In this document: positions 1 to 64,000 of the stretch, piece after piece
Layout of the letters: each line of letters opens with the position of its first letter
Numbering within the stretch: the stretch's first letter is position 1
Source: Chromohalobacter marismortui
GTDB lineage: Bacteria; Pseudomonadota; Gammaproteobacteria; Pseudomonadales; Halomonadaceae
DNA length: 64,000 nt
Assembly: GCF_004364315.1 (NCBI RefSeq)
Contig: NZ_SOBR01000002.1
Coordinates: forward strand, 434,001 to 498,000
Direction: 5' to 3'
The notes under the pieces: model-generated
Databases searched by the model: none
Told to the model about the DNA's origin: nothing
What the model saw: the letters and a program-made list of their open reading frames with translations, nothing else
Translations under genes and position numbers: made by a program

Positions 1-364
1 CATCCTCACCATCCCTAACCCCGGGATGCGAGAAAACTTCCCCGTTGTTGGAAAAAGCCCATCCATGAAATGGGCAAACGACGCTGGCACTGTTGCCCTG
101 ACCTTCTCTAAGCTTCATTCCTCTATGTGGGCAGACATTATAAAAAGCACGTATATTGTTATCTGAATTAGCTATAAAAATGCTTTCTCCCAAAATATCG
201 AGGCAGAAAAAATCGCCGTCATTACGGGCATCCTCTTCTCTACCCACCATGAGCCATTTTTCCTTGAACAAACGAGCCTTCTCTCTTTCACACCACCTTT
301 CAGAAGCATAAGCATCAGGAAAGAACGACTCTCCCACATCATAACTTGAAAATATTTCACTCAT
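1..364 (-). CDS. Rieske non-heme iron oxygenase, alpha-subunit-like (partial, runs off the window edge)
   Basis: Translating the minus strand from the ATG at 364-362 gives 121 residues with no stop before the window edge, so only the N-terminal part is present. It carries the two halves of a Rieske [2Fe-2S] site: C-P-H-R about 75 residues in, then C-P-F-H-G-W about 20 residues later. The preceding region (SFFPDAYAS..ARLFKEKWLMVG) is typical of the large subunit of aromatic-ring-hydroxylating or related Rieske oxygenases. These enzymes use NAD(P)H-derived electrons to hydroxylate or demethylate a substrate. The catalytic iron domain lies outside the window, so the substrate cannot be named. 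The gene is divergent from the LysR regulator at 494. Its base composition is visibly more AT-rich than most of the window. Confidence 0.85.
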   Translation of the reverse strand, partial: MSEIFSSYDVGESFFPDAYASERWCEREKARLFKEKWLMVGREEDARNDGDFFCLDILGESIFIANSDNNIRAFYNVCPHRGMKLREGQGNSASVVCPFHGWAFSNNGEVFSHPGVRDGED

Positions 365-474
365 AACAATCGTCCCATAAGCGCACAATAACGGAAAATA
401 CAGAAACTTCTTAAGTGGCATCTATAAATATACAAACGTATCCTTATGGAACAACCGAGAGTTTTTCAATCAGC

Positions 475-491
475 TTTGAACTAGGCTCAAA
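475..491. promoter_or_regulatory. Candidate LysR-type operator (T-N11-A dyad)
   Basis: TTTGA-N7-TCAAA is an inverted repeat that contains a T-N11-A core. It lies immediately upstream of the LysR start codon, in the 129 bp gap shared with the divergent Rieske gene. LysR regulators commonly bind such dyads and autoregulate. Binding is inferred from position and shape only. Confidence 0.35.
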
Positions 492-493
492 AC

Positions 494-1369
494 ATGAAAG
501 AAATTGTGCACTTACAGAGCTTTTTGGCTGTCGCCAGGACGGGCAGCCTGACGCTGGCAGCGGAAGAGCTGCACGTGACTCCTAGTGCCGTGAGCCACCG
601 CCTTCGCCAGTTGGAGCAGCGTCTGGGGGCCAAGCTGTTGCGCAGAACACCCCATGGCATGGCGCTGACGGGTGAAGGGCAGCGATTCAAGGACCGCATC
701 TCTGATCCGATCGAGGCCATTGAAATGGCGTTGCGCCCGGAGACAGGGCAAGAAGGGCCACTTACCGTGAGTGTCATGCCCTGGTTTGCTTCCAGCTGGC
801 TGATGCCGCGCCTCAAACGGTTCCAGTTGCGCTGTCCCGAAGCACGCATTCGCATCGAGACCAGCAGTCAGCTAAGCGATCTCGCTCATGGGCATGTCAC
901 GGCAGCACTGAGATTTGGGCGGGGAGACTGGCCGGATATCGAGGTGGAACCGCTCTTTGACGAGTGGGTAATCCCCGTAGCCAGCCCAGATGTGGTCGCA
1001 CAAATGGGCTTGAATGCTCAAGATCCGGCACGGTGGCCTCGCCTCCCCGACCCTGACGATCTCTGGTCGAGTTGGTTTGGAGACGAGGTAATGGGCGAGG
1101 CTATGCGATCAAGCATAGAGCTACACGACACCAGCTCGCTGACGGAAGCGGCGGTCAACGGCATGGGCGTGGTGCTCGGACGCTACACGCACGTGGCTCC
1201 CTGGCTGGAGCGAGGCGACTTGGTCACGCTCGCCAGCCAATGGATCAGAATGCCGAAGCGCCACTACCTGGTTCGTTCGCGGCACCGCCCTATGCATTCC
1301 TGCTTTCCACATTTCCGCCGATGGCTGCATGACGAGGTCCAACGCGACCGAGCCAGCACGTCAAAGTGA
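494..1369 (+). CDS. LysR-family transcriptional regulator
   Basis: This 291-residue protein has the normal LysR length. Residues 1-60 form the winged helix-turn-helix (LQSFLAVARTGSLTLAAEEL, then HVTPSAVSHRLRQLEQRLG). The rest is a substrate-binding domain of the GcvA-like subgroup, with the characteristic VSVMPWFASSWLMPRL start near residue 92. It is divergent from the Rieske oxygenase gene at 364, so it probably controls that gene in response to its substrate. That is inference from layout. An AGG element 8 nt ahead of the ATG supports the start. The next gene is convergent. Confidence 0.88.
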   Translation: MKEIVHLQSFLAVARTGSLTLAAEELHVTPSAVSHRLRQLEQRLGAKLLRRTPHGMALTGEGQRFKDRISDPIEAIEMALRPETGQEGPLTVSVMPWFASSWLMPRLKRFQLRCPEARIRIETSSQLSDLAHGHVTAALRFGRGDWPDIEVEPLFDEWVIPVASPDVVAQMGLNAQDPARWPRLPDPDDLWSSWFGDEVMGEAMRSSIELHDTSSLTEAAVNGMGVVLGRYTHVAPWLERGDLVTLASQWIRMPKRHYLVRSRHRPMHSCFPHFRRWLHDEVQRDRASTSK

Positions 1370-1427
1370 GTTGTGTTGAATACATTCGGTAGTTATACGG
1401 AGAGGCGTCATGCAGGTCTGAAACGGC

Positions 1428-2237
1428 TCAGCTCATGACGACCATCACCACCAGCACGACCGTCAACAGTAGCAGGTAGACCCCGGCATGAACGCGATCG
1501 GGAATGCGCCCGATCCACCGCGACGCTAGGCGGATACCGAGCCATGAGCCGGCCGCCAGCGCCAGCAAGGCGCGCAGGTCCACATACCCCGCATACCAGG
1601 CGCCCAGGGGGGTATCGCTGGCCGACAGCAGCACATAGGTCACGGTGCCACTCACCGCCATCGGCAGCGACAGCGGATTGGCCATCGCCGTGGCCGCCGT
1701 CATGCTGGCCCCTCTGCGGCGCATCAGCGGCACGGTCATCACGCTGCCGCCAACACCTAAAAAGGCGGCGACAGTACCGATGAAGGTACCGGTCATCGCT
1801 GTCACTAGACGCCCCATGGGACGCACATCACCATACGCCTGATGCAGGAAACCGGGCCTAAGGATGGCATCCGCAATGGTAATCGCTAGATAGACGATAA
1901 ACGCCCAGCGCACCCAGTCCCCACTCAACGACAGCGCCGCGGCCGCGCCGAGCACGGCTCCGATGGCGATATAACCGATCAGTGGACGCACCAGATGCCA
2001 TTGCACAGTCCGCCGCCGGTGATGACGCCATGTCGATAGGGAGGCAGCGAAGATCATCAGAGCGGTCGAGGTTGCAACCGCAATATGCATGGCCGCCAGA
2101 CCGGCCGCACTATCCGGCCCATGAACGGCAATCAGCAGGGTATACATCAAGGGAACGACGACGAAGCCACCACCGAAACCGAACAACACGGTGGTGACTC
2201 CGGCCAACCCGCCGCAGAGAAGTAATATGCTATACAC
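1428..2237 (-). CDS. TauE/SafE-family membrane exporter
   Basis: This 269-residue polytopic membrane protein has about eight hydrophobic segments and the TauE/SafE (DUF81) signature: GGLAGVTTVLFGFGGGFVVV near the N-terminus and a repeat FIGTVAAFLGVGGSVMTVPL in the second half. Members export sulfite, sulfoacetate or other organosulfur or organic anions; the substrate here is unknown. I chose GTG at 2237 because AGGAG sits 7 nt upstream. The longest open frame begins at a TTG (2276) with no ribosome site. The gene is divergent from the AraC regulator at 2360, which is its likely controller. Confidence 0.85.
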   Translation of the reverse strand: MYSILLLCGGLAGVTTVLFGFGGGFVVVPLMYTLLIAVHGPDSAAGLAAMHIAVATSTALMIFAASLSTWRHHRRRTVQWHLVRPLIGYIAIGAVLGAAAALSLSGDWVRWAFIVYLAITIADAILRPGFLHQAYGDVRPMGRLVTAMTGTFIGTVAAFLGVGGSVMTVPLMRRRGASMTAATAMANPLSLPMAVSGTVTYVLLSASDTPLGAWYAGYVDLRALLALAAGSWLGIRLASRWIGRIPDRVHAGVYLLLLTVVLVVMVVMS

Positions 2238-2359
2238 CGGAACGCTCCTGGTGAACTCACCCCTGGTGGAACTCAACGACAGGAACGATATTCCGACAGG
2301 GGCTGGCCGACGTTCGCCACTTGGCCAATAATTGTCGTGTTTCGGCCAGGTTGAAGACG

Positions 2360-3193
2360 ATGCGCAATGTTCCTCTGGCGGACGTGGATCATGTGGCCCG
2401 GCCCATCGTGGCCATCGGCACCGACTACAGCCCCGGTACCCTGCTCGACTTCCACAGCCATCGCCGTGCCCAGTTTCTCTACGGCATGACGGGCTTGATG
2501 GAAGTCGACACCGATGACGGCACCTGGATGGTACCGCCCTACAGCGGTGTCTGGTTGCCGGCGGGCAAGCGCCACCGGGTGCGGATGAACGGCGTCAGTA
2601 CCCGCAGCCTGTACATCGAGCCCGTTGCAGCGCCACGCCTCTCTCCCAGTTGCGAGGTGCTGGTCGTGTCGCCGCTGCTGCATCACCTGCTGCTGGCTTA
2701 CGCCAACATGCCCGCACTCTATGACGAGAATGGCCGCGATGGTGCCCTCGCCCATCTCCTGCTGTACGAACTGCAGCTGGCGCCATCGCTGCCGCTGTTT
2801 GCGCCTTTGCCCCGTGCCCCTCAACTGGCAAGCCTGTGCAGGGATTTTCTCGGGAGGCCGCATATCCATAGCCTGCCCGAGGACTGGGCCCGGCAACTGC
2901 ACCGCAGCCAACGCACCTTCAATCGTCTGTTCCGTCAGCAGACCGGCATGTCCTTCGGCGTATGGCGTCAGCAAGCCTGCCTGATGGCCGCCGTTCCCAG
3001 ACTACTCTCCGGTAGCTCCGTTACCCGAACCGCGCTGGAGCTCGGCTACGACAGTCCCGGCGCCTTCTCCAGCATGTTTCGCAAGGTGCTCTGTCAATCC
3101 CCTACCGCCTTTGTTCGCGCGGCTACCCGTCAGGAGGAGGAGCTACCCACCATTGCTGATAGAGGAGATCGCCGGGGATCAGGTGATCGCTGA
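2360..3193 (+). CDS. AraC-family regulator with N-terminal cupin
   Basis: This 277-residue protein has an N-terminal cupin-like sensor (HSHRRAQFLYGMTG, then VPPYSGVWLPAGKRHRV, about residues 30-90). The C-terminus is an AraC/XylS double helix-turn-helix (about residues 165-260: LHRSQRTFNRLFRQQTGMSF, later LELGYDSPGAFSSMFRK). This layout matches NimR-type regulators that adjust small-molecule exporters. Its divergent position next to the TauE-like exporter fits that role, by inference. I chose ATG at 2360; AGG lies 9 nt upstream. The longest frame starts at a weak TTG (2321). The final 20 residues are charged and may be a lineage-specific tail. Confidence 0.82.
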   Translation: MRNVPLADVDHVARPIVAIGTDYSPGTLLDFHSHRRAQFLYGMTGLMEVDTDDGTWMVPPYSGVWLPAGKRHRVRMNGVSTRSLYIEPVAAPRLSPSCEVLVVSPLLHHLLLAYANMPALYDENGRDGALAHLLLYELQLAPSLPLFAPLPRAPQLASLCRDFLGRPHIHSLPEDWARQLHRSQRTFNRLFRQQTGMSFGVWRQQACLMAAVPRLLSGSSVTRTALELGYDSPGAFSSMFRKVLCQSPTAFVRAATRQEEELPTIADRGDRRGSGDR

Positions 3194-3222
3194 TATGCGT
3201 AACCTGACTGAGACTTCGCACG

Positions 3223-3247
3223 AACTATCCGGAACTTCCGGATAGTT
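3223..3247. repeat. 12+1+12 bp perfect palindrome
   Basis: AACTATCCGGAA and its exact reverse complement flank one central C, 30 bp after the AraC stop codon. There is no T-run on either side, so it is not a classical intrinsic terminator. It could fold to end the AraC transcript or be a protein-binding site. Confidence 0.5.
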
Positions 3248-3300
3248 AGCCTCGCTTCAGTTCCTTGAGCCACGAGAATGCTTGGCGGCGACTCCTCGAC

Positions 3301-3513
3301 GCCACACCACATAACTGCTTTACCCGAGAGCAGATCACTCTCGATCAGTATGAACTGGCTCACGGGGTTGATAGGAAAATTGGCGGTGAGCTTGGGCACG
3401 CCATAGACTTCGACGCGCTTGCCATGCACCTCACGAATTTTCTGCGCCAGCAGATCGAAGCCGCCATCGCCGGAGACAAGCGTGATGCCCGCACTCCACT
3501 CTGTAATGCCCCC
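3301..3513 (-). pseudogene. Remnant of a NYN-domain (LabA-like) nuclease gene
   Basis: In the minus strand one frame reads ITEWSAGITLVSGDGGFDLL, then AQKIREVHGKRVEVYGV, then a segment ending SQFILIESDLL. This matches the second half of NYN/DUF88 PIN-like ribonucleases, where the SGDxxF loop carries a catalytic acid and is followed by GKRVEV. There is no start codon or N-terminal half. The upstream sequence switches into transposase-like coding in another frame. I therefore read it as a truncated fragment. It sits among insertion-sequence debris. Confidence 0.55.
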
Positions 3514-3742
3514 TTGGTTTCCCGCAAGTCGGACTTGTATTGCTCACGGATATCCTTGGGGCAGGCCTTGAACCCGTTCTCCATGTTGCGCTGGGCTTCA
3601 TCGATCAGCCTTCGACCTCGGAGACGGTGAGATCATGCTGTCGGGCGGCCTCAGCGACCGTGGTCTTGCTCTTGAAGATGTCCATGACCACGGACGCTTT
3701 GCGCTCCTCGGGCCATCGCTTGATGGGGCTGTCGTCACTCAC
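3501..3742 (-). pseudogene. Frameshifted transposase OrfA remnant (IS3-like)
   Basis: From GTG at 3742 the minus strand reads SDDSPIKRWPEERKASVVMD, then IFKSKTTVAEAARQHDLTVS. This is a helix-turn-helix start of the kind found in IS3-type OrfA proteins. A stop interrupts it near 3608. The reading resumes in another frame as DEAQRNMENGFKACPKDIRE, which continues the same protein type, so a frameshift has broken it. No OrfB or terminal repeats were recognised. It joins directly to the NYN fragment. Confidence 0.55.
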
Positions 3743-4000
3743 CCTTTCCTCCTGATGACTGCACTATGTATGTAAAGCTCAGGAGAGGGTCACTTCAAAT
3801 GCGGCGATGCCATCCAGTAGTCCTCTCAAGCCGCCGATCATGGGAGCCTCCTCCATCAATAAAAGGTAAAGATAGTAAAGTTGCCAGGAAGCCACGCGAG
3901 ACGCAAAAAAACACCCGCCGTGAGGCAGGTTCTGATGGGATTCATCTTATGCTGGTAAAGGTCGGGCAGCCCGCGCGATAGCCTGCGTCCGAGATAAATT

Positions 4001-4144
4001 AGGACCTGTCACCGATTGCTTATCGACGTCATCGCCGAATCACTGAATACACGGTCTCGCAAGGCACTGTACTGGCGTGCATCCCTGGAAGGCTACGCTG
4101 AGGTGCTCAAGACATCAGTCGCGGGTCCAAGCATCCTTCAGTAG
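4001..4144 (+). pseudogene. C-terminal remnant of an IS30-like transposase
   Basis: The plus strand at 4013-4144 encodes RLLIDVIAESLNTRSRKALY followed by WRASLEGYAEVL and a TAG stop. This is the shape of the extreme C-terminus of IS30-family transposases (LNxRPRKxLxWxxPxE). Nothing upstream continues it. With the OrfA fragment it shows repeated insertion and decay between 3200 and 4200. The interval 3745-4000 shows nothing else I can recognise. Confidence 0.55.
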
Positions 4145-4211
4145 GGTCGCCCTTGGAACTTGAGGCCGCAAGAATTCCAGAAAATCGATATAAACAAACC
4201 CTTTACAAACG

Positions 4212-5069
4212 TTAGGTTACCATTCTTGATAGCTGCGGGTCGTTACGCAATAGCAAACACCAACGGGCTACAGAAGAAAGCTCGGCTGTAGGGTTCGTCA
4301 TCTCGCGAATACGTCCACGCACCTCGGTCAGTTTGGCTTTGGCCGCCGGATTGTTTCCAGTACGGCAACGGTATTTTGCAGCCTGAAAATCCTCGATTAA
4401 TAAGTCCAGTTTTTGCCATACCTTGCGACGGGCCTCCGCCAATGCTACATGCTCATTGAGTTTTAGACGTTTGACAGTCTCCGTAACTCGCTCTTGTTCC
4501 CAAAGGGATATATCAGGCACAGGAATTATCTTGCCTTCCTCGTCGAAGGCGATCAGCCCCACATCATCATCGTCAATGGGGTCAATCAGGTAGCGAGTTT
4601 CGGATTCCTCGCAGGGTTCATCGTAGGTCGAGCAGAGAGACCCGTCCTTGAGGGGAAACCATCCACCTTTCTTGCGATTGCCAACGTTCCCGCAGGCGCG
4701 AAAGTTCATGTAATCGAACGCCAGCCACCAGTAGCCATCGCGCTTGCTACCATCCAGTGTTCGGGCTTCCTTTTTGGGGCGGAAATGTTCCACATCGTAA
4801 TGGGAATAAAGCTCACGGACTTCCGAAAACCAGCACTTCCCAGCGGACAAGGCGAGTAACCACTCCTTTAAGATGCCCCAATGGGCACTGTTGGCATCGA
4901 TCAAGGCATTGCGCTCGCCACGCTTACCCACAGCATCAAGCGCAGCCAACTCATCGATAAGCTTTCTGGACTTGGCCATCCAAGCGTTCCATTCTGCTTG
5001 AGACCACGGTTCCCAACCGGGAATATCTGTATCTGTCGGCCGTCTGTTTTTCAGATCAATCCAAATCAA
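4212..5069 (-). CDS. PtuB-like HNH endonuclease (Septu-type effector)
   Basis: This 285-residue protein has an HNH nuclease core of the retron/Septu type: DVEHFRPK at residues 92-99, YWWLAFDYMNF from 113, then NRKKGGWFPL at 131-140. In the family the His of EHFRPK and the downstream Asn-Arg form the catalytic centre. The CxxC zinc knuckle often seen before it is reduced to one Cys (C79). The start overlaps the stop of the ATPase gene by 4 nt, as in ptuA-ptuB pairs where the ATPase controls a DNA-cutting HNH partner. It is the last gene of the defence operon. Function is inferred from family and context. Confidence 0.75.
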   Translation of the reverse strand: MIWIDLKNRRPTDTDIPGWEPWSQAEWNAWMAKSRKLIDELAALDAVGKRGERNALIDANSAHWGILKEWLLALSAGKCWFSEVRELYSHYDVEHFRPKKEARTLDGSKRDGYWWLAFDYMNFRACGNVGNRKKGGWFPLKDGSLCSTYDEPCEESETRYLIDPIDDDDVGLIAFDEEGKIIPVPDISLWEQERVTETVKRLKLNEHVALAEARRKVWQKLDLLIEDFQAAKYRCRTGNNPAAKAKLTEVRGRIREMTNPTAELSSVARWCLLLRNDPQLSRMVT

Positions 5070-6808
5070 CGTTCCTCCTCCTCCCGCAGGATCTCGTCAA
5101 TGATGCTATCGGCGATGTGGTCCTGTTCCTTCTGCTCCTCGGGCGTGAGCGTAGGCTTTCGAAACCGGCGATGCTGCGCCATCTTGCGCACGAATAGAGC
5201 ATAATCAGGATCGCGAAAGTCCGACGTGGAGAAGCCTAGGTCGGCCAGTTCCGCGCTTAAGCGGTTGAGCTCAGCATCCTCTTCCGGTGTACGAGGGGAT
5301 TTAACATACAACTCGTTACGGCGGAATAGTCGCCGCTCGGTTTCCACATCCAGCGTGGACGACAGTCCGAATAGTTCACTTTTGAGCAGCCCTGTCACAC
5401 CCATGCCTTGCGGATGTTCGTCTGGCTCATCCACCAAGATACGGCGGCCCTCGCGGCGCAAGATATGCACCTGCTCGCGCCTCAAGCTGCCCAACATTAT
5501 TGGGTCGTGTGTGGTAATCAGTAACTGCGAGTCTCCAAGGGCGCCAGCATCGGTGGTCAGCACACCCTCAATATCGTCGAAATAACGCAGCTTCCAGATT
5601 GGGTTCAGGTGAGTATCGGGCTCATCCAGCAGGAACAAGCAGTGATCCTCCCGGGTGATTCGCATCAACCCCAATACGGTGAGCATTTGCAGCTCGCCCT
5701 CGGATAACTGCCTGAAGCTTACCTTACCGCCATTCTCATTACGCTTCTTGACCGTGATGCGGATCTCATCGATCAAGTCGCCGATATAGGCGCCTTCGGC
5801 GTAACGGAAGAAGCTGTCAGGGCTACCAACAAGTTCGCCCAATTGCTTGAGCTTTTCGTGACTGGGCACAAAGAGATAGAGCTGTTTCTGCTTTTCAGTG
5901 CGTCCACGAAAATCGATCTGCTTGGTAACCTCCTGCTCGATGGGTGCCCAGGTCACCTGCCAGAGCTTGTCCAGAAACTCGCTTACCACATTACCGCGCG
6001 CGTACCAGAAGCGTGGGTCTCCCTCATTGAGCTCCTGTTCGTCAAAGCGACCGCTCCGACGCTTTTCACGCAAGCGGTATGGCTCTTTGAGCACGAAAAG
6101 CGCCGATTCCAGAGATTCAATATGCAGATTCGCCAGCACTTTTTGAAACACGGGGTCCTCTGACAGCAAGCAGGCCAGCAAGACCAACTGGCTGTGCCCA
6201 CCCCGGCAGTAGAACAGGCGACGCAGCCGGTCGTCGCCCAGTTGCTGCAGGCGGCTGCGTTCCCGTCGCTTGACCTCTTCAACGGCTCGGATATCCGCCT
6301 CACTGCCGGTGAAATTGCGCAGCAGGTCGGCGGGCATCACCTCCTCGGCTACGACCTCCTGGCGACGGTTGAAGCGGCGCTGGTGCTCTTGGAACAGCGC
6401 CTCGATCCGCTCGTTGCGACCGGAGTAGTAGGCGAAAATGTGCGAGGGCAGCAACTCGCGGTTTTTCAGCAGATATCCTTGTGATTCGGAGTTGCCATCT
6501 ACCCACACGAAGGGGCGCTTCTGTTTGCTCATATCGGTTTCAATGCGAACCCGGTGACCACGAATGGCATATTCCAGCGTGTAGTCGAGGGCGGCATCCC
6601 GATCCAGGTCGATGTCGCGGAAGATGGTGATTAGCGCTTCGATCAGGTTCGACTTTCCGGTGCCGTTCTGGCCGATCAGGGCATGGCTACGAATGGACTT
6701 GTGCGGCCCGTCGTCACTGCCGGGTGTCGACTCCAGATGGGTGGCAAAACGCATCTCCAGCTCTTGCAGATTGCGAAAGTGTGGGATCTCGAGGCGCAAC
6801 AGCTGCAT
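5066..6808 (-). CDS. PtuA-like restriction-associated AAA/ABC-class ATPase
   Basis: This 580-residue SMC/ABC-type ATPase has Walker A GQNGTGKSN at residues 46-54, an ABC-like signature RQLSEGELQ around 367-374, Walker B LFLLDEPDTH from 391 and the switch TTHD at 432-435. The inserted middle region (about 140-350) has no recognised fold by eye. Related ATPases (PtuA, AAA_15/AAA_21) sense invasion and license a nuclease partner. I chose ATG at 6808, which lies 1 nt after the hsdS stop. The longest frame begins at 6877 inside hsdS. It overlaps the HNH gene by 4 nt. All key ATPase residues are intact, so the protein looks functional. Confidence 0.8.
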   Translation of the reverse strand: MQLLRLEIPHFRNLQELEMRFATHLESTPGSDDGPHKSIRSHALIGQNGTGKSNLIEALITIFRDIDLDRDAALDYTLEYAIRGHRVRIETDMSKQKRPFVWVDGNSESQGYLLKNRELLPSHIFAYYSGRNERIEALFQEHQRRFNRRQEVVAEEVMPADLLRNFTGSEADIRAVEEVKRRERSRLQQLGDDRLRRLFYCRGGHSQLVLLACLLSEDPVFQKVLANLHIESLESALFVLKEPYRLREKRRSGRFDEQELNEGDPRFWYARGNVVSEFLDKLWQVTWAPIEQEVTKQIDFRGRTEKQKQLYLFVPSHEKLKQLGELVGSPDSFFRYAEGAYIGDLIDEIRITVKKRNENGGKVSFRQLSEGELQMLTVLGLMRITREDHCLFLLDEPDTHLNPIWKLRYFDDIEGVLTTDAGALGDSQLLITTHDPIMLGSLRREQVHILRREGRRILVDEPDEHPQGMGVTGLLKSELFGLSSTLDVETERRLFRRNELYVKSPRTPEEDAELNRLSAELADLGFSTSDFRDPDYALFVRKMAQHRRFRKPTLTPEEQKEQDHIADSIIDEILREEEER

Positions 6809-6809
6809 A

Positions 6810-8831
6810 TCAGGCCCCATCCTCTTCGCTGCCGACCTCTCGTACCTCGGCCGGCTCGGGTTCCAGGATCCAGCCATGGCTGATCTCGGTTTTCAATTGG
6901 GCGTAGAAGGCATCGATCTCGCCGCCGAAGCGCTGCCACAGATTCTTGGCACTCATCTCACCGTCGTGGCGGGCGAGGACAGTAGCAAGTGGCGCCTGGG
7001 TTTTGATGTCTGGTGTCTGACCCAAGCATAATTTAGCGACCAGTTCAGTGTGGGGAGCTTTCACGGGTTGTTCCTCTTCTTGTCCGGTGGTGATACCGGT
7101 TAGGGTAGAAACCGCGGTCATTGCAAATGTTTCGGCTTTCTTTTGCTTGCTATTCAACTGACCGGTATAGGCATCACAAATTTCGAAAAGGTAGTCTACA
7201 GCTTCGACAATCTGGTCCTGCTCTGGTTTTGGAGGTACAGGTACCATCAGGCCCTCTACCCCTCCGACACGTAGGTGCTTTACAGCCATCCCAACAGCGG
7301 TCCCAAGCATCTGTTCCTGGAAGCTTGGGCTTAAAATGACATACAGCAAAAAGCGGTTGTTAAATAGGCTTGGGAAAAGTCGAATTAGCATCATTCGTTG
7401 ACCGAGACAGACTTTCTCCCCTTCCGGTACGATGGCTGCTTCGCCCATCGGAGCCTCACGAGAGAAAAATATATCCCCCGATTTAGGGGGCATACGCCTA
7501 GCCCAGTAGGCATAGGTTTCTTCGGAAACTCTCTTGGTATTGGAGAGATTCATCTGGCCATCACAAATATCGGTCGTTCGGACAAGAGGAATTCCATCTG
7601 TCACATATGGTGCGGTCTTATTGTGGCAGTCCACAACAGCTTGCGAAACTTGAAGCAATGTTGCCCAAGCCCAATGCTCAGGTAACTGAGAGGCAGGCAC
7701 ATTTGCATGTTGGGCACGTAGCTTCTTTAACATGGACTTGGCCTCTTTATACTCCTGCCCCTCAGAGCATTCAGCCCAATGTCTTCGTGCATTAGAAATG
7801 GACTCAAGAAGTTCTAATCCTGAACATTCTCTCCATCGTTCCCTGGGGAATAAACGACCAGAAACTGCCAAGTCAAGAAGGGTACCCTTGAGCTGTTTCA
7901 CATCTTCCGGCGCACTGAACAACTGCTCGAAATTTTCCTCCAGCGTTGCCCAGGACTCCTGCAACTCGTGCGGGCTTCCGGCACTGGAAACGGTTTTCAG
8001 GGTCGCTTGGCGCAGGGCGTTTTGTAGTCGCCGGTATTCTTTCTTCTGCATTTCCAGCTTGTCGCACAAAGCCATTAGTTCATCGACCTTGGCAACGATA
8101 CGGCCTTGTTCTTCAGTTGGCGGTAGCGGAAATGCCCGGGTAGCAAAGTAGTCTACGGAAAGTCGTTTCTGGCCAGCTGTCCCGGTCATACTCTTCTTTC
8201 CCTCATTGGTGAAAAATGGGGAGCGAAGGTAAATGTACACATAGTCCGGCAGAACACCTTCATGAACAGGACGAAATACATGAAGCTCGGTAGTTCCGGC
8301 ACCAATCCCCAAGTCGCCCGGAATATCTGAAACAGCTGCCGACTTTCCATTTTCGAAACACGGAGTAATTTTCGCCAGAATTACGTCGCCGTTGGCAAAA
8401 TGGGTATACCCTCTTTTTATCTCTCCCCATTTTCTGGTTTCTGCGACAAGAGCATCGTGGTGAAACTGGGGGATCCCTCTCATAGGAATAAATGCCGCAA
8501 CTTCTTCATCCGGAGCCTGGTTGCGTGGATTAATTTCTCCGATATCTAGCAGCCGCGTCCAGCGCCAGGATTGTGGTAGTTCGACGTCGGATGGCGCTTG
8601 TACTGGCTCGTTCTCGAGCTTCGGTATGCACTTGTATTTTTTTTCAAGGATCAGGCGTTGCCTGGTGACTTCGATTCCAATAAGCAAATCACCAGCGTTA
8701 TCCCCCGCTTCACTTCTTGGGGTAAGGGAGCCAGTGACAGCCAGTTGATAAATCATTTCCCGCAACTTAGCCACGCCTTCGGGCGCATGGGCAATATGCT
8801 TAAATTCCGCCAAAAACTGCTGTGCGTCCAT
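6810..8831 (-). CDS. hsdS: Type I restriction-modification specificity subunit with C-terminal extension
   Basis: This 673-residue DNA-recognition subunit has two target-recognition domains. The first begins at LPQSWRWTRLLDIGEI near residue 85 and ends at FPLPPTEEQGRIVAKVDELM. The second begins at LPEHWAWATLLQVS and ends at VPVPPKPEQDQIVEAVDYL. Each is followed by a helical spacer. About 75 extra residues at the C-terminus (TELVAKLCLGQ..NLWQRFGGEIDAFYAQL..GWI) resemble a small winged-helix-like module and are unusual for HsdS. I chose ATG at 8831; the preceding gene's stop overlaps it as TGATG. The longest frame starts at 8966 inside that gene. It works with HsdM; the usual HsdR partner is broken here. 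Confidence 0.88.
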   Translation of the reverse strand: MDAQQFLAEFKHIAHAPEGVAKLREMIYQLAVTGSLTPRSEAGDNAGDLLIGIEVTRQRLILEKKYKCIPKLENEPVQAPSDVELPQSWRWTRLLDIGEINPRNQAPDEEVAAFIPMRGIPQFHHDALVAETRKWGEIKRGYTHFANGDVILAKITPCFENGKSAAVSDIPGDLGIGAGTTELHVFRPVHEGVLPDYVYIYLRSPFFTNEGKKSMTGTAGQKRLSVDYFATRAFPLPPTEEQGRIVAKVDELMALCDKLEMQKKEYRRLQNALRQATLKTVSSAGSPHELQESWATLEENFEQLFSAPEDVKQLKGTLLDLAVSGRLFPRERWRECSGLELLESISNARRHWAECSEGQEYKEAKSMLKKLRAQHANVPASQLPEHWAWATLLQVSQAVVDCHNKTAPYVTDGIPLVRTTDICDGQMNLSNTKRVSEETYAYWARRMPPKSGDIFFSREAPMGEAAIVPEGEKVCLGQRMMLIRLFPSLFNNRFLLYVILSPSFQEQMLGTAVGMAVKHLRVGGVEGLMVPVPPKPEQDQIVEAVDYLFEICDAYTGQLNSKQKKAETFAMTAVSTLTGITTGQEEEQPVKAPHTELVAKLCLGQTPDIKTQAPLATVLARHDGEMSAKNLWQRFGGEIDAFYAQLKTEISHGWILEPEPAEVREVGSEEDGA

Positions 8832-9358
8832 CAAACATCCGCTCCTTCGGAAGCGCTCTCCGCTCGGGTGCCAACCGCGCGCTGTGCCAACTGTGCTCGT
8901 GAGCGTCCAAAGGGCATGTGTAGGTTGGCCTGCAAGGCACGGGTTTTCCAACATTTCAGTTGGCACATTTGTAGATAGAAGTCGCGTTTGAGCGAGTCGT
9001 TGATGTAGAGCAGGGCCTTGATATAGGGCAAACTCAATTGCCTCAGCATCCCTGAGACAATCTCTTCATCTGGGAAGGCTTTGGCAAAACGCAGCATATG
9101 GCGCAGGTCCTTGGTGGAGAAGCCGCAGCCATATTTGGCTACTAACTGTTTAGCCAAGGGGGAATCAAGCTGCTCGCCATAGGCCGCGCGCTCGCCTTGC
9201 AGTACCTCGCTCTGGATACACTGGCCAATATGCCAATACAGCAAGGCCAGGACGCTGTACACGGAGAGGGCCACCTCGCTGCGGCTTTGCTCGATCAGGT
9301 GACGGATATCGCCGAGCAGTTGCCGGCCGGCAGGGTTCGGTAACTGTTCGAGGCTCAT
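8831..9358 (-). CDS. DUF1016 (YhcG-like) protein, altered C-terminus
   Basis: This 175-residue protein matches the N-terminal part of DUF1016/YhcG proteins: SRSEVALSVYSVLALLYWHI, then FSTKDLRHMLRFAKAFPDEE and SLKRDFYLQMCQL. Full-length members are about 330-370 residues and carry a PDDEXK-like nuclease domain at the C-terminus. Here the match stops near residue 150 and the last 25 residues (FGRSRAQLAQRAVGTRAESA) look like read-through. The nuclease half is therefore missing. The ATG overlaps the hsdM stop by 4 nt, and the stop overlaps the hsdS start. It may survive as a coupling frame or as an accessory DNA-binding part. Confidence 0.7.
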   Translation of the reverse strand: MSLEQLPNPAGRQLLGDIRHLIEQSRSEVALSVYSVLALLYWHIGQCIQSEVLQGERAAYGEQLDSPLAKQLVAKYGCGFSTKDLRHMLRFAKAFPDEEIVSGMLRQLSLPYIKALLYINDSLKRDFYLQMCQLKCWKTRALQANLHMPFGRSRAQLAQRAVGTRAESASEGADV

Positions 9359-11136
9359 TCTTCGGCCTCCTCCGCCGTAAAGTGGTGTGCCAAGGCCGCC
9401 GCCAGCTCGCTTTTTAAGCGGTTTTCGGTTTCCTCGATTTCACTGAGCAAGTTTTTGTACTTCTCCAGCAGTACGTCAGGATCGAGGGTTTCCTCCTCCG
9501 GCGCGTTAGGGTTTTTCTGGTCCAGATTGTAGATCGGCCAGTAAATACGATCTCCGATGGCCTGGGCATCGCGCGCTTGCAGGCGCAGCACGTCGGCCTT
9601 GTCGCGCAACTCGGCTATTTCATCATCGATGGGCTTGCGCTTTTGCTGACTGCTGACGCCTTTGATAGATTCGCGTAGGTCGCGCACCTGGTTTTCCAGT
9701 GCCGAGGCTTCGCTGTTAAGCGCTTCCGCCCGTTCCCAATGCGGCCGAGCCTCGACCATGGCCTGCTCGCGCTTGGCTTTGAAATCTAGCTTCCAGGCAA
9801 ACTCGTTTTCCACCCTGTCGGCGAAGTCGTTGTCTTCGCTACCCCACCACTCCTGCTCCTGTTTAAACTCTTCATAACGGATTGGCTTGGTCTTGGAATA
9901 GCTTTTGTATCCCGGCGGATAGGGATGTTCGTAGAACCAGATGGTGTCAGTGTGGAAGTGCTCGCTGCCGTCGTCCATGGCTGCGCCCTTGGTGAAGAAC
10001 AGCAGGTTGGTCTTGATGCTGGTGTAGGGGGCGAAGACGCCCTTGGGCAGACGGACGATGGTATGCAGCTTGCAGTCGCGCAACAGCAGCTCTTTCAGCG
10101 TAGCCTTGATGCCCTCACCGAACAGAAAGCCGTCGGGCAACACCACGGCGGCGCGGCCGTTCTCCTTCAGTAGTTTCTTGATGATCAGCGCCACGAACAT
10201 ATCAGCGGTCTCGCGGGTACGCAGGTCAGCCGGGTAGTCGCTACCCACGCCGTCATCCTCATAGCCGCCAAACGGTGGATTGGTGATCAAGCAATCAACC
10301 TTACCGTAGGTACTCCACTCGTTCCATCCAATGGCCAGGGTGTTGCGATGCTCGATCCGACTGGGCACATCTATGCCGTGCAGCAGCATATTGGTGGTGC
10401 ACAGCAGGTGCGGTAACTGCTTCTTCTCGATGCCACGAACCAACTCCTCAATCGTGCGCTTGTCGGAGGCGGAGGGCTTGGCTGTGAGTTGATGGCGGAA
10501 ATGGTCGATGACCGCCGTCAGGAAGCCGCCGGTGCCGCAGGCCGGGTCGAGCACGGTTTCGCGCTTATCGAGGCGCGGGCTCACCCGATCCGCCATGAAC
10601 TCGGTGATAGCGCGCGGGGTATAGAATTCACCTGCATTGCCCGCACCGCGCAGATCGTTGAGCAGTTGCTCGTAGACATCTCCCAGGTTGGCTCGGGTCT
10701 TGAAGTCGTGGAAATTGATAGCTTCTTCCAGCTTCTCGATCACCGCCACCATCTGAGTGCCGGATTTCATGTAGTTGTTGGCATCTTCGAAGACACTACG
10801 GATCACCTTGTGCAGGGGGCTCCGGTTAGCATCCAGGTCTTTAAGCTCGGGAAACAGCTCGTTGTTGACGAAGCTGATGAGCTCACTGGCGGCATTCTGG
10901 TTTTTTTTCTTGCCGTCCGGGCTGGCTACATAGGCGGCCCAGTTGCGCCAGCGCAAAGCATTGGGTAAGGGAGACTGGTAGCAGGGATTGTCATCTTCCC
11001 ACTCTTCCTCGCGCTGATCCAAGACCTTGAGGAATAGCATCCAGGTGAGCTGGCCGAGGCGCTGGGCGTCGCCGTCGACTCCATCGTCCTTTCGCATGAT
11101 GTCCTGGATTGACTTGATGGTACTGCTGAGATTCAT
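9355..11136 (-). CDS. hsdM: Type I restriction-modification DNA methyltransferase subunit
   Basis: This 593-residue N6-adenine methyltransferase subunit has the HsdM N-terminal helical domain (residues 1-140), then an SAM-binding motif I DPACGTGGF at 197-205 and the catalytic NPPF at 286-289. The C-terminus is coiled-coil-like (EALNSEASALENQVRDLRES) and acidic. Together with HsdS it would methylate a bipartite target. All catalytic residues are present, so methylation can persist even though hsdR is broken. It lies 7 nt after the hsdR remnant frame and overlaps the DUF1016 gene by 4 nt. Confidence 0.92.
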   Translation of the reverse strand: MNLSSTIKSIQDIMRKDDGVDGDAQRLGQLTWMLFLKVLDQREEEWEDDNPCYQSPLPNALRWRNWAAYVASPDGKKKNQNAASELISFVNNELFPELKDLDANRSPLHKVIRSVFEDANNYMKSGTQMVAVIEKLEEAINFHDFKTRANLGDVYEQLLNDLRGAGNAGEFYTPRAITEFMADRVSPRLDKRETVLDPACGTGGFLTAVIDHFRHQLTAKPSASDKRTIEELVRGIEKKQLPHLLCTTNMLLHGIDVPSRIEHRNTLAIGWNEWSTYGKVDCLITNPPFGGYEDDGVGSDYPADLRTRETADMFVALIIKKLLKENGRAAVVLPDGFLFGEGIKATLKELLLRDCKLHTIVRLPKGVFAPYTSIKTNLLFFTKGAAMDDGSEHFHTDTIWFYEHPYPPGYKSYSKTKPIRYEEFKQEQEWWGSEDNDFADRVENEFAWKLDFKAKREQAMVEARPHWERAEALNSEASALENQVRDLRESIKGVSSQQKRKPIDDEIAELRDKADVLRLQARDAQAIGDRIYWPIYNLDQKNPNAPEEETLDPDVLLEKYKNLLSEIEETENRLKSELAAALAHHFTAEEAEE

Positions 11137-11143
11137 TGAGGTC

Positions 11144-11827
11144 TCACTTATCCTCGGGCCCGAATGGTTGTTCAGGCTTCTTGGTGCTCTTGGAGGTCGT
11201 ACAGTACTTGTTCGAGCTCGTATACAGCCTGGGCGTATTGTTCAACGTCGCCGAAGATGCCACGCGGGATTTGTGTCTTACTGTCGAACTTGTCGAAGGG
11301 CGGGAGTTCCAATACCTTGACGTCTTCGGTGTCCTACACGCCGTGATCGGCAAACTTCTCAAACAGGGTCCAGCGAAACCTCTCCACTCCTGATACAGCC
11401 GCCAAAGCGCGGCTAACTGGGGAAACTGATCAAGCTTGAGTTCGCGCTCTATGGGGCGGGAAAAACCGATACGATCGTGCAACGGGAAGCCCCCGCCATT
11501 GCAGCTGAGGGCGAATGGTGCATTCAGCATTTCAGCGTAGACCAGCGCTTGTTGCATACCGTGACCGATTGAAAAGCGGGCCTGTTTGGCTTCGATAACC
11601 TCGATGGGCATGTTCGGGCGCGCATAGAGCACATAGTCAGCTCGCTTTGGGCTACCCTTGGCATCTATATCTCGGATAGGCGCCACAAGCTTGCCTCGCA
11701 CCATGATGCCCACATCGGTGAGTCTCACCACTTCGCGAAACTCACTTTGCTGCCAACCAGCCTGTTGGATAGCGGGAGTGATGAATTTCGTGCAGATATC
11801 ACGTTCGCTTAACGTTTTATTATCCAC
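11144..11827 (-). pseudogene. hsdR: Decayed type I restriction endonuclease subunit hsdR (N-terminal part and short tail)
   Basis: From GTG at 11827 (GGGAGG 6 nt upstream) about 150 residues match the HsdR N-terminal nuclease domain, with D64 and an E-A-K triad at 79-81 intact (MPIEVIEAKQARFSIGHGMQ). The match then ends abruptly. A second, protein-like tail follows in another frame (DTEDVKVLELPPFDKF.. to QVLYDLQEHQEA, stop at 11174-11172), with a TAG near 11336. The seven helicase motifs of a normal HsdR of about 1000 residues are absent. The simplest reading is a large internal deletion plus a frameshift and a nonsense change. The open frame itself still runs to 11144 with scrambled sequence. 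Confidence 0.8.
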
Positions 11828-11892
11828 TGCATACCTCCCTGCTCGATATGAAGTTTACAAAAATCACATAGCCTTATGCAGCACCTTCATTT

Positions 11893-11920
11893 GCTATAGT
11901 TAGCTCACTAATGATATCAA
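11893..11920 (-). promoter_or_regulatory. Candidate promoter of the defence operon
   Basis: On the minus strand TTGATA, a 16 bp spacer and TATAGC lie 66 nt ahead of the hsdR GTG. The -35 box touches the foot of the guaA terminator hairpin, so the operon would be insulated from guaBA and start immediately behind it. Based on consensus match only. Confidence 0.4.
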
Positions 11921-11941
11921 GCCCGCTCAGAAAGCGGGCTC
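11919..11941 (-). terminator. guaA transcription terminator (hairpin)
   Basis: AGCCCGCT and AGCGGGCT (8 bp stem, 5 nt loop) lie 22 nt beyond the guaA stop codon. The minus-strand flank TTGATATCATT is T-rich but not a pure T-run, so it is a moderate intrinsic terminator. Confidence 0.6.
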
Positions 11942-11962
11942 TCGATAGAGTATATCTCTTTA

Positions 11963-13540
11963 TCACTCCCACTCAATCGTCGCGGGCGGCTTGCTGCTGA
12001 CGTCGTACGTCACCCGCGATACGCCACTGATCTCGTTGATGATGCGGTTGGAGACCTTCTCCAGCAGCTCATACGGCAGGTGGGCCCATCTTGCGGTCAT
12101 GAAGTCGATGGTTTCGACGGCGCGCAGGGCGATGACCCATTCGTAGCGGCGGCCATCGCCGACGACACCGACGGATTTCACCGGGAGGAAGACGGCGAAG
12201 GCCTGGCTGGTCTTGTGGTACCAGTCGGCATTGTGCAGTTCCTCGATAAAGATAGCATCAGCTTCACGCAGGATGTCGGCGTATTCTTTCTTCACTTCGC
12301 CGAGGATGCGCACGCCGAGGCCCGGTCCCGGGAAGGGATGACGGTAGACCATGTCGTACGGCAGGCCGAGTTCGAGACCGAGCTTGCGCACTTCGTCCTT
12401 GAACAGCTCGCGCAGCGGTTCGACCAGCTTGAGCTTCATGGTCTCGGGCAGGCCGCCGACGTTGTGATGCGACTTGATGACATGCGCCTTGCCGGTCTTG
12501 CTGGCGGCGGATTCGATCACGTCCGGGTAGATGGTGCCCTGGGCGAGGAAGTCGACGCCGTCGATCTTGGCGGCTTCACGGTCGAAGACATCGATGAAGG
12601 TGTTGCCGATGATCTTGCGCTTGGCTTCGGGGTCGTTTTCGCCTTCCAGCTTGGTGAGGAACTCGTCCTCGGCGTCGACACGCAGCACCCGCACGCCCAT
12701 GTGGCTGGCGAAGGTTTCCATCACCTGGTCGCCTTCGTTCTTGCGCAGCAGGCCGTTGTCGACGAACACGCAGGTGAGCTGATCGCCGATGGCCTTGTGC
12801 AGCAGCGCGGCGACGACGGAGGAATCCACCCCGCCGGAGAGGCCCAGCAGCACGTGGCGGTCGCCGACCTGCTCGCGCACGCGCACGCAGAGGTCGTCGA
12901 TGATCTGGGCCGGGGTCCACAGGCGCTCGGCCTGGCAGATATCCAGCACGAAGTGCTCGAGGATGCGCTGGCCCTGCTGGGTGTGGGTCACCTCGGGGTG
13001 GAACTGGACGCCGTAGAACTGCTTGTCTTCCCACGCCATGGCGGCGATCGGGCAGCTCGGGGTGGAGGCGGTGACGGTGAAGGTCTCCGGCACCTGGGCG
13101 ACCTTGTCGCCATGGCTCATCCAGACGTCGAGCAGCGCGCGCCCGGTGTCATGGTCGACATGGTCCTTGATGTCCGTGAGCAGGGCGTTGTCGGCGTCGA
13201 TGCGCACCTGCGCATAGCCGAATTCCTGTTTCTGCGAGCCCTCGACCTTGCCGCCCAGCTGCTCGGCCATGGTCTGCATGCCATAGCAGATCCCCAGCAC
13301 CGGCAGGCCCATCTCGAACACGCACTGCGGGGCGCGCGGCGAGGCCAGCTCGGTGACGGATTCCGGCCCGCCGGCGAGGATGATGCCGTTGGGCCGGTAC
13401 TCGCGGATCTCTTCCTCGCTGATGTCGAAGGCGCGCACTTCGGAGTAGACGCCGATCTCGCGCACGCGGCGTGCGATGAGCTGGGTGTACTGGGAGCCGA
13501 AGTCGAGAATCAGGATCTTGTGGGCGTGAATGTCGGTCAT
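11963..13540 (-). CDS. guaA: GMP synthase (glutamine-hydrolysing)
   Basis: This 525-residue enzyme makes GMP from XMP, ATP and glutamine in the last step of de novo guanylate synthesis. The N-terminal class I glutaminase has its nucleophile Cys85 (GICYGMQ) with His181 and Glu183 (FHPEV). The ATP-pyrophosphatase P-loop SGGVDSS is at 235-241. The C-terminal dimerisation domain ends in the conserved PPATIEWE. Length and motifs are complete. It follows guaB by 95 bp on the same strand, the standard guaBA operon. The 3' end of guaA is a documented integration site for genomic islands, and the defence operon begins just beyond it. Confidence 0.97.
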
Positions 13541-13578
13541 CTGGCGTTCCTTTGAGAAGCAACAAGGGCCGAAAATGC

Positions 13579-13627
13579 GAAAGCTGGAAGCGGCATGGCC
13601 ACTTCCAGCTTCAAGCTTCCGGCATCA
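13579..13627. repeat. Intergenic stem-loop repeat between guaB and guaA
   Basis: AAGCTGGAAG and CTTCCAGCTT form a 10 bp stem around an 11 nt loop, followed by further AAGCTT-containing copies (CAAGCTTCC, CAAGCTTGAG). Such AAGCTTGAAGCTGGAAG-type motifs resemble dispersed intergenic repeats. Here it could set the relative expression of guaB and guaA. Confidence 0.45.
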
Positions 13628-13635
13628 AGCTTGAG

Positions 13636-15105
13636 TTAGCCCGCCCGGTAGTTGGGGGCCTCTTTCGTGATCTGCACGTCATGCACGTGGGATTCGGCGA
13701 AGCCCGCGCCGGTGATCTTCACGAACTCCGGCTTGGTACGCATCTCGTCGATATCGTGGCAGCCGGTGTAGCCCATGGAGGCACGCAGGCCGCCCATCAG
13801 CTGATGGACGATGGCGCTCATCTGGCCCTTGTAGGGCACGCGGCCTTCGATGCCTTCCGGCACCAGCTTCTCGACCCCGGCGCTCTTGTCCTGGAAGTAG
13901 CGGTCGGAGGAGCCCTGGGTCTGAGACATGGCGCCCATGGAACCCATGCCGCGATAGGCCTTGTAGGTCCGGCCCTGGTAGAGCTCGATCTCGCCCGGCG
14001 CTTCCTCGGTGCCGGCCAGCAGCCCGCCGATCATCACCGTGCTGGCGCCGGCGGCGATGGCCTTGGCCAGGTCGCCGGAGAAGCGGATGCCGCCATCGGC
14101 GACGAGCGGGATGTCGAACGGCTTGAGCGCGTCGGCCACGTCGGAGACGGCGGAGATCTGCGGCACGCCGACGCCGGCGACGACGCGCGTGGTGCAGATG
14201 GAGCCGGGGCCGATGCCGACCTTGACGCCGTCCGCGCCCGCTTCGGCCAGCGCCTTGGCGGCGGCGGCGGTGGCAATGTTGCCGCCGATCACCTGTACCT
14301 GCGGATAATGTTCCTTGACCCAGCGCACGCGCTCGATGACACCCTGGGAATGGCCATGCGCGGTATCCACCACGACCACGTCCACCCCGGCCTCGGCCAG
14401 CGCGGTGATGCGATCCGGCGTTTCCGGCCCGGTGCCCACGGCGGCGCCGGCCAGCAGGCGGCCGTCGCCGTCCTTGGCGGCGTGCGGGTAGGTGCGTGCC
14501 TTCTCGATGTCACGCACGGTCACCAGGCCACGCAGGCGGAACTGATCGTCGACCACCAGGATCTTCTCGATGCGGTGTTCCTGCAGCTTGGTCTTGATGA
14601 TGTCCAGCGAGGTGCCTTCGGGCACGGTGACCAGCTTCTCGCGCGGGGTCATGATTTCCGCCACGCTGTCGCCCTTGTCGGGACGGAAGCGCATGTCGCG
14701 CCCAGTGACGATGCCCATCAGGGTGTCGCCCTCGACCACCGGAAACCCGGAGTAGCCGTACTCGTCGGCCATCTCGAGCAGATCGGCCAGCTTCGCCTTG
14801 GGGCTGACGGTCACCGGGTCCTTGACGATCACGCTCTCGTGCTTCTTCACCTTGCGCACTTCCGCCGCCTGCGCGGCGATGCTCATGCTCTTGTGAATGA
14901 TCCCGATGCCGCCTTCCTGCGCCATGGCAATCGCCAGGCGGGCGCCGGTCACGGTATCCATCGCGGAGGAAAGCAGCGGGATGTTGAGGTAAAGGTCGCG
15001 AGTCAGGCGGGATCTGAGGCTGACGTCTTTGGGCAGGACGTCGGAATAGCCGGGGACGAGTAAAACATCATCGAACGTAAGAGCTTCTTGCGCTATACGT
15101 AGCAT
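13636..15105 (-). CDS. guaB: Inosine-5'-monophosphate dehydrogenase
   Basis: This 489-residue enzyme oxidises IMP to XMP with NAD+, the committed step of guanylate synthesis. The TIM-barrel core is interrupted by two CBS domains (about residues 95-205). The active-site loop [13 protein letters not shown] contains the catalytic Cys304, and the flap region with the RYFQDKS segment is present. Length is normal for bacterial IMPDH. It is the first gene of guaBA with a clear sigma-70 promoter upstream. The CBS pair is complete, as in enzymes allosterically controlled by purine nucleotides. Confidence 0.97.
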
Positions 15106-15152
15106 GTTGCGACACCTGTGGGGAAAGCGGGTGCGGGAAAGATTAATCCGCC

Positions 15153-15181
15153 ATTATAAACCTCTATCCCCGTCCTCTCAA
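15153..15181 (-). promoter_or_regulatory. guaBA sigma-70 promoter
   Basis: Minus-strand TTGAGA (15181-15176), a 17 bp spacer and a perfect TATAAT (15158-15153) lie about 48 nt ahead of the guaB ATG. The -35 box overlaps the end of the upstream periplasmic-protein gene and lies within a 12 bp perfect palindrome, CTCAACGTTGAG. Confidence 0.7.
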
Positions 15182-16269
15182 CGTTGAGAAGATTTGTCAA
15201 TGCGCGGTTCGGTGGCGGCCGGGGTCTGGGCGGGGGCGGGATGCGACAGGCGATGGAATTCCCGCTGCCAGCGCTCCAGGAAAGCGGCACGCCGCGCGGG
15301 GTCGACGAAGGCGAGCAAGGAGGCGTTCAGCGGAATAGGATATAGACGATCCCCTGCCTGATCGCGCAGGCGCTGCGCGGTGTAAGGGCCGATCACCCCC
15401 GGGCGTACGCTGAACAGCGGCGTCTCGCCGGCGATGACACGCTGCCCCTCCTGACTGAGCAGGAAGTCGAGAAACGCCCGGGCCGCCGCGGGATGCGGGG
15501 CGTCACGATGAATGAACGCCATGCGCATCATCACCAGCGAATAGTCCTGCGGTATCTGCACGATGACCTCGGGGTGCGTCTGCGCCCAGTGCATGGCGTA
15601 GGAGCCGAGCAGGTTGTAGCCGAGCCAGTAACGGCCGTCGCTGAGTCCTTCGAGCATCGACCGCGTATTGGCCTCGAGGTGCGTGTCGGCCGCGCCCATC
15701 GCGGCCACCAGGTCCCAGAACCGAGTGGTGTAGCGGGCATCCTGCTGGAAGAGCGAGTAACCGACGCCACTGCGCAAGGGCGAATAGGTGGTGACTTTGC
15801 CACGTAATGTCTCGCGGTGTCGTCGCAGCAAGGTATGCAGGTCGGCATGGGTCTTGGGCGGCAGCATGTAACGCGCGAGATCCAGCCGATAGGCCATGAC
15901 GATGGGCTCGAAGGTGAAGCCGAAGACCTCGTTGCGCCACTTGGCCCATTGCGGCCACGCACGGGCCGCCGGCGATTCGAGCGGCTGGGCATAGCCCTCG
16001 TTGACGCGCGCCATCTGCCAGGGCATGGCGGAGCTGATGACGACATCGGGCGGATTGTCCTCGTTGGCAACGCGGGCGTCGACTTCCAACGTCGAATGAT
16101 CGCGGAAGGTCAACTGGATATTCGGGTAGGCCGCTTCGAAGGCGTCCAGCAGAGGCGCCGCGACCTGCCGGTCGAGCGCGGCCTCGACGATGAGCGGAGT
16201 AGCGCCCCAGGCAAGACTCGGCGCCAAAGCCCCCAGCAGCCAGACGAGCGCCACACGACGAATCGACAT
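15178..16269 (-). CDS. Periplasmic ABC-type (iron/phosphonate-like) binding protein coupled to a sensor kinase
   Basis: This 363-residue protein has a signal peptide (RRVALVWLLGALAPSLAWGA) and the fold family of Fe(3+)/spermidine-type extracellular solute-binding proteins (PLIVEAALDRQVAAPLLDAF, later LVMMRMAFIHRDAPHPAAAR and FLLSQEGQRVI). No permease or ATPase gene is nearby. I chose ATG at 16269, which overlaps the stop of the kinase gene as TGATG. The longer frame to 16521 lies inside the kinase. Such orphan binding proteins can act as ligand sensors for a kinase, as PgtC does in phosphoglycerate signalling. That role here is inference. Confidence 0.8.
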   Translation of the reverse strand: MSIRRVALVWLLGALAPSLAWGATPLIVEAALDRQVAAPLLDAFEAAYPNIQLTFRDHSTLEVDARVANEDNPPDVVISSAMPWQMARVNEGYAQPLESPAARAWPQWAKWRNEVFGFTFEPIVMAYRLDLARYMLPPKTHADLHTLLRRHRETLRGKVTTYSPLRSGVGYSLFQQDARYTTRFWDLVAAMGAADTHLEANTRSMLEGLSDGRYWLGYNLLGSYAMHWAQTHPEVIVQIPQDYSLVMMRMAFIHRDAPHPAAARAFLDFLLSQEGQRVIAGETPLFSVRPGVIGPYTAQRLRDQAGDRLYPIPLNASLLAFVDPARRAAFLERWQREFHRLSHPAPAQTPAATEPRIDKSSQR

Positions 16270-17672
16270 CACCCCTCCTCGTGTCGGGTAAGACAGGGAA
16301 ACAACAGGCGGATTCTCAACCCGCCCTTCTCCGCCGACTCGACCTGCATCCGCGCTTCGTGACGACGCACGATCGAGTCCACGATGGCCAGCCCCAGGCC
16401 GGAGCCCTCGGTGTCCTGCCGGCCACCGCGCTCGAAGGGACGGTGCAGGCGCGCCATCACCTCCGCCGAGACACCGGGGCCGTCGTCTTCGACATACCAT
16501 TCCAGCGTCTGCGCGTGACACACCGCGCCCAGGGTAATCACGCTGCCCGGCGGTGTATAACGCAGGGCGTTGTCGATCAGGTTGCCGAGCAATTCCTGCA
16601 GCGCCCAGGCCTCGCCGCAGATGTATTGCGGCGCTTCGGGCAAGGCGGCCAGGCCGATGTCGTGCCCTTGCGCCGCATCGCGCTGCGCCCAGTCGAAGGC
16701 AGTCTCGCGCAGCAGCGAGACCGCGTCGAGTCGCGTGGCCGTGCCCTGCTCCTCGGCATGCCGCAGGCGCGCCAGGCTCAACAGTTGACCGGCCAGGCGA
16801 CTGGTACGTCCGGCGCTGCCATGCACGTCGGCCAGAGCTTGCCGCCAGGCCTCGGGATTCTCGCTCTTCAAGGCCAGTTCACTGGTGGTCTGCAGGCCGG
16901 CGAGCGGCGTCTTGAGCTGATGACTGGCATCGGCGGTAAAGCGCAGCAAGGCGTCGCGGCTCTCGCGCTGCCGGGTGAAGAGCGAATCCAGGGTTTCCGC
17001 CATTTCGCGCATTTCCTCGGGCACCCGAGCCTCCAGCGGGCGCATGTCGTCGGCATCGCGCTGGCGCAACTGGTGGCGCAGGCGGCGCATCGGGGCGAGC
17101 GCCACGCGCATCGCCAGCAGCATCAGGATGCCCGCCACCAGCACCATGATCACGAAGCGCGTGACCGCCTGCTCGAAGAGCGCCTCGGTCAGGGCGTCGC
17201 GCCCCGACATCGTGTGGCCGACCCAGATCTGCACCGGGTCCTGGGTTTCCCAGCCGGCGGAGTCGAGCTCCCGCCCATAAAGCCGCCAGGGCGTACCGCG
17301 ATACGTCTCGTTGAACCATGCCGGCTGCGTCGCGACCTGGTGTCGCCACCTGGGCGGAATCGCCATGTCCAGATTGCCCGAAATCGTATCGCCTTCGGCG
17401 TCCAGCACGGCGTAGAACACCCGCTCCTGGTGGCGCGTCGCCAGGATCTGCAGCGCCGCCGAGGGGATCTCCACCACCGGCTGCCCCGCTTCCCATTGCA
17501 CGGCCTCGGCGATGGTCAGCGCGGCGGCTTCGAGCTGGCTGTCATAGGCGCGCTCGGCCGCACGTTGCGAGCTGAAATAGGCCTCGACCAGCAGCAGCAC
17601 GCCGAGCGCGCTGACGGTCACGACCAGCCACACGGCCAGGCGGGCCTTCAGCGAGCCTTCCACCTGGATCAC
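16269..17672 (-). CDS. tctE: TctE-like sensor histidine kinase
   Basis: This 467-residue membrane kinase has transmembrane segments near residues 10-30 and 170-192 flanking a periplasmic sensor domain (about 35-165, with the 2CSK-N-type core WRLYGRELDSAGWETQDPVQ). A HAMP-like linker and the dimerisation box ASHQLKTPLAGL with His251 follow, then N, D/G and G boxes (NLIDNALRYTPPG, VEDDGPGV, GSGLGLAIV). It is the partner of the response regulator upstream; the two genes overlap by 4 nt. The divergent tctCBA genes make tricarboxylate (citrate-like) sensing the likely task, as in the TctD/TctE system. Confidence 0.85.
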   Translation of the reverse strand: MIQVEGSLKARLAVWLVVTVSALGVLLLVEAYFSSQRAAERAYDSQLEAAALTIAEAVQWEAGQPVVEIPSAALQILATRHQERVFYAVLDAEGDTISGNLDMAIPPRWRHQVATQPAWFNETYRGTPWRLYGRELDSAGWETQDPVQIWVGHTMSGRDALTEALFEQAVTRFVIMVLVAGILMLLAMRVALAPMRRLRHQLRQRDADDMRPLEARVPEEMREMAETLDSLFTRQRESRDALLRFTADASHQLKTPLAGLQTTSELALKSENPEAWRQALADVHGSAGRTSRLAGQLLSLARLRHAEEQGTATRLDAVSLLRETAFDWAQRDAAQGHDIGLAALPEAPQYICGEAWALQELLGNLIDNALRYTPPGSVITLGAVCHAQTLEWYVEDDGPGVSAEVMARLHRPFERGGRQDTEGSGLGLAIVDSIVRRHEARMQVESAEKGGLRIRLLFPCLTRHEEG

Positions 17673-18337
17673 GGCGCGGCGTCCTCGAGCCGATATCCCA
17701 TGCCGCGAAAGGTGCGAATGCGCAATCCGCTGCCGTCGAGCCGTTTGCGCAAACGGCTGATGTACACCTCCAGCGCGTTGGAGCCGACATCGCCGAACCC
17801 GAAGAGACGATTCTCCAGCGTCTCGCGCGGGGTGATGCTGCCGGCATGCAACAGCAGACTCTCCAGCAGGCGCAGCTCGCGGCGCGGTAGATCGAGCACC
17901 GTCTCGTTCAGCGTGGCGACGCCCGAGGTGGCGTCGAAGGCCAACGGCCCGAACGTCAGGCGGTTATCGGCGCGCTGCTGGCTACGGCGCAGCAAGGCAC
18001 GCACCCGGGCCTCCAGCTCGGCGAGCGAGAACGGCTTGGCCAGGTAGTCGTCGGCGCCGAGATCCAGCCCTTCCACCCGCGCGTCGATGCCGTCACGCGC
18101 AGTGAGGATCAGCACCGGCGTGGTGTCGCCGCGCTGGCGCAGTTCCGCCAGCAGCGTCAGGCCGTTGCCGTCGGGCAGCCCCAGGTCGAGCAGCACCAGA
18201 TCGAAGTGCCCGCTCTGCAGGGCCTCGCGCGCCTGCGCGTGATGCGTGAACACGTCGACGGTGTTGCCTAGCGGGGTGAGCGCTTGCTCCAGCGAGCGTG
18301 CGATCAGGGAATCATCTTCGATGACGAGTAGGCGCAT
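17669..18337 (-). CDS. tctD: TctD-like OmpR-family response regulator
   Basis: This 222-residue regulator has a receiver domain (residues 1-115) with acidic pocket EDD at 7-9, phospho-acceptor Asp51 (LLDLGLPDGNG) and the conserved Lys in YLAKPF. The C-terminal OmpR/PhoB winged helix spans about 125-218 (LPRRELRLLESLLLHAG, later VEVYI-like LEVYISRLRKRLDG). It is divergent from tctC with about 150 bp between the start codons, including a long-armed inverted repeat that is its probable binding site. Confidence 0.88.
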   Translation of the reverse strand: MRLLVIEDDSLIARSLEQALTPLGNTVDVFTHHAQAREALQSGHFDLVLLDLGLPDGNGLTLLAELRQRGDTTPVLILTARDGIDARVEGLDLGADDYLAKPFSLAELEARVRALLRRSQQRADNRLTFGPLAFDATSGVATLNETVLDLPRRELRLLESLLLHAGSITPRETLENRLFGFGDVGSNALEVYISRLRKRLDGSGLRIRTFRGMGYRLEDAAP

Positions 18338-18368
18338 ACGACCAATGTCTCATGTGGGCGAACGTGAA

Positions 18369-18415
18369 ATGACAGGTTGATGAAAGGTTCTCTCCCTAGC
18401 ATCGACACCTGTCAT
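18369..18415. promoter_or_regulatory. Candidate TctD operator: 9 bp inverted repeat in the tctD/tctC gap
   Basis: ATGACAGGT (18369-18377) and ACCTGTCAT (18407-18415) are perfect reverse complements with 38 bp between corresponding positions. They sit midway between the divergent genes, about 70 bp upstream of the tctC start. OmpR-type regulators often bind two such half sites. Inferred from position. Confidence 0.4.
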
Positions 18416-18486
18416 CCAGCGCGATGACATCCGCCACCATCGGCATTATTCCAAAGCAGCGCAAAACAAGAGAACAGGAGTTCGCC

Positions 18487-19473
18487 ATGAAATTCAATTC
18501 CATGTTACGGCACTGGTCCTCACTACTGCTACTCAGCGGTGTGCTGGCAACCGGCACGACTTACGCACAATCCGAGGCACCCGAGTGTATCGCGCCGGCG
18601 AAACCGGGCGGCGGTTACGATCTGACCTGTCGCCTGGCGGCCAACGCCTTGCAGAAGACCGGCCTGATCGAGCAGCCCATGATGGTGAGCTATATGCCAG
18701 GCGGCATCGGTGCGGTGGCGTACAACCATGTCAACGGCGTTCGCAACGCTGACCCCAACCTGATCGTGGCAGCCAGCACCGGTGCGGCCGTCAATCTGGC
18801 CCTTGGCAAGTTTGGCCAATATGACGTCGACGACGTCCGCTGGCTGGGCGCCCTGGGGGCGGATTACGGCGCGATCGTCGTCAAGGCCGATGCGCCCTGG
18901 CAGAACCTCGACCAGCTCATGAAGGATCTCCAGACCAAGCCAGGTCAAATCGTCTTCGGCGCCGGCGGTACCGTGGGCAGCCAGGACTGGATGAAGGCCG
19001 CGCTCACCGCCAAGGCGGCCGATATTTCACCGCGTGACTTGCGCTATGTGGCCTTCGAAGGGGGCGGCGAGTCGATGGCGGCGCTGCTCGGCGGTCATAT
19101 CCAGGTCTTCACCGGCGATCTGTCGGAGCTGCGCTCGCACCTGGAAAGCGGCAAGATCCGTGTTCTCGCGGCCTTGTCCGAGGAGCGCATGGGTGGACCT
19201 TACGCCGAGATTCCGACGGCCGCCGAGCAAGGCTACGACGTGCAGTGGCCCATCTGGCGCGGCTACTACATGGGGCCGGACGTCAGCGACAAGGCGTATC
19301 AAGAGTGGGTCAACAAGCTGCAAACGCTATCGAAAAAGGAAAAGTTCGCGGAGTTGCGCAAGGCACGCGGCCTGTTCCCGATGTCGCGCTTCGGCTATGA
19401 CTTCGAAAATTACGTCAAGGGCCAAGTGGCGCAATTCAAGGAACTCGCTGAAGAAGTAGGGCTGAAGCAATGA
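18487..19473 (+). CDS. tctC: Tripartite tricarboxylate transporter, periplasmic binding protein
   Basis: This 328-residue binding protein has a signal peptide ending at TTYAQ-S. The mature start, ECIAPAKPGGGYDLTCR, is the TctC/BugT signature that grips a carboxylate. AGGAG lies 7 nt ahead of the ATG at 18487. The longer frame from 18424 has no ribosome site. It delivers tricarboxylate to TctAB in the inner membrane. Its stop overlaps tctB by 4 nt. Two ordinary cysteines (ECI, LTC) sit in the N-terminal ligand loop, as in citrate-type members. Confidence 0.92.
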   Translation: MKFNSMLRHWSSLLLLSGVLATGTTYAQSEAPECIAPAKPGGGYDLTCRLAANALQKTGLIEQPMMVSYMPGGIGAVAYNHVNGVRNADPNLIVAASTGAAVNLALGKFGQYDVDDVRWLGALGADYGAIVVKADAPWQNLDQLMKDLQTKPGQIVFGAGGTVGSQDWMKAALTAKAADISPRDLRYVAFEGGGESMAALLGGHIQVFTGDLSELRSHLESGKIRVLAALSEERMGGPYAEIPTAAEQGYDVQWPIWRGYYMGPDVSDKAYQEWVNKLQTLSKKEKFAELRKARGLFPMSRFGYDFENYVKGQVAQFKELAEEVGLKQ

Positions 19474-19919
19474 AGATTGCCGCCGACCGACTCCTGGGAT
19501 TTGCCTTGATCGGTCTGGCGGCATTTGCCGCCATTCATGCCTGGCAACTCCAGATCCCTTTCAGTTATGAGCCGGTGGGGCCGAAGGCCTTCCCCATCGT
19601 CCTCTCGATCATACTGGCCGCCTTGTCGCTGGTATTGATCTTTCGACCGGGCGAGAACGGCCATTGGCCCAACAAGGCGCTACTGGCAAAACTGCTGCAA
19701 GTGCTGGGCACGCTGGTCGTCTATGCCATCTTGTTCACCAAGCTGGGGTTCATCATCACGACCTTCTTCGCCGCCCTGGTACTCGCGCGGCTATTCGGTG
19801 CTACCTGGCGCAGAGCACTGATCGCCAGTTTCCTGATGGTCCTTGTCAGTTACTTCCTGTTCACCCAGGGGCTGGGGATTTCCTTGCCTGATGGCTACTG
19901 GCTGTCCGATTACGTCTAA
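19470..19919 (+). CDS. tctB: Tripartite tricarboxylate transporter, small membrane subunit
   Basis: This 149-residue protein has four hydrophobic segments (ADRLLGFALIGLAAFAAIHA, FPIVLSIILAALSLVLIF, LVVYAILFTKLGFIITTFFA, LIASFLMVLVSYFLFTQGLG). It fits the TctB family in length and layout. TctB pairs with TctA to form the permease. Its start overlaps tctC and its stop is 9 nt ahead of tctA, so the three are one transcription unit. Confidence 0.88.
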   Translation: MKIAADRLLGFALIGLAAFAAIHAWQLQIPFSYEPVGPKAFPIVLSIILAALSLVLIFRPGENGHWPNKALLAKLLQVLGTLVVYAILFTKLGFIITTFFAALVLARLFGATWRRALIASFLMVLVSYFLFTQGLGISLPDGYWLSDYV

Positions 19920-19928
19920 GGAGCTGGC

Positions 19929-21431
19929 ATGTTCGATTTTCTGATTCATGGCTTCGGTGTCGCACTGACTCCCCTCAATCTGGGACTCGCCTTTCTGGGG
20001 GCTCTGCTCGGCACGTTATTCGGTGCGCTTCCGGGGATTGGGCCGATCAACGGTATCGCTATTCTCATGCCGCTGGCCTACACGCTTGGTCTCCCTGCGG
20101 AGTCAGCGCTGATTCTCTTGGCCAGCGTTTATACCGGCTCGGAATATGGCGGACGCATGTCGAGCATCCTGCTCAACGTCCCCGGCGATGCCGGTGCCGT
20201 GATGACCACCCTCGACGGCCACCCGCTGGCCAAGAAGGGGCTGGCGGGACCGGCACTCGGCCTGTCGGCGGTCAGCTCGTTCGTCGGGGCCACCATTGCC
20301 ATTATCGGCCTGACGCTCTTCGCGCCCTTGCTGGCTCAGGTGGCCATCATGTTCGGCCCCGCCGAATTCTTCGCACTGATGGTGTTTGCCTTCTCTTCCA
20401 TGGCGGTAATGATGGGGAAAGACCCGATCAAGACGGCCATTGGTGCAGTGCTCGGCGTCATGGTCGCGATGGTGGGCGTGGATTCCGGCACCGGGGTACT
20501 GCGCTACACCTTCGGCATGGCGGAGCTCTACGATGGCATCGACTTCGTGGTGATGATCATCGGTCTATTCGCGATCAGCGAGATATTGCTGATGCTGGAA
20601 CACGCCAATCGTCAGGATGTAGACGATGAAATGCCCCCGCTGGGACGGGTCATGATCAGCCTCAAGGAGCTCGCTTACTGCAAATGGACCATGCTGCGTT
20701 GCGGCGTAATAGGGTTCATTGTTGGCGTATTGCCGGGCACTGGCGCCTCCATTGGTGGCGCCGTTTCCTATACCACGGAAAAACGCATTTCCGACAAGGA
20801 CGGCAGCTTCGGTACCGGCAACATGCGCGGCCTGGCAGCGCCGGAAGCGGCCAATAACGCCTCGGCGGCGGGCTCTTTCGTGCCCATGCTGACACTGGGC
20901 ATTCCCGGCTCCGGCACGACTGCCGTACTGCTGGGCGCGCTGATGCTCTACAACATCACGCCCGGGCCGATGCTGTTTTCCGAGCGTCCCGAGGTGGCCG
21001 GCGGCCTGATTGCCTCGTTGTATATCGGCAACATCATGCTACTGGCGCTCAACCTGCCGCTGGCAGGGCTCTTTGCCCGTGTCTTGACCATCCCGCGCTG
21101 GGTGCTCGTACCGAGCATTGCCATCCTGGCGTTCGTCGGCATCTTCCAGTTGCATTCGGACCTGACGGCCATTTACCTCATGCTGATCATCGGCATATTC
21201 GGCTACCTGCTGCGTAAGCTCGGCTTTTCGCTTGCGCCGATCATTCTCGGCTACGTGCTCGGCGGCTTGATGGAAAACAACCTTCGCCGCGCCTTGGCCA
21301 TCAGTGGCGGCGACCTGGGCATCCTGTGGCAATCCGGCATCTCGCTGGGACTATGGATCGCTGCCGCTGCCTTGCTGGTGCTGCCGTGGCTGCTGCCCAA
21401 GCTGTGGCAGGCCAGGACCAGCAAGGCCTGA
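19929..21431 (+). CDS. tctA: Tripartite tricarboxylate transporter, large membrane subunit
   Basis: This 500-residue permease has about 12 membrane helices and the TctA motifs: [20 protein letters not shown] near the N-terminus and [20 protein letters not shown] in the middle, an internal duplication typical of the family. It drives ion-coupled uptake of citrate-like substrates captured by TctC. The last residues (LWQARTSKA) reach the strong terminator at 21475. AAGGAGCTGGC precedes the ATG. Expression is expected to depend on the divergent TctD/TctE pair. Confidence 0.94.
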
Positions 21432-21474
21432 AACGTTCAGGTCTGAACAGCCAGGTCTGAAACGGCAAAGCAAC

Positions 21475-21517
21475 AAGCCCACGCATCAGACATCGAGATG
21501 CGTGGGCTTGTTTTTTT
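21475..21517 (+). terminator. Intrinsic terminator of tctCBA
   Basis: AAGCCCACGCATC and GATGCGTGGGCTT form a perfect 13 bp stem with a 9 nt loop, followed by G and seven T. It lies 43 bp after tctA. Confidence 0.93.
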
Positions 21518-21544
21518 GCACACTGAACGCGCCAACTTCGATGA

Positions 21545-21676
21545 ATGGTCGCTCGCGCGATGGCACAACCCGGCCGAACCGCTATGCGCCCGGTCATCGA
21601 GAAAGAGCTGCTGTATCTCGACATCCTGTTCGCACTCGAACGGGAACGACTCCCACGATTCCGGCCTGTAGCTTGA
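21545..21676 (+). pseudogene. N-terminal remnant of an AbiEii-like nucleotidyltransferase toxin gene
   Basis: A 43-codon frame contains MRPVIEKELLYLDILFALER, which is the conserved lead-in to the nucleotidyltransferase domain of AbiEii/AbiGii type IV toxins. There it is normally followed by a GGT-S/A-L motif. Here it breaks at LERERL and stops at TGA (21674). Neither an antitoxin gene nor the catalytic part is present, so this is a decayed fragment just after the tct terminator. The match is from memory of the family and is short. Confidence 0.5.
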
Positions 21677-21703
21677 GAGAATTTATTCCCGATGGCGGTG
21701 ACC

Positions 21704-23095
21704 CTATAGCATGCCTGGGTTGCCAAGAAAGCGCACCGCGCGAGGATCTCGTGTGTAGGCCACGTTGATCCGGGTCCACGGCGAATGCCCGCCGTCAGGC
21801 AGGAAAACATCGCCCGGCGACAGGCTGATTCCTGCACGCCGAGCATGGTCGACAAGCTGGCCGGACGACTCCACGGTCGGATGGCGTATCCACAGGAACA
21901 TGCCCCCGGTAGGCTCGGCGAAGACCTCCCAGCCCGCCGCCCCGACCAGCTCAAGGGCCGAGGCCATCTGCCCCGAAAGCTTGGCGCGTAGGCGCTCGGT
22001 CAGCTTTCGGTAACTGCCGTTCTCCAGCATGGTCGTCACCACCTGCTCGGCAAAACGCGACGAGGCGATGCTGGTTAGCATCTTGACGTCCACCAATTGC
22101 TTGACCAGCCCCGGTTCGGCAGCGATGAACCCCACGCGCAGCGAACAGGACAGACTCTTCGAGAAGCTACCGAGATAGATAACCCGCTTCAGGCCATCGA
22201 GCGCCGCCAGTCGAAGGGTCGGGTCACGCTGGAAGTCCGCATAGATGTCGTCCTCGACGATCCGAAAATCGTGCTTCTCGGCGAGTTGCAATACGCGATG
22301 CGCCACGGTCGGCGCCAGCGTCGTGCCCGTCGGGTTCTGGAACACGCTATTGGTGAAAAGCAGCTTGGGCCGGTGCGTTTTCAGCAGGAATTCCATCCGC
22401 TCGACATCGGGCCCTCCGCTCAGCCGTGGCACACCGATCACCTTGACCCGCTGCAGGCGCAGCAGGCCGAACAGGTTGTAATAGCCCGGTGATTCCACGA
22501 AGACCGTGTCGCCGGGGTCGAGCGTCAGCCGCACGAGCAGGTCGAGCGCATGGCTGCCACCACCGGTCAGCAGGATCTGGTTGGCATCAGCCTCGATGTC
22601 CAGCAACCGCATCCGCTCCTCGATGAGCGAGCGCAACGCCGGCGTACCCAGCGGAGTGCTGTAGTCGAAAAGGCCCGCGCGGTCCTGCCGGGTCACCTGA
22701 CGGATGGCATGGGCCAGGTCGTCGCCTTCGCGCCAGTCGGTGGGCAACCACCCGCAGCCAAGCTTCAAGCTATCTTCGCGGGTCTGGAACAAGCGCCACA
22801 TCTCGTCGGTGACGTCTTCCAGGTTTTCCGCGCCGCTATCCTCCCTGGCGAGCACCCGTGCCGCGCTATCGGCCACATAGAACCCCGCCCCTGGCCTGGA
22901 GCGCACCAGGCCCTGTGCCACCAGCCGTTCATAGGCTTCGATGGCGGTATTGCGGCTGACCCCCAAATCGTGCGCCAGGCGCCGGATCGAAGGCAGACGG
23001 CTGCCCGCACCGTGCCGAGCGACCCAGTCACGTACGCCGTCGGTCACCTGGGCCACCACCGGCAGGCTCGAGTCTTGATCGATTTCCAGTTTCAC
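21704..23095 (-). CDS. MocR-family regulator (GntR helix-turn-helix fused to aminotransferase)
   Basis: This 463-residue protein has a GntR winged helix at about 10-75 (GSRLPSIRRLAHDLGVSRNT, AIEAYERLVAQGLV). A fold-type I aminotransferase domain fills the rest, with the PLP-lysine segment YLGSFSKSLSCSLRVGF and the nucleotide-like loop LTGGGSHALDLL. MocR proteins use PLP or an amino-compound adduct as effector. I chose GTG at 23095 because GGAGG lies 9 nt upstream. The longer ATG frame (23164) crosses the divergent promoter region. It is divergent from the MFS gene, the probable target. Confidence 0.85.
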   Translation of the reverse strand: MKLEIDQDSSLPVVAQVTDGVRDWVARHGAGSRLPSIRRLAHDLGVSRNTAIEAYERLVAQGLVRSRPGAGFYVADSAARVLAREDSGAENLEDVTDEMWRLFQTREDSLKLGCGWLPTDWREGDDLAHAIRQVTRQDRAGLFDYSTPLGTPALRSLIEERMRLLDIEADANQILLTGGGSHALDLLVRLTLDPGDTVFVESPGYYNLFGLLRLQRVKVIGVPRLSGGPDVERMEFLLKTHRPKLLFTNSVFQNPTGTTLAPTVAHRVLQLAEKHDFRIVEDDIYADFQRDPTLRLAALDGLKRVIYLGSFSKSLSCSLRVGFIAAEPGLVKQLVDVKMLTSIASSRFAEQVVTTMLENGSYRKLTERLRAKLSGQMASALELVGAAGWEVFAEPTGGMFLWIRHPTVESSGQLVDHARRAGISLSPGDVFLPDGGHSPWTRINVAYTRDPRAVRFLGNPGML

Positions 23096-23232
23096 CGCAG
23101 CGATCCTCCGGGTAGCGACCGTTCCGCCATAATCACGAACAGTGCATGGATTATTCGCCGGCATTGTACCTTACCGGCCCGATGCGCCGGTGCCAGGCTG
23201 GTCGCCCCTCTACCGACACTGGCAGCCATCGC

Positions 23233-24390
23233 ATGAAAGGATCGTCTCCCCTTCGCCTCGCGCTCGCACTTTGCACGATCACGACCGCGGTCAACCTGCA
23301 GGCACCGCTCTACGATGCCTTGGCCGCGCGGGACGGGTTGGGCGTCGGCGCCACCAGCGTGGCTTTCGCCTGCTACGTGGTTGGCATCATGCCGGTCCTG
23401 CTGGCACTAAACGGCCTGCCGGAACGCGTCGGGCGACGGCCCCTGATTCTCGCCGCGCTGTGCCTGTGCCTGGTGGCAACGTCACTGACACTGCTCGCCC
23501 CGGGGCTGATCACGCTGGGCATTGCGCGCTTCTTGATGGGGCTGGGCACCGCGCTTACCTCGGCCGTCGCCCCCGCCTACATGTTCGAGCTGTTCCAGAA
23601 CCGCGACAAGCGTGTGGCGGCGAACTGGGTCACAGCCAGCACTTCGCTGGGTTTTGGGCTCGGGGCCGCGGTAACCAGCCTCTTCGTCCTGTATGTCCCC
23701 AGCCTGACCCCACCTAGTTTCTGGCTGTATCTGGGAGTCGCGAGTCTGGCCCTGTTGCTGGTGATCGGCCTGGCCGACGATGCACCGCGCCGGTCTCGGG
23801 CAGCGATGCTCAGGCTGCCGGCTTATCCGGCCGGCGCACTCCCATTCGGACTGGCGATCCTGCTGGCCTGGGCCACGGTCGGGCTGGTTATCGCCATCCT
23901 GCCCTCGACGCTGGCCCGGCACGGGCTCGCCGCCTGGTCGGGATTCGCCACCTTCGGTATCTGCAGTTGCGGTGTGCTGTTCCAGCCCTGGGCACGGCGG
24001 CTTTCGCCTCATGCCTCGACCCAACTGGGCGTGATCATCCTGCCGTTGGCGTATACTTTGATCGCCTGGGGGGCGCTCAATGGCGTGCTGGCGGCGGTAC
24101 TCATCGGCACTCTCGCCGCCAGCAGCGCCTGCTATGGCTTCGTCTACCTGGGCGGCTTGAGCGGTGTCCTCGCCGTCGCCGGCGAGCGGCAATCAAGCGC
24201 CAGCGCCGGATTCTTCCTGCTCGCCTACGCCGGCTTCAGCCTGCCCGTCGTCATCACCGGCGCGCTGATCGATAGCGTCGGGCATGCAATTGCCTTACCG
24301 CTTTTCGGCGGCGCGCTACTCGTCGGGGCGCTCGTGGTGAGCTGGCTATTGAGAACTGCCTCTGCGCTAAGCGCTGAGGCACAATTGTAG
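23233..24390 (+). CDS. Major facilitator superfamily transporter
   Basis: This 385-residue carrier has about 12 hydrophobic segments. It has the MFS loop 2-3 motif in degenerate form (GLPERVGRRPLIL) and a motif B-like ITLGIARFLMGLGTALTSAV. The amphipathic start LALALCTITTAVNLQAPLYD follows the ATG at 23233. The ribosome site is weak, and an upstream ATG at 23182 is possible. The substrate is unknown. Its divergent MocR neighbour suggests an amine, amino acid or vitamin-B6-linked compound, by inference. Confidence 0.78.
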   Translation: MKGSSPLRLALALCTITTAVNLQAPLYDALAARDGLGVGATSVAFACYVVGIMPVLLALNGLPERVGRRPLILAALCLCLVATSLTLLAPGLITLGIARFLMGLGTALTSAVAPAYMFELFQNRDKRVAANWVTASTSLGFGLGAAVTSLFVLYVPSLTPPSFWLYLGVASLALLLVIGLADDAPRRSRAAMLRLPAYPAGALPFGLAILLAWATVGLVIAILPSTLARHGLAAWSGFATFGICSCGVLFQPWARRLSPHASTQLGVIILPLAYTLIAWGALNGVLAAVLIGTLAASSACYGFVYLGGLSGVLAVAGERQSSASAGFFLLAYAGFSLPVVITGALIDSVGHAIALPLFGGALLVGALVVSWLLRTASALSAEAQL

Positions 24391-24490
24391 TTGCCCTTGT
24401 GGAAGTCTGACTTGGCGGGAGATTGTATTTGTTGGAGTCGTACCAGGAGAAAAAGCAATCCCGATAGCGGTGGCACGGCAGCCTGGGTGC

Positions 24491-24572
24491 CCTATTCATC
24501 GCGAACAAGTTCGCTCCCACAGGTGCTTTGCCCATAGCTGGCCTTGCGGGAACGAACGTGTGGGAGGGAGCC
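24491..24572. repeat. REP/BIME-like inverted pair
   Basis: CGCGAACAAGTTCGCTCCCA (24500-24519) and an inverted, imperfect partner CGAACGTGTGGGAGGGAGC (about 24553-24571) share GCTCCCACA/TGTGGGAG cores. The layout resembles extragenic palindromic repeats of pseudomonads and relatives, lying between the convergent MFS and TonB-receptor genes. Confidence 0.5.
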
Positions 24573-24613
24573 CTAGCCCATCGGCGAGGTCCCTCCCTTG
24601 CGGCGGTATTGCC

Positions 24614-26746
24614 TCACCAGCGATAGCTCACCTTGGCCATGACCTCACGGCCCTGGTTGTAGAAGTCCGCCGTGCCGGAACCGACCACGTGCTGCTCGTC
24701 GAGCAGGTTGCTGACGTGGACGGTCAGGTCGGTATCGCGGATGAACTGGTAGCTGAAGGAAGCATCGAAGAGCGTCGTTGCCTCGCTTTTTGCCGTGTTG
24801 GCGGCATCGAAGTAGTAGGCGCCGAGATAGCGGGCGCCAAGCCCGAAGCTCATGTTGCGTTCCGGCAATGTGTAATGCGTCCACAGCGAGGCCATGTGCT
24901 TCGGCGTGGTGGTGAAGTCGTTGCCTTCCAGCGAGGTGCCGTCGCGGAGCGTACCGCGCAGTACCTCTGATTCCATGTAGGAATAGCCGCCGGTCAAGCT
25001 GAGGTTGTCGGTCAACTCGGCCTTGGCTTCCAGATCCAGCCCGCGTACCCGCGATTCACCGATGGTTTCGCGCTCGATGGTGCCGTTGTCCTGCACGACC
25101 GCGATGGTGACATCATCCTTGTTCAGCTCGTAGACCGCCGCCGAGAACAGCGCATTCATGCCGAAGGGCGCGTACTTCACGCCGAGTTCGTACTGCTCGC
25201 CACGTTCGGGCGTCACGCCGATCTCGGGGGGCGCGACCGATTCCGCATAGCTGATATAGGAGGAAACCTCGTCGGTGACCTTATAGGTCAATGCGCCTCG
25301 CAGGGAGATTTCCGAGAAGTCACCCGAAGACGCGGTGTCGGTGAGCAGGTTGGTGCTGGAAAGCTCGAGATGGTCGTTGCGCACCCCCGCCGTGACGATG
25401 ACACGGTCGTAGAAGGACAGGTTCTGGGTCACGAAGACCGCCCGCGTCTCGTAGTCGCGTCGCTCGGCATTGTAGACGCTCAGACTGCTCGGCGGACCGC
25501 TGTAGACGGGGTCCGCGATATCGATGGGGCTTGCCGGCGCGTAAACCGAGGTCTCTTCGCTGGACGCATCGCGATACTCGACCCCCGCCAGGGTGCTGCT
25601 GTCGATGACGTCGAAGCTGGCATCGTATTGCAGGATGGCGTTGCCGATCAGCTCCTGGGCGTCGCTGTCGGTGCCGATATAACTGCGGTCCACCACCGTG
25701 CCGACACGGTCGACGCTGTCCGTCAGATAGACGTAGCCGAAGTCGTCGGTCAGGTCGCTGTAGCGCAGGTTGCTCCGCAGGGTCAGGCCGTTGCCGAAAT
25801 CATGAGTGAGCATGCCGGTGGCGCTGGTCCGCTCGACATCGTGAAAGTTGTAGGCCGGCTCACCGAAGAATTCGCTGCGATCGTATTCCCGGTCGAACGG
25901 ATAGCCGCCGCTGTTGGGGGTGTTGTCGCGGTTCAGGTAATCGAGGATCAGCGTCGCCGAGGTACTCTCCGTCGGTTCCCAGGTCAGCCCGCCCATCAGG
26001 AACTCGCTGTCGTCCCGGGAGTGATCGTATTCACGCTCGCTGTCCTTGACCTTGCCGGTGATGCGGTACGCCAGGGTCTGGCTGTCGTTCAGCGTGTCGC
26101 CCACGTCGAGGCCGACCTCCTTGCGAGCGAAGGAGCCGTACCCCACGTAGCCTTCACCGAATGACTCGAACCGCGGCCGCTTGCTCACGAAGTTGACCGA
26201 CCCACCCGGGTCCGCCGGGCCGAACAGGGTGGAATTGGCACCCCGCAGCACCTCGACGCGCTCATAGGCGTAGGGTTCCTCGCGAACGCCGCGCATCGAG
26301 CCCAGCGTCAGCCCATCGCGGTAGCTGGTGGCCTGGAAGCCACGGATCTTGAAGTAGTCGTTGCGGTCGTCGGTGGCATAGTACCCGGTCATGATGCCCG
26401 GCGTGTATTGCAGGACGTCCTCGGTGGTGGTGGCGTTGCGTTGCTCGATCTCCTTTTCGGTGATGACCGAGACGGAAGCGGGGGTGTCCTGGATGCTGGT
26501 CGCGACCTTGCCGCCCATCCAGAGTTCCCGCGCCACGATGGTGCTCGTATTGTCGTCACGCAGGGCCTGCGCGTTGACGATAACGGGCGCGAGGCGATAA
26601 TCCTGCTCATCGCCATCGCCGGCACCTGTTTCTTGCGCGTTGGCGCCTGCGGGAAAGGCCATCAGCGGCGCGCAGCAGAGCAGTGCGGTGGTGGTCCCCT
26701 GCCAACGTACCCCTGCCATGCGCGGTTCTTGCTTGTCGTTCGCCAT
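24614..26746 (-). CDS. TonB-dependent siderophore receptor
   Basis: This 710-residue outer-membrane receptor has a signal peptide ending near AGANAQ, a plug domain (SIQDTPASVSVITEKEIEQR, RGFQ, then FGPADPGGSVNFVSKRP at about 185) and a 22-strand barrel finishing in the C-terminal Trp of KVSYRW. The plug/barrel spacing matches ferrichrome/hydroxamate-type receptors (FhuA/FoxA-like). It imports Fe(III)-siderophore using TonB energy. The ligand cannot be fixed from sequence. No siderophore synthesis genes are adjacent. A weak Fur-like site lies about 110 bp upstream. Confidence 0.93.
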   Translation of the reverse strand: MANDKQEPRMAGVRWQGTTTALLCCAPLMAFPAGANAQETGAGDGDEQDYRLAPVIVNAQALRDDNTSTIVARELWMGGKVATSIQDTPASVSVITEKEIEQRNATTTEDVLQYTPGIMTGYYATDDRNDYFKIRGFQATSYRDGLTLGSMRGVREEPYAYERVEVLRGANSTLFGPADPGGSVNFVSKRPRFESFGEGYVGYGSFARKEVGLDVGDTLNDSQTLAYRITGKVKDSEREYDHSRDDSEFLMGGLTWEPTESTSATLILDYLNRDNTPNSGGYPFDREYDRSEFFGEPAYNFHDVERTSATGMLTHDFGNGLTLRSNLRYSDLTDDFGYVYLTDSVDRVGTVVDRSYIGTDSDAQELIGNAILQYDASFDVIDSSTLAGVEYRDASSEETSVYAPASPIDIADPVYSGPPSSLSVYNAERRDYETRAVFVTQNLSFYDRVIVTAGVRNDHLELSSTNLLTDTASSGDFSEISLRGALTYKVTDEVSSYISYAESVAPPEIGVTPERGEQYELGVKYAPFGMNALFSAAVYELNKDDVTIAVVQDNGTIERETIGESRVRGLDLEAKAELTDNLSLTGGYSYMESEVLRGTLRDGTSLEGNDFTTTPKHMASLWTHYTLPERNMSFGLGARYLGAYYFDAANTAKSEATTLFDASFSYQFIRDTDLTVHVSNLLDEQHVVGSGTADFYNQGREVMAKVSYRW

Positions 26747-26850
26747 GCTCGGGTCCCTTGATGATTCGGCAACCTGCTTGGATCGCCTTATGTTTTTTGG
26801 ACTGCGTCATAGTGTGTGAGGTCACCCTCACCCACTCAACGCGAAAGTCA

Positions 26851-26884
26851 TTGATAGTATTTTTCATTTGCATTCATTGCAATC
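26851..26884 (-). promoter_or_regulatory. Possible Fur box region upstream of the siderophore receptor
   Basis: An AT-rich stretch reads, on the minus strand, GCAATGAATGCAAATGAAAA followed by ATACTATC. It loosely fits three NATWAT-type Fur hexamers. Placement about 105-140 bp before the receptor start and the gene's function favour it; the match is imperfect. Confidence 0.3.
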
Positions 26885-27044
26885 AGATCCGCTCTTCCAC
26901 GAACGCCTCGATCCATCTTGGAGCTCCTCCGTTCCCTGACTTTGCCCCGTGGGACGGACGCCCCCCCCGGTGAGGGTGTTCCTGTCGCGGCTCGGCAAAA
27001 TGCTAGACTGAGGGCTTCGCCATGATCGGAGCATCTTCGTCGCC

Positions 27045-28391
27045 ATGTCCGCCGTCACGCCCAATGCCCTGTCCGTCAGTGAACTCAACCGCCAGGCCCG
27101 CCTGATGCTGGAGCGGGGGTTCGGAGAATGCTGGGTGGAGGGGGAAGTCTCGGGGGTGGCGCGGCCGGCGTCGGGGCATATCTATTTCACGCTCAAGGAC
27201 GACCGCGCCCAGTTGCGCTGCGCGTTCTTCCGCAACCGGGCACGCTTGATGCGGACGCCGCTCAAGGACGGCGACCGGCTACGGGTGCGCGGGCGCGTGT
27301 CGGTATTCGAGCCACGTGGCGACTATCAGTTGATCGTCGAGGCGGTGCAGGCATCCGGGGAAGGCGAACTGCTGGCGGCGTTCGAGCGGCTCAAGGCGAA
27401 GCTGTCCGCCGAGGGCGTCTTCGCCAACGCGCGGCCGCTGCCCTGCCCGCCCCGTCACCTGGCCATCATCACCTCGCCCACCGGCGCGGCGATTCGTGAC
27501 GTGCTGGCGGTGTTACGCCGCCGTTGGCCGTCGCTGGAGGTGACGATCCTGCCGGTGCCGGTGCAGGGGCGCGAGGCGCCGCCGGCGATCATTCGTGCCA
27601 TCGCCCAGGCCAATCAACGCGCTCAGTCGCCGGGCGATACTGTCGATGCATTGCTCGTCACCCGCGGCGGCGGCAGCCTGGAGGATCTGTGGGCGTTCAA
27701 CGATGAGCACCTGGCGCGGGCGATCCATCACTCCCGCCTGCCGGTGATGTCGGCGGTGGGGCATGAAGTGGATGTCACGCTGGCGGATTTCGCCGCCGAC
27801 GAGCGCGCCCCCACGCCGTCCGCCGCCGCCGAGCGACTGGTACCCGACTGGCGCGAGTGGCGAGCGCAGCTGCAAGCCGCCGAACGCGGCCTGGCACGCG
27901 CCATGCAGGCACGCCTGGAGCGCGACGGTCAGCGCCTCGATCATGCCCGGGCGCGGCTACGGCATCCCGGTGAACGCCTGGCCGAGCAACGTCGGCGCCT
28001 GGAGAGTTGGGACACGCGGCTGCGGCTTGCCATGCGGCGGCGACTCGACCGCGAGCATCAGCATCACGAGACGCTGACGCGCCGCGTGGAACGCCAGGAT
28101 CCGCGCCTTGCCATCGAGACGTATCGGCAACGCCTGACGACACTGGAACGTCAGCTGCATGCCGCCCTGCCGCGCCGCCTCGAGCAGTCGCGGGAACGCC
28201 TCGAGGCCCTGGCCCGCGAGCTCAATGCGGTCAGCCCGCTGGCGGTGCTGGGTCGCGGTTATGCCATTCTCGAGGACGACGAGCGCCATATCGTGCGTCA
28301 CGCCCATGACACCCAGCCCGGCCAGACCCTCACCGCGCGACTCGGCGAGGGGCGGTTGAAGGTGGAGGTGAAGCGTCGTTTCAAGCGTTAG
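27045..28391 (+). CDS. xseA: Exodeoxyribonuclease VII large subunit
   Basis: This 448-residue protein has an N-terminal OB-fold (residues 8-105: SVSELNRQARLMLERGFGEC, GHIYFTLKDDRAQLRCAFFR) and then the catalytic domain with GGGSLEDLWAFNDEHLARAI and SAVGHEVDVTLADFAADERA. A long helical region and the C-terminal VLGRGYAIL segment complete it. With XseB it degrades single-stranded DNA to oligonucleotides. The ATG at 27045 fits the family start (SALSVSELN-type). It is convergent with glrR, with about 30 bp between the stops. Confidence 0.95.
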   Translation: MSAVTPNALSVSELNRQARLMLERGFGECWVEGEVSGVARPASGHIYFTLKDDRAQLRCAFFRNRARLMRTPLKDGDRLRVRGRVSVFEPRGDYQLIVEAVQASGEGELLAAFERLKAKLSAEGVFANARPLPCPPRHLAIITSPTGAAIRDVLAVLRRRWPSLEVTILPVPVQGREAPPAIIRAIAQANQRAQSPGDTVDALLVTRGGGSLEDLWAFNDEHLARAIHHSRLPVMSAVGHEVDVTLADFAADERAPTPSAAAERLVPDWREWRAQLQAAERGLARAMQARLERDGQRLDHARARLRHPGERLAEQRRRLESWDTRLRLAMRRRLDREHQHHETLTRRVERQDPRLAIETYRQRLTTLERQLHAALPRRLEQSRERLEALARELNAVSPLAVLGRGYAILEDDERHIVRHAHDTQPGQTLTARLGEGRLKVEVKRRFKR

Positions 28392-28421
28392 ACACTGTCT
28401 GAAAACTGCCGCCGCGTGAAT

Positions 28422-29822
28422 TCAGCGCTGGGCGCGGCGCGATGGCGTGTCGTCGTTCTGCGCCGACTGCGGGTGGGTACTGGGCTTGAAGCTGCTGGGT
28501 TCCAGATCGTGGCGCGCCAGCAGCTTGTAGAAGTCGGTACGGTTGCGCCCGGCGATGCGCGCGGCCTGGGTGACGTTGCCCTCGGTGATCTTCAGCACCT
28601 TGACCAGATAGCTGCGTTCGAAGCCCGCGCGCGCCTCGTTGAACGAGGGCAGCGCGTTTTCCTCGGCCGCCAGCGCCTGGGCCACCAGGGCTTCGGGGAT
28701 GATCGGCGAGCTGGTCAGCGCCACGCACTGCTCGACCACGTTGACCAGCTGGCGCACGTTGCCCGGCCAGGCGCTGGAGGCCAGCAGGTTGAGCGCCTCC
28801 GACGAGAAGCCTTTGACGAAGGGCTTGTGGCGCTCGGCGGCCTGCCCCACCAGGTACTTGGCCAGTAGCGGCACGTCTTCGGCACGCTCCTTGAGGGCCG
28901 GCAGCTTGAGGTTGACGACGTTGAGGCGGTAATAAAGGTCCTCGCGGAAGTCGCCTTCATGCATGGCACGGTCGAGGTCGCGGTGCGTGGCGGAGATGAT
29001 GCGCACGTCGATGGGCACCGAGGTGGTCGAGCCCAGCGGGCGGATCTGGCGTTCCTGCAGCGCGCGCAGCAGCTTGACCTGCAAGGACAGCGGCATGTCG
29101 CCGATCTCGTCGAGGAACAGGCTGCCGCCGTTGGCGGCGAGAAACAGCCCCTCGTGCTGGCTCACCGCGCCGGTGAAGGCGCCCTTGGCGTGGCCGAACA
29201 GCTCGCTTTCCAGCAACTGCTCGGGCAGCGCGCCGCAGTTGATGGCCACGAAGGGCTTGTCGGCGCGTCCGCTCGCCTGATGGATGGCATTGGCCAGCAG
29301 TTCCTTGCCCGAGCCGGAGGCCCCGGTGATCAGCACGCTGACATCGGAGGCCGCCACCATGCGCGCCTGCTCGAGGATGCGTTCCATCTGCGGGCTGCGG
29401 GTGATGATCTCGGCACGCCAGGCATCGTCGCCGGCGCCATGCGTGCTCGCCGTCTGTGACAGGGCCTCCTCGATGGCGGCGAACAGTTCGTCGCGGTCCA
29501 CCGGCTTGGTGAGGAAGCTGAACACCCCCTGACGCGTGGCACTCACCGCGTCCGGGATCGAGCCATGCGCGGTGAGAATGATCACCGGCATGCCCGGCGC
29601 ACGGCGCTGCAGTTCATGAAACAGTGCCATGCCGTCCATTTCATCCATGCGCAAATCGGAGAGCACCAGATCGGGACGGTCCTCGGTCAGGCAATCCAGT
29701 GCCTGGCGTCCGCTTTCAGCGGTGGTCACGCGGTAACCTCGACTTTCCAGGCGCATGCCCAGCAACTTGAGCAGGCTAGGGTCGTCATCGACCAGCAGAA
29801 TATGCGCAGCGGCGTGCTTCAC
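28422..29822 (-). CDS. glrR: GlrR (QseF) sigma-54-dependent response regulator
   Basis: This 466-residue NtrC-type activator has a receiver domain with Asp56 (LVLSDLRMDEMDGM), a sigma-54 AAA+ domain with Walker A GASGSGKELLANAI, the sigma-54 contact loop GAFTGA and Walker B SLFLDEIGDM, and a C-terminal Fis-type helix-turn-helix (NVTQAARIAGRNRTDFYKLL). I chose GTG at 29822 because AAGGAG lies 6 nt upstream and the resulting N-terminus aligns with E. coli GlrR. The longer ATG frame begins at 29867 inside qseG. It should activate the sigma-54 promoter found upstream of glrK. Confidence 0.92.
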   Translation of the reverse strand: MKHAAAHILLVDDDPSLLKLLGMRLESRGYRVTTAESGRQALDCLTEDRPDLVLSDLRMDEMDGMALFHELQRRAPGMPVIILTAHGSIPDAVSATRQGVFSFLTKPVDRDELFAAIEEALSQTASTHGAGDDAWRAEIITRSPQMERILEQARMVAASDVSVLITGASGSGKELLANAIHQASGRADKPFVAINCGALPEQLLESELFGHAKGAFTGAVSQHEGLFLAANGGSLFLDEIGDMPLSLQVKLLRALQERQIRPLGSTTSVPIDVRIISATHRDLDRAMHEGDFREDLYYRLNVVNLKLPALKERAEDVPLLAKYLVGQAAERHKPFVKGFSSEALNLLASSAWPGNVRQLVNVVEQCVALTSSPIIPEALVAQALAAEENALPSFNEARAGFERSYLVKVLKITEGNVTQAARIAGRNRTDFYKLLARHDLEPSSFKPSTHPQSAQNDDTPSRRAQR

Positions 29823-29850
29823 GTCTTTCTCCTTGGGCTCACTCGCACCG

Positions 29851-30381
29851 TCATGGCGATTGCTCATGGCGCGAATTGATACTCTGTTCGATGGCCGTCA
29901 GGGCGTCGAGTTTCTCGGCGAGTTCATCGCGCTCTCGCATCAACGCCTGGCGGCGCGATTCGCTCTTGACCAAGTCGGCGGCCAGGGCCCGGCGACGCTC
30001 GAGACCATTGAGCCACTGTTGCAGCAAGGGCTGCAGGCGGCTCGGCGCCGCCGAAATCTCCGCCTTGTAAAGCTCTGATGCCTGTTCCCAGCCATCGCGC
30101 TCCCCCCACGCCAGTACCGTGGCGCGCGCCAGCTTGAGATGCGGCATATCGCCGTCCAGGCGCGTCAGCATGATCTGGCGCCATTCGCCATCCCCGCGTT
30201 GCGCCGCCAGCCCGAAGGCGACCCAGTCATCCATCAGGCAGACGTTATCCGCCAACGTGGGAATGTCATCATTGCAGGACGTGATCGCGGCTGCCGGCGG
30301 GGACGTGTCTTGTGTCATCCACTGGCACCCGGTCAGCAGCGAGCCAGCGCACAATGCCACTAGCAGCATCCGGATGTTCAT
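29851..30381 (-). CDS. qseG: QseG-like outer-membrane lipoprotein
   Basis: This 176-residue lipoprotein has a lipobox (AGSLLTGCQW, Cys19). A short cysteine-containing domain (ITSCNDDIPTLADNVCLMDD, WVAFGLAAQRG) is followed by a coiled C-terminus (RRQALMRERDELAEKLDAL). Position between glrK and glrR and the overall layout match QseG/YfhG, which in enterobacteria interacts with the kinase QseE/GlrK and tunes signalling. Its start overlaps glrK by 4 nt. Identity rests on context plus size. Confidence 0.8.
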   Translation of the reverse strand: MNIRMLLVALCAGSLLTGCQWMTQDTSPPAAAITSCNDDIPTLADNVCLMDDWVAFGLAAQRGDGEWRQIMLTRLDGDMPHLKLARATVLAWGERDGWEQASELYKAEISAAPSRLQPLLQQWLNGLERRRALAADLVKSESRRQALMRERDELAEKLDALTAIEQSINSRHEQSP

Positions 30382-31898
30382 GCGTTCGAGTTCCTTGCGT
30401 CTAGCGCCGGTGTCGTCGTGGCCGGCGTCGTTATGGAGGCGTCGTCGCCATCGGTTCCTTCCGCCGGCGGCGTCACGTCGGGCAGTGTCAGTCGAAAGCA
30501 GACCGGGAAGGTCTCATCCTCGACCAACTCCAGGCGTCCATTTTGAACCCTGGCGCAATCGGCCGCTACAGACAAGCCGATGCCGGATCCCTTGAGGGCG
30601 CCCTGGCGCCGCATGCGGCCTTGATAGAACGCCTCGAAGAGACGCGAACGGTCGTCATCGTCGATGGGCTCGCCGCTATTGGCGACATCGACCACCAGCC
30701 AGGACGCATGTTGCCAGGCACGTAGCGCCAAATGGCCGTTATCCTCACCGTACGCAATGGCATTGGAAATCAGGTTATCCAGAATCCGCGCCGTGCGATC
30801 CCGGTCCGCCCGCCAGGGCAAGGGCGTATGCCGGGGCCAGTCAACGTGCATGCCCTTCTTGTCGAGCGCCAAGCGATGCTTGGTGAGCACTTCCTGGATC
30901 ACCGTGACCAGGTCGAAACGCGTCACGTTGAGACCACGGCTGTGCTGCATGAGATTATAGTCGAGCAACTGCTCGATCAGCGCCTGAAGTTCCTGACCAC
31001 TGACATCGATCAAGCCGACGATCTCCTGCTGTCGCTCGCTCAATGCTCCGGCGACTCCGTCGGAGAGCAGGGCCGTGCCTTCGCGCACGCTGGCCAGCGG
31101 TGTCTTCAACTCGTGAGACATATGGCGTAGAAACTGCTGCTTCTGGGCCTCCAGCTCGGTGAGACGCCCCGAGAGCCATGTCAGTCGCTCGCCCAGGCTG
31201 ACCAGTTCCGCTGGCCCTTGGATATGCTGCGGCGAGGCCGGTTCCATGCCGCTGCCCAGGCTCAATATCCGCCGCTCGAGCTGACGGATGGGACGAATGA
31301 TCAGACAGGTGAAGATCAACATCAGTCCCAGGCTGACCGAGACCAACGCGGCGGTCTGCATCCATAGCTGCGTGCGCACGGTGCTGGCACGCTCACGGAT
31401 GTTCTCGATGCGCGCATCGATGAGCGTATTGATCGCCTGGCGCACGTTTTCCGTACGTTCCGAGAAGTCGCGGAAGATCGCCAATCGGGCGTGGAATTCG
31501 TCGGCCGGCAATTGCGTCAGTTCATTGAGTTGGTTCAATTGCTCACGCAAGCGGGGAATGTCGGGATTATCGGGCAGCAAGGGGGCAAGCGTGTCGAGCA
31601 ACTCCGCGTAACGCTGGGACTTCTCGTTGTAGATGCTGAGCAATCCCGCCTGCTCGAGCACCGCATATTGGCGAGCGCTGCGCTCCATTTCCAAGGCCAG
31701 ATTGCTCAAGGTGCGGGCGCGACGAGTTTGCTCCACCGCCTGGCGCGCGCTGACATCGGCCAACGACGACAGCTCGGAAAGGGCCTGGCCGGCCTGGAAC
31801 ATGAGTACGGCAATCGGCAGCATCACCATCACGAAGGCGAGCAATACCAATTGCAACAACGAACGAGGACGCCAGCGGCGGGAGACCCGAGTGGTCAT
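30378..31898 (-). CDS. glrK: GlrK (QseE) sensor histidine kinase
   Basis: This 506-residue kinase has a first membrane helix after RWRPRSLLQLVLLAFVMVML, a helical periplasmic domain with LEMERSARQYAVLEQAGLLS as in E. coli GlrK, and a second helix near 190-212. A HAMP linker and FLRHMSHELKTPLASVREGT (phospho-His) follow, then N/G boxes (NLISNAIAYG, GSGIGLSVA). I favour ATG at 31898 because the N-terminus then matches E. coli length. ATG at 31934 adds 12 residues and cannot be excluded. It is the first gene of glrK-qseG-glrR. Confidence 0.9.
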   Translation of the reverse strand: MTTRVSRRWRPRSLLQLVLLAFVMVMLPIAVLMFQAGQALSELSSLADVSARQAVEQTRRARTLSNLALEMERSARQYAVLEQAGLLSIYNEKSQRYAELLDTLAPLLPDNPDIPRLREQLNQLNELTQLPADEFHARLAIFRDFSERTENVRQAINTLIDARIENIRERASTVRTQLWMQTAALVSVSLGLMLIFTCLIIRPIRQLERRILSLGSGMEPASPQHIQGPAELVSLGERLTWLSGRLTELEAQKQQFLRHMSHELKTPLASVREGTALLSDGVAGALSERQQEIVGLIDVSGQELQALIEQLLDYNLMQHSRGLNVTRFDLVTVIQEVLTKHRLALDKKGMHVDWPRHTPLPWRADRDRTARILDNLISNAIAYGEDNGHLALRAWQHASWLVVDVANSGEPIDDDDRSRLFEAFYQGRMRRQGALKGSGIGLSVAADCARVQNGRLELVEDETFPVCFRLTLPDVTPPAEGTDGDDASITTPATTTPALDARNSNA

Positions 31899-32097
31899 GA
31901 GCGCGATTCTATGCAGAAGTAGGGTGGATGCCATGTCAGCTTATCCGCATAGGATAACAGAGTTGCGTTTGCATGCCGGTCTTCGCATCACTACACCGGT
32001 TCGAAGCAAGGGAACCTTCCCAGCAAGGTAACGTCCCGTCCAGTCCATGCACACTCGCCACATTCACCCGATGCACGACGGCATCAGCAAGACGCGC

Positions 32098-32125
32098 AAA
32101 AAAAGTGGGCCGGAAAGACCGGCCC
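32098..32125 (-). terminator. Intrinsic terminator of the candidate RNA
   Basis: On the minus strand GGGCCGG, a 5 nt loop and CCGGCCC are followed by A-C and then seven T. No protein gene ends upstream of it on this strand before argA, 735 bp away, so it must serve a transcript starting in this gap or an argA read-through. Confidence 0.85.
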
Positions 32126-32546
32126 AAGGTACGCAGGGAACTGAAGGGTCAAGTGAACACTCTCGAACATCCACCTGGCTGAACTCTCGAGAGTGATCGA
32201 GGGGCTCGAAAGCCCACGAAGCCATGAGGTCCATACATTGCCAGGAAAAGGCCCTCATGTTGACGGCAGAGCCGCCACTTCGTTTCGTGTGCCACGTCGC
32301 CAAGGGGCGGCGCGGCGATGTTAGCCCCCGAAGGGGGTGGCATCCATGCCTGGGCATCCTTGCCCTTTTGGTACCCTTCCATGCCCGAAGGCGGTACCCG
32401 TCTCATCGCAACCTAAGTCACACATCGCGTGGAGCAGACACTGATCGATCCAACCTGGACTCAACGCACAGGGTGGTGGTCGAAACGCCCTGGGTTGGTC
32501 GATCAAGAAACGGTTCGAGCCGTGTTGAACCGTTTCCCGTTGCTCA
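32098..32546 (-). ncRNA. Candidate sigma-54/GlrR-controlled structured RNA upstream of glrK (glmY position)
   Basis: Between glrK and argA no credible protein frame exists on either strand. The minus strand carries a -24/-12 promoter (32572-32557) whose start would be near 32546, and an intrinsic terminator ending at 32098, predicting about 450 nt. The interval folds by eye into several stems: AAACGGTTC with GAACCGTTT (32508-32535); a 13 bp stem GGTTGGTCGATCA with TGATCGATCCAACC, one bulge (32442-32505); a CCCCC-TTCG-GGGGG hairpin (32324-32338); and GGGCTTTCGAGCCC near 32200. In E. coli glmY lies at the same place and is driven by sigma-54 and GlrR. This RNA is longer than GlmY (about 180 nt), and no primary-sequence identity to GlmY is claimed. 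Confidence 0.65.
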
Positions 32547-32556
32547 CCCCATGTAT

Positions 32557-32572
32557 TGCGATTGCCGTGCCA
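32557..32572 (-). promoter_or_regulatory. Sigma-54 (-24/-12) promoter
   Basis: Minus-strand TGGCACG-GCAA-TCGCA fits the consensus TGGCACG-N4-TTGCW with a single mismatch and the required GG-N10-GC spacing. An A/T-rich tract (about 32573-32610) lies upstream, as expected where DNA bends between activator and polymerase. Confidence 0.7.
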
Positions 32573-32744
32573 GTTTTTAAAAAACAATTTAAAAACAGAT
32601 ACTTGAAAAACACTTCTTCACGCCAACAGCGCACGCCAGGCGCTGACAGCGCGATTAACGGGCATCAGGGTGCCGATAACGTCGCCACTGACCAACGCTC
32701 TTTCGCCGATATACATAAAAACCAATAAAAACAGATAGTTAAAA

Positions 32745-32762
32745 TGTCTCTCTTTGGAGACA
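32745..32762. promoter_or_regulatory. GlrR/QseF-type enhancer site TGTC-N10-GACA
   Basis: TGTC-TCTCTTTGGA-GACA is a perfect match to the dyad bound by GlrR upstream of E. coli glmY. It lies about 200 bp upstream of the expected start of the candidate RNA, a normal enhancer distance for sigma-54 promoters. GlrR itself is encoded 3 kb downstream. Confidence 0.7.
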
Positions 32763-32860
32763 GTCCGCCGGATGGACGCGACACTGCATGCCGGCGAATG
32801 GGCGAGCCTGGGGGCCGCCTTGCCGTCGCACGGCGGCACAGGGCGGCACAGGGCAAGGTC

Positions 32861-34174
32861 TCAACCGAGGGGTTTGAGCAACACCTTGGATTGGCGCGCA
32901 TGGTTATAGGAGTCGCGCCGCAGGTGCGGTAACGCCTCGACCCCGTCGAGACGAAAGCCGCGCTCGAGAAACCAGTGCGTGGTGTGGGTAGTGAGTGCAA
33001 ACAAGGCGCTGTAGCCGCGCCGGCGGGATTCACGCTCGACCTCGGCCAATAGCAGATCGCCGCGCGCGCCACCGCGATAATCGCCATGCACGGCGACACA
33101 GGCCAGTTCCCCCATCTCCGCCTCGGGGTAGGCATGCATGGCACTGCAACCGATGATCATGCCGTCGCGCTCGATCACCCAGTAGTCCTCGATCTGATGC
33201 TCGAGCCGCTCCCGCGAGCGCGCCACCAGCATGCCGCGCTCCTCCAGCGGGCGCAGCAGTTCGAGCAAGCCGCCCACGTCTTCCAGGGTCGCACGGCGCA
33301 ACTGCTCGTAGCGGTGCTGGGTGATCATGGTCCCCACCCCATCGCGGGTGAACAGCTCGCCAAGCAGGGCGTCGCGATCGTGCCAGGTCAGCAGGTGCGT
33401 GCGTGCCACGCCATGGCGCGCCGCTTCGCACGCCGCGCCCAGGTGACGCGCCAGCTCGCTGCCCGGTGCGGCCTGACGCCGTAACGGCTCGGCCTCCAAG
33501 GGAGTGAGCTGGCGCTGCAACATGCCGCTGGCATCATGCAACCCCGCCGCGTCACCGAGCAGAATCAGCTTGTCGGCGCCCAACCCCATGGCCACGTGCT
33601 GGGCGACATCGGCGGCGTCGAGATCGAAGACTTCACCGGTACTCGAATAGCCCAACGGCGGCACCAGTACCAGCGTTTCCTTCGCCAGCAGTTCGGCGAT
33701 GGCCTTGCTGCGCACGCGACGCACCTCGCCGCTGCGATGGAAATCGATGCCATCGCGCACCCCCAACGGCTTGGCGGTCACCAGATTGCCGGAGACCACC
33801 GTCAGCTCGACGCCGTGCAGCGGCGTATTGGGGAGTCCCAGCGACAGGCGTGCTTCGATCTTGAGGCGCAGCTCGGCGGCGATGCGTTCGACATGGCGCA
33901 TGATCGCCTCGTCGGCCACCCAGCGCCCGTCGATCCGGCGCGGCTCGATCCCCGCTTCGCTCAACGCCTCACCGACCTGCGGACGAATGCCGAACACCAT
34001 CACCAGGCGCACGCCCAGGGTGTTCAACAACGCCAGGTCTTGAAGCAGCGGCTCCCATCGCTCGGATGCCAATGCCTCGCCTTCGATGAGCACCACGAAG
34101 GTACGCCCGCGATGCGCATTGATATACGGAGACGAATTGCGAAACCAATCGGCGAAGGGAAAACGAGTGTTCAA
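32861..34174 (-). CDS. argA: N-acetylglutamate synthase
   Basis: This 437-residue enzyme acetylates glutamate with acetyl-CoA, the first step of arginine synthesis. An amino-acid-kinase-like domain occupies residues 1-285 (FVVLIEGEALASERWEPLLQ, LVPPLGYSSTGEVFDLDAAD); it binds arginine for feedback control. A GNAT acetyltransferase domain follows (about 290-437, with AVHGDYRGGARGDLLL as the CoA-binding loop). Length matches the classical bifunctional-looking ArgA. It is a single gene. Its 3' flank contains the GlrR site and the candidate RNA promoter. No strong terminator was seen after it. Confidence 0.95.
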   Translation of the reverse strand: MNTRFPFADWFRNSSPYINAHRGRTFVVLIEGEALASERWEPLLQDLALLNTLGVRLVMVFGIRPQVGEALSEAGIEPRRIDGRWVADEAIMRHVERIAAELRLKIEARLSLGLPNTPLHGVELTVVSGNLVTAKPLGVRDGIDFHRSGEVRRVRSKAIAELLAKETLVLVPPLGYSSTGEVFDLDAADVAQHVAMGLGADKLILLGDAAGLHDASGMLQRQLTPLEAEPLRRQAAPGSELARHLGAACEAARHGVARTHLLTWHDRDALLGELFTRDGVGTMITQHRYEQLRRATLEDVGGLLELLRPLEERGMLVARSRERLEHQIEDYWVIERDGMIIGCSAMHAYPEAEMGELACVAVHGDYRGGARGDLLLAEVERESRRRGYSALFALTTHTTHWFLERGFRLDGVEALPHLRRDSYNHARQSKVLLKPLG

Positions 34175-34225
34175 GGCCCGCGCTCCAGCTGCAGGAAGAA
34201 AGAGACACTGACTATATCAGAGGCA

Positions 34226-34258
34226 CAAAAACGGCGGCACCTTTCGGGTGCCGCCGTT
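34226..34258 (-). terminator. Intrinsic terminator after the phosphate transporter gene
   Basis: On the minus strand CGGCGGCACC, a 5 nt loop and GGTGCCGCCG form a 10 bp GC stem followed by TTTTT-TGTGCC. It lies about 110 bp beyond the pit stop and just ahead of argA, so it separates the two units. Confidence 0.85.
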
Positions 34259-34330
34259 CGCTTCGGGCTTCGAGCGCCAGATTCGGGGCGCTGTAAAGAG
34301 CGGCTTCGGGCTTCGACAGCATTTTAGCCC

Positions 34331-34365
34331 GTGGCTCGTGGCTCGTGGCTCGTGGCTCGTGGCTC
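34331..34365. repeat. Five tandem copies of a 7 bp unit
   Basis: GTGGCTC is repeated five times without a mismatch immediately after the pit stop codon (minus-strand unit GAGCCAC). Exact short tandem repeats like this change copy number by slippage. It is in the 3' untranslated part of the transporter transcript. Confidence 0.95.
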
Positions 34366-34366
34366 G

Positions 34367-35644
34367 TCAGCCGAACATGCCCTTGAACATGAAGAAGAAC
34401 ATGATCGACAGCAACGCCCCGGCCGGTAGCGTAATCACCCAGGACAACACGATGGTGCCCAGCACGCGCAGATTGAGTGCGGTGATGCCGCGTGCCAGGC
34501 CGACCCCGAGTACCGCACCGACCAGCGTCTGCGTCGTGGAGACCGGCAAACCGGTCCCCGAGGCCAGGACGACGGTCGTCGCCGCCGCCAGGGTCGCCGC
34601 GAAACCGCGACTCGGCGTCAGCTCGGTAATTCCCGTGCCCACCGTGGCGATGACCCGGTGACCATAGGTGACCAGACCCACGACGATACCGCCGCCGCCG
34701 AGTACCAGTACCCACCACGGCAACGCGGCCGCACCGCTGACATCACCGCTCGACTCGACGACGCTGATGACCGCCGCCAGCGGCCCCACGGCGTTGGCGA
34801 CATCGTTGGAGCCGTGGGCGAAGGCCATGGCGCAGGCGGTGAACATCATCAGCACACCGAACACGCGTTCGACGCTATTGAAATCGAACGGCGAGTCACC
34901 GCGTTGACGCTTGGTACGATCGACGCGATTTTCCATCAGGATACCGATGACCATCACCACCAGACCGATGCCGATCGCAGTCAACAGGCTGTCGCCGAAG
35001 CTCATTTGCAGCCCGACATGCGAAAGCCCCTTGACCAGGGTGACCATCGCCACGATGAAGCCGACCAGGAAGATATACCCCGGCACGTAACGCTTGGCGG
35101 CGGCGAAGGGATCGTGGTTTTCGAAGATCAGCAACTGCACCGACTTGAACAGCGCGAAGGCGATGGAGCCTGCCAACAGCGGCGACACTACCCAGCTCGC
35201 CGCGATCTGGGCGACCTTGGGCCAGCCGACGGAGTCGACCCCCAGCCCGGCGACCGCGAACCCGACGATGGCGCCGACGATGGAGTGCGTGGTGGACACC
35301 GGCCAGCCGCGTATGGAGGCGATGAGTAGCCATAGTCCGGCAGCCAGCAACGAGGCCAGCATGCCGTAGACCAGCAACTGCGGGTCATCGGACAACAAGC
35401 TGGGGTCGATGATGCCCTTACGAATGGTGTCGGTGACCTGCCCCCCGGCCAGCCACGCGCCGAGGAACTCGAACACCACGGCGATGAGAATCGCCTGACG
35501 GATGGTAATGGCCTTGGACCCCACCGAGGTCCCCATGGCATTGGCCACGTCGTTGGCCCCTACCCCCCAGGCCATGAAGAAACCGAAAATGCAGGCGAGA
35601 ATGATGAAGACATCGCCGTATTGCGCAATGATGGACATAGGCAA
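34367..35644 (-). CDS. pit: PiT-family inorganic phosphate transporter
   Basis: This 425-residue membrane protein with about ten helices has the two PiT signature repeats, GVGANDVANAMGTSVGSKAI near residue 26 and AHGSNDVANAVGPLAAVI in the second half. It is a low-affinity cation/metal-phosphate symporter. The upstream DUF47 gene on the same strand is its usual partner. A hairpin (CGGCCCGC/GCGGGCCG, 35681-35700) overlaps the DUF47 stop region between the two genes. Confidence 0.93.
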   Translation of the reverse strand: MPMSIIAQYGDVFIILACIFGFFMAWGVGANDVANAMGTSVGSKAITIRQAILIAVVFEFLGAWLAGGQVTDTIRKGIIDPSLLSDDPQLLVYGMLASLLAAGLWLLIASIRGWPVSTTHSIVGAIVGFAVAGLGVDSVGWPKVAQIAASWVVSPLLAGSIAFALFKSVQLLIFENHDPFAAAKRYVPGYIFLVGFIVAMVTLVKGLSHVGLQMSFGDSLLTAIGIGLVVMVIGILMENRVDRTKRQRGDSPFDFNSVERVFGVLMMFTACAMAFAHGSNDVANAVGPLAAVISVVESSGDVSGAAALPWWVLVLGGGGIVVGLVTYGHRVIATVGTGITELTPSRGFAATLAAATTVVLASGTGLPVSTTQTLVGAVLGVGLARGITALNLRVLGTIVLSWVITLPAGALLSIMFFFMFKGMFG

Positions 35645-35679
35645 GTTCTATCTGGCTGGCGTGAGACGGAAAATCACAC

Positions 35680-35701
35680 GGCCCGCATTCAGCGGGCCGT
35701 G
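35680..35701 (-). other. Hairpin at the DUF47 stop codon
   Basis: CGGCCCGC, loop ATTCA and GCGGGCCG form an 8 bp stem spanning the end of the DUF47 gene and the start of the 44 bp gap before pit. There is no T-run on the minus strand, so it is more likely an RNA-processing or stability element than a terminator. Confidence 0.4.
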
Positions 35702-36369
35702 AGAATCTGGAGACGACTGCCGACGCGCTCGGCGCGGTCGGACAGCTCACCGATCCATTCGATGATCTTGTAAAGGAACATCACATCGACCGGTGGCAAC
35801 TCGGCTTCCAATTGGAAGAGCTGGCGGCGAATCTGTACCTGTTGATCGTCGGCCTGGTGCTCGAGATCGTGCAGGTCACGGATGAAGTTCTGCATGACAT
35901 CCGAGACGTTGCGACCGAAGCCGGAATCGAGCAGCTCCTGAAGTTCTTCGAGCGCCTTGCGTGCCTGACCGACGGTGGCAATGGCGGTGTCGAGATAGGC
36001 GCGCATCGCCGGTGCCAGCGCGTCCGGCACTTGCATTTGGCGACCCAGCATGATGCCGGTGATATCGCGTGCCTTGTTGGCGATCTTGTCCTGTACGCTG
36101 ATCAACTCCAGCAGATCCGAGCGCGAGACCGGCAGGAACATGCTGTTGGGAAGATTGAGGCGCAACTCGGTCTTGAGGGTATCGGCCTCGTGCTCGAGCG
36201 CGGTAATCGCTTCGCGATGCGCGGCGGCGGCGTCCCAGTCGCCCGCCTGCGTGGCATCGAAAAACGGCAGGAGTCGCTCGGCGCATTCGCTTGTCTTGAC
36301 GATATGCGCCAGCAAGGGCTCGAACGGCGAACGCCCGAACAACGCCGAAAACGGATTGGAAGTCACCAT
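35689..36369 (-). CDS. DUF47 (PhoU-like) phosphate transport regulator
   Basis: This 226-residue, nearly all-helical protein of the TIGR00153/DUF47 family (PhoU-like) has the typical start FSALFGRSPFEPLLAHIVKT and the central LNLPNSMFLPVSRSDLLELI. Family members sit beside Pit transporters and are thought to modulate phosphate uptake, possibly via metal-bound helices. It is first in a two-gene unit with pit and is divergent from the CYTH gene. Confidence 0.88.
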   Translation of the reverse strand: MVTSNPFSALFGRSPFEPLLAHIVKTSECAERLLPFFDATQAGDWDAAAAHREAITALEHEADTLKTELRLNLPNSMFLPVSRSDLLELISVQDKIANKARDITGIMLGRQMQVPDALAPAMRAYLDTAIATVGQARKALEELQELLDSGFGRNVSDVMQNFIRDLHDLEHQADDQQVQIRRQLFQLEAELPPVDVMFLYKIIEWIGELSDRAERVGSRLQILTAR

Positions 36370-36473
36370 AATGTCATATTCGATGCGTTGGAAATGGCGG
36401 CGTCAGTATAGTGACTGCACCCCTTCGCGTCATCGAAAATTCATCATCTTGTCATCAACGCAATAGGTCCGGC

Positions 36474-37322
36474 ATGGCTCAAGAAATCGAACTCAAGCTC
36501 GCCCTCGGCGCCAGCGGCCCACATGCGCTGCGTCAGCATCCGCGACTCGCGGGCCACGACATGCAGCGCGCGTGGCTGGCCAACACGTATTACGACACGC
36601 CCGAACGCGCCCTGGAGCGCGCACGCATCGCATTGCGTATTCGCCACACGCCCGACGGTTATCTGCAAACCCTCAAGACAGCGGGCAGCGGCCAGGGCGG
36701 ACTCCATGCCCGCGGCGAATGGGAATGGCCGATCGATGGCGACGAACTGGACGTCGCCGGCATCCGTCAGCATGCGCCGGACACCATCGACGACGCGGCT
36801 CTCGCCCGTCTCGTCCCACGCTTCACCACCGACTTCACCCGCGAGCGCTGGGACATCGTCGAGGCGGATGCCACCATCGAGGTCGCGCTGGATATCGGCA
36901 CCATCCACGCCGGTGGCCGGCAAGTGCCGATCCGCGAACTCGAGCTCGAGCTCAAGACAGGCAGCGCCGATGCCCTGTGGCAATTGGCCGCCTCCCTCGC
37001 CGACGGCGTGGCGCTGCGTCCCGCCAACGCCAGCAAGGCCCAGCGCGGCGCCGCCCTGCAAGATGGCTGGACGCTTCCCGACCACGCCGCAGATGCCCAG
37101 AGCCACTGGAACGCGGCGCTCGAAGCGCTGGATGCCTGGCAGGACACGGGGCATGCAGACTACCGTCATCGCGCGGGCAGCCATCTGGAAGCACTTGGCG
37201 GTAACGCCGCTCGACGCCTGGCGACCACCTTGCGCCACGCCGACGACGCGCGGCCCGATACCTGGCTCACGCCCGAGATGAGCCGCGACTGGCTCGCCGC
37301 CTGGCACCACGCCACCACCTGA
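36474..37322 (+). CDS. CYTH-domain inorganic triphosphatase, YgiF-like without a full CHAD domain
   Basis: This 282-residue protein begins with the diagnostic EIELKL motif (residues 4-9) and continues with the tunnel-fold residues TYYDTP, ALRIRH, LQTLKTAG, ELELELKTG typical of CYTH phosphatases. E. coli YgiF is about 430 residues, with a C-terminal CHAD domain. Here only about 80 helical residues follow the CYTH fold, so CHAD is missing or reduced. It likely hydrolyses tripolyphosphate or a related compound. Starts at ATG 36474 with AGG 6 nt upstream. The position opposite the phosphate transport genes may be meaningful. Confidence 0.85.
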   Translation: MAQEIELKLALGASGPHALRQHPRLAGHDMQRAWLANTYYDTPERALERARIALRIRHTPDGYLQTLKTAGSGQGGLHARGEWEWPIDGDELDVAGIRQHAPDTIDDAALARLVPRFTTDFTRERWDIVEADATIEVALDIGTIHAGGRQVPIRELELELKTGSADALWQLAASLADGVALRPANASKAQRGAALQDGWTLPDHAADAQSHWNAALEALDAWQDTGHADYRHRAGSHLEALGGNAARRLATTLRHADDARPDTWLTPEMSRDWLAAWHHATT

Positions 37323-37347
37323 CCGATGCGCCACAGGAGATCGATCG

Positions 37348-38238
37348 TTGACGCTGCCTTTCGAACCCGCCGATACAGGTCTGCGCAAGACACTGTTCCA
37401 CATCATCTTCGAGTCCGACACGCGGGCCGCGAAGATCTTCGACATCCTCCTCATCACGTTGATTCTACTCAGCGTGGCAGTGGTGTTCGTGGACAGCGTG
37501 CCGAGCCTTCACGCCCGCTTCGGCGGGGTGTTCTACCTGCTCGAATGGGGCTTCACGCTGCTCTTCACATTGGAGCTGGCGGTACGGCTTTACTGCCTGG
37601 AGCGCCCGCTGCGCTACTTGAAGAGCTTCTATGGCATCGTCGATTTGCTCTCCATCCTGCCCACCTGGCTCAGCCTGCTGATACCCGGCGCTCAGACGCT
37701 TCTCGTCGTGCGCGTGCTACGCGCGTTACGTGTCTTTCGCGTGTTGCGGCTGATGGAGTTCGTCGGCGAAGGCCGCATGCTGACGCAGGCGCTGGCGCGC
37801 AGCTATCGCAAGGTCATGCTGTTTCTATTCACGGTGCTGCTGATCATTACCATCTTCGGCGCGCTGATCTACGTGATCGAGCCACCGGAGGCCGGCTTCA
37901 CCAGCATGCCGCGTGCGATGTACTGGGCCATCGTCACGCTGACCACGGTGGGGTATGGCGACATCACTCCCATCACCCCGCTGGGCCAATTCATCTCGGC
38001 GTGCATGATGATCCTGGGGTACTCGATCATCGCCGTGCCCACCGGGGTCTTCTCGGCGGAGGTGATCCGCTCGATCCACGCAGAACGTTACTCCGAAGAA
38101 GCCTGCCCCGGCTGCGGGCACGAAGGGCATGAACGCGACGCCAAGTACTGCCGCAAATGCGGCACCTGGCTCGACGAGGAAACCCGCGATCCGCGCCTGA
38201 AAGATGACACGGACGGCGCCTCACAGGAGGGGCACTGA
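37348..38238 (+). CDS. Voltage-gated-type potassium channel with C-terminal zinc ribbon
   Basis: This 296-residue six-helix ion channel has an S4-like sensor RVLRALRVFRVLRL, a K+ selectivity filter TTVGYGD and a pore helix before it (AMYWAIVTL). After S6 there is a short cytoplasmic tail with a zinc ribbon, CPGCGHEGHERDAKYCRKCG, which is unusual for Kv-type bacterial channels. It starts at TTG 37348 with AGGAG 8 nt ahead. The gene follows the CYTH gene by 25 bp, so co-transcription is likely. Confidence 0.88.
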   Translation: MTLPFEPADTGLRKTLFHIIFESDTRAAKIFDILLITLILLSVAVVFVDSVPSLHARFGGVFYLLEWGFTLLFTLELAVRLYCLERPLRYLKSFYGIVDLLSILPTWLSLLIPGAQTLLVVRVLRALRVFRVLRLMEFVGEGRMLTQALARSYRKVMLFLFTVLLIITIFGALIYVIEPPEAGFTSMPRAMYWAIVTLTTVGYGDITPITPLGQFISACMMILGYSIIAVPTGVFSAEVIRSIHAERYSEEACPGCGHEGHERDAKYCRKCGTWLDEETRDPRLKDDTDGASQEGH

Positions 38239-38394
38239 CCGCATGGTCGTTGACGCTTTGTGAGAGACCCCCGCCGGTGACAAGTCGGCGCGAGGAGCGT
38301 TCGTCATGAATGACGACTGCAGCGCTCGAGGCAGGGGCATGGCGCGCTCGAGCAGGCTTGTCACCGCGTCTTGCTACTCTTTCATCCTTCGTAC

Positions 38395-39015
38395 TTACTG
38401 AAACGGTGCCACATCTCCGCGTCCCTCGCGGACGACGGTCGGCGGCATCTCGCGGAGATCGACCACCGTGGTCGGGTCCAGGTGGCAGGCCCCGCCGTCG
38501 ATGACGGCCTCGAGATGCGCGCCAAAACGCTCACGAATGGCCTCGGGGTCGGTCATCGGCAGGTCGTCGTCGACGGGAATCAGCGTCACGCTCATCAACG
38601 GCTCGCCCAGTGCCGCGAGCAACGCATGGCTGATGCGATGGTCCGGCACGCGTACCCCGATGGAACGCCGCTTGGGGTGCAACAGCAGACGTGGCACCTC
38701 GTTGCTGGCATTGAGAATGAAGGTATACGGCCCCGGCGTATGCGCCTTGAGCAGGCGGAACACGTCGTTATCGACCTTGGCGTAAGTACCGATCTCGGAC
38801 AGGTCGGAACACACCAGCGTGAAATTGTGCTTGTCATCCAGCGAGCGTAGCCACTTGATCTTCTCGATGGCTTTTTTCTCACCCAGGCAGCAACCGAGCG
38901 CATAGCCGGAATCGGTGGGATAGGCGATCACGCCACCACCGCGCAACAACGAGATCGTCTGATCGATGAGACGTTTCTGCGGGTTGTCGGGATGAATCTG
39001 AAAGAACTGGGTCAT
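38395..39015 (-). CDS. yciO: YciO-family L-threonylcarbamoyladenylate synthase-like protein
   Basis: This 206-residue YrdC-fold protein starts FFQIHPDNPQKRLIDQTISL and has GGGVIAYPTDSGYALGCCLG, KHNFTLVCSDLSEIGTYAKV and PGPYTFIL, all typical of YciO. YrdC/Sua5 relatives make threonylcarbamoyl-AMP for the tRNA t6A modification; YciO has lower activity and an unsettled role. I chose ATG 39015, with AAGGAGG 7 nt upstream, rather than the longer frame to 39159. It follows the rnm gene on the same strand, as in enterobacteria. Confidence 0.92.
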   Translation of the reverse strand: MTQFFQIHPDNPQKRLIDQTISLLRGGGVIAYPTDSGYALGCCLGEKKAIEKIKWLRSLDDKHNFTLVCSDLSEIGTYAKVDNDVFRLLKAHTPGPYTFILNASNEVPRLLLHPKRRSIGVRVPDHRISHALLAALGEPLMSVTLIPVDDDLPMTDPEAIRERFGAHLEAVIDGGACHLDPTTVVDLREMPPTVVREGRGDVAPFQ

Positions 39016-39178
39016 GCCTGCCTCCTTGGGCCGGAAGAACAAACCGGAAGAACCGAGGACCGAACGTGCTGTGTAGCGAGGGCACTGGGCCGCACGACGT
39101 GCCTCGTCCCCAGCATAGGGCCTGTTGCCGTTTCGACGCGAACCGCGTTGCTGCGCCAAATGGCGCCAGGCCCTGGCC

Positions 39179-40078
39179 TTACGCGGCGAATCTCGCCAGC
39201 TTGGGGTGACGCCATACCGGCGTCACCGAGCAACGCGGTGGCGCACTCATCACGCCCGGCGCCAACGGCCCGCCCGGATAGTGAAAATCGCTGCCTTGCG
39301 ATCCCATGAGATCGCGCGCTTCGAGTTGGCGGGCCAGGTCGCGCCCCACGTCGGCGTTCTGATGCCCGCTGATCAATTCGGCGGCTTCCCCGCCGGCTTC
39401 GCGGAAGCTGTCCAGCAGCTGGCTGCGCTTGCGATGCGTAAGGCGATAGCGCAGCGGATGCGCGAGTACCGCAATGCCCTGACTGTCGCGAATCCATTCG
39501 ACGACTTCGCTGAGATACGGCCAATGGGTCTTCACGTCACCGGGCTTGCCGGCGCCCAGATACTTCTTGAAGGCCGTCGGCATGTCCGGCACCACGCCCG
39601 CGGCCACCAAGGCCTTGGCGAAATCCGGCCGCCCCAGAGGGCGCTCGCTGCCGGCCTGCTCGCGGGCCCGCGCCAGAGCGTCGTCGAGACCGATCTTTTC
39701 CAGGCGTCGGGCGATTTCCTGGGCTCGCGACACACGGGCCTGGGCCTGCGTCTCGAGCCCAGGTATCAGGGCGCCACTGGCCCCCTCGGGCAACAACGCC
39801 ACCACGTGAATGCCGATACCCCGCCACAAGGTGGATAACTCGCTGCCCGCCAGGCAACGCATGCCCAGGCTTTGCGCATGGCGCTGGGCCTCGGCGACAC
39901 CGGCCACGGTGTCATGATCGGTCAGGGAGAAACGCGTGACGCCCTTGGCGTGACAGGCGTCGGTCAACGCTTGCGGCGATAGCGCGCCATCGGAGGCGGT
40001 CGAATGCATGTGCAGGTCGAGGCCGAGATCGGCATCGAAGGTATCGGGCAGGGGCGGTAAGGGTTGGCTCATGGGCAT
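39179..40078 (-). CDS. rnm: PHP-domain RNase AM (YciV-like) phosphoesterase
   Basis: This 299-residue PHP phosphoesterase has metal-binding motifs DLHMHSTASDGALSP near the N-terminus, TDHDTV, GSELST and, near the C-terminus, GSDFHYPG. E. coli YciV/RNase AM is a 5'-3' exonuclease that trims 5' ends of small rRNA and pAp-like substrates. ATG at 40078 or 40072 gives the family start. The longest frame uses a GTG at 40156. It is divergent from yciB, and yciO lies downstream on the same strand. Confidence 0.85.
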   Translation of the reverse strand: MPMSQPLPPLPDTFDADLGLDLHMHSTASDGALSPQALTDACHAKGVTRFSLTDHDTVAGVAEAQRHAQSLGMRCLAGSELSTLWRGIGIHVVALLPEGASGALIPGLETQAQARVSRAQEIARRLEKIGLDDALARAREQAGSERPLGRPDFAKALVAAGVVPDMPTAFKKYLGAGKPGDVKTHWPYLSEVVEWIRDSQGIAVLAHPLRYRLTHRKRSQLLDSFREAGGEAAELISGHQNADVGRDLARQLEARDLMGSQGSDFHYPGGPLAPGVMSAPPRCSVTPVWRHPKLARFAA

Positions 40079-40182
40079 GACGCGGTGCGGCGTCTTTGTC
40101 AGAATAGGCTCGCCATAGTGCTCGCTTGCGTTGCGCTGGGTCAATTCCCGTGCCACGCCGGCACCTCACAGGATGCTCGCCG

Positions 40183-40752
40183 ATGAAAATGTTCTTGGAT
40201 TTTCTGCCCATCGTATTGTTTTTCGCGGTGTATCACTTCAGCGGCGATATTCTACTCGCTACCTTGGTGCTGATTCCCGCCACGCTACTGCAGGTCGCCT
40301 TCATGTGGTGGCGCTATCGCCGTGTGGAAAAGATGCAACTGGTGACCCTGGTACTGGTCGTCGTCATGGGCGGGGCGACCGTGCTGTTTCACAACCCGGC
40401 ATTCATCCAGTGGAAGCCGACCGTGGTCAACTGGCTATTCGCCCTCGCCTTCCTGCTCGCGCCGCTGTTCGGTGGCAAGACGCTCGTGGAGCGCATGATA
40501 GGCAAGGCCATCACGCTCCCCGCCGCCACCTGGCGCCGCCTCAACCTCGCCTGGGCGCTCTTCTTCATGGCGCTGGGCGCGCTCAATGTGTATGTCTTCA
40601 AGACCTACGACGAGGCCACCTGGGTCAACTTCAAGCTGTTCGGCATGCTGGGGCTGACCCTGCTGTTCGTGCTCGGCCAGGGCATTTATCTGGCCCGTCA
40701 CATGCCCCGCGATACGCTTTCGCAAAACGACCAACAGAAGGATGACGTCTGA
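40183..40752 (+). CDS. yciB: YciB/IspZ inner-membrane septation protein
   Basis: This 189-residue protein with five or more hydrophobic segments starts [20 protein letters not shown] and contains [14 protein letters not shown] and [15 protein letters not shown], the hallmarks of YciB (intracellular septation protein A). It acts at the inner membrane in envelope integrity and division. ATG 40183 is preceded by AGGA. Its stop overlaps the yciI start (TGATG), so the two are coupled. Confidence 0.93.
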
Positions 40753-41051
40753 TGCTTTACTCGATCGTGAGCGACGATGTGCAAGACAGCCTCGAACGCC
40801 GCAAGGCGGCGCGCCCGGACCACCTGGCGCGTCTCGAGAAACTCCGCGACGAAGGGCGCCTGGTCCTCGCCGGGCCCAGCCCCGCCGTGGATGCCGAGGA
40901 CCCGGGCGAAGCCGGCTTCACCGGCAGCGTGGTGATCGCCGAGTTCGACAGCCTGCAGGAAGCCCAGGCGTGGGCCGACGCCGATCCCTTCGTGATCGCC
41001 GGCGTCTACGCCAAGGTCACCGTCAAGCCGTTCAAGAAGGTCTTGCCGTAA
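40752..41051 (+). CDS. yciI: YciI-family protein
   Basis: This 99-residue ferredoxin-like protein of the YciI family begins [20 protein letters not shown] and ends in [20 protein letters not shown]. The conserved His-Asp pair region (RPDHLARL, then DADPF) resembles a dehydrochlorinase-like active site. The biological role is unknown. It overlaps yciB by 1 nt. Confidence 0.93.
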
Positions 41052-41058
41052 CGCACGC

Positions 41059-41106
41059 TTATCCACACCTGGGCGCCACGCTTTTGTGCACACCAGGTGT
41101 GGATAA
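41059..41106. promoter_or_regulatory. Perfect inverted pair of consensus DnaA boxes
   Basis: TTATCCACACCTGG (41059-41072) and its exact reverse complement (41093-41106) are separated by 20 bp. Each arm contains the strict DnaA box TTATCCACA. The pair lies in the 157 bp gap before mnmC. It could be a DnaA-titration or DnaA-regulatory site, or a stem ending the yciBI transcript; no T-run follows. Confidence 0.6.
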
Positions 41107-41208
41107 AACTGTGAAGAGGCGGCGGACGGCTTTCCAGATCGCCGTTATCACGCCGCCTTGCCGATTTCGATCAATTTTTGACCAGACTTTGACCTGGTAG
41201 CGAGTGCC

Positions 41209-45616
<4,408 letters not shown>

Positions 45617-45632
45617 CCAGTCCCTGCCACGC

Positions 45633-45660
45633 AAAAAGGGCGCCACACAATGGCGCCCTT
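45633..45660 (-). terminator. Terminator shared by convergent yheU and 2-HCT transporter genes
   Basis: AAGGGCGCCA, a 5 nt loop and TGGCGCCCTT form a 10 bp stem. The minus strand has TTTTT after the stem, so it is best for the transporter gene. On the plus strand TTGGG follows, giving partial action for ligA-yheU. Confidence 0.8.
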
Positions 45661-45691
45661 GGGCATCGCGGTGCACGTGGCGAGCCGCGTG

Positions 45692-47008
45692 TCAGGTGAA
45701 GAACATCGGCACGAGAATGCTGGAAAGCAGCAGGATCAAGGCGCCACCCAGCCGCGAGGAGATCTGCGCGAAAGGCATCAATTGCATGCGCTTGGCGGCG
45801 GAGAGCACCGCGACATCACCGGTGCCGCCCATGTTGGCCATGCACAGCCCCGCGGTAATGGCGGATTCGATCGGGTAGAAGCCGACCAGCTTGCCGACCA
45901 GCCCGGCGCCGAAGGCGGCGCCGATGACCACGGCGAGTACGATCAGCACATAGGTCGGCGTGATGGCATCGATCACCTGGCCGAGATCGGTATAGGCGAT
46001 GCCGATCCCGAACAACAGCGCAAAGGTCCAGTTCTTGGCGACGAACTGGAACCACTGCGAGGCGGATTCATTGACGCTTTCCGGCATCACATTGGCGATC
46101 TTGAGCACCGCGACCAGGATGATCATCAACGCATAGGGATGCAGCGGAATGAAGCCACCCAGGATCTGTCCGGCGGTGAAGAACGTCAGTGCAGCGACGA
46201 CACCGATGCCCAGTTTGGAGAGATCGAAGCTGCTTTGGCGCTCCTCGATTTCCACGCCCGGCATCATCTGGCCGTTACCGGTCAGTCCCGGAAAACGCTT
46301 GGCCAACCCGTTGAGCAGCCCTGCAATGATGATCGCGAAGACGTTGCCCAGCGCCAGCGCCGGTACCAGAATCGAGATGTAGTAACTCGCCGGCTGGCCG
46401 AGCAGCTGCTCATAGATCTGGCTCAACGGAATCGCGCCCGCGCCCATGCCGCCGCCCAGGATCGGCAGGGTAATGACGACCAGGGCATCTTGTACCGAAA
46501 AGCCCATCAAGGCGCCGACGATCACCGCGAACAGGCCGGCGAAGAACACCGCGCAGAGCAAGGGCAGCGCGTAACGCGAGCCGACCTTGACCAGAACCTT
46601 GGAGTCCATGCCCAGAATGCTGCCGGTGATCAAGGCGGCAATGTAAAAGTTGAGAAAGCCCCCGCTTTTCATGAAGGTGGTGACATTCTCGGTGACAGCG
46701 GCAGGCAACCAGCCAACATACACCAGCGTGGCCGCCCCGAAGATCGCCAGGATCGCGCCACCGCCCAGATAGCTTTTGACGATCGGCAGTCGATCGCCGA
46801 TGAAGCCCAGCAGTTCACCGAGTATCATCATCACCAGCAAGGCACCGATCATGCCGGTGGGCAGCGTATCGGTGAACATGGCCACGGCCATGACGGCGAA
46901 CGCGATGAAAAAGATCGGCAGTGGCATGCCGAAGATGCGCAACGCCCCTAGCGCGCTCGAAGCGTGCTGGGTATCGTCCAGGTTTTGCGTAGCGGCACTG
47001 GTATTCAT
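45692..47008 (-). CDS. 2-hydroxycarboxylate (citrate/malate) transporter
   Basis: This 438-residue permease of the 2-HCT (CitS/MaeN) family has about 11 helices and the two GGXG reentrant motifs, ILGGGMGAGAIPLSQIYEQL in the first half and GLCMANMGGTGDVAVLSAAK in the second. It is expected to import citrate or malate with Na+. I chose ATG 47008, with GGGAG 8 nt upstream. It is divergent from the CitA/CitB-type system, as in citrate and malate regulons. Confidence 0.92.
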   Translation of the reverse strand: MNTSAATQNLDDTQHASSALGALRIFGMPLPIFFIAFAVMAVAMFTDTLPTGMIGALLVMMILGELLGFIGDRLPIVKSYLGGGAILAIFGAATLVYVGWLPAAVTENVTTFMKSGGFLNFYIAALITGSILGMDSKVLVKVGSRYALPLLCAVFFAGLFAVIVGALMGFSVQDALVVITLPILGGGMGAGAIPLSQIYEQLLGQPASYYISILVPALALGNVFAIIIAGLLNGLAKRFPGLTGNGQMMPGVEIEERQSSFDLSKLGIGVVAALTFFTAGQILGGFIPLHPYALMIILVAVLKIANVMPESVNESASQWFQFVAKNWTFALLFGIGIAYTDLGQVIDAITPTYVLIVLAVVIGAAFGAGLVGKLVGFYPIESAITAGLCMANMGGTGDVAVLSAAKRMQLMPFAQISSRLGGALILLLSSILVPMFFT

Positions 47009-47113
47009 TGGCGTGCTCCCATGTGTTGGAATCCGCCGCATGGGCGGAGTACGTGAACGCTGCCGAGGATAAGCCGCACATGCCGTGAACCAAGTTTTGC
47101 CAACTTATTAAAG

Positions 47114-47135
47114 CGTTTTGAAATTATTGAAAACG
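47114..47135. promoter_or_regulatory. Candidate CitB-type operator
   Basis: CGTTTT-N10-AAAACG is an inverted repeat in an AT-rich patch of the divergent 2-HCT/citA gap. CitB/DcuR-family regulators bind AT-rich targets there. Inferred from position. Confidence 0.35.
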
Positions 47136-47216
47136 ACGACCTTGTTTCCTGCATAGCGCGCCGCGCTTGGATATTACACCAAGGTCGAAAATCTCCCTCC
47201 ATTGGCCCGATGAATC

Positions 47217-48842
47217 ATGCTCCGCTTGCCGACCGTGCGCCTCAACGTCTGGATCTCGCTGCTGGTGGCCGCCACGGTCATCGTCACATTGGGGGTCGCG
47301 CTGTGGCTGTTCGATGCCACGCTGCGCGATACACAGGCCAAAGCCCAGGCAGCCCGGGTCACGGATATCGCTCAGGTCGTGGCCTCCCGTCGGCGTGTGG
47401 TCAATGCACTACAGGCGAAAGGCGATAAGCGCGATTATTCTACTGACAGCAGCTTGCAACGCGAGATCGATGCCTTGCGGCGGCGTCTGGGGGTCGACTT
47501 CATCGTGGTGATGAACCGGCGAGCCATTCGCCTGACACACCCCGATCCGGCGCGTATCGGCGAACACTTTCGGGGCGGCGACGAAGGCCCCGCCCTGCAG
47601 GGTGAACATTACGCATCGCGCGCCGAAGGCACCCTGGGAACCAGTATTCGTGGATTCGCCCCGGTACGCGATGCCAGCGGCGAGGTGATCGGCGCCGTCT
47701 CGGTGGGGGTCACGCTGGATACCCTGGGCGCCCGCCTGGCCGACAACCGTTTGCGCGTCGTTCTGGGCATCGCCTTGTTGATGGTGCTCGGCACCCTCGG
47801 CGCCAGCTGGCTGGCACGTTACATCAAACGTGTGCTGATGGGACTCGAGCCGCATCAGATCACGCGTCTGGTGGAAGAGCGCCAGGCCATTCTCGGCTCG
47901 GTGCATGAAGGTATTCTCGCGGTGGATGTCGCCGGGCGCATTACCCTGGCCAATACCGCCGCCCATGCCCTGCTCGACCAGGCGGGCCTGAACACGCCGA
48001 CGCTGGGCACATCGATTACCGAGTACCTGCCGCAGAGTAGGTTGCCGGAGGTCTTGCAACACGGCGAATCCGCGCTCGATCAGGAAGTCTTCATCAACGG
48101 CCAGGCTCTGCTTGCCAACCGCATGCCGATTCGTCACCACGGCCAGGTGATCGGCGCGGTGGCGACCTTCCGCGACAAGAGTGAAGTGCGCCTGCTCGCC
48201 GAGGAATTGACCGGCGTCCGACGTTACGCCGAAGCCCTGCGCGCGGCGACGCATGAGTTCAAGAACAAGCTGCATGTCATGCTCGGCCTGGTGCAATTGG
48301 AGGAATATGTCGCGTTGCGCCGCTACCTCCGCGAGGTGGCGGATCATCACGTCGCGCCGGGCGCCGCCCTGGTCGAGGGCATCGGTGAGCCGGTGCTGGC
48401 AGGTTTTTTGCTGGGCAAGCAGAGCGAGGCGCGCGAGCGTGACATCACCTTGACGGTGGATGTCGAGGACGCCATCCCCGCCCCTTGCGATCCCGCCATG
48501 ATCCATACGCTGGTCATCGTGCTGGGCAACCTGCTGGAGAATGCGTTCGACGCCGTCGACGAGCAGCACGAACGGCATGTCACGCTGGCCATGGGCGTCG
48601 ATGCCGATCTATTGTCGCTGCATGTGCAGGACACCGGCCCGGGCATTCCCGACGCCATGCGGGAACATGTCTTCGCCAGCGGCACCTCATCCAAGGGCAA
48701 CCAACGCGGCCTCGGCCTGGCGATGGTGCACGAGCATGTCAATGCACATGACGGTACCCTGGCACTGTATTCCGAACCCGGGCGTGGCACGCTGATTGAA
48801 GTCGCCCTGCCTTATCCCGCGTCGTCCACCACCGAGAAATGA
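47217..48842 (+). CDS. CitA/DpiB/MaeK-like sensor histidine kinase
   Basis: This 541-residue kinase has a membrane helix at about 11-30, a periplasmic PAS (PASp) domain that binds di/tricarboxylates (RRRLGVDFIVVMNRRAIRLT, HPDPARIGEHF), a second helix near 177-198, a cytoplasmic PAS (about 220-320) and the CitA-type box THEFKNKLHVMLGLVQL with phospho-His346. An HATPase core with KGNQRGLGLAMV completes it. It pairs with the CitB-type regulator 21 bp downstream. The ligand is most likely citrate or malate, matching the divergent 2-HCT transporter. Confidence 0.9.
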   Translation: MLRLPTVRLNVWISLLVAATVIVTLGVALWLFDATLRDTQAKAQAARVTDIAQVVASRRRVVNALQAKGDKRDYSTDSSLQREIDALRRRLGVDFIVVMNRRAIRLTHPDPARIGEHFRGGDEGPALQGEHYASRAEGTLGTSIRGFAPVRDASGEVIGAVSVGVTLDTLGARLADNRLRVVLGIALLMVLGTLGASWLARYIKRVLMGLEPHQITRLVEERQAILGSVHEGILAVDVAGRITLANTAAHALLDQAGLNTPTLGTSITEYLPQSRLPEVLQHGESALDQEVFINGQALLANRMPIRHHGQVIGAVATFRDKSEVRLLAEELTGVRRYAEALRAATHEFKNKLHVMLGLVQLEEYVALRRYLREVADHHVAPGAALVEGIGEPVLAGFLLGKQSEARERDITLTVDVEDAIPAPCDPAMIHTLVIVLGNLLENAFDAVDEQHERHVTLAMGVDADLLSLHVQDTGPGIPDAMREHVFASGTSSKGNQRGLGLAMVHEHVNAHDGTLALYSEPGRGTLIEVALPYPASSTTEK

Positions 48843-48863
48843 GCGAGCAATGAGACCGCCGGC

Positions 48864-49604
48864 ATGAGCGATACGCCACTGCAAGTACTCATCGTCGAGG
48901 ATGACCCCATGGTCATGCGCCTCAACGTCGAATATCTCAACCGGCTCAATGACGTCACCCTGGTCGCGCAATGCGGCGATGTGCCCGGTGCCCTGGAGGT
49001 ACTGGAGCGTGAAGCCGTCGACGTCATTCTGCTCGATGTCTACCTGCGGGGCCGCAACGGGCTGGAAATCGTCCGTTACCTGCAGCGGCTGGGGCGTGAC
49101 ATCGACGTCATCCTGATCACCGCCGCCAGCGAGACCGAAACCGTGCGCGCCGCGCGACGTCTCGGCGTGCGCGACTACCTGGTCAAACCTTTCGAGTTCG
49201 AGCGTTTCAAGGTGGCCGTCGATGCCTGTCGACGCGTGCGCGCCACTCTGGAGCGACTGCCCGAACACGCCGACCAACGCGATCTCGACCGGCTTTTCCA
49301 GCCCGCCAGGCCACGTCAGACGCGTAGCGATGGGCTGCCCAAGGGGCTGACGACACCCTCGCTGGCACAAATCGCCCAGGCCATCCTGAGTCTCGATGAG
49401 GAAACCTTCACCACCGAAAGCCTGATTCCGGCCACCGGCATGTCCCGCGTCTCGGTGCGCAAGTATTTGAAATACCTGACCGAGCACGGTTATCTCGGGG
49501 AGTCCTTCCACTACGGACAGGTGGGACGACCTTCGTTCACCTACCGCTGCCTGGATACCAGTGCCCTGCAAGGGCTTCTCACGACCAAGCACACGCCTTC
49601 ATGA
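48864..49604 (+). CDS. CitB/DcuR-family response regulator
   Basis: This 246-residue regulator has a receiver domain with Asp58 (VILLDVYLRGRNGLEIV) and the conserved YLVKPFEFERF. The C-terminus is a CitB-type helix-turn-helix (TTESLIPATGMSRVSVRKYL, KYLTEHGYLGESF). This family controls carboxylate uptake genes. It would activate the 2-HCT transporter gene opposite its kinase. An intrinsic terminator for the opposing zipA lies 14 bp after its stop. Confidence 0.9.
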   Translation: MSDTPLQVLIVEDDPMVMRLNVEYLNRLNDVTLVAQCGDVPGALEVLEREAVDVILLDVYLRGRNGLEIVRYLQRLGRDIDVILITAASETETVRAARRLGVRDYLVKPFEFERFKVAVDACRRVRATLERLPEHADQRDLDRLFQPARPRQTRSDGLPKGLTTPSLAQIAQAILSLDEETFTTESLIPATGMSRVSVRKYLKYLTEHGYLGESFHYGQVGRPSFTYRCLDTSALQGLLTTKHTPS

Positions 49605-49617
49605 CCGCCGGTGGACT

Positions 49618-49646
49618 AAAAAAACGAGGCCCCGAAGGGCCCCGCT
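49618..49646 (-). terminator. Terminator after zipA
   Basis: On the minus strand GCGGGGCCC, TTC and GGGGCCTCG pair (one G-T) and are followed by seven T. It sits between the convergent citB-like and zipA genes. Confidence 0.75.
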
Positions 49647-49715
49647 GGTTTTCAAGAACCACCGTCTTCAAGAACGGGCATCGTCGAGAACAGGCAAGAA
49701 TCGCGACGCGCGCTC

Positions 49716-50993
49716 TCAGTTCGCCTGATAGCGATGCAGGCGATGGCGGCGCTCGAATTCCTGTACACGCTGCCGCGCGAACTCCACCGTCTGCGCCGTC
49801 ATCACGCTGCGGTTTTCATCCTTCAACTCACCGCTGAGGTTGCGTACCAGCACCATGGCGGTTTCGAACATGGCCTCGAACGCCGCCGAGCTGTCATGCG
49901 CGCTCGGCAACGGCATCAAGAACGTCACCCCCGGCGTCGCGAACTCGTCCATGTCATCGAGATCGAACACACCCGGCTTGAGCACATTGACCATCGTGAA
50001 CTGCAAGGCGCTGGCATCCGACTCGGTCTCGAAACGGTGGAAAACCCCCATCTCATGACAGTACCGCAACCCGCAGGCCAGCATCAGATTGAGCAGGTCC
50101 GGGCCTTGGAATCCCGCTTCATCGCGTGACAGAACGCTGATGACGATGACTTCCTCGGCGTCGGACAACGCCTCGCGTGCACGATCGGCGTGTACCGGGT
50201 TACGCTTGGCACGCTCTATCGCCGGGTGATCGGTGACCACCTCACGCCGCGGCACGCTCTCTTCGGCGCGCGCGGGGGAGTCTTCGGCAGGCGCCGAACG
50301 CCGCGGTTCCTCGGCCGCTTCATCCGTGGCGCGAACCGCCGGATGCTCATCGGACATTGTCCGCCGCATGGGCGCCTCTTCACGACGCCGCGCCGTCGCG
50401 TCCATTGTCGGGCGCGATGCCGATTCGGGCGCAGACTCACGCGCCGACGATGACTCGAGCGTCGGCTCGTGATGCGAAGGCTCGTCATCGGCCAGGTGCT
50501 CGTCATCGTGACCACGGGACGCCGTGAAGCGCTGGGCCGAGGCGCTCATGCGCTGAGCGCCCGCACGCATGGCATCTTTCATGCCCTGCATGCTGGAACG
50601 CTTGCTCTCCTGCGCCTCGTCCCGAGGCGAATCGTTTCGATACCCCTCGTCACGCGCACGCTTGAGCACACTGGGCTTGAGCTTTTCTTCGGGAATGCGC
50701 TCCTGGCGCAAGGGCGATTCCGGGCGCACCGGCTCACGCTCCTCGCTACGGTCGAAGGTGGCATCACGCACGACACGCGCCCCTCCATTGGGCAATTCCC
50801 GCCGAAGCTCAGCCTCGCGGGCCACTTCGTCCGGATCGTCTTCCTCGGCGTCCCTGTCCTCGGATACCTGACCATGCGTCGCCTGGTCGAGGCGCGGAAC
50901 GCGGCGCTGGCGCTGGAGCCGACGCACACCATCGATCACGATGGTCGTCACCAACACCAGCCCCAGGATGATTAGCCACTCTCTTAGTTCCAT
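49716..50993 (-). CDS. zipA: Cell division protein ZipA
   Basis: This 425-residue protein has an N-terminal membrane anchor (REWLIILGLVLVTTIVIDGV), a long charged, disordered linker (about 60-270; the EDRDAEEDDPDEVAREAELR-type segments, with many Arg/Glu/Ser) and a C-terminal FtsZ-binding domain (about 280-415: EVIVISVLSRDEAGFQGPDL, GVTFLMPLP). It tethers FtsZ to the membrane. It follows smc on the same strand after 197 bp. The usual third member, ligA, is displaced (43305). Confidence 0.92.
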   Translation of the reverse strand: MELREWLIILGLVLVTTIVIDGVRRLQRQRRVPRLDQATHGQVSEDRDAEEDDPDEVAREAELRRELPNGGARVVRDATFDRSEEREPVRPESPLRQERIPEEKLKPSVLKRARDEGYRNDSPRDEAQESKRSSMQGMKDAMRAGAQRMSASAQRFTASRGHDDEHLADDEPSHHEPTLESSSARESAPESASRPTMDATARRREEAPMRRTMSDEHPAVRATDEAAEEPRRSAPAEDSPARAEESVPRREVVTDHPAIERAKRNPVHADRAREALSDAEEVIVISVLSRDEAGFQGPDLLNLMLACGLRYCHEMGVFHRFETESDASALQFTMVNVLKPGVFDLDDMDEFATPGVTFLMPLPSAHDSSAAFEAMFETAMVLVRNLSGELKDENRSVMTAQTVEFARQRVQEFERRHRLHRYQAN

Positions 50994-51063
50994 GGGTCGT
51001 CTTGCCTGTTCGCTATTGGCGCCATGATTAAAACTCGTTCGTGAAGAAGCATAGCGCGATTAA

Positions 51064-51086
51064 CAAAAAAAGGGCCACTTTTTTTG
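51064..51086 (-). terminator. Weak A/T-rich hairpin after smc
   Basis: CAAAAAAAG and CTTTTTTTG flank TGGCC on the minus strand and end in a T-run. It is weak in GC but could attenuate smc transcription before zipA. Confidence 0.35.
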
Positions 51087-51190
51087 AATGTCAAGTAGGT
51101 CCCTTAGCTCAGAGCAATCACCCTTCAATATCCCTGCCAAGGCTCACACATTAGTGTTGGTAACCCTTTTGGCGATTTTCTGCAAGTCGT

Positions 51191-54100
51191 TCATGCGTCC
51201 GCCAGGGTCGCCGCCTCGTCGATTCCCACCGATACCAGCCGGGAGACACCGGCTTCCTGCATGGTCACGCCCATCAATCGTTCGGCCGCTTCCATGGCAA
51301 TCTTGTTATGCGTGATGTAAATGAACTGGACACTCTCGGACATTTCCTTCACCAGCTTGGCGTAACGTCCCACGTTGGCATCATCCAACGGTGCATCGAC
51401 TTCGTCCAGCATACAGAATGGTGCCGGGTTGAGCTGAAAGATAGCAAATACCAGCGACAATGCCGTCAGGGCTTTTTCTCCCCCCGACAGGAGATGAATG
51501 GTGGTGTTTTTCTTGCCCGGCGGGCGCGCCATGATCGCCACCCCTGTCTCCAGCAAATCGTCGCCGGTTAGCGTCAACCATGCGGCCCCGCCGCCGAAGA
51601 CCTTGGGAAAAAGTTCGCCGAAGCCGGCATTGACCTGATCGAAAGTCTGCTTGAAACGCGTCCGCGTTTCCTGATCGATGCGCCGAATCGCCTTTTCCAG
51701 GGTCTCGATGGCTTCGCTCAATTCGGCATGCTGGGCTTCGAGATAATCGCGGCGCTCGGCCTGCTGGTCGTATTCCTCGATGGCCGCCAGGTTGATGGCG
51801 CCGAGGCGACGGATCTTATCGCCGAGCTCGTCGAGCCGGGTCTGCCAGGCCGATTCGGTGGCGTTGGGATCGAGCCCGTCGCGCAACGCGTCGACATCGT
51901 GCCCGAGTTCTTCGAGGTGTGAATCCTGCGTATCGGCTTTCAGTGTCAGCGCCTGCACCTGCATGCGCGCTTCTTCGAGCTTGCCGCGTAGACCATCGAG
52001 ATTGCGTTCGTGTTCCTGGCGCTTGGCTTCGGTGTCGCGTAACGCTTCGGCCAGTTGGTGGGCGCGATCGCGCGAAGCGTTGAGCGTCGCTTCCTCGCGA
52101 CTGCGCCGGTCGAGCAATTCGTCGAGTCGTTCGCGCGTTTCCTCTTGCGGCTCACGCAGGGTCGCGCGCTGCTCTTCGAGCATGGCGAGCTTTTCGGCCA
52201 GACGCTCACGCTGATCGCGCGCACGTGCATGCTGCTGATCGAGCCCCGTGCGCTCCGTCTCCAAACGCTGACGCTCCATCGCCAGATGTTGCTGACGTTC
52301 CCGCGCAGGCGCCACCTGCTGACGAAGTGACTGGGCTTTTTCACGCGCCTCACGACGTTGTTGCTCGAGTGCCTCGCGCGTCTGGCTGTTGGCGTCTACC
52401 TCACTCATCGCCGCTTGCCAGCGTTCACGCGTTTCCTCGAGCTCCAGGCGTCGCTCGGCATGGCGTTCGACGAGCTGCGCCACATCGTCATCGAGTTCGC
52501 GGGCACGCGCGTCGAGCTGCTCCAGACGGCTCGCCAAACCGGCCTCGCGCGACGCCAACTGCTGACGACGCTGCCCAAGGTCGCGCTCCTGAAGACGCAG
52601 CGATTCAAGGTCCGCCGCCGCATGCTCCACGGCTTCACGCGCGGTCTGCAAGGTTTCCTCGAGGCGCTCGAGCGATGCCTCGAGCGCCGCGATATCGGCC
52701 TGCAGCGTCTCGCGTCGACGGCGCTGGACCAGCACGCCATCCTCGGATGCCGAGGCGCCGCGCCGACGCACCCAATCCCGTCCCAGCCACAGTCCGTCAG
52801 GGGTGATCACACTCTCGCCCGCTGCCAGGCGCGCCTGCATCGTCCGGGCGGCAGTTTCATCGACGGCGCAGTGAATGCCATTGAGCCAGGCGCCCAGCGC
52901 CCCGGCACCTGCGACGTGTTCTCCCAAGGTGCCGGCAACCGACGCCACGTCATCGCCCCCCAGCAAGGCCAGTTCAGCAGGTGGCGCGTCGGCGGCGATA
53001 TCGACCATGGCGGATGACGTCGCGAGGCGTGCCTTTAGCCAAGGGGCCAGGGCCCAGGCCACGACCGTCTCCCAGGGCGCAGCGACCTCCAGTCGCTCGG
53101 CCAGGCGCGGTGCCTCGGCCAGGCCATGGCGCTCGAGATGCGACTCCAGGGTGGCATCGTCATCGGTCAGGGCGGCATCGAGCAAGGCCTCCACCGACGC
53201 CAGTTCGCCCTGCAGGCGGCTGAGTTGCGAGCGTTGGGTGTCACGTTGGGCAGCCGCGTCGTCGAGACGTGCCTGGGCATCCTCGCGCTGTCGCTGCAGG
53301 TGCTCGCGCTGGCTTTCCAGCGCTTCCTGATCGAGATCCAGCGCCTCGAGTTGCTCACGCAGTTCACCGCGCTCACCATGCAACGCCTCGACATCGGGCA
53401 GCTCCTGGCGTTGCTGACGGCGCTTCTCTATCTGACCGTCGAGTTCGGCGATGGCGTTTTCGAGGCGACGCACGTCGTCCTGGGCGCGCTCCGCGCCGTG
53501 CGCCACATTGCGGTCACTTTCGTTGAAACGCTCCCACTCTTGTTGCGCGGTGGTGGCTTCTTCGTCAGCGGCGTCCAGCGACTCCTGAAGCATCTCCAGC
53601 GTTTCCTGAGCCTCTTCGAGCTCGGGCGCGATGCTGTCCAGGCGTTCGTCCAGGGCCGCACGACGCTCGTCGTCCTGAGCCCCCAACTGTTCGAGTTCGC
53701 GCAGCTCGCGGCGCGCCTCCTCGATATCCTGCGCCAGTTGTTGATCGCGCGAACGCGCATGCTCGATGGACTGCTCGATGCGCGCTATCTCGGCACCGGT
53801 TTCATAGAAGCGGGCCTGATGGGTTTCCAGCTCGGCGGCGATCTCATCGTGCGCCAGCCGCGATTCTTCCAAACGACGTTCGCACTGGCGCTGGCCGAGA
53901 ATTTCTTGCTCGACCTGATTTTCCAGCTCGCGGACGTGCTGCTCCTGGGTATGCTGCTGGGTCCGAAACGCCCGTGCTCGCAGCAGCGCCAGCTCGCCCT
54001 TGAGTCGGTGCTCCTCGTTCTTCAGGGTCTGGTAGCGTCGCGCGGCATCGGCTTGACGCTTCAGGCGCTCGAGCTGCTTATCGAGCTCTTCGCGAATATC

Positions 54101-54685
54101 GTCGAGACGGTCGAGGTTCTCCTGGGTGCGGCGCAGGCGATTCTCGGTTTCGCGACGGCGTTCCTTGTACTTGGAAACGCCCGCCGCTTCCTCCAGGGTC
54201 GAGCGCAGCTCTTCAGGGCGCGCCTCGACCAGCCGCGAGATCATGCCCTGGCCGATGATGGCGTAGGAGCGCGGCCCCAGCCCCGTGCCCAGGAAGAGAT
54301 CGGAAATATCGCGGCGGCGACATTTCTGACCATTGAAAAAGTAATTGGACTGGCTGTCGCGGGTGACCTGACGCTTGACGGAGATCTCGGCGTACTGGGC
54401 ATAGGCGCCGCCCATGGTGCCATCGCTGTTGTCGAAGACCAGTTCGATGGAGGCCTGTCCCACCGGTGAGCGCCCGGTGGAGCCATTGAAGATGACATCG
54501 GTCATCGACTCGCCGCGCAGCGTCTTGGCGGAAGATTCACCCATCACCCAGCGCACGGCATCGATGATGTTCGATTTGCCGCAGCCATTGGGGCCGACGA
54601 TGGCGGTCATGTTGCCGGCGAACGGCACATTGACCGCATCGACGAACGACTTGAAGCCGACCAGCTTGATGGACGTGAGGCGCAT
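51191..54685 (-). CDS. smc: Chromosome segregation/condensation ATPase SMC
   Basis: This 1164-residue condensin ATPase has Walker A VGPNGCGKSNIIDAV in the N-terminal head, long coiled coils on either side of a central hinge (about 500-660), the signature LLSGGEKALTALSLVFAI and Walker B FCMLDEVDAPLDDANV. It works with ScpAB to compact DNA. It is first in a minus-strand pair with zipA. Its promoter lies in the 386 bp gap shared with the KaiC-like gene. Confidence 0.97.
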   Translation of the reverse strand: MRLTSIKLVGFKSFVDAVNVPFAGNMTAIVGPNGCGKSNIIDAVRWVMGESSAKTLRGESMTDVIFNGSTGRSPVGQASIELVFDNSDGTMGGAYAQYAEISVKRQVTRDSQSNYFFNGQKCRRRDISDLFLGTGLGPRSYAIIGQGMISRLVEARPEELRSTLEEAAGVSKYKERRRETENRLRRTQENLDRLDDIREELDKQLERLKRQADAARRYQTLKNEEHRLKGELALLRARAFRTQQHTQEQHVRELENQVEQEILGQRQCERRLEESRLAHDEIAAELETHQARFYETGAEIARIEQSIEHARSRDQQLAQDIEEARRELRELEQLGAQDDERRAALDERLDSIAPELEEAQETLEMLQESLDAADEEATTAQQEWERFNESDRNVAHGAERAQDDVRRLENAIAELDGQIEKRRQQRQELPDVEALHGERGELREQLEALDLDQEALESQREHLQRQREDAQARLDDAAAQRDTQRSQLSRLQGELASVEALLDAALTDDDATLESHLERHGLAEAPRLAERLEVAAPWETVVAWALAPWLKARLATSSAMVDIAADAPPAELALLGGDDVASVAGTLGEHVAGAGALGAWLNGIHCAVDETAARTMQARLAAGESVITPDGLWLGRDWVRRRGASASEDGVLVQRRRRETLQADIAALEASLERLEETLQTAREAVEHAAADLESLRLQERDLGQRRQQLASREAGLASRLEQLDARARELDDDVAQLVERHAERRLELEETRERWQAAMSEVDANSQTREALEQQRREAREKAQSLRQQVAPARERQQHLAMERQRLETERTGLDQQHARARDQRERLAEKLAMLEEQRATLREPQEETRERLDELLDRRSREEATLNASRDRAHQLAEALRDTEAKRQEHERNLDGLRGKLEEARMQVQALTLKADTQDSHLEELGHDVDALRDGLDPNATESAWQTRLDELGDKIRRLGAINLAAIEEYDQQAERRDYLEAQHAELSEAIETLEKAIRRIDQETRTRFKQTFDQVNAGFGELFPKVFGGGAAWLTLTGDDLLETGVAIMARPPGKKNTTIHLLSGGEKALTALSLVFAIFQLNPAPFCMLDEVDAPLDDANVGRYAKLVKEMSESVQFIYITHNKIAMEAAERLMGVTMQEAGVSRLVSVGIDEAATLADA

Positions 54686-54870
54686 GCGCTGCCGAAGTTC
54701 CTGAGGGTGAATCGCGGCCCGAGGCTCGAGCCATGCATGAAAGCCCGCAGTCTATCCGAGGCGCGGGCGTGGCCCAAGACCCATTGCCCACGATTCCAGT
54801 GGTCTGCTCCTCCCCTTGCCGGTCCGCAGTTCATTCACACTACGGTCGCGGCCACCCGACAACACAAAGT

Positions 54871-54900
54871 TTTACATTGACTGATACCCAAACTTACAAT
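54871..54900 (+). promoter_or_regulatory. Candidate sigma-70 promoter of the KaiC-like operon
   Basis: TTTACA, an 18 bp spacer and TACAAT lie 172 bp before the KaiC-like ATG, in an AT-rich patch. The rest of the 54686-55071 gap shows no gene I can support. Confidence 0.4.
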
Positions 54901-55071
54901 TCAGCGTCAGGGAAAGATTCAGAAAATAATGCTCTTCGCTATTTCGAGTCGTACTCATAGCGCGTACACCAACCAGACGGCGCCATGCGAAAGATGTGTA
55001 TCAGGGAAAGTTACCTTCTGTAGTGCAAATTGCCGGTAGTAACTCAGAGACTTGCAACACAGGAGAGCGCT

Positions 55072-56526
55072 ATGCCCCCTATGGTCGAGAAACGAATTCG
55101 CACTGGCATCCTTGGCTTCGATGAAATTCTTCAGGGTGGGCTAGTTCCCCGGCGCACTTACCTGATACGCGGCGGGCCTGGCTCCGGCAAAACCACGCTT
55201 GGCTTGCACTTCCTGATCAACGGACCGCACCCGGGCAGCCTTTTTGTCACCCTTGGCGAATCCGAACAGCAGCTACGCGACAACGCCAAGCGCAGCGGGC
55301 TAGCGATGGAGAGCGTGGATGTGCTGGACCTTTCACCAGGACAAGAGGAATCCGGCGACACTTACACCTTGCTGACAAGCTGGGACGTGGAAGGCAATAG
55401 CCTGTACGACAGTATTCTGGACTATGTTCAGAAGCATCAACCGCAACGCATATTGATCGACTCTCTCAGTCAGATGCGCTATCTCTCGGCCGACACATTC
55501 CTGTTTCGCAAACAGGTCATGTCCCTGCTACGAAAGCTCACGGCTGAAGGCGCAACGGTCTTGTTCACCTCGGAGCAAGGGCCAGGCGATGATAGTGATG
55601 ATTCTCTCCTATTCCTTAGCGACGGTGTCATAACGCTGGAACAGACTGCCAGCGGGCGACATTGCCAAGTGACGAAGCTACGTGGCACTGCATTTGCCAG
55701 TGGTCCGCACGATTTCAGTCTGGGCGACGGCGGTATAACGCTGTATCCGCGCCTGGTTCCAAGCCACCATGGCCGCCAGGTGGAACACACTCCACTAAGC
55801 TCTGGTCTGCCGGAATTCGATGCTCTCACTCATGGGGGGCTTGAGCGAGGCACAATAACGCTGCTGTCAGGACCCACCGGCGTAGGCAAAACCACTCTCG
55901 GTGCTCAATTGATGAGTGAGGCCGCCAAGCGCCAAGAACGCTCGGTGATCTACTCTTTTGACGAAGGCGCTTCCACATTCTTCGCCCGGTGCCGACAAGT
56001 CAACCTGCCCGTGGAGGAAATGATCGCCACGGGCCACCTGAGTTTTGAAGCAGTCGAACCACTGCATTACAGCCCGGACAGCTTTGCCACGCGGGTACGC
56101 ATCGAGATTGAAGAACGTGGTACCACCATGGTGATGATCGATAGTCTCTCCGGTTATCAGCAATCGGTGCGCGGTGACGATCTTCGGCAACGCGTTCATG
56201 CCCTGTGCCGCTATCTGGTCAACATGGGCGTCACGGTGCTACTGGTCAACGAAGTCTTCTCGATCACTGGAGAGCAGGCCAAAGTGACCGAAGACGGGCT
56301 GAGTTACCTTGCCGACAATATCGTCATGCTCCGTTACCTAGAGCTGGACGGCGAGATGAGGAAATCGATCGGTGTGTTGAAGAAACGTGCCGGTGGCTTC
56401 GAGAAAACGCTTCGCGAATTCGACATGACCCCTGCAGGACTGAAAGTCGGTCAGCCACTGCACGGACTGCGAGGCATCTTGGGCGGTATTCCCGAAGTCA
56501 CTACCCGCTCAGAGAACATCACATGA
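55072..56526 (+). CDS. KaiC-like double-domain RecA-superfamily ATPase
   Basis: This 484-residue protein has two KaiC-type domains, with P-loops GPGSGKTT at residues 35-42 and GPTGVGKTT at 267-275 and Walker B-like RILIDSLSQMR and MVMIDSLSGYQ. It begins TGILGFDEILQGGLVPRRTY, the usual KaiC opening. The CI catalytic Glu pair is reduced to G-E-S (61-63), and the CII equivalent reads F-D-E. There is no kaiA or kaiB nearby. ATG 55072 has AGGAG upstream. It overlaps the GGDEF-EAL gene by 4 nt, so the pair form a signalling unit rather than a clock. Confidence 0.9.
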   Translation: MPPMVEKRIRTGILGFDEILQGGLVPRRTYLIRGGPGSGKTTLGLHFLINGPHPGSLFVTLGESEQQLRDNAKRSGLAMESVDVLDLSPGQEESGDTYTLLTSWDVEGNSLYDSILDYVQKHQPQRILIDSLSQMRYLSADTFLFRKQVMSLLRKLTAEGATVLFTSEQGPGDDSDDSLLFLSDGVITLEQTASGRHCQVTKLRGTAFASGPHDFSLGDGGITLYPRLVPSHHGRQVEHTPLSSGLPEFDALTHGGLERGTITLLSGPTGVGKTTLGAQLMSEAAKRQERSVIYSFDEGASTFFARCRQVNLPVEEMIATGHLSFEAVEPLHYSPDSFATRVRIEIEERGTTMVMIDSLSGYQQSVRGDDLRQRVHALCRYLVNMGVTVLLVNEVFSITGEQAKVTEDGLSYLADNIVMLRYLELDGEMRKSIGVLKKRAGGFEKTLREFDMTPAGLKVGQPLHGLRGILGGIPEVTTRSENIT

Positions 56527-58862
56527 TGGCCTCTACCGGTCCCCCTCAAGCGCCTTCACGCATCGCGGTGGCGCTGGCAAACCCCTTCAATGGGGAATTG
56601 CTAGAGAGGTTGCTGGGCCAAACGTTTCAACTCGACCATGGCTTCTTCGACAGCCATGACCGCCATACTCAAGAGGTAGATCTGGTGGTACTGGATGTCG
56701 CTTGCTTGCGGCACCATCACAAGTTGGTCCGTGAATTGCGGCGGAACGCCAACCCCATGGTTCTACCGGTCTTGCTGGTGGACGAAAGCCGAGGAAGCCC
56801 CCATCCTCACGCCACCCAGGAACTGGGCAAGAATGTCGATGACATTCTGCGTATTCCCACCACTCGAGAGGAGCTGCAAGCCCGAATTTACAACCTGCTG
56901 CGCCTGCGTACTCTCGCGAGAAAGCAGGACGACGCCAGACGACAACTGGTGGGCGTGGTCAGTGCTCTGCGAACTCTTAGTGCCTGCGACAGTATCGTGG
57001 TGCGTTCAAAATCCGAGAGCGAGTTGATCAAGGATCTGTGTCAAACCATTGTTGATGAAGAAGGCTACAATTTGGCTTGGATTGGGTTCCAAGGCACCGA
57101 GGGCGACTCCGCGCTGGATATCTGCACCTGGGCCGGCCGGGCCCATGAACTCATTCCCGACCTGAAGCAGGCCATGGTCCAGAAAGCCGCTTGCTTCGAT
57201 ATGGTCTCCCAAAGCATTCGCGCCCACACACCTCATATCGTCAATGATATTGGCGATACCTTATCGTCACCGCAGTTGCGTGAGATCGCCAAGGCTCACC
57301 AGCTCACTGCAGCCATCGTGTTGCCTTTGAATACAGAAACCGAGCCTGCAGGCTGCCTGGCCATCTACTCGAGCCGAACTGGTCGTTTTGACCACAGCGA
57401 ACGCCAGTTGCTGGAACGTCTTGCCGCCAATCTCGTGTTCGGCCTGGACTCGTTACGTACTCATACTGTAAGAGAACAGCAAGCCGCCGAAATCCATTAC
57501 CTCGCTTACACGGATGAGTTAACCGGGTTACCCAACCGACGACACCTGATCGACTATCTGAACGGCATTCTGACAGCTTTGAAGACACAAGAAGCCCATT
57601 ACGCCGTCCTGTTCATCGACCTGGATGGCTTCAAGCTGATCAACGACGGCCTGGGCCATGAAGTGGGTGACGAGGTGCTACGACAACTTGGCCAGCGCCT
57701 GCAAGCGGCAGTACGCGACTCTGATCTCGTGGTCCGCCAGGGCGGCGACGAATTTCTCGTCGTGATGGACGGTACGCCCCGGGATGGCGCCCCACGGGAT
57801 CCTGCGACCATTGTCGACACGGCTCATCGTCTCGCCAGCAGGATTATCGCCCACTTGAGCGAACCTCTGACAGCGGGCGGCTATACCCATCGTTTGAGTG
57901 CGAGCGTGGGTATCAGTCTGGTTCCCGAGCATGGCCGTGCCCCCATCCTTCTGATCGAGAACGCTGACAAAGCCATGTATGAGGCGAAGCGCCGGGGAGG
58001 TGGACAAAGTTATCTGTTTTCGAACAACCTGGCTAACAATCGCCAGCAGCGTTTCTCCATGGAAACCCAGCTGCACCAAGCGTTGGAGCATAAGCAATTC
58101 GAACTCTATTACCAACCGGTATTTGAACTCGATACATGCCGCATCGTCGCTGCGGAAGCGCTAATCCGTTGGCCGCAAGAAGATGGAGAGGTCCTGGCGC
58201 CAAGCGTATTCATGCCACTGGTGGAAGAACTAGGGCTGATCAAGCCTGTGGGAGACTGGGTGCTGGAAACGGCCGCTTCCCAGTTGCGTGACTGGCACCG
58301 TCAAGGCTTATATCTCAGCATGGCGGTCAATCTCAGTATCAATCAGCTTTACCCCAATGGCGATGCTAAACACTTTGCCGATCTGGTGACCCCCTACATC
58401 GCCCCGTCTTGGATACATCTGGAAGTCACTGAAAATGCGCTCATGGAAGATCCGATAGAAACGGCAGCTTTGCTCAAGGCGCTGCACGACCAGGGGTTTC
58501 AGATCGCCATCGACGACTTCGGTACTGGCTATTCGTCGCTGAGTCGTTTGCAACACCTCTCGATCCAGACTCTGAAAATTGATCGCAGTTTTGTCCACGA
58601 ACTGAGCCGGCCCGGCAGCAAAAGTGGTGCTCTCGTTTCAACCATTCAGCAGATGGCAAGCAGCCTCAATCTTCACACCATCGCTGAAGGCATCGAAACC
58701 GATCAGCAGCGCCAGCTATTGATCGAGACCTCAACGGGCAAGACCTGGGGCCAGGGGTTCTGGTTCAGCCCTCCCATCTCGGCGCAGTCATTCGAGCGAT
58801 TGGCGATGGCCAACACGTCCAATGATGTATCGGACCTGGTGTCATCTCAGGATCCGCCTTGA
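56523..58862 (+). CDS. REC-like/GAF/GGDEF/EAL c-di-GMP turnover protein
   Basis: This 779-residue protein contains, in order, a degenerate receiver-like domain (1-130; VDLVVLDVACL), a GAF domain (about 150-310; SESELIKDLCQTIVDEEGYN), a GGDEF cyclase domain with intact RQGGDEF, and an EAL phosphodiesterase domain with AEALIRW, EVTENALM, DDFGTGYSSLSRL and AEGIET. Both catalytic signatures look intact, so net activity cannot be predicted. Start ATG 56523 overlaps the KaiC stop by 4 nt. The much longer frame from 56205 lies inside kaiC. It is the likely output of the KaiC-like partner. Confidence 0.92.
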   Translation: MMASTGPPQAPSRIAVALANPFNGELLERLLGQTFQLDHGFFDSHDRHTQEVDLVVLDVACLRHHHKLVRELRRNANPMVLPVLLVDESRGSPHPHATQELGKNVDDILRIPTTREELQARIYNLLRLRTLARKQDDARRQLVGVVSALRTLSACDSIVVRSKSESELIKDLCQTIVDEEGYNLAWIGFQGTEGDSALDICTWAGRAHELIPDLKQAMVQKAACFDMVSQSIRAHTPHIVNDIGDTLSSPQLREIAKAHQLTAAIVLPLNTETEPAGCLAIYSSRTGRFDHSERQLLERLAANLVFGLDSLRTHTVREQQAAEIHYLAYTDELTGLPNRRHLIDYLNGILTALKTQEAHYAVLFIDLDGFKLINDGLGHEVGDEVLRQLGQRLQAAVRDSDLVVRQGGDEFLVVMDGTPRDGAPRDPATIVDTAHRLASRIIAHLSEPLTAGGYTHRLSASVGISLVPEHGRAPILLIENADKAMYEAKRRGGGQSYLFSNNLANNRQQRFSMETQLHQALEHKQFELYYQPVFELDTCRIVAAEALIRWPQEDGEVLAPSVFMPLVEELGLIKPVGDWVLETAASQLRDWHRQGLYLSMAVNLSINQLYPNGDAKHFADLVTPYIAPSWIHLEVTENALMEDPIETAALLKALHDQGFQIAIDDFGTGYSSLSRLQHLSIQTLKIDRSFVHELSRPGSKSGALVSTIQQMASSLNLHTIAEGIETDQQRQLLIETSTGKTWGQGFWFSPPISAQSFERLAMANTSNDVSDLVSSQDPP

Positions 58863-58979
58863 ACGCCGGATACCACAGGCTGAACCACAGAAGTATCACT
58901 CCAGTTCAAGGTGTCGGCGGGATTTGCCGCCTCGCCCCGCCTTGCTATGATGCCCGGGGATCATCCGAGGGAGAGGGTC

Positions 58980-59453
58980 ATGTCGCACGTTACGCCGCAC
59001 TACCTGCAGCGCCTGCCGAACCTGCCACTGTCGGACGCCGCCTGGGAAGAGATCGACGCCACCGATTTCGTCGAGATTCCCTTACTGGGCGTGGTGGCCG
59101 CCGGACTGCCCATGGAGGCCTGCCCCGATGACGAGGCCATTCATGTGCCGTCGCGCATGGTGCGACGCAATACCTATGCCTTGCGCGTGCGAGGCGACTC
59201 GATGGTCGACAGCAATATCTTCGATGGCGACATCATCATCATCGAGCGTTTCGAGTCCGCCGAGAACGGCGAAACTGCCGTGGTGCTGATCAACAACCAG
59301 GAGGTCACGCTCAAGCGATTGTTCATCGAGAAATCCGGCGTGCGCCTGCAACCTGCCAACGATGACATGCCGCCCATCTATCTCAAGAACGACGATGTGC
59401 AAGTACTGGGTCTGGTGATGGGCGTGATGCGCCACGCCGCCACGAGCCACTGA
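58980..59453 (+). CDS. S24-family (LexA/UmuD-like) peptidase lacking a helix-turn-helix
   Basis: This 157-residue protein is a LexA/UmuD fold: a cleavage site Ala41-Gly42 (VVAAGLPME), catalytic Ser74 (RGDSMVD) and Lys112 (EVTLKRL). LexA itself carries about 75 residues of DNA-binding domain before this. Here only about 35 residues precede it and none look like a helix-turn-helix. It may be a UmuD-like or adaptor protein. ATG 58980 follows GAGGGAGAGGG. Its stop overlaps yigZ (TGATG). Confidence 0.85.
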   Translation: MSHVTPHYLQRLPNLPLSDAAWEEIDATDFVEIPLLGVVAAGLPMEACPDDEAIHVPSRMVRRNTYALRVRGDSMVDSNIFDGDIIIIERFESAENGETAVVLINNQEVTLKRLFIEKSGVRLQPANDDMPPIYLKNDDVQVLGLVMGVMRHAATSH

Positions 59454-60073
59454 TGCGTTACCCGATTCCCGACCTCGCGGCCGGCGAGCATCGTTACCAT
59501 GAGATAGAGATCGAGAAAAGCCGCTTCATTACCTGGACGGCGTTCATCCCCGATATTGCCAGTTTCGACGCATTGCTGGCACAAGCGCGTGCGGCTCATC
59601 CCAATGCCAGCCATCACTGCACGGCCTATATCGCCGGTGCGCCGGGTGAGCAGAACGCCATCGGTTTTTCCGACGATGGCGAACCCGGCGGCACTGCCGG
59701 GCGCCCCATGTATCAAGCATTGGAAGGGTCGGGGCTGGGGCAGGTCGGCTGCGTGGTGATTCGTTACTTCGGCGGCACCAAGCTCGGTACCGGCGGTTTG
59801 GTTCGCGCCTATACGCAGGCGGTCGTCCAGGCACTCGAGGGCCTGCCCCGGCGCCCCTTCATAGAACGCCGGCCGTTGCGAGTACGCGTCGATTTCGCCG
59901 GCGAAGCCATCGCCCGGGAGTGGCTCGCCTTGCAGGATGCCCTCATCGAGAGCGCCGATTACGGTGCCGACGGCGTGACGCTCGACATCGCCTGGCCGCG
60001 CGAACGCAACCACGATCTGAGCGAGCTGACCTCGCGCCTCAAGGGGCGACTGACCCGGCTCGATGCCTCGTGA
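59453..60073 (+). CDS. yigZ: YigZ/IMPACT-family protein
   Basis: This 206-residue protein of the YigZ/IMPACT (UPF0029) family has the conserved KSRFITW, ASHHCTAYI, SDDGEPGGTAGRPMYQALEG and VIRYFGGTKLGTGGLVRAYT motifs. The protein is linked to translation or stress responses, and its biochemical role is unsettled. It overlaps the S24 gene by 1 nt, an unusual pairing. Confidence 0.93.
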   Translation: MRYPIPDLAAGEHRYHEIEIEKSRFITWTAFIPDIASFDALLAQARAAHPNASHHCTAYIAGAPGEQNAIGFSDDGEPGGTAGRPMYQALEGSGLGQVGCVVIRYFGGTKLGTGGLVRAYTQAVVQALEGLPRRPFIERRPLRVRVDFAGEAIAREWLALQDALIESADYGADGVTLDIAWPRERNHDLSELTSRLKGRLTRLDAS

Positions 60074-60193
60074 TCGATGGGTCCCTCCTTCTTCCATGGC
60101 AACAGGCGTTTTCCTTATCGTCCGGCAGTAATGACATAATGCCCTGCTCGATTCAGGGGATCTGGCAATGACACCCAAGGTGATGGCGACGAC

Positions 60194-61219
60194 ATGACGC
60201 AAGTGGCCAACGGACGTATCGGCCTGGCACCGATGGAAGGCGTGATCGACGTCGTCACGCGCGACTTGTTGAGCGCCGACGGCGCACTCGACTGGACGGT
60301 GACCGAATTCGTGCGCGTGGTCGACGCACGCCTCCCGGCGCGCGTATTCCTGCGTCACTGCCCCGAACTCGAACACCACGCTTGTGCGACCTCGCACGGC
60401 ACGCCGGTACATCTACAGCTTCTCGGTTCCGATCCCGGCGCCTTGGCGGCCAACGCGGTCCGCGCCCAGGCACTCGGCGCGCGTCAGGTCGATCTCAACT
60501 TTGGCTGCCCGGCCAAGACCGTCAACCGTCACGATGGCGGCGCCTCACTGCTGCGCGACCCCGAGCGCGTGAATACCGTCGTGCGCGCCGTTGCCGAGGC
60601 GCTGGCGCCCTTGGGCATCGCCGTGACCGCCAAGATCCGCCTGGGATTTGACGACAAGCAAGTGGCACTCGCCTGCGCCGAGGCCGCCGAAGCCGGAGGC
60701 GCGGCACACCTGGTCGTGCATGCCCGCACCCGCCGCGAAGGCTATCGACCGCCCGCGCATTGGGAATGGATCGGCAAAATTCAGGCGCGGCTGTCGATTC
60801 CAGTCATTGCCAACGGCGATATCTGGACACTGCAAGATTACTGGAAGGCCCGCACGCTCTCGGGCTGCACGGACGTGATGCTGGGACGCGGCATGCTCGC
60901 CGACCCTTGGCTTGCACGCCGTATCAAGCGTTGGCAATGCACCGGCGAGCACCTGCCGGAGACTCCCTGGGTAGCACGCGCCGACATGCTGACGGCCTAT
61001 GCCAGGCGCATGCGCATGCACCTGCCGGAAAAGATCGTGGTCGCACTGCTCAAGCAGTGGCTCAACCAAATGCGTGGGCGTGATGCCGAGGCAGCACAGC
61101 GTTTCGCTGCGTTGCGTCGACGGACCGAGCTGGTGGATTTTCTTGCCGGGCTTGAGCCCTCGAAAGCACACGCCCCGGCGACATCCCAATCACCGTCGCG
61201 CGAGACGGTCACGCCTTGA
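60194..61219 (+). CDS. dusC: tRNA-dihydrouridine synthase C
   Basis: This 341-residue flavoprotein reduces uridine in tRNA (DusC-type, U16). It begins GRIGLAPMEGVIDVVTRDLL and has the active-site Cys105 in NFGCPAKTVNRHDGGASLL, with AHLVVHARTRREGYRPPAHW and VIANGDIW as FMN-binding elements. Its last 11 bp overlap, tail to tail, the end of the diguanylate cyclase gene on the other strand. Confidence 0.93.
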   Translation: MTQVANGRIGLAPMEGVIDVVTRDLLSADGALDWTVTEFVRVVDARLPARVFLRHCPELEHHACATSHGTPVHLQLLGSDPGALAANAVRAQALGARQVDLNFGCPAKTVNRHDGGASLLRDPERVNTVVRAVAEALAPLGIAVTAKIRLGFDDKQVALACAEAAEAGGAAHLVVHARTRREGYRPPAHWEWIGKIQARLSIPVIANGDIWTLQDYWKARTLSGCTDVMLGRGMLADPWLARRIKRWQCTGEHLPETPWVARADMLTAYARRMRMHLPEKIVVALLKQWLNQMRGRDAEAAQRFAALRRRTELVDFLAGLEPSKAHAPATSQSPSRETVTP

Positions 61220-62429
61220 TCACTGAATCGTCATGTCGCCGAGGCAATTCGAATGGACACGCCTCGGCGCCTTCGACGACATACCGGGACGGCACGGGGG
61301 ATAGCGTATCGAAGATTTCCCAGGCCATGACGCGATCACGCCCCCCGCGCTTGGCGGCATATAGCCGCTGATCGGCCAATTCCAGCAGTTCTCTGAGCGT
61401 CGCTGCTTCGTCGTGAATCGCGATGCCTTGACTGATGGTCATGCCGAGCGATTTGTCGGGTAGCATCAGAGGCTGGTCGCGTACGACGAGCGCGACGCGT
61501 TCGGCGACTGCCATGGCGTCGCTACGCGACGTCCCCGGAAGCAACAACAAGAACTCTTCGCCGCCGTAACGCCCTAATACATCGCCGTCGCGCAGTCCTT
61601 GGCGCAGGCAGTTCACCAAGTGGCAGAGCGCCGCGTCTCCCGTGGCATGCCCATGCAGATCGTTGAACCGCTTGAAGTGATCGACATCCAGCAACACCAG
61701 GGCGAAAGGTCGCTTGGCACACCGCCAGCGTTCGGCAATGGCGAGGATTGCCCGCCGATTGAGGGCCCCGGTCAGCATATCGTGCAAGGCTTCGCGGCGA
61801 TAGGCACGCTCGAGCCGTTCGGTCACGCCTTCGAACCCCATCAGCACGCTACCGATCAACCCCCCCGTCAGCGCCAGATTGGCCCACAACAGCCCTGTCG
61901 CCACTGCCGGAGATAGCGCAACCCAGGGCGCCCCCTGATGCATATGCATCAACAATGCGCCGATCACGCCCAGCAGCAACAGCGACAACACGATTTTGTA
62001 GCTACGCGGGATCGCACTGGTGTGCAGTACCAACAGCGCCAGCCCCACGTAGAATTCGAAGCCGACACCCGTGCCGTAAAGACGGATGGCCTCGACGATG
62101 AGCACCAGCATCATGCCCCAAAGCAAGATCGCGCCCCACGCCATGTGCCCCCGGTGGTGCAGTCCGCGCGCGCCGCACGTCATCAATACGCTGAACAGGA
62201 CGATCAATATCGGCCCGGGATGCCCCAGCCAGACGAACAACGGCAACATCAAACCGATATAGGCCACCAACGCCATGCCGTACAGTTGGGCGAAGGTATC
62301 GAAATAGCGCCGGGACTCCGGCGGCAAGGGGCAATACGGAGGCAACGCTGTGCCTCGCCCTGCCCACGGGAAATAGGTACGTAACGGCATGATGAACGAA
62401 TTCCTTTGTATCGCGTTAGGCCACGTCAT
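61209..62429 (-). CDS. Membrane diguanylate cyclase
   Basis: This 406-residue protein has about six hydrophobic segments (residues 45-215), then a GGDEF domain with GRYGGEEFLLLLPG, DVDHFKRFNDLHGHATGD and ADQRLYAAKRGGRDRV. It makes c-di-GMP. The ligand of the membrane sensor is unknown. ATG at 62390 (AAAGGA about 11 nt upstream) is an alternative start. It is convergent with dusC, overlapping it by 11 bp. Confidence 0.9.
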   Translation of the reverse strand: MTWPNAIQRNSFIMPLRTYFPWAGRGTALPPYCPLPPESRRYFDTFAQLYGMALVAYIGLMLPLFVWLGHPGPILIVLFSVLMTCGARGLHHRGHMAWGAILLWGMMLVLIVEAIRLYGTGVGFEFYVGLALLVLHTSAIPRSYKIVLSLLLLGVIGALLMHMHQGAPWVALSPAVATGLLWANLALTGGLIGSVLMGFEGVTERLERAYRREALHDMLTGALNRRAILAIAERWRCAKRPFALVLLDVDHFKRFNDLHGHATGDAALCHLVNCLRQGLRDGDVLGRYGGEEFLLLLPGTSRSDAMAVAERVALVVRDQPLMLPDKSLGMTISQGIAIHDEAATLRELLELADQRLYAAKRGGRDRVMAWEIFDTLSPVPSRYVVEGAEACPFELPRRHDDSVIKA

Positions 62430-62630
62430 GCGACGGGCCTTGCCCTGTATCGACTCTTAAGCAAGGTTAGCCGTACTCGGCGCATCGAAAGGACGATTCG
62501 TGTATGAATTTAGCCGCTTCGCAGCATGAAATTCGTCAAACGCGAAATAAGCAAAATGCCATGTGATCGCTTCTCTGCGCTAGGGTATCCGCCTTAGATG
62601 ACACGGCCCCACACGAGATTTCCGAACATC

Positions 62631-63725
62631 TCACAACGTCGCCGGTCCTACGATTTCCAGATCGCTCATGACCAATTGATCGCGCCCGGCGGACTTGGCG
62701 CGATACAGGCGACGATCGGCCAGGGCGATCAGTTCCTGCACGGAGGCGACTTCGTCGGAGGCAGCCAGCCCCATGGAGAATGTCACCGGCAGGGTCAGCG
62801 TTTCCAGACAACACGGCTGCTCCTCAAGGCATCGGCGAATACGCGATGCTACCGTTAACGCTTCATCCCGGGTACTGTCGGGAAACACGATCAGGAATTC
62901 CTCGCCCCCCACCCGCCCGAGGCGGTCTTCTTCGCGCAAAGCACCGCGCACTATATACGCCAAATGGCGCAAGACCTCGTCGCCTACCGTATGGCCATAG
63001 GTATCGTTGACTTGCTTGAAATGGTCGGCATCGAGCAGCAGCAGCGTGAAGTGGCGCTGTTGATGCCAGAGCATGTCGGCTTCGTGGAAGATGGCGCGCC
63101 GATTAGGCACCTTGGTGAGATAGTCGTGAGTGGCATCACGCCGGAAATGGTGTTCGCAGCGTTCGGTGATCGCATGCAGTCGCCACATGATGCCCCCCAG
63201 GACCAGGAAGACCATCATCAGATTGATGACCTGCAGTGCACGAGACACGCTCGCATCGCGCGTTACCCATGGAATGCCATAGGAGGGCAGCATGATCGCC
63301 ATCAAGGCGACGCTACCGATCGCAACGCTCATGCCAACCTTGTAGCGCACGCTCAGGTCGCTGATCAGGATTTCACAAAGCAACAGGAAGAAATAATATT
63401 CGAAACCGGCGTCGGGGCCGACCCACCATATGCCTATCGACAACATCAGCAGCGTGACCGCCATCTTGACGGTCATCGCCTGCTTCAGTTGCAAACGCCG
63501 ATGCAAGACCAGTGCCACCAGGTTGGCCAGGATGCAAACGACGCTCAGGACGATCATTGCCGGGATCTGCATCGCCACCAGAATGCCGGCAAACACGACA
63601 TGTCCAAGGCTGGCAATCCAGAAGATCTGCGCCATTGCCTGGTAACCGCGTCGTCGCTCCAATGGTAACCCTGGCGGGGTATCACACGACCATGTCCAGA
63701 GCCGCTGCAAGGCTCTTGAAGTCAT
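62631..63725 (-). CDS. Membrane diguanylate cyclase
   Basis: This 364-residue protein has about six hydrophobic segments in residues 35-200, then a GGDEF domain with LLLDADHFKQVNDTYGHTVG, RVGGEEFLIVFPD and ADRRLYRAKSAGRDQ. It is a paralogue of the neighbouring cyclase and is probably a local duplication, by overall layout. ATG 63725 has AAGGGA 8 nt ahead. The 275 bp after its start to the window end show no gene. Confidence 0.9.
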   Translation of the reverse strand: MTSRALQRLWTWSCDTPPGLPLERRRGYQAMAQIFWIASLGHVVFAGILVAMQIPAMIVLSVVCILANLVALVLHRRLQLKQAMTVKMAVTLLMLSIGIWWVGPDAGFEYYFFLLLCEILISDLSVRYKVGMSVAIGSVALMAIMLPSYGIPWVTRDASVSRALQVINLMMVFLVLGGIMWRLHAITERCEHHFRRDATHDYLTKVPNRRAIFHEADMLWHQQRHFTLLLLDADHFKQVNDTYGHTVGDEVLRHLAYIVRGALREEDRLGRVGGEEFLIVFPDSTRDEALTVASRIRRCLEEQPCCLETLTLPVTFSMGLAASDEVASVQELIALADRRLYRAKSAGRDQLVMSDLEIVGPATL

Positions 63726-64000
63726 CTTGAGTCCCTTTCTTCCCGCGCACCGTCGCGTAAATCGCAACGCAATGTCCCCGCCTCCGCTGCCGTTGCAAAT
63801 TGTCAGGGCAAGGATCGTTATATGTGTCTCCGGCCTATAGCGGCCTTATCCGCCAGTCTCGGTGCCAACGCCTGTACCAGGGTCCGCTTCCAGCGGTATG
63901 TCGAAGAAAGCTTAGCCAATACACGCTAAAGTGCGAACGAAACGTAAATAAATGTTAAGCAATGGCATGACTGGTGAGCAGCGAGTGAAAATGCGAGAGT

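Follow-up and report, generated by a model that had tools for sequence, protein, structure and literature searches.

A probable sigma-54/GlrR-controlled RNA with CsrA-type hairpins and a near-invariant 3' module in the argA–glrK gap of Halomonadaceae

The Qrr sRNAs of Vibrio are under sigma-54 control, and GlmY of E. coli has a length of about 180 nt. In those parts of the cited articles on which we draw, glmY is described with a sigma-54 promoter, three TGT-N12-ACA sites and IHF, and TGT-N12-ACA is given as the consensus of QseF (PMC6075780). RapZ loses its RNA binding when four residues of the C-terminal domain are exchanged (part of PMC7073468), and the SELEX consensus of CsrA is RUACARGGAUGU, presented in six-nt loops (part of PMC7652899). 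Here, we analyzed a 64-kb stretch (the window) of a Chromohalobacter genome of 3.55 Mb, in which argA, a gap of approximately 925 bp, a gene for a glrK-type kinase, a small lipoprotein-like gene and glrR follow each other on the minus strand, on which all features given below with coordinates are located. argA (32861–34174) was recognized by NF003641, and the product of glrR (28422–29867), a sigma-54 response regulator, matched NF011695 with 842.5 bits (cut-off 763). The LuxO model NF041946 reached 340 with this regulator at a cut-off of 800, indicating that it is GlrR and not LuxO. The sensor kinase (30378–31934) contains HisKA and HATPase_c domains and owes its name to the neighborhood of glrR, while the gene at the qseG position (29851–30381) had no family match and is named by position only.

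Judged from its sequence, the gap holds a real and conserved RNA gene that is apparently undescribed. The noncoding RNA is predicted to extend over about 449 nt from 32546 to 32098, with the start placed at the usual distance from the -12 GC and the end at a confirmed intrinsic terminator (32098–32126), in which a stem (32126–32106) is followed by a T run. A sequence-only reading of the same DNA had predicted an RNA of about 450 nt at this site, and the dyad, the -24/-12 promoter, the stem-loops and the terminator that it had claimed for the argA–glrK gap are all present. The 449-nt RNA folds 5.3 standard deviations below shuffled sequences (z -5.3). By DNA search with 511 bp, the region was found in 107 of 151 family genomes and in 18 of 24 genera, the own genome included. 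The best 30 of the 107 matched genomes provided 30 loci (the own locus and 29 relatives), and the order argA–gap–glrK is kept in every one of them. Across the loci that were read, the predicted RNA measures 361–483 nt with the terminator at its end, and a 5' hairpin, a near-invariant element of 28 nt, three GGA hairpins, a variable middle part and a near-invariant 3' end follow each other in the alignment. A C-rich/G-rich hairpin, CCCCC-UUC-GGGGG (32325–32337), is visible in both fold and alignment. The 28-nt element GCGATGTGTGACTTAGGTTGCGATGAGA (32401–32428), delimited in the alignment of relatives, contains GCGATG twice. In the GTDB species collection, 61 stretches carry it, with Halomonas, Chromohalobacter, Salinicola, Litchfieldella, Modicisalibacter, Aidingimonas and Franzmannia as hosts besides one 'Halomonadaceae bacterium' and one 'Gammaproteobacteria bacterium MFB021'. 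It shows invariant G-U pairs (32428–32401) and is neither a Csr site nor a terminator.

That the gap contains no credible protein gene, as the sequence-only reading had stated, was borne out: four ORFs of the gap had no match in Pfam or NCBIfam (further short ORFs lie outside this set), and frame-breaking indels among the relatives together with an in-frame TAA in two loci (L025 and L027) argue against coding in the core. A small ORF starting from ATGTGTGAC within the invariant element was ruled out by the TAA in these two loci and by frame-breaking indels elsewhere. When 390 genomes of the order were searched with a covariance model of the core, 10 Halomonadaceae genomes gave matches and at least eight further genomes of the family gave none. 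Outside the family, 3 of the 390 genomes yielded scores of 19.9–21.7 bits with alignments that look like chance. The weak match at locus L173, also outside the family, has at best a similar GGA pair, and no TGGCA-type promoter was present in the 1.8 kb searched there.

The putative sigma-54 promoter TGGCACGGCAATCGCA (TGGCAC-N5-TCGCA; 32557–32572) is kept in all 30 loci, own included, and the relatives and the own locus share the form TGGCA[CT]-N5-TCGC[AT] (30/30). UAS1, the perfect GlrR/QseF-type dyad TGTCTCCAAAGAGAGACA (32745–32762), is situated 190 bp before the -24 box. It is the sole exact TGTC-N10-GACA in the 64-kb window, for which whole-window shuffles gave an expectation of 0.80, and TGGCACNNNNNTYGCW within one mismatch occurs at 8 places in the window with 6.6 expected. 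Since these counts are near chance for 64 kb, the dyad alone or the -24/-12 element alone is weak evidence. The promoter as a whole is far above chance because the -24/-12 element is kept in 30/30 loci and because dyads occupy preferred positions in 38 promoters. Conservation of both elements in close relatives, on which the sequence-only reading had made its claim depend, was found for the -24/-12 element and not for the perfect form of the dyad, which is imperfect in same-genus loci. At the UAS1 site, 7 of 9 other same-genus loci have 7 of the 8 bases (GACG or GACT), and a 7-of-8 dyad is absent at this position in L002 and L004. UAS2, CGTTGGTCAGTGGCGACG (32680–32697), is located 65 bp downstream of UAS1 and is degenerate in the window (5 of 8), with better formed versions in many relatives, and a possible UAS3, TGTCGCGTCCATCCGGCG (32766–32783; 6 of 8), is weak.

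For the enhancer layout, 58 promoters were thinned by hand for near-duplicates to 38 promoters from 37 loci. In this set, TGTC-N10-GACA with at least 7 of 8 bases occurs 39 times, compared to 4.1 times in 200 mononucleotide shuffles (sd 1.8, maximum 10), TGT-N12-ACA 27 times compared to 2.8 in mononucleotide shuffles, and a pair of 6-of-8 dyads 64–66 bp apart in 26 of the 38 promoters compared to 0.42 in shuffles (maximum 4); the shuffles overstate the significance because orthologues are not independent, and the recurrence of the same spacing at sibling loci is the stronger point. The window promoter is not among the 26 paired ones because its UAS2 has only 5 of 8 bases. Most orthologues have their dyads near -190 and -125, most siblings near -180 and -115. 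Using what we take to be the IHF consensus, we counted 72 IHF-like sites in the relatives, all positions together, compared to 10.7 in 100 shuffles (maximum 20), with pile-ups near -169/-159 and -34. In the window, IHF-like elements with two mismatches are found at -169 (32729–32741), where such sites are enriched in relatives, and at -33 (32593–32605), and none within one mismatch. An exact TGGCAC-N5-TYGCW is also present at 63517–63502 of the window, where the best dyad within 240 bp has 6 of 8 bases. A search for further GlrR targets in the own genome gave 55 matches to TGGCANNNNNNTYGCW (reversed control 32); a perfect dyad within 240 bp exists only at the RNA's own promoter, and two 6-of-8 dyads 64–66 bp apart occur at none of the 55.

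True GlrR (at least 756 bits, two proteins being just under the model cut-off) is encoded in 108 of the 151 family genomes, the next genome of the family reaching 521 bits and the rest about 380 or less. The 3' module of the RNA, described below, was likewise found in 108 of 151 family genomes, and the two sets are identical, with a module copy 2161–2751 bp 5' of glrR in 108/108; this co-occurrence follows genera and is in part explained by shared ancestry and linkage. Considering that the dyads of the 38 promoters are mostly about 65 bp apart and accompanied by IHF-like sites, control by sigma-54 and GlrR is well supported by sequence, and we regard it as very likely that the RNA of the argA–glrK gap is controlled in this way. 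Sigma-54 polymerase would transcribe the conserved noncoding RNA upon activation by the neighboring GlrK/GlrR system. The proposal of a sigma-54/GlrR-driven regulatory RNA at this site has thereby gained support from conservation, from the recurrent enhancer geometry and from a genome set identical with that of GlrR. Through GlrR, a role of the RNA in the cell envelope is possible.

The central block of the RNA contains three hairpins with GGA. Hairpin 1 (32370–32399) carries GGA in an internal loop and shows compensatory changes in two outer-stem and two inner-stem pairs. Hairpin 2 (GGGC-AAGGAU-GCCC; 32352–32365) has a Csr/Rsm-type loop and a closing C-G pair that is replaced by A-U in 5 of 25 rows with GGA kept, and it refolds when cut from its context. 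Hairpin 3 (GGC-AUGGAU-GCC; 32339–32350) has the same type of loop and invariant pairs, and because these never vary, it is without evidence from covariation; the invariant helix shows no compensatory change either. RNAalifold predicted 26 pairs from 25 cores, five of them changed on both sides. Stem covariation was 0.137 compared to 0.083, with 0/500 shuffles as high, and sliding the partners by 1–3 columns lowered the pairing from 99.1% to 30–45%, in both tests with a structure derived from the same alignment. Extra pair types were not above shuffles (13 vs 12.1; 169/500).

The loop sequences CAAGGAUG and CAUGGAUG agree with RUACARGGAUGU, the SELEX consensus, and with its presentation in six-nt loops. 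GGA hairpins were counted by a strict definition chosen post hoc after a loose count (loop of 4–6 nt, at least four Watson-Crick pairs), with 11 other trinucleotides as the control. In 24 hand-picked RNAs of the family, 38 hairpins with loops holding A-N-GGA, the site of CsrA/RsmA, were counted compared to 2.3 in 60 dinucleotide shuffles (maximum 6), and the 11 other trinucleotides gave 1–7 compared to 1.3–3.0, CCT being the highest with 7 vs 2.0. One orthologue and 15 siblings yielded 20 GGA hairpins compared to 1.1 (maximum 5, 200 shuffles). At least two strict GGA hairpins are present in 28 of 30 class-A RNAs, and under the looser definition most RNAs of this class do not exceed shuffles (L001 2 vs 2.9). 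The window RNA has 7 GGA, two of them in strict hairpins and one in an internal loop, which is far fewer than in CsrB; 0.17 strict hairpins were expected, and 16/1000 shuffles were as high. The sibling RNA L144 has 7 GGA hairpins in the loose count. Because 6 of the 24 RNAs lack a strict GGA hairpin and L037, L046 and L151 contain no GGA at all, binding of a Csr-type protein is not the common function of the family. CsrA is encoded in the own genome with L4 and R44, residues marked in the part of PMC7652899 used here, in place. The Rfam CsrB model had no match at the window RNA and its best hit in the own genome had an E-value of 0.53, so that no classic CsrB is recognizable there. In 10 genomes searched, CsrB-like RNAs were found in G113 (35.2 bits) and G121 (33 bits) at a gathering score of 71; the one in G113 (L143, contig C27) has a GacA-type box and stops just before another 3' module. 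In the argA–glrK gap, no GacA-type box was found within three mismatches of the consensus that we assume. Taken as features of the sequence, the hairpins make a Csr-type action of the RNA likely.

Directly before the terminator lies the near-invariant segment TTCAGTTCCCTGCGTACCTT (32126–32145), identified by alignment as a candidate base-pairing seed common to sibling RNAs. TTCAGTTCCCTGCGTAC is nearly invariant and the terminator stem behind it varies, and an invariant segment beside a variable terminator has the look of a base-pairing seed, which makes this function plausible. The 3'-module model R1 is a sequence-only model because RNAalifold gave no terminator, MAFFT having misaligned the stems. 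At least two module matches were obtained in 35 of the 108 genomes, with up to seven in G121, and a search of the own genome with up to three mismatches gave just one module. Many genomes have siblings at other places that share both the layout of the promoter and the near-invariant 3' module. TGGCA-N8-GC[AT] is present upstream of 58 of 67 module places and absent in 9 (L001–L046 and L141–L160, with L145 outside the seed pattern used for this count), and RNA lengths at module places range from 100 to 483 nt. A search for near-complements of the seed (15-mer, up to two mismatches, both strands of 10 genomes) gave 70 matches, some of which are the RNA genes themselves, compared to 145 with the reversed control, and no seed target is supported because the near-complements are not above control.

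Some copies of the module occur in other settings. L146, L147, L154 and L155 have the 3' module and terminator with no matched sigma-54 promoter. In IMG/VR, 3 of 36 stretches with the 16-mer contain the module (viral contigs L188, L189 and L200), two of which (L189 and L200) look the same at the module as L147 and L146, respectively; phages may have copied the seed or may counteract it. Phage and plasmid collections gave no match. A same-genus sibling gene (L141/L342 of G093) with a TTAGC -12 element is located upstream of an ORF starting with MDEHQQ and was not found in the window genome; the siblings L043 and L044 precede an ORF similar to this one. The Rfam model SorY (RF02651) aligned to the 3' module (32176–32100) with 33.8 bits (E 7e-5, gathering 111) and mmgR (RF00519) with 16.5 bits (gathering 41).

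Taken together, we consider it probable that this is a sigma-54/GlrR-controlled RNA that titrates CsrA and has a second, most likely base-pairing module at its 3' end. The hairpins of the central block with their ANGGA loops would bind and titrate CsrA in the manner of a sponge, by which GlrR signaling would relieve CsrA control, and the near-invariant module next to the terminator would confer a second function, most likely base pairing of the Hfq type, which the RNA would have in common with its siblings, mostly under the same type of promoter. If instead the GGA hairpins were ornamental, the family could consist of purely base-pairing, Qrr-like sigma-54 sRNAs, with mRNAs as pairing partners of the 3' module and of the GCGATG element. 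The siblings are indeed defined by the 3' module and include RNAs of about 100 nt without GGA, and Qrr RNAs are siblings with a conserved core of 32 nt under LuxO (part of PMC4211561). However, the enrichment of GGA loops is large and specific for GGA, compensatory changes in the stems surround an unchanged GGA loop, and the near-complement search yielded no seed target, so that we regard this reading as unlikely. Alternatively, there may be no free RNA at all, and the sequence could form a long untranslated leader of the glrK transcript or act in cis within the argA–glrK gap. In favor of this are its place immediately before glrK, in the same orientation, and the possibility that read-through of the terminator feeds glrKGR. 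The conservation of the terminator and the presence of siblings with the same parts at other loci make this extremely improbable.

A further alternative is an analogue of GlmY that would act as decoy or ligand of RapZ and thereby control glmS or the synthesis of envelope precursors, as the sequence-only reading had suggested. Position and promoter type are those of glmY (part of PMC6075780): the RNA lies upstream of glrK and glrR and has a sigma-54 promoter with TGT-N12-ACA sites. A RapZ homologue is encoded in the own genome, and it can be aligned to E. coli RapZ up to L279 of the latter. In contrast to the RNA-binding set of E. coli RapZ, which we take to be K270, K281, R282 and K283, the homologue has serine at the position of K270, and its tail continues with GVQAA after L279 where that of E. 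coli presumably reads EKRKP. The Rfam models for GlmY and GlmZ gave no match, neither at gathering nor with E-values up to 10, by which homology to GlmY is rejected, and the core is better explained by CsrA-type hairpins. A RapZ-dependent function is therefore very unlikely, and the earlier suggestion stands for the switch and the genomic address but not for the product or the route via RapZ and glucosamine, for which neither an Rfam match nor a RapZ with the presumed RNA-binding residues speaks. The analogy to GlmY is confined to switch and address.

Outside Halomonadaceae, 11 of 145 genomes of the order encode a GlrR-like protein (592–703 bits), and the upstream regions of glrK were examined in 10 of them. 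In four (L243, L245, L247 and L248), the gap contains a gene for a small EF-hand protein according to Pfam, with a start that appears hydrophobic by eye. Dyads of 7 of 8 bases are separated by 65 bp in L243, a perfect dyad and one of 6 of 8 bases by 66 bp in L247 and in L248, and L245 has three perfect dyads with other spacings. A TGGCA -24 box is present in each of the four, and the -12 GC is missing in L247 and L248. These four gaps lack strict GGA hairpins, as do those of L244, L251 and L252, and five tested glrK upstream regions outside the family gave no Rfam match. As a tentative interpretation, which we hold to be conceivable rather than probable, the GlrR/sigma-54 enhancer beside glrK might be an exchangeable output slot, occupied by GlmY in enterics, by an EF-hand protein in some other families and in Halomonadaceae by a two-module RNA combining a CsrA sponge with a shared base-pairing 3' tail, which would have been amplified into siblings in many genomes and copied by prophages.

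Among the matches listed for the open-access literature (titles and beginnings of abstracts), none named an RNA of this kind, and none reported a connection of GlrK/GlrR with CsrA, a silence that is a weak sign of novelty. CsrA of Halomonas hydrothermalis was modeled and is 86% identical to E. coli CsrA, with no Halomonas sponge RNA named in the part of this article that we used (PMC12889724). Csr sRNAs were described in Pseudoalteromonas, and GlrR does not occur in the part of the article used here (PMC11882849). If our interpretation is correct, the envelope sensor GlrK/GlrR would be linked directly to the global CsrA network, and one could test if a two-component system is able to retain its promoter while swapping the RNA or protein driven by it. 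Halomonadaceae, which are bioplastic producers and are also used for the production of ectoine, would gain a candidate regulatory RNA that is open to deletion and testing.

Compared to known systems, the locus resembles the glmY-qseE-qseG-qseF locus of E. coli in having a noncoding gene directly upstream of the glrK/qseE–glrR/qseF operon, and it differs from it by an RNA of about 450 nt with CsrA-type hairpins and no match to the covariance model. A weak match of the 3' module to SorY and mmgR, far below gathering, is a lead that possibly reflects likeness of the terminator only. With the Vibrio Qrr RNAs, the family shares multiple sibling sRNAs, one invariant core and an NtrC-type regulator (part of PMC4211561), whereas its activator would be GlrR, its RNAs are mostly much longer, the shared segment is located at the terminator and GGA hairpins are present; the Qrr model of Rfam did not match the window RNA. 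The likeness to CsrB/CsrC and RsmX/Y/Z consists in GGA in hairpin loops with a SELEX-type layout and in the presence of CsrA in the own genome. In contrast to these sponges, the RNA of the argA–glrK gap has few sites per molecule, an additional 3' module, no match to the CsrB model and a promoter of the sigma-54/GlrR type instead of one for GacA/UvrY.
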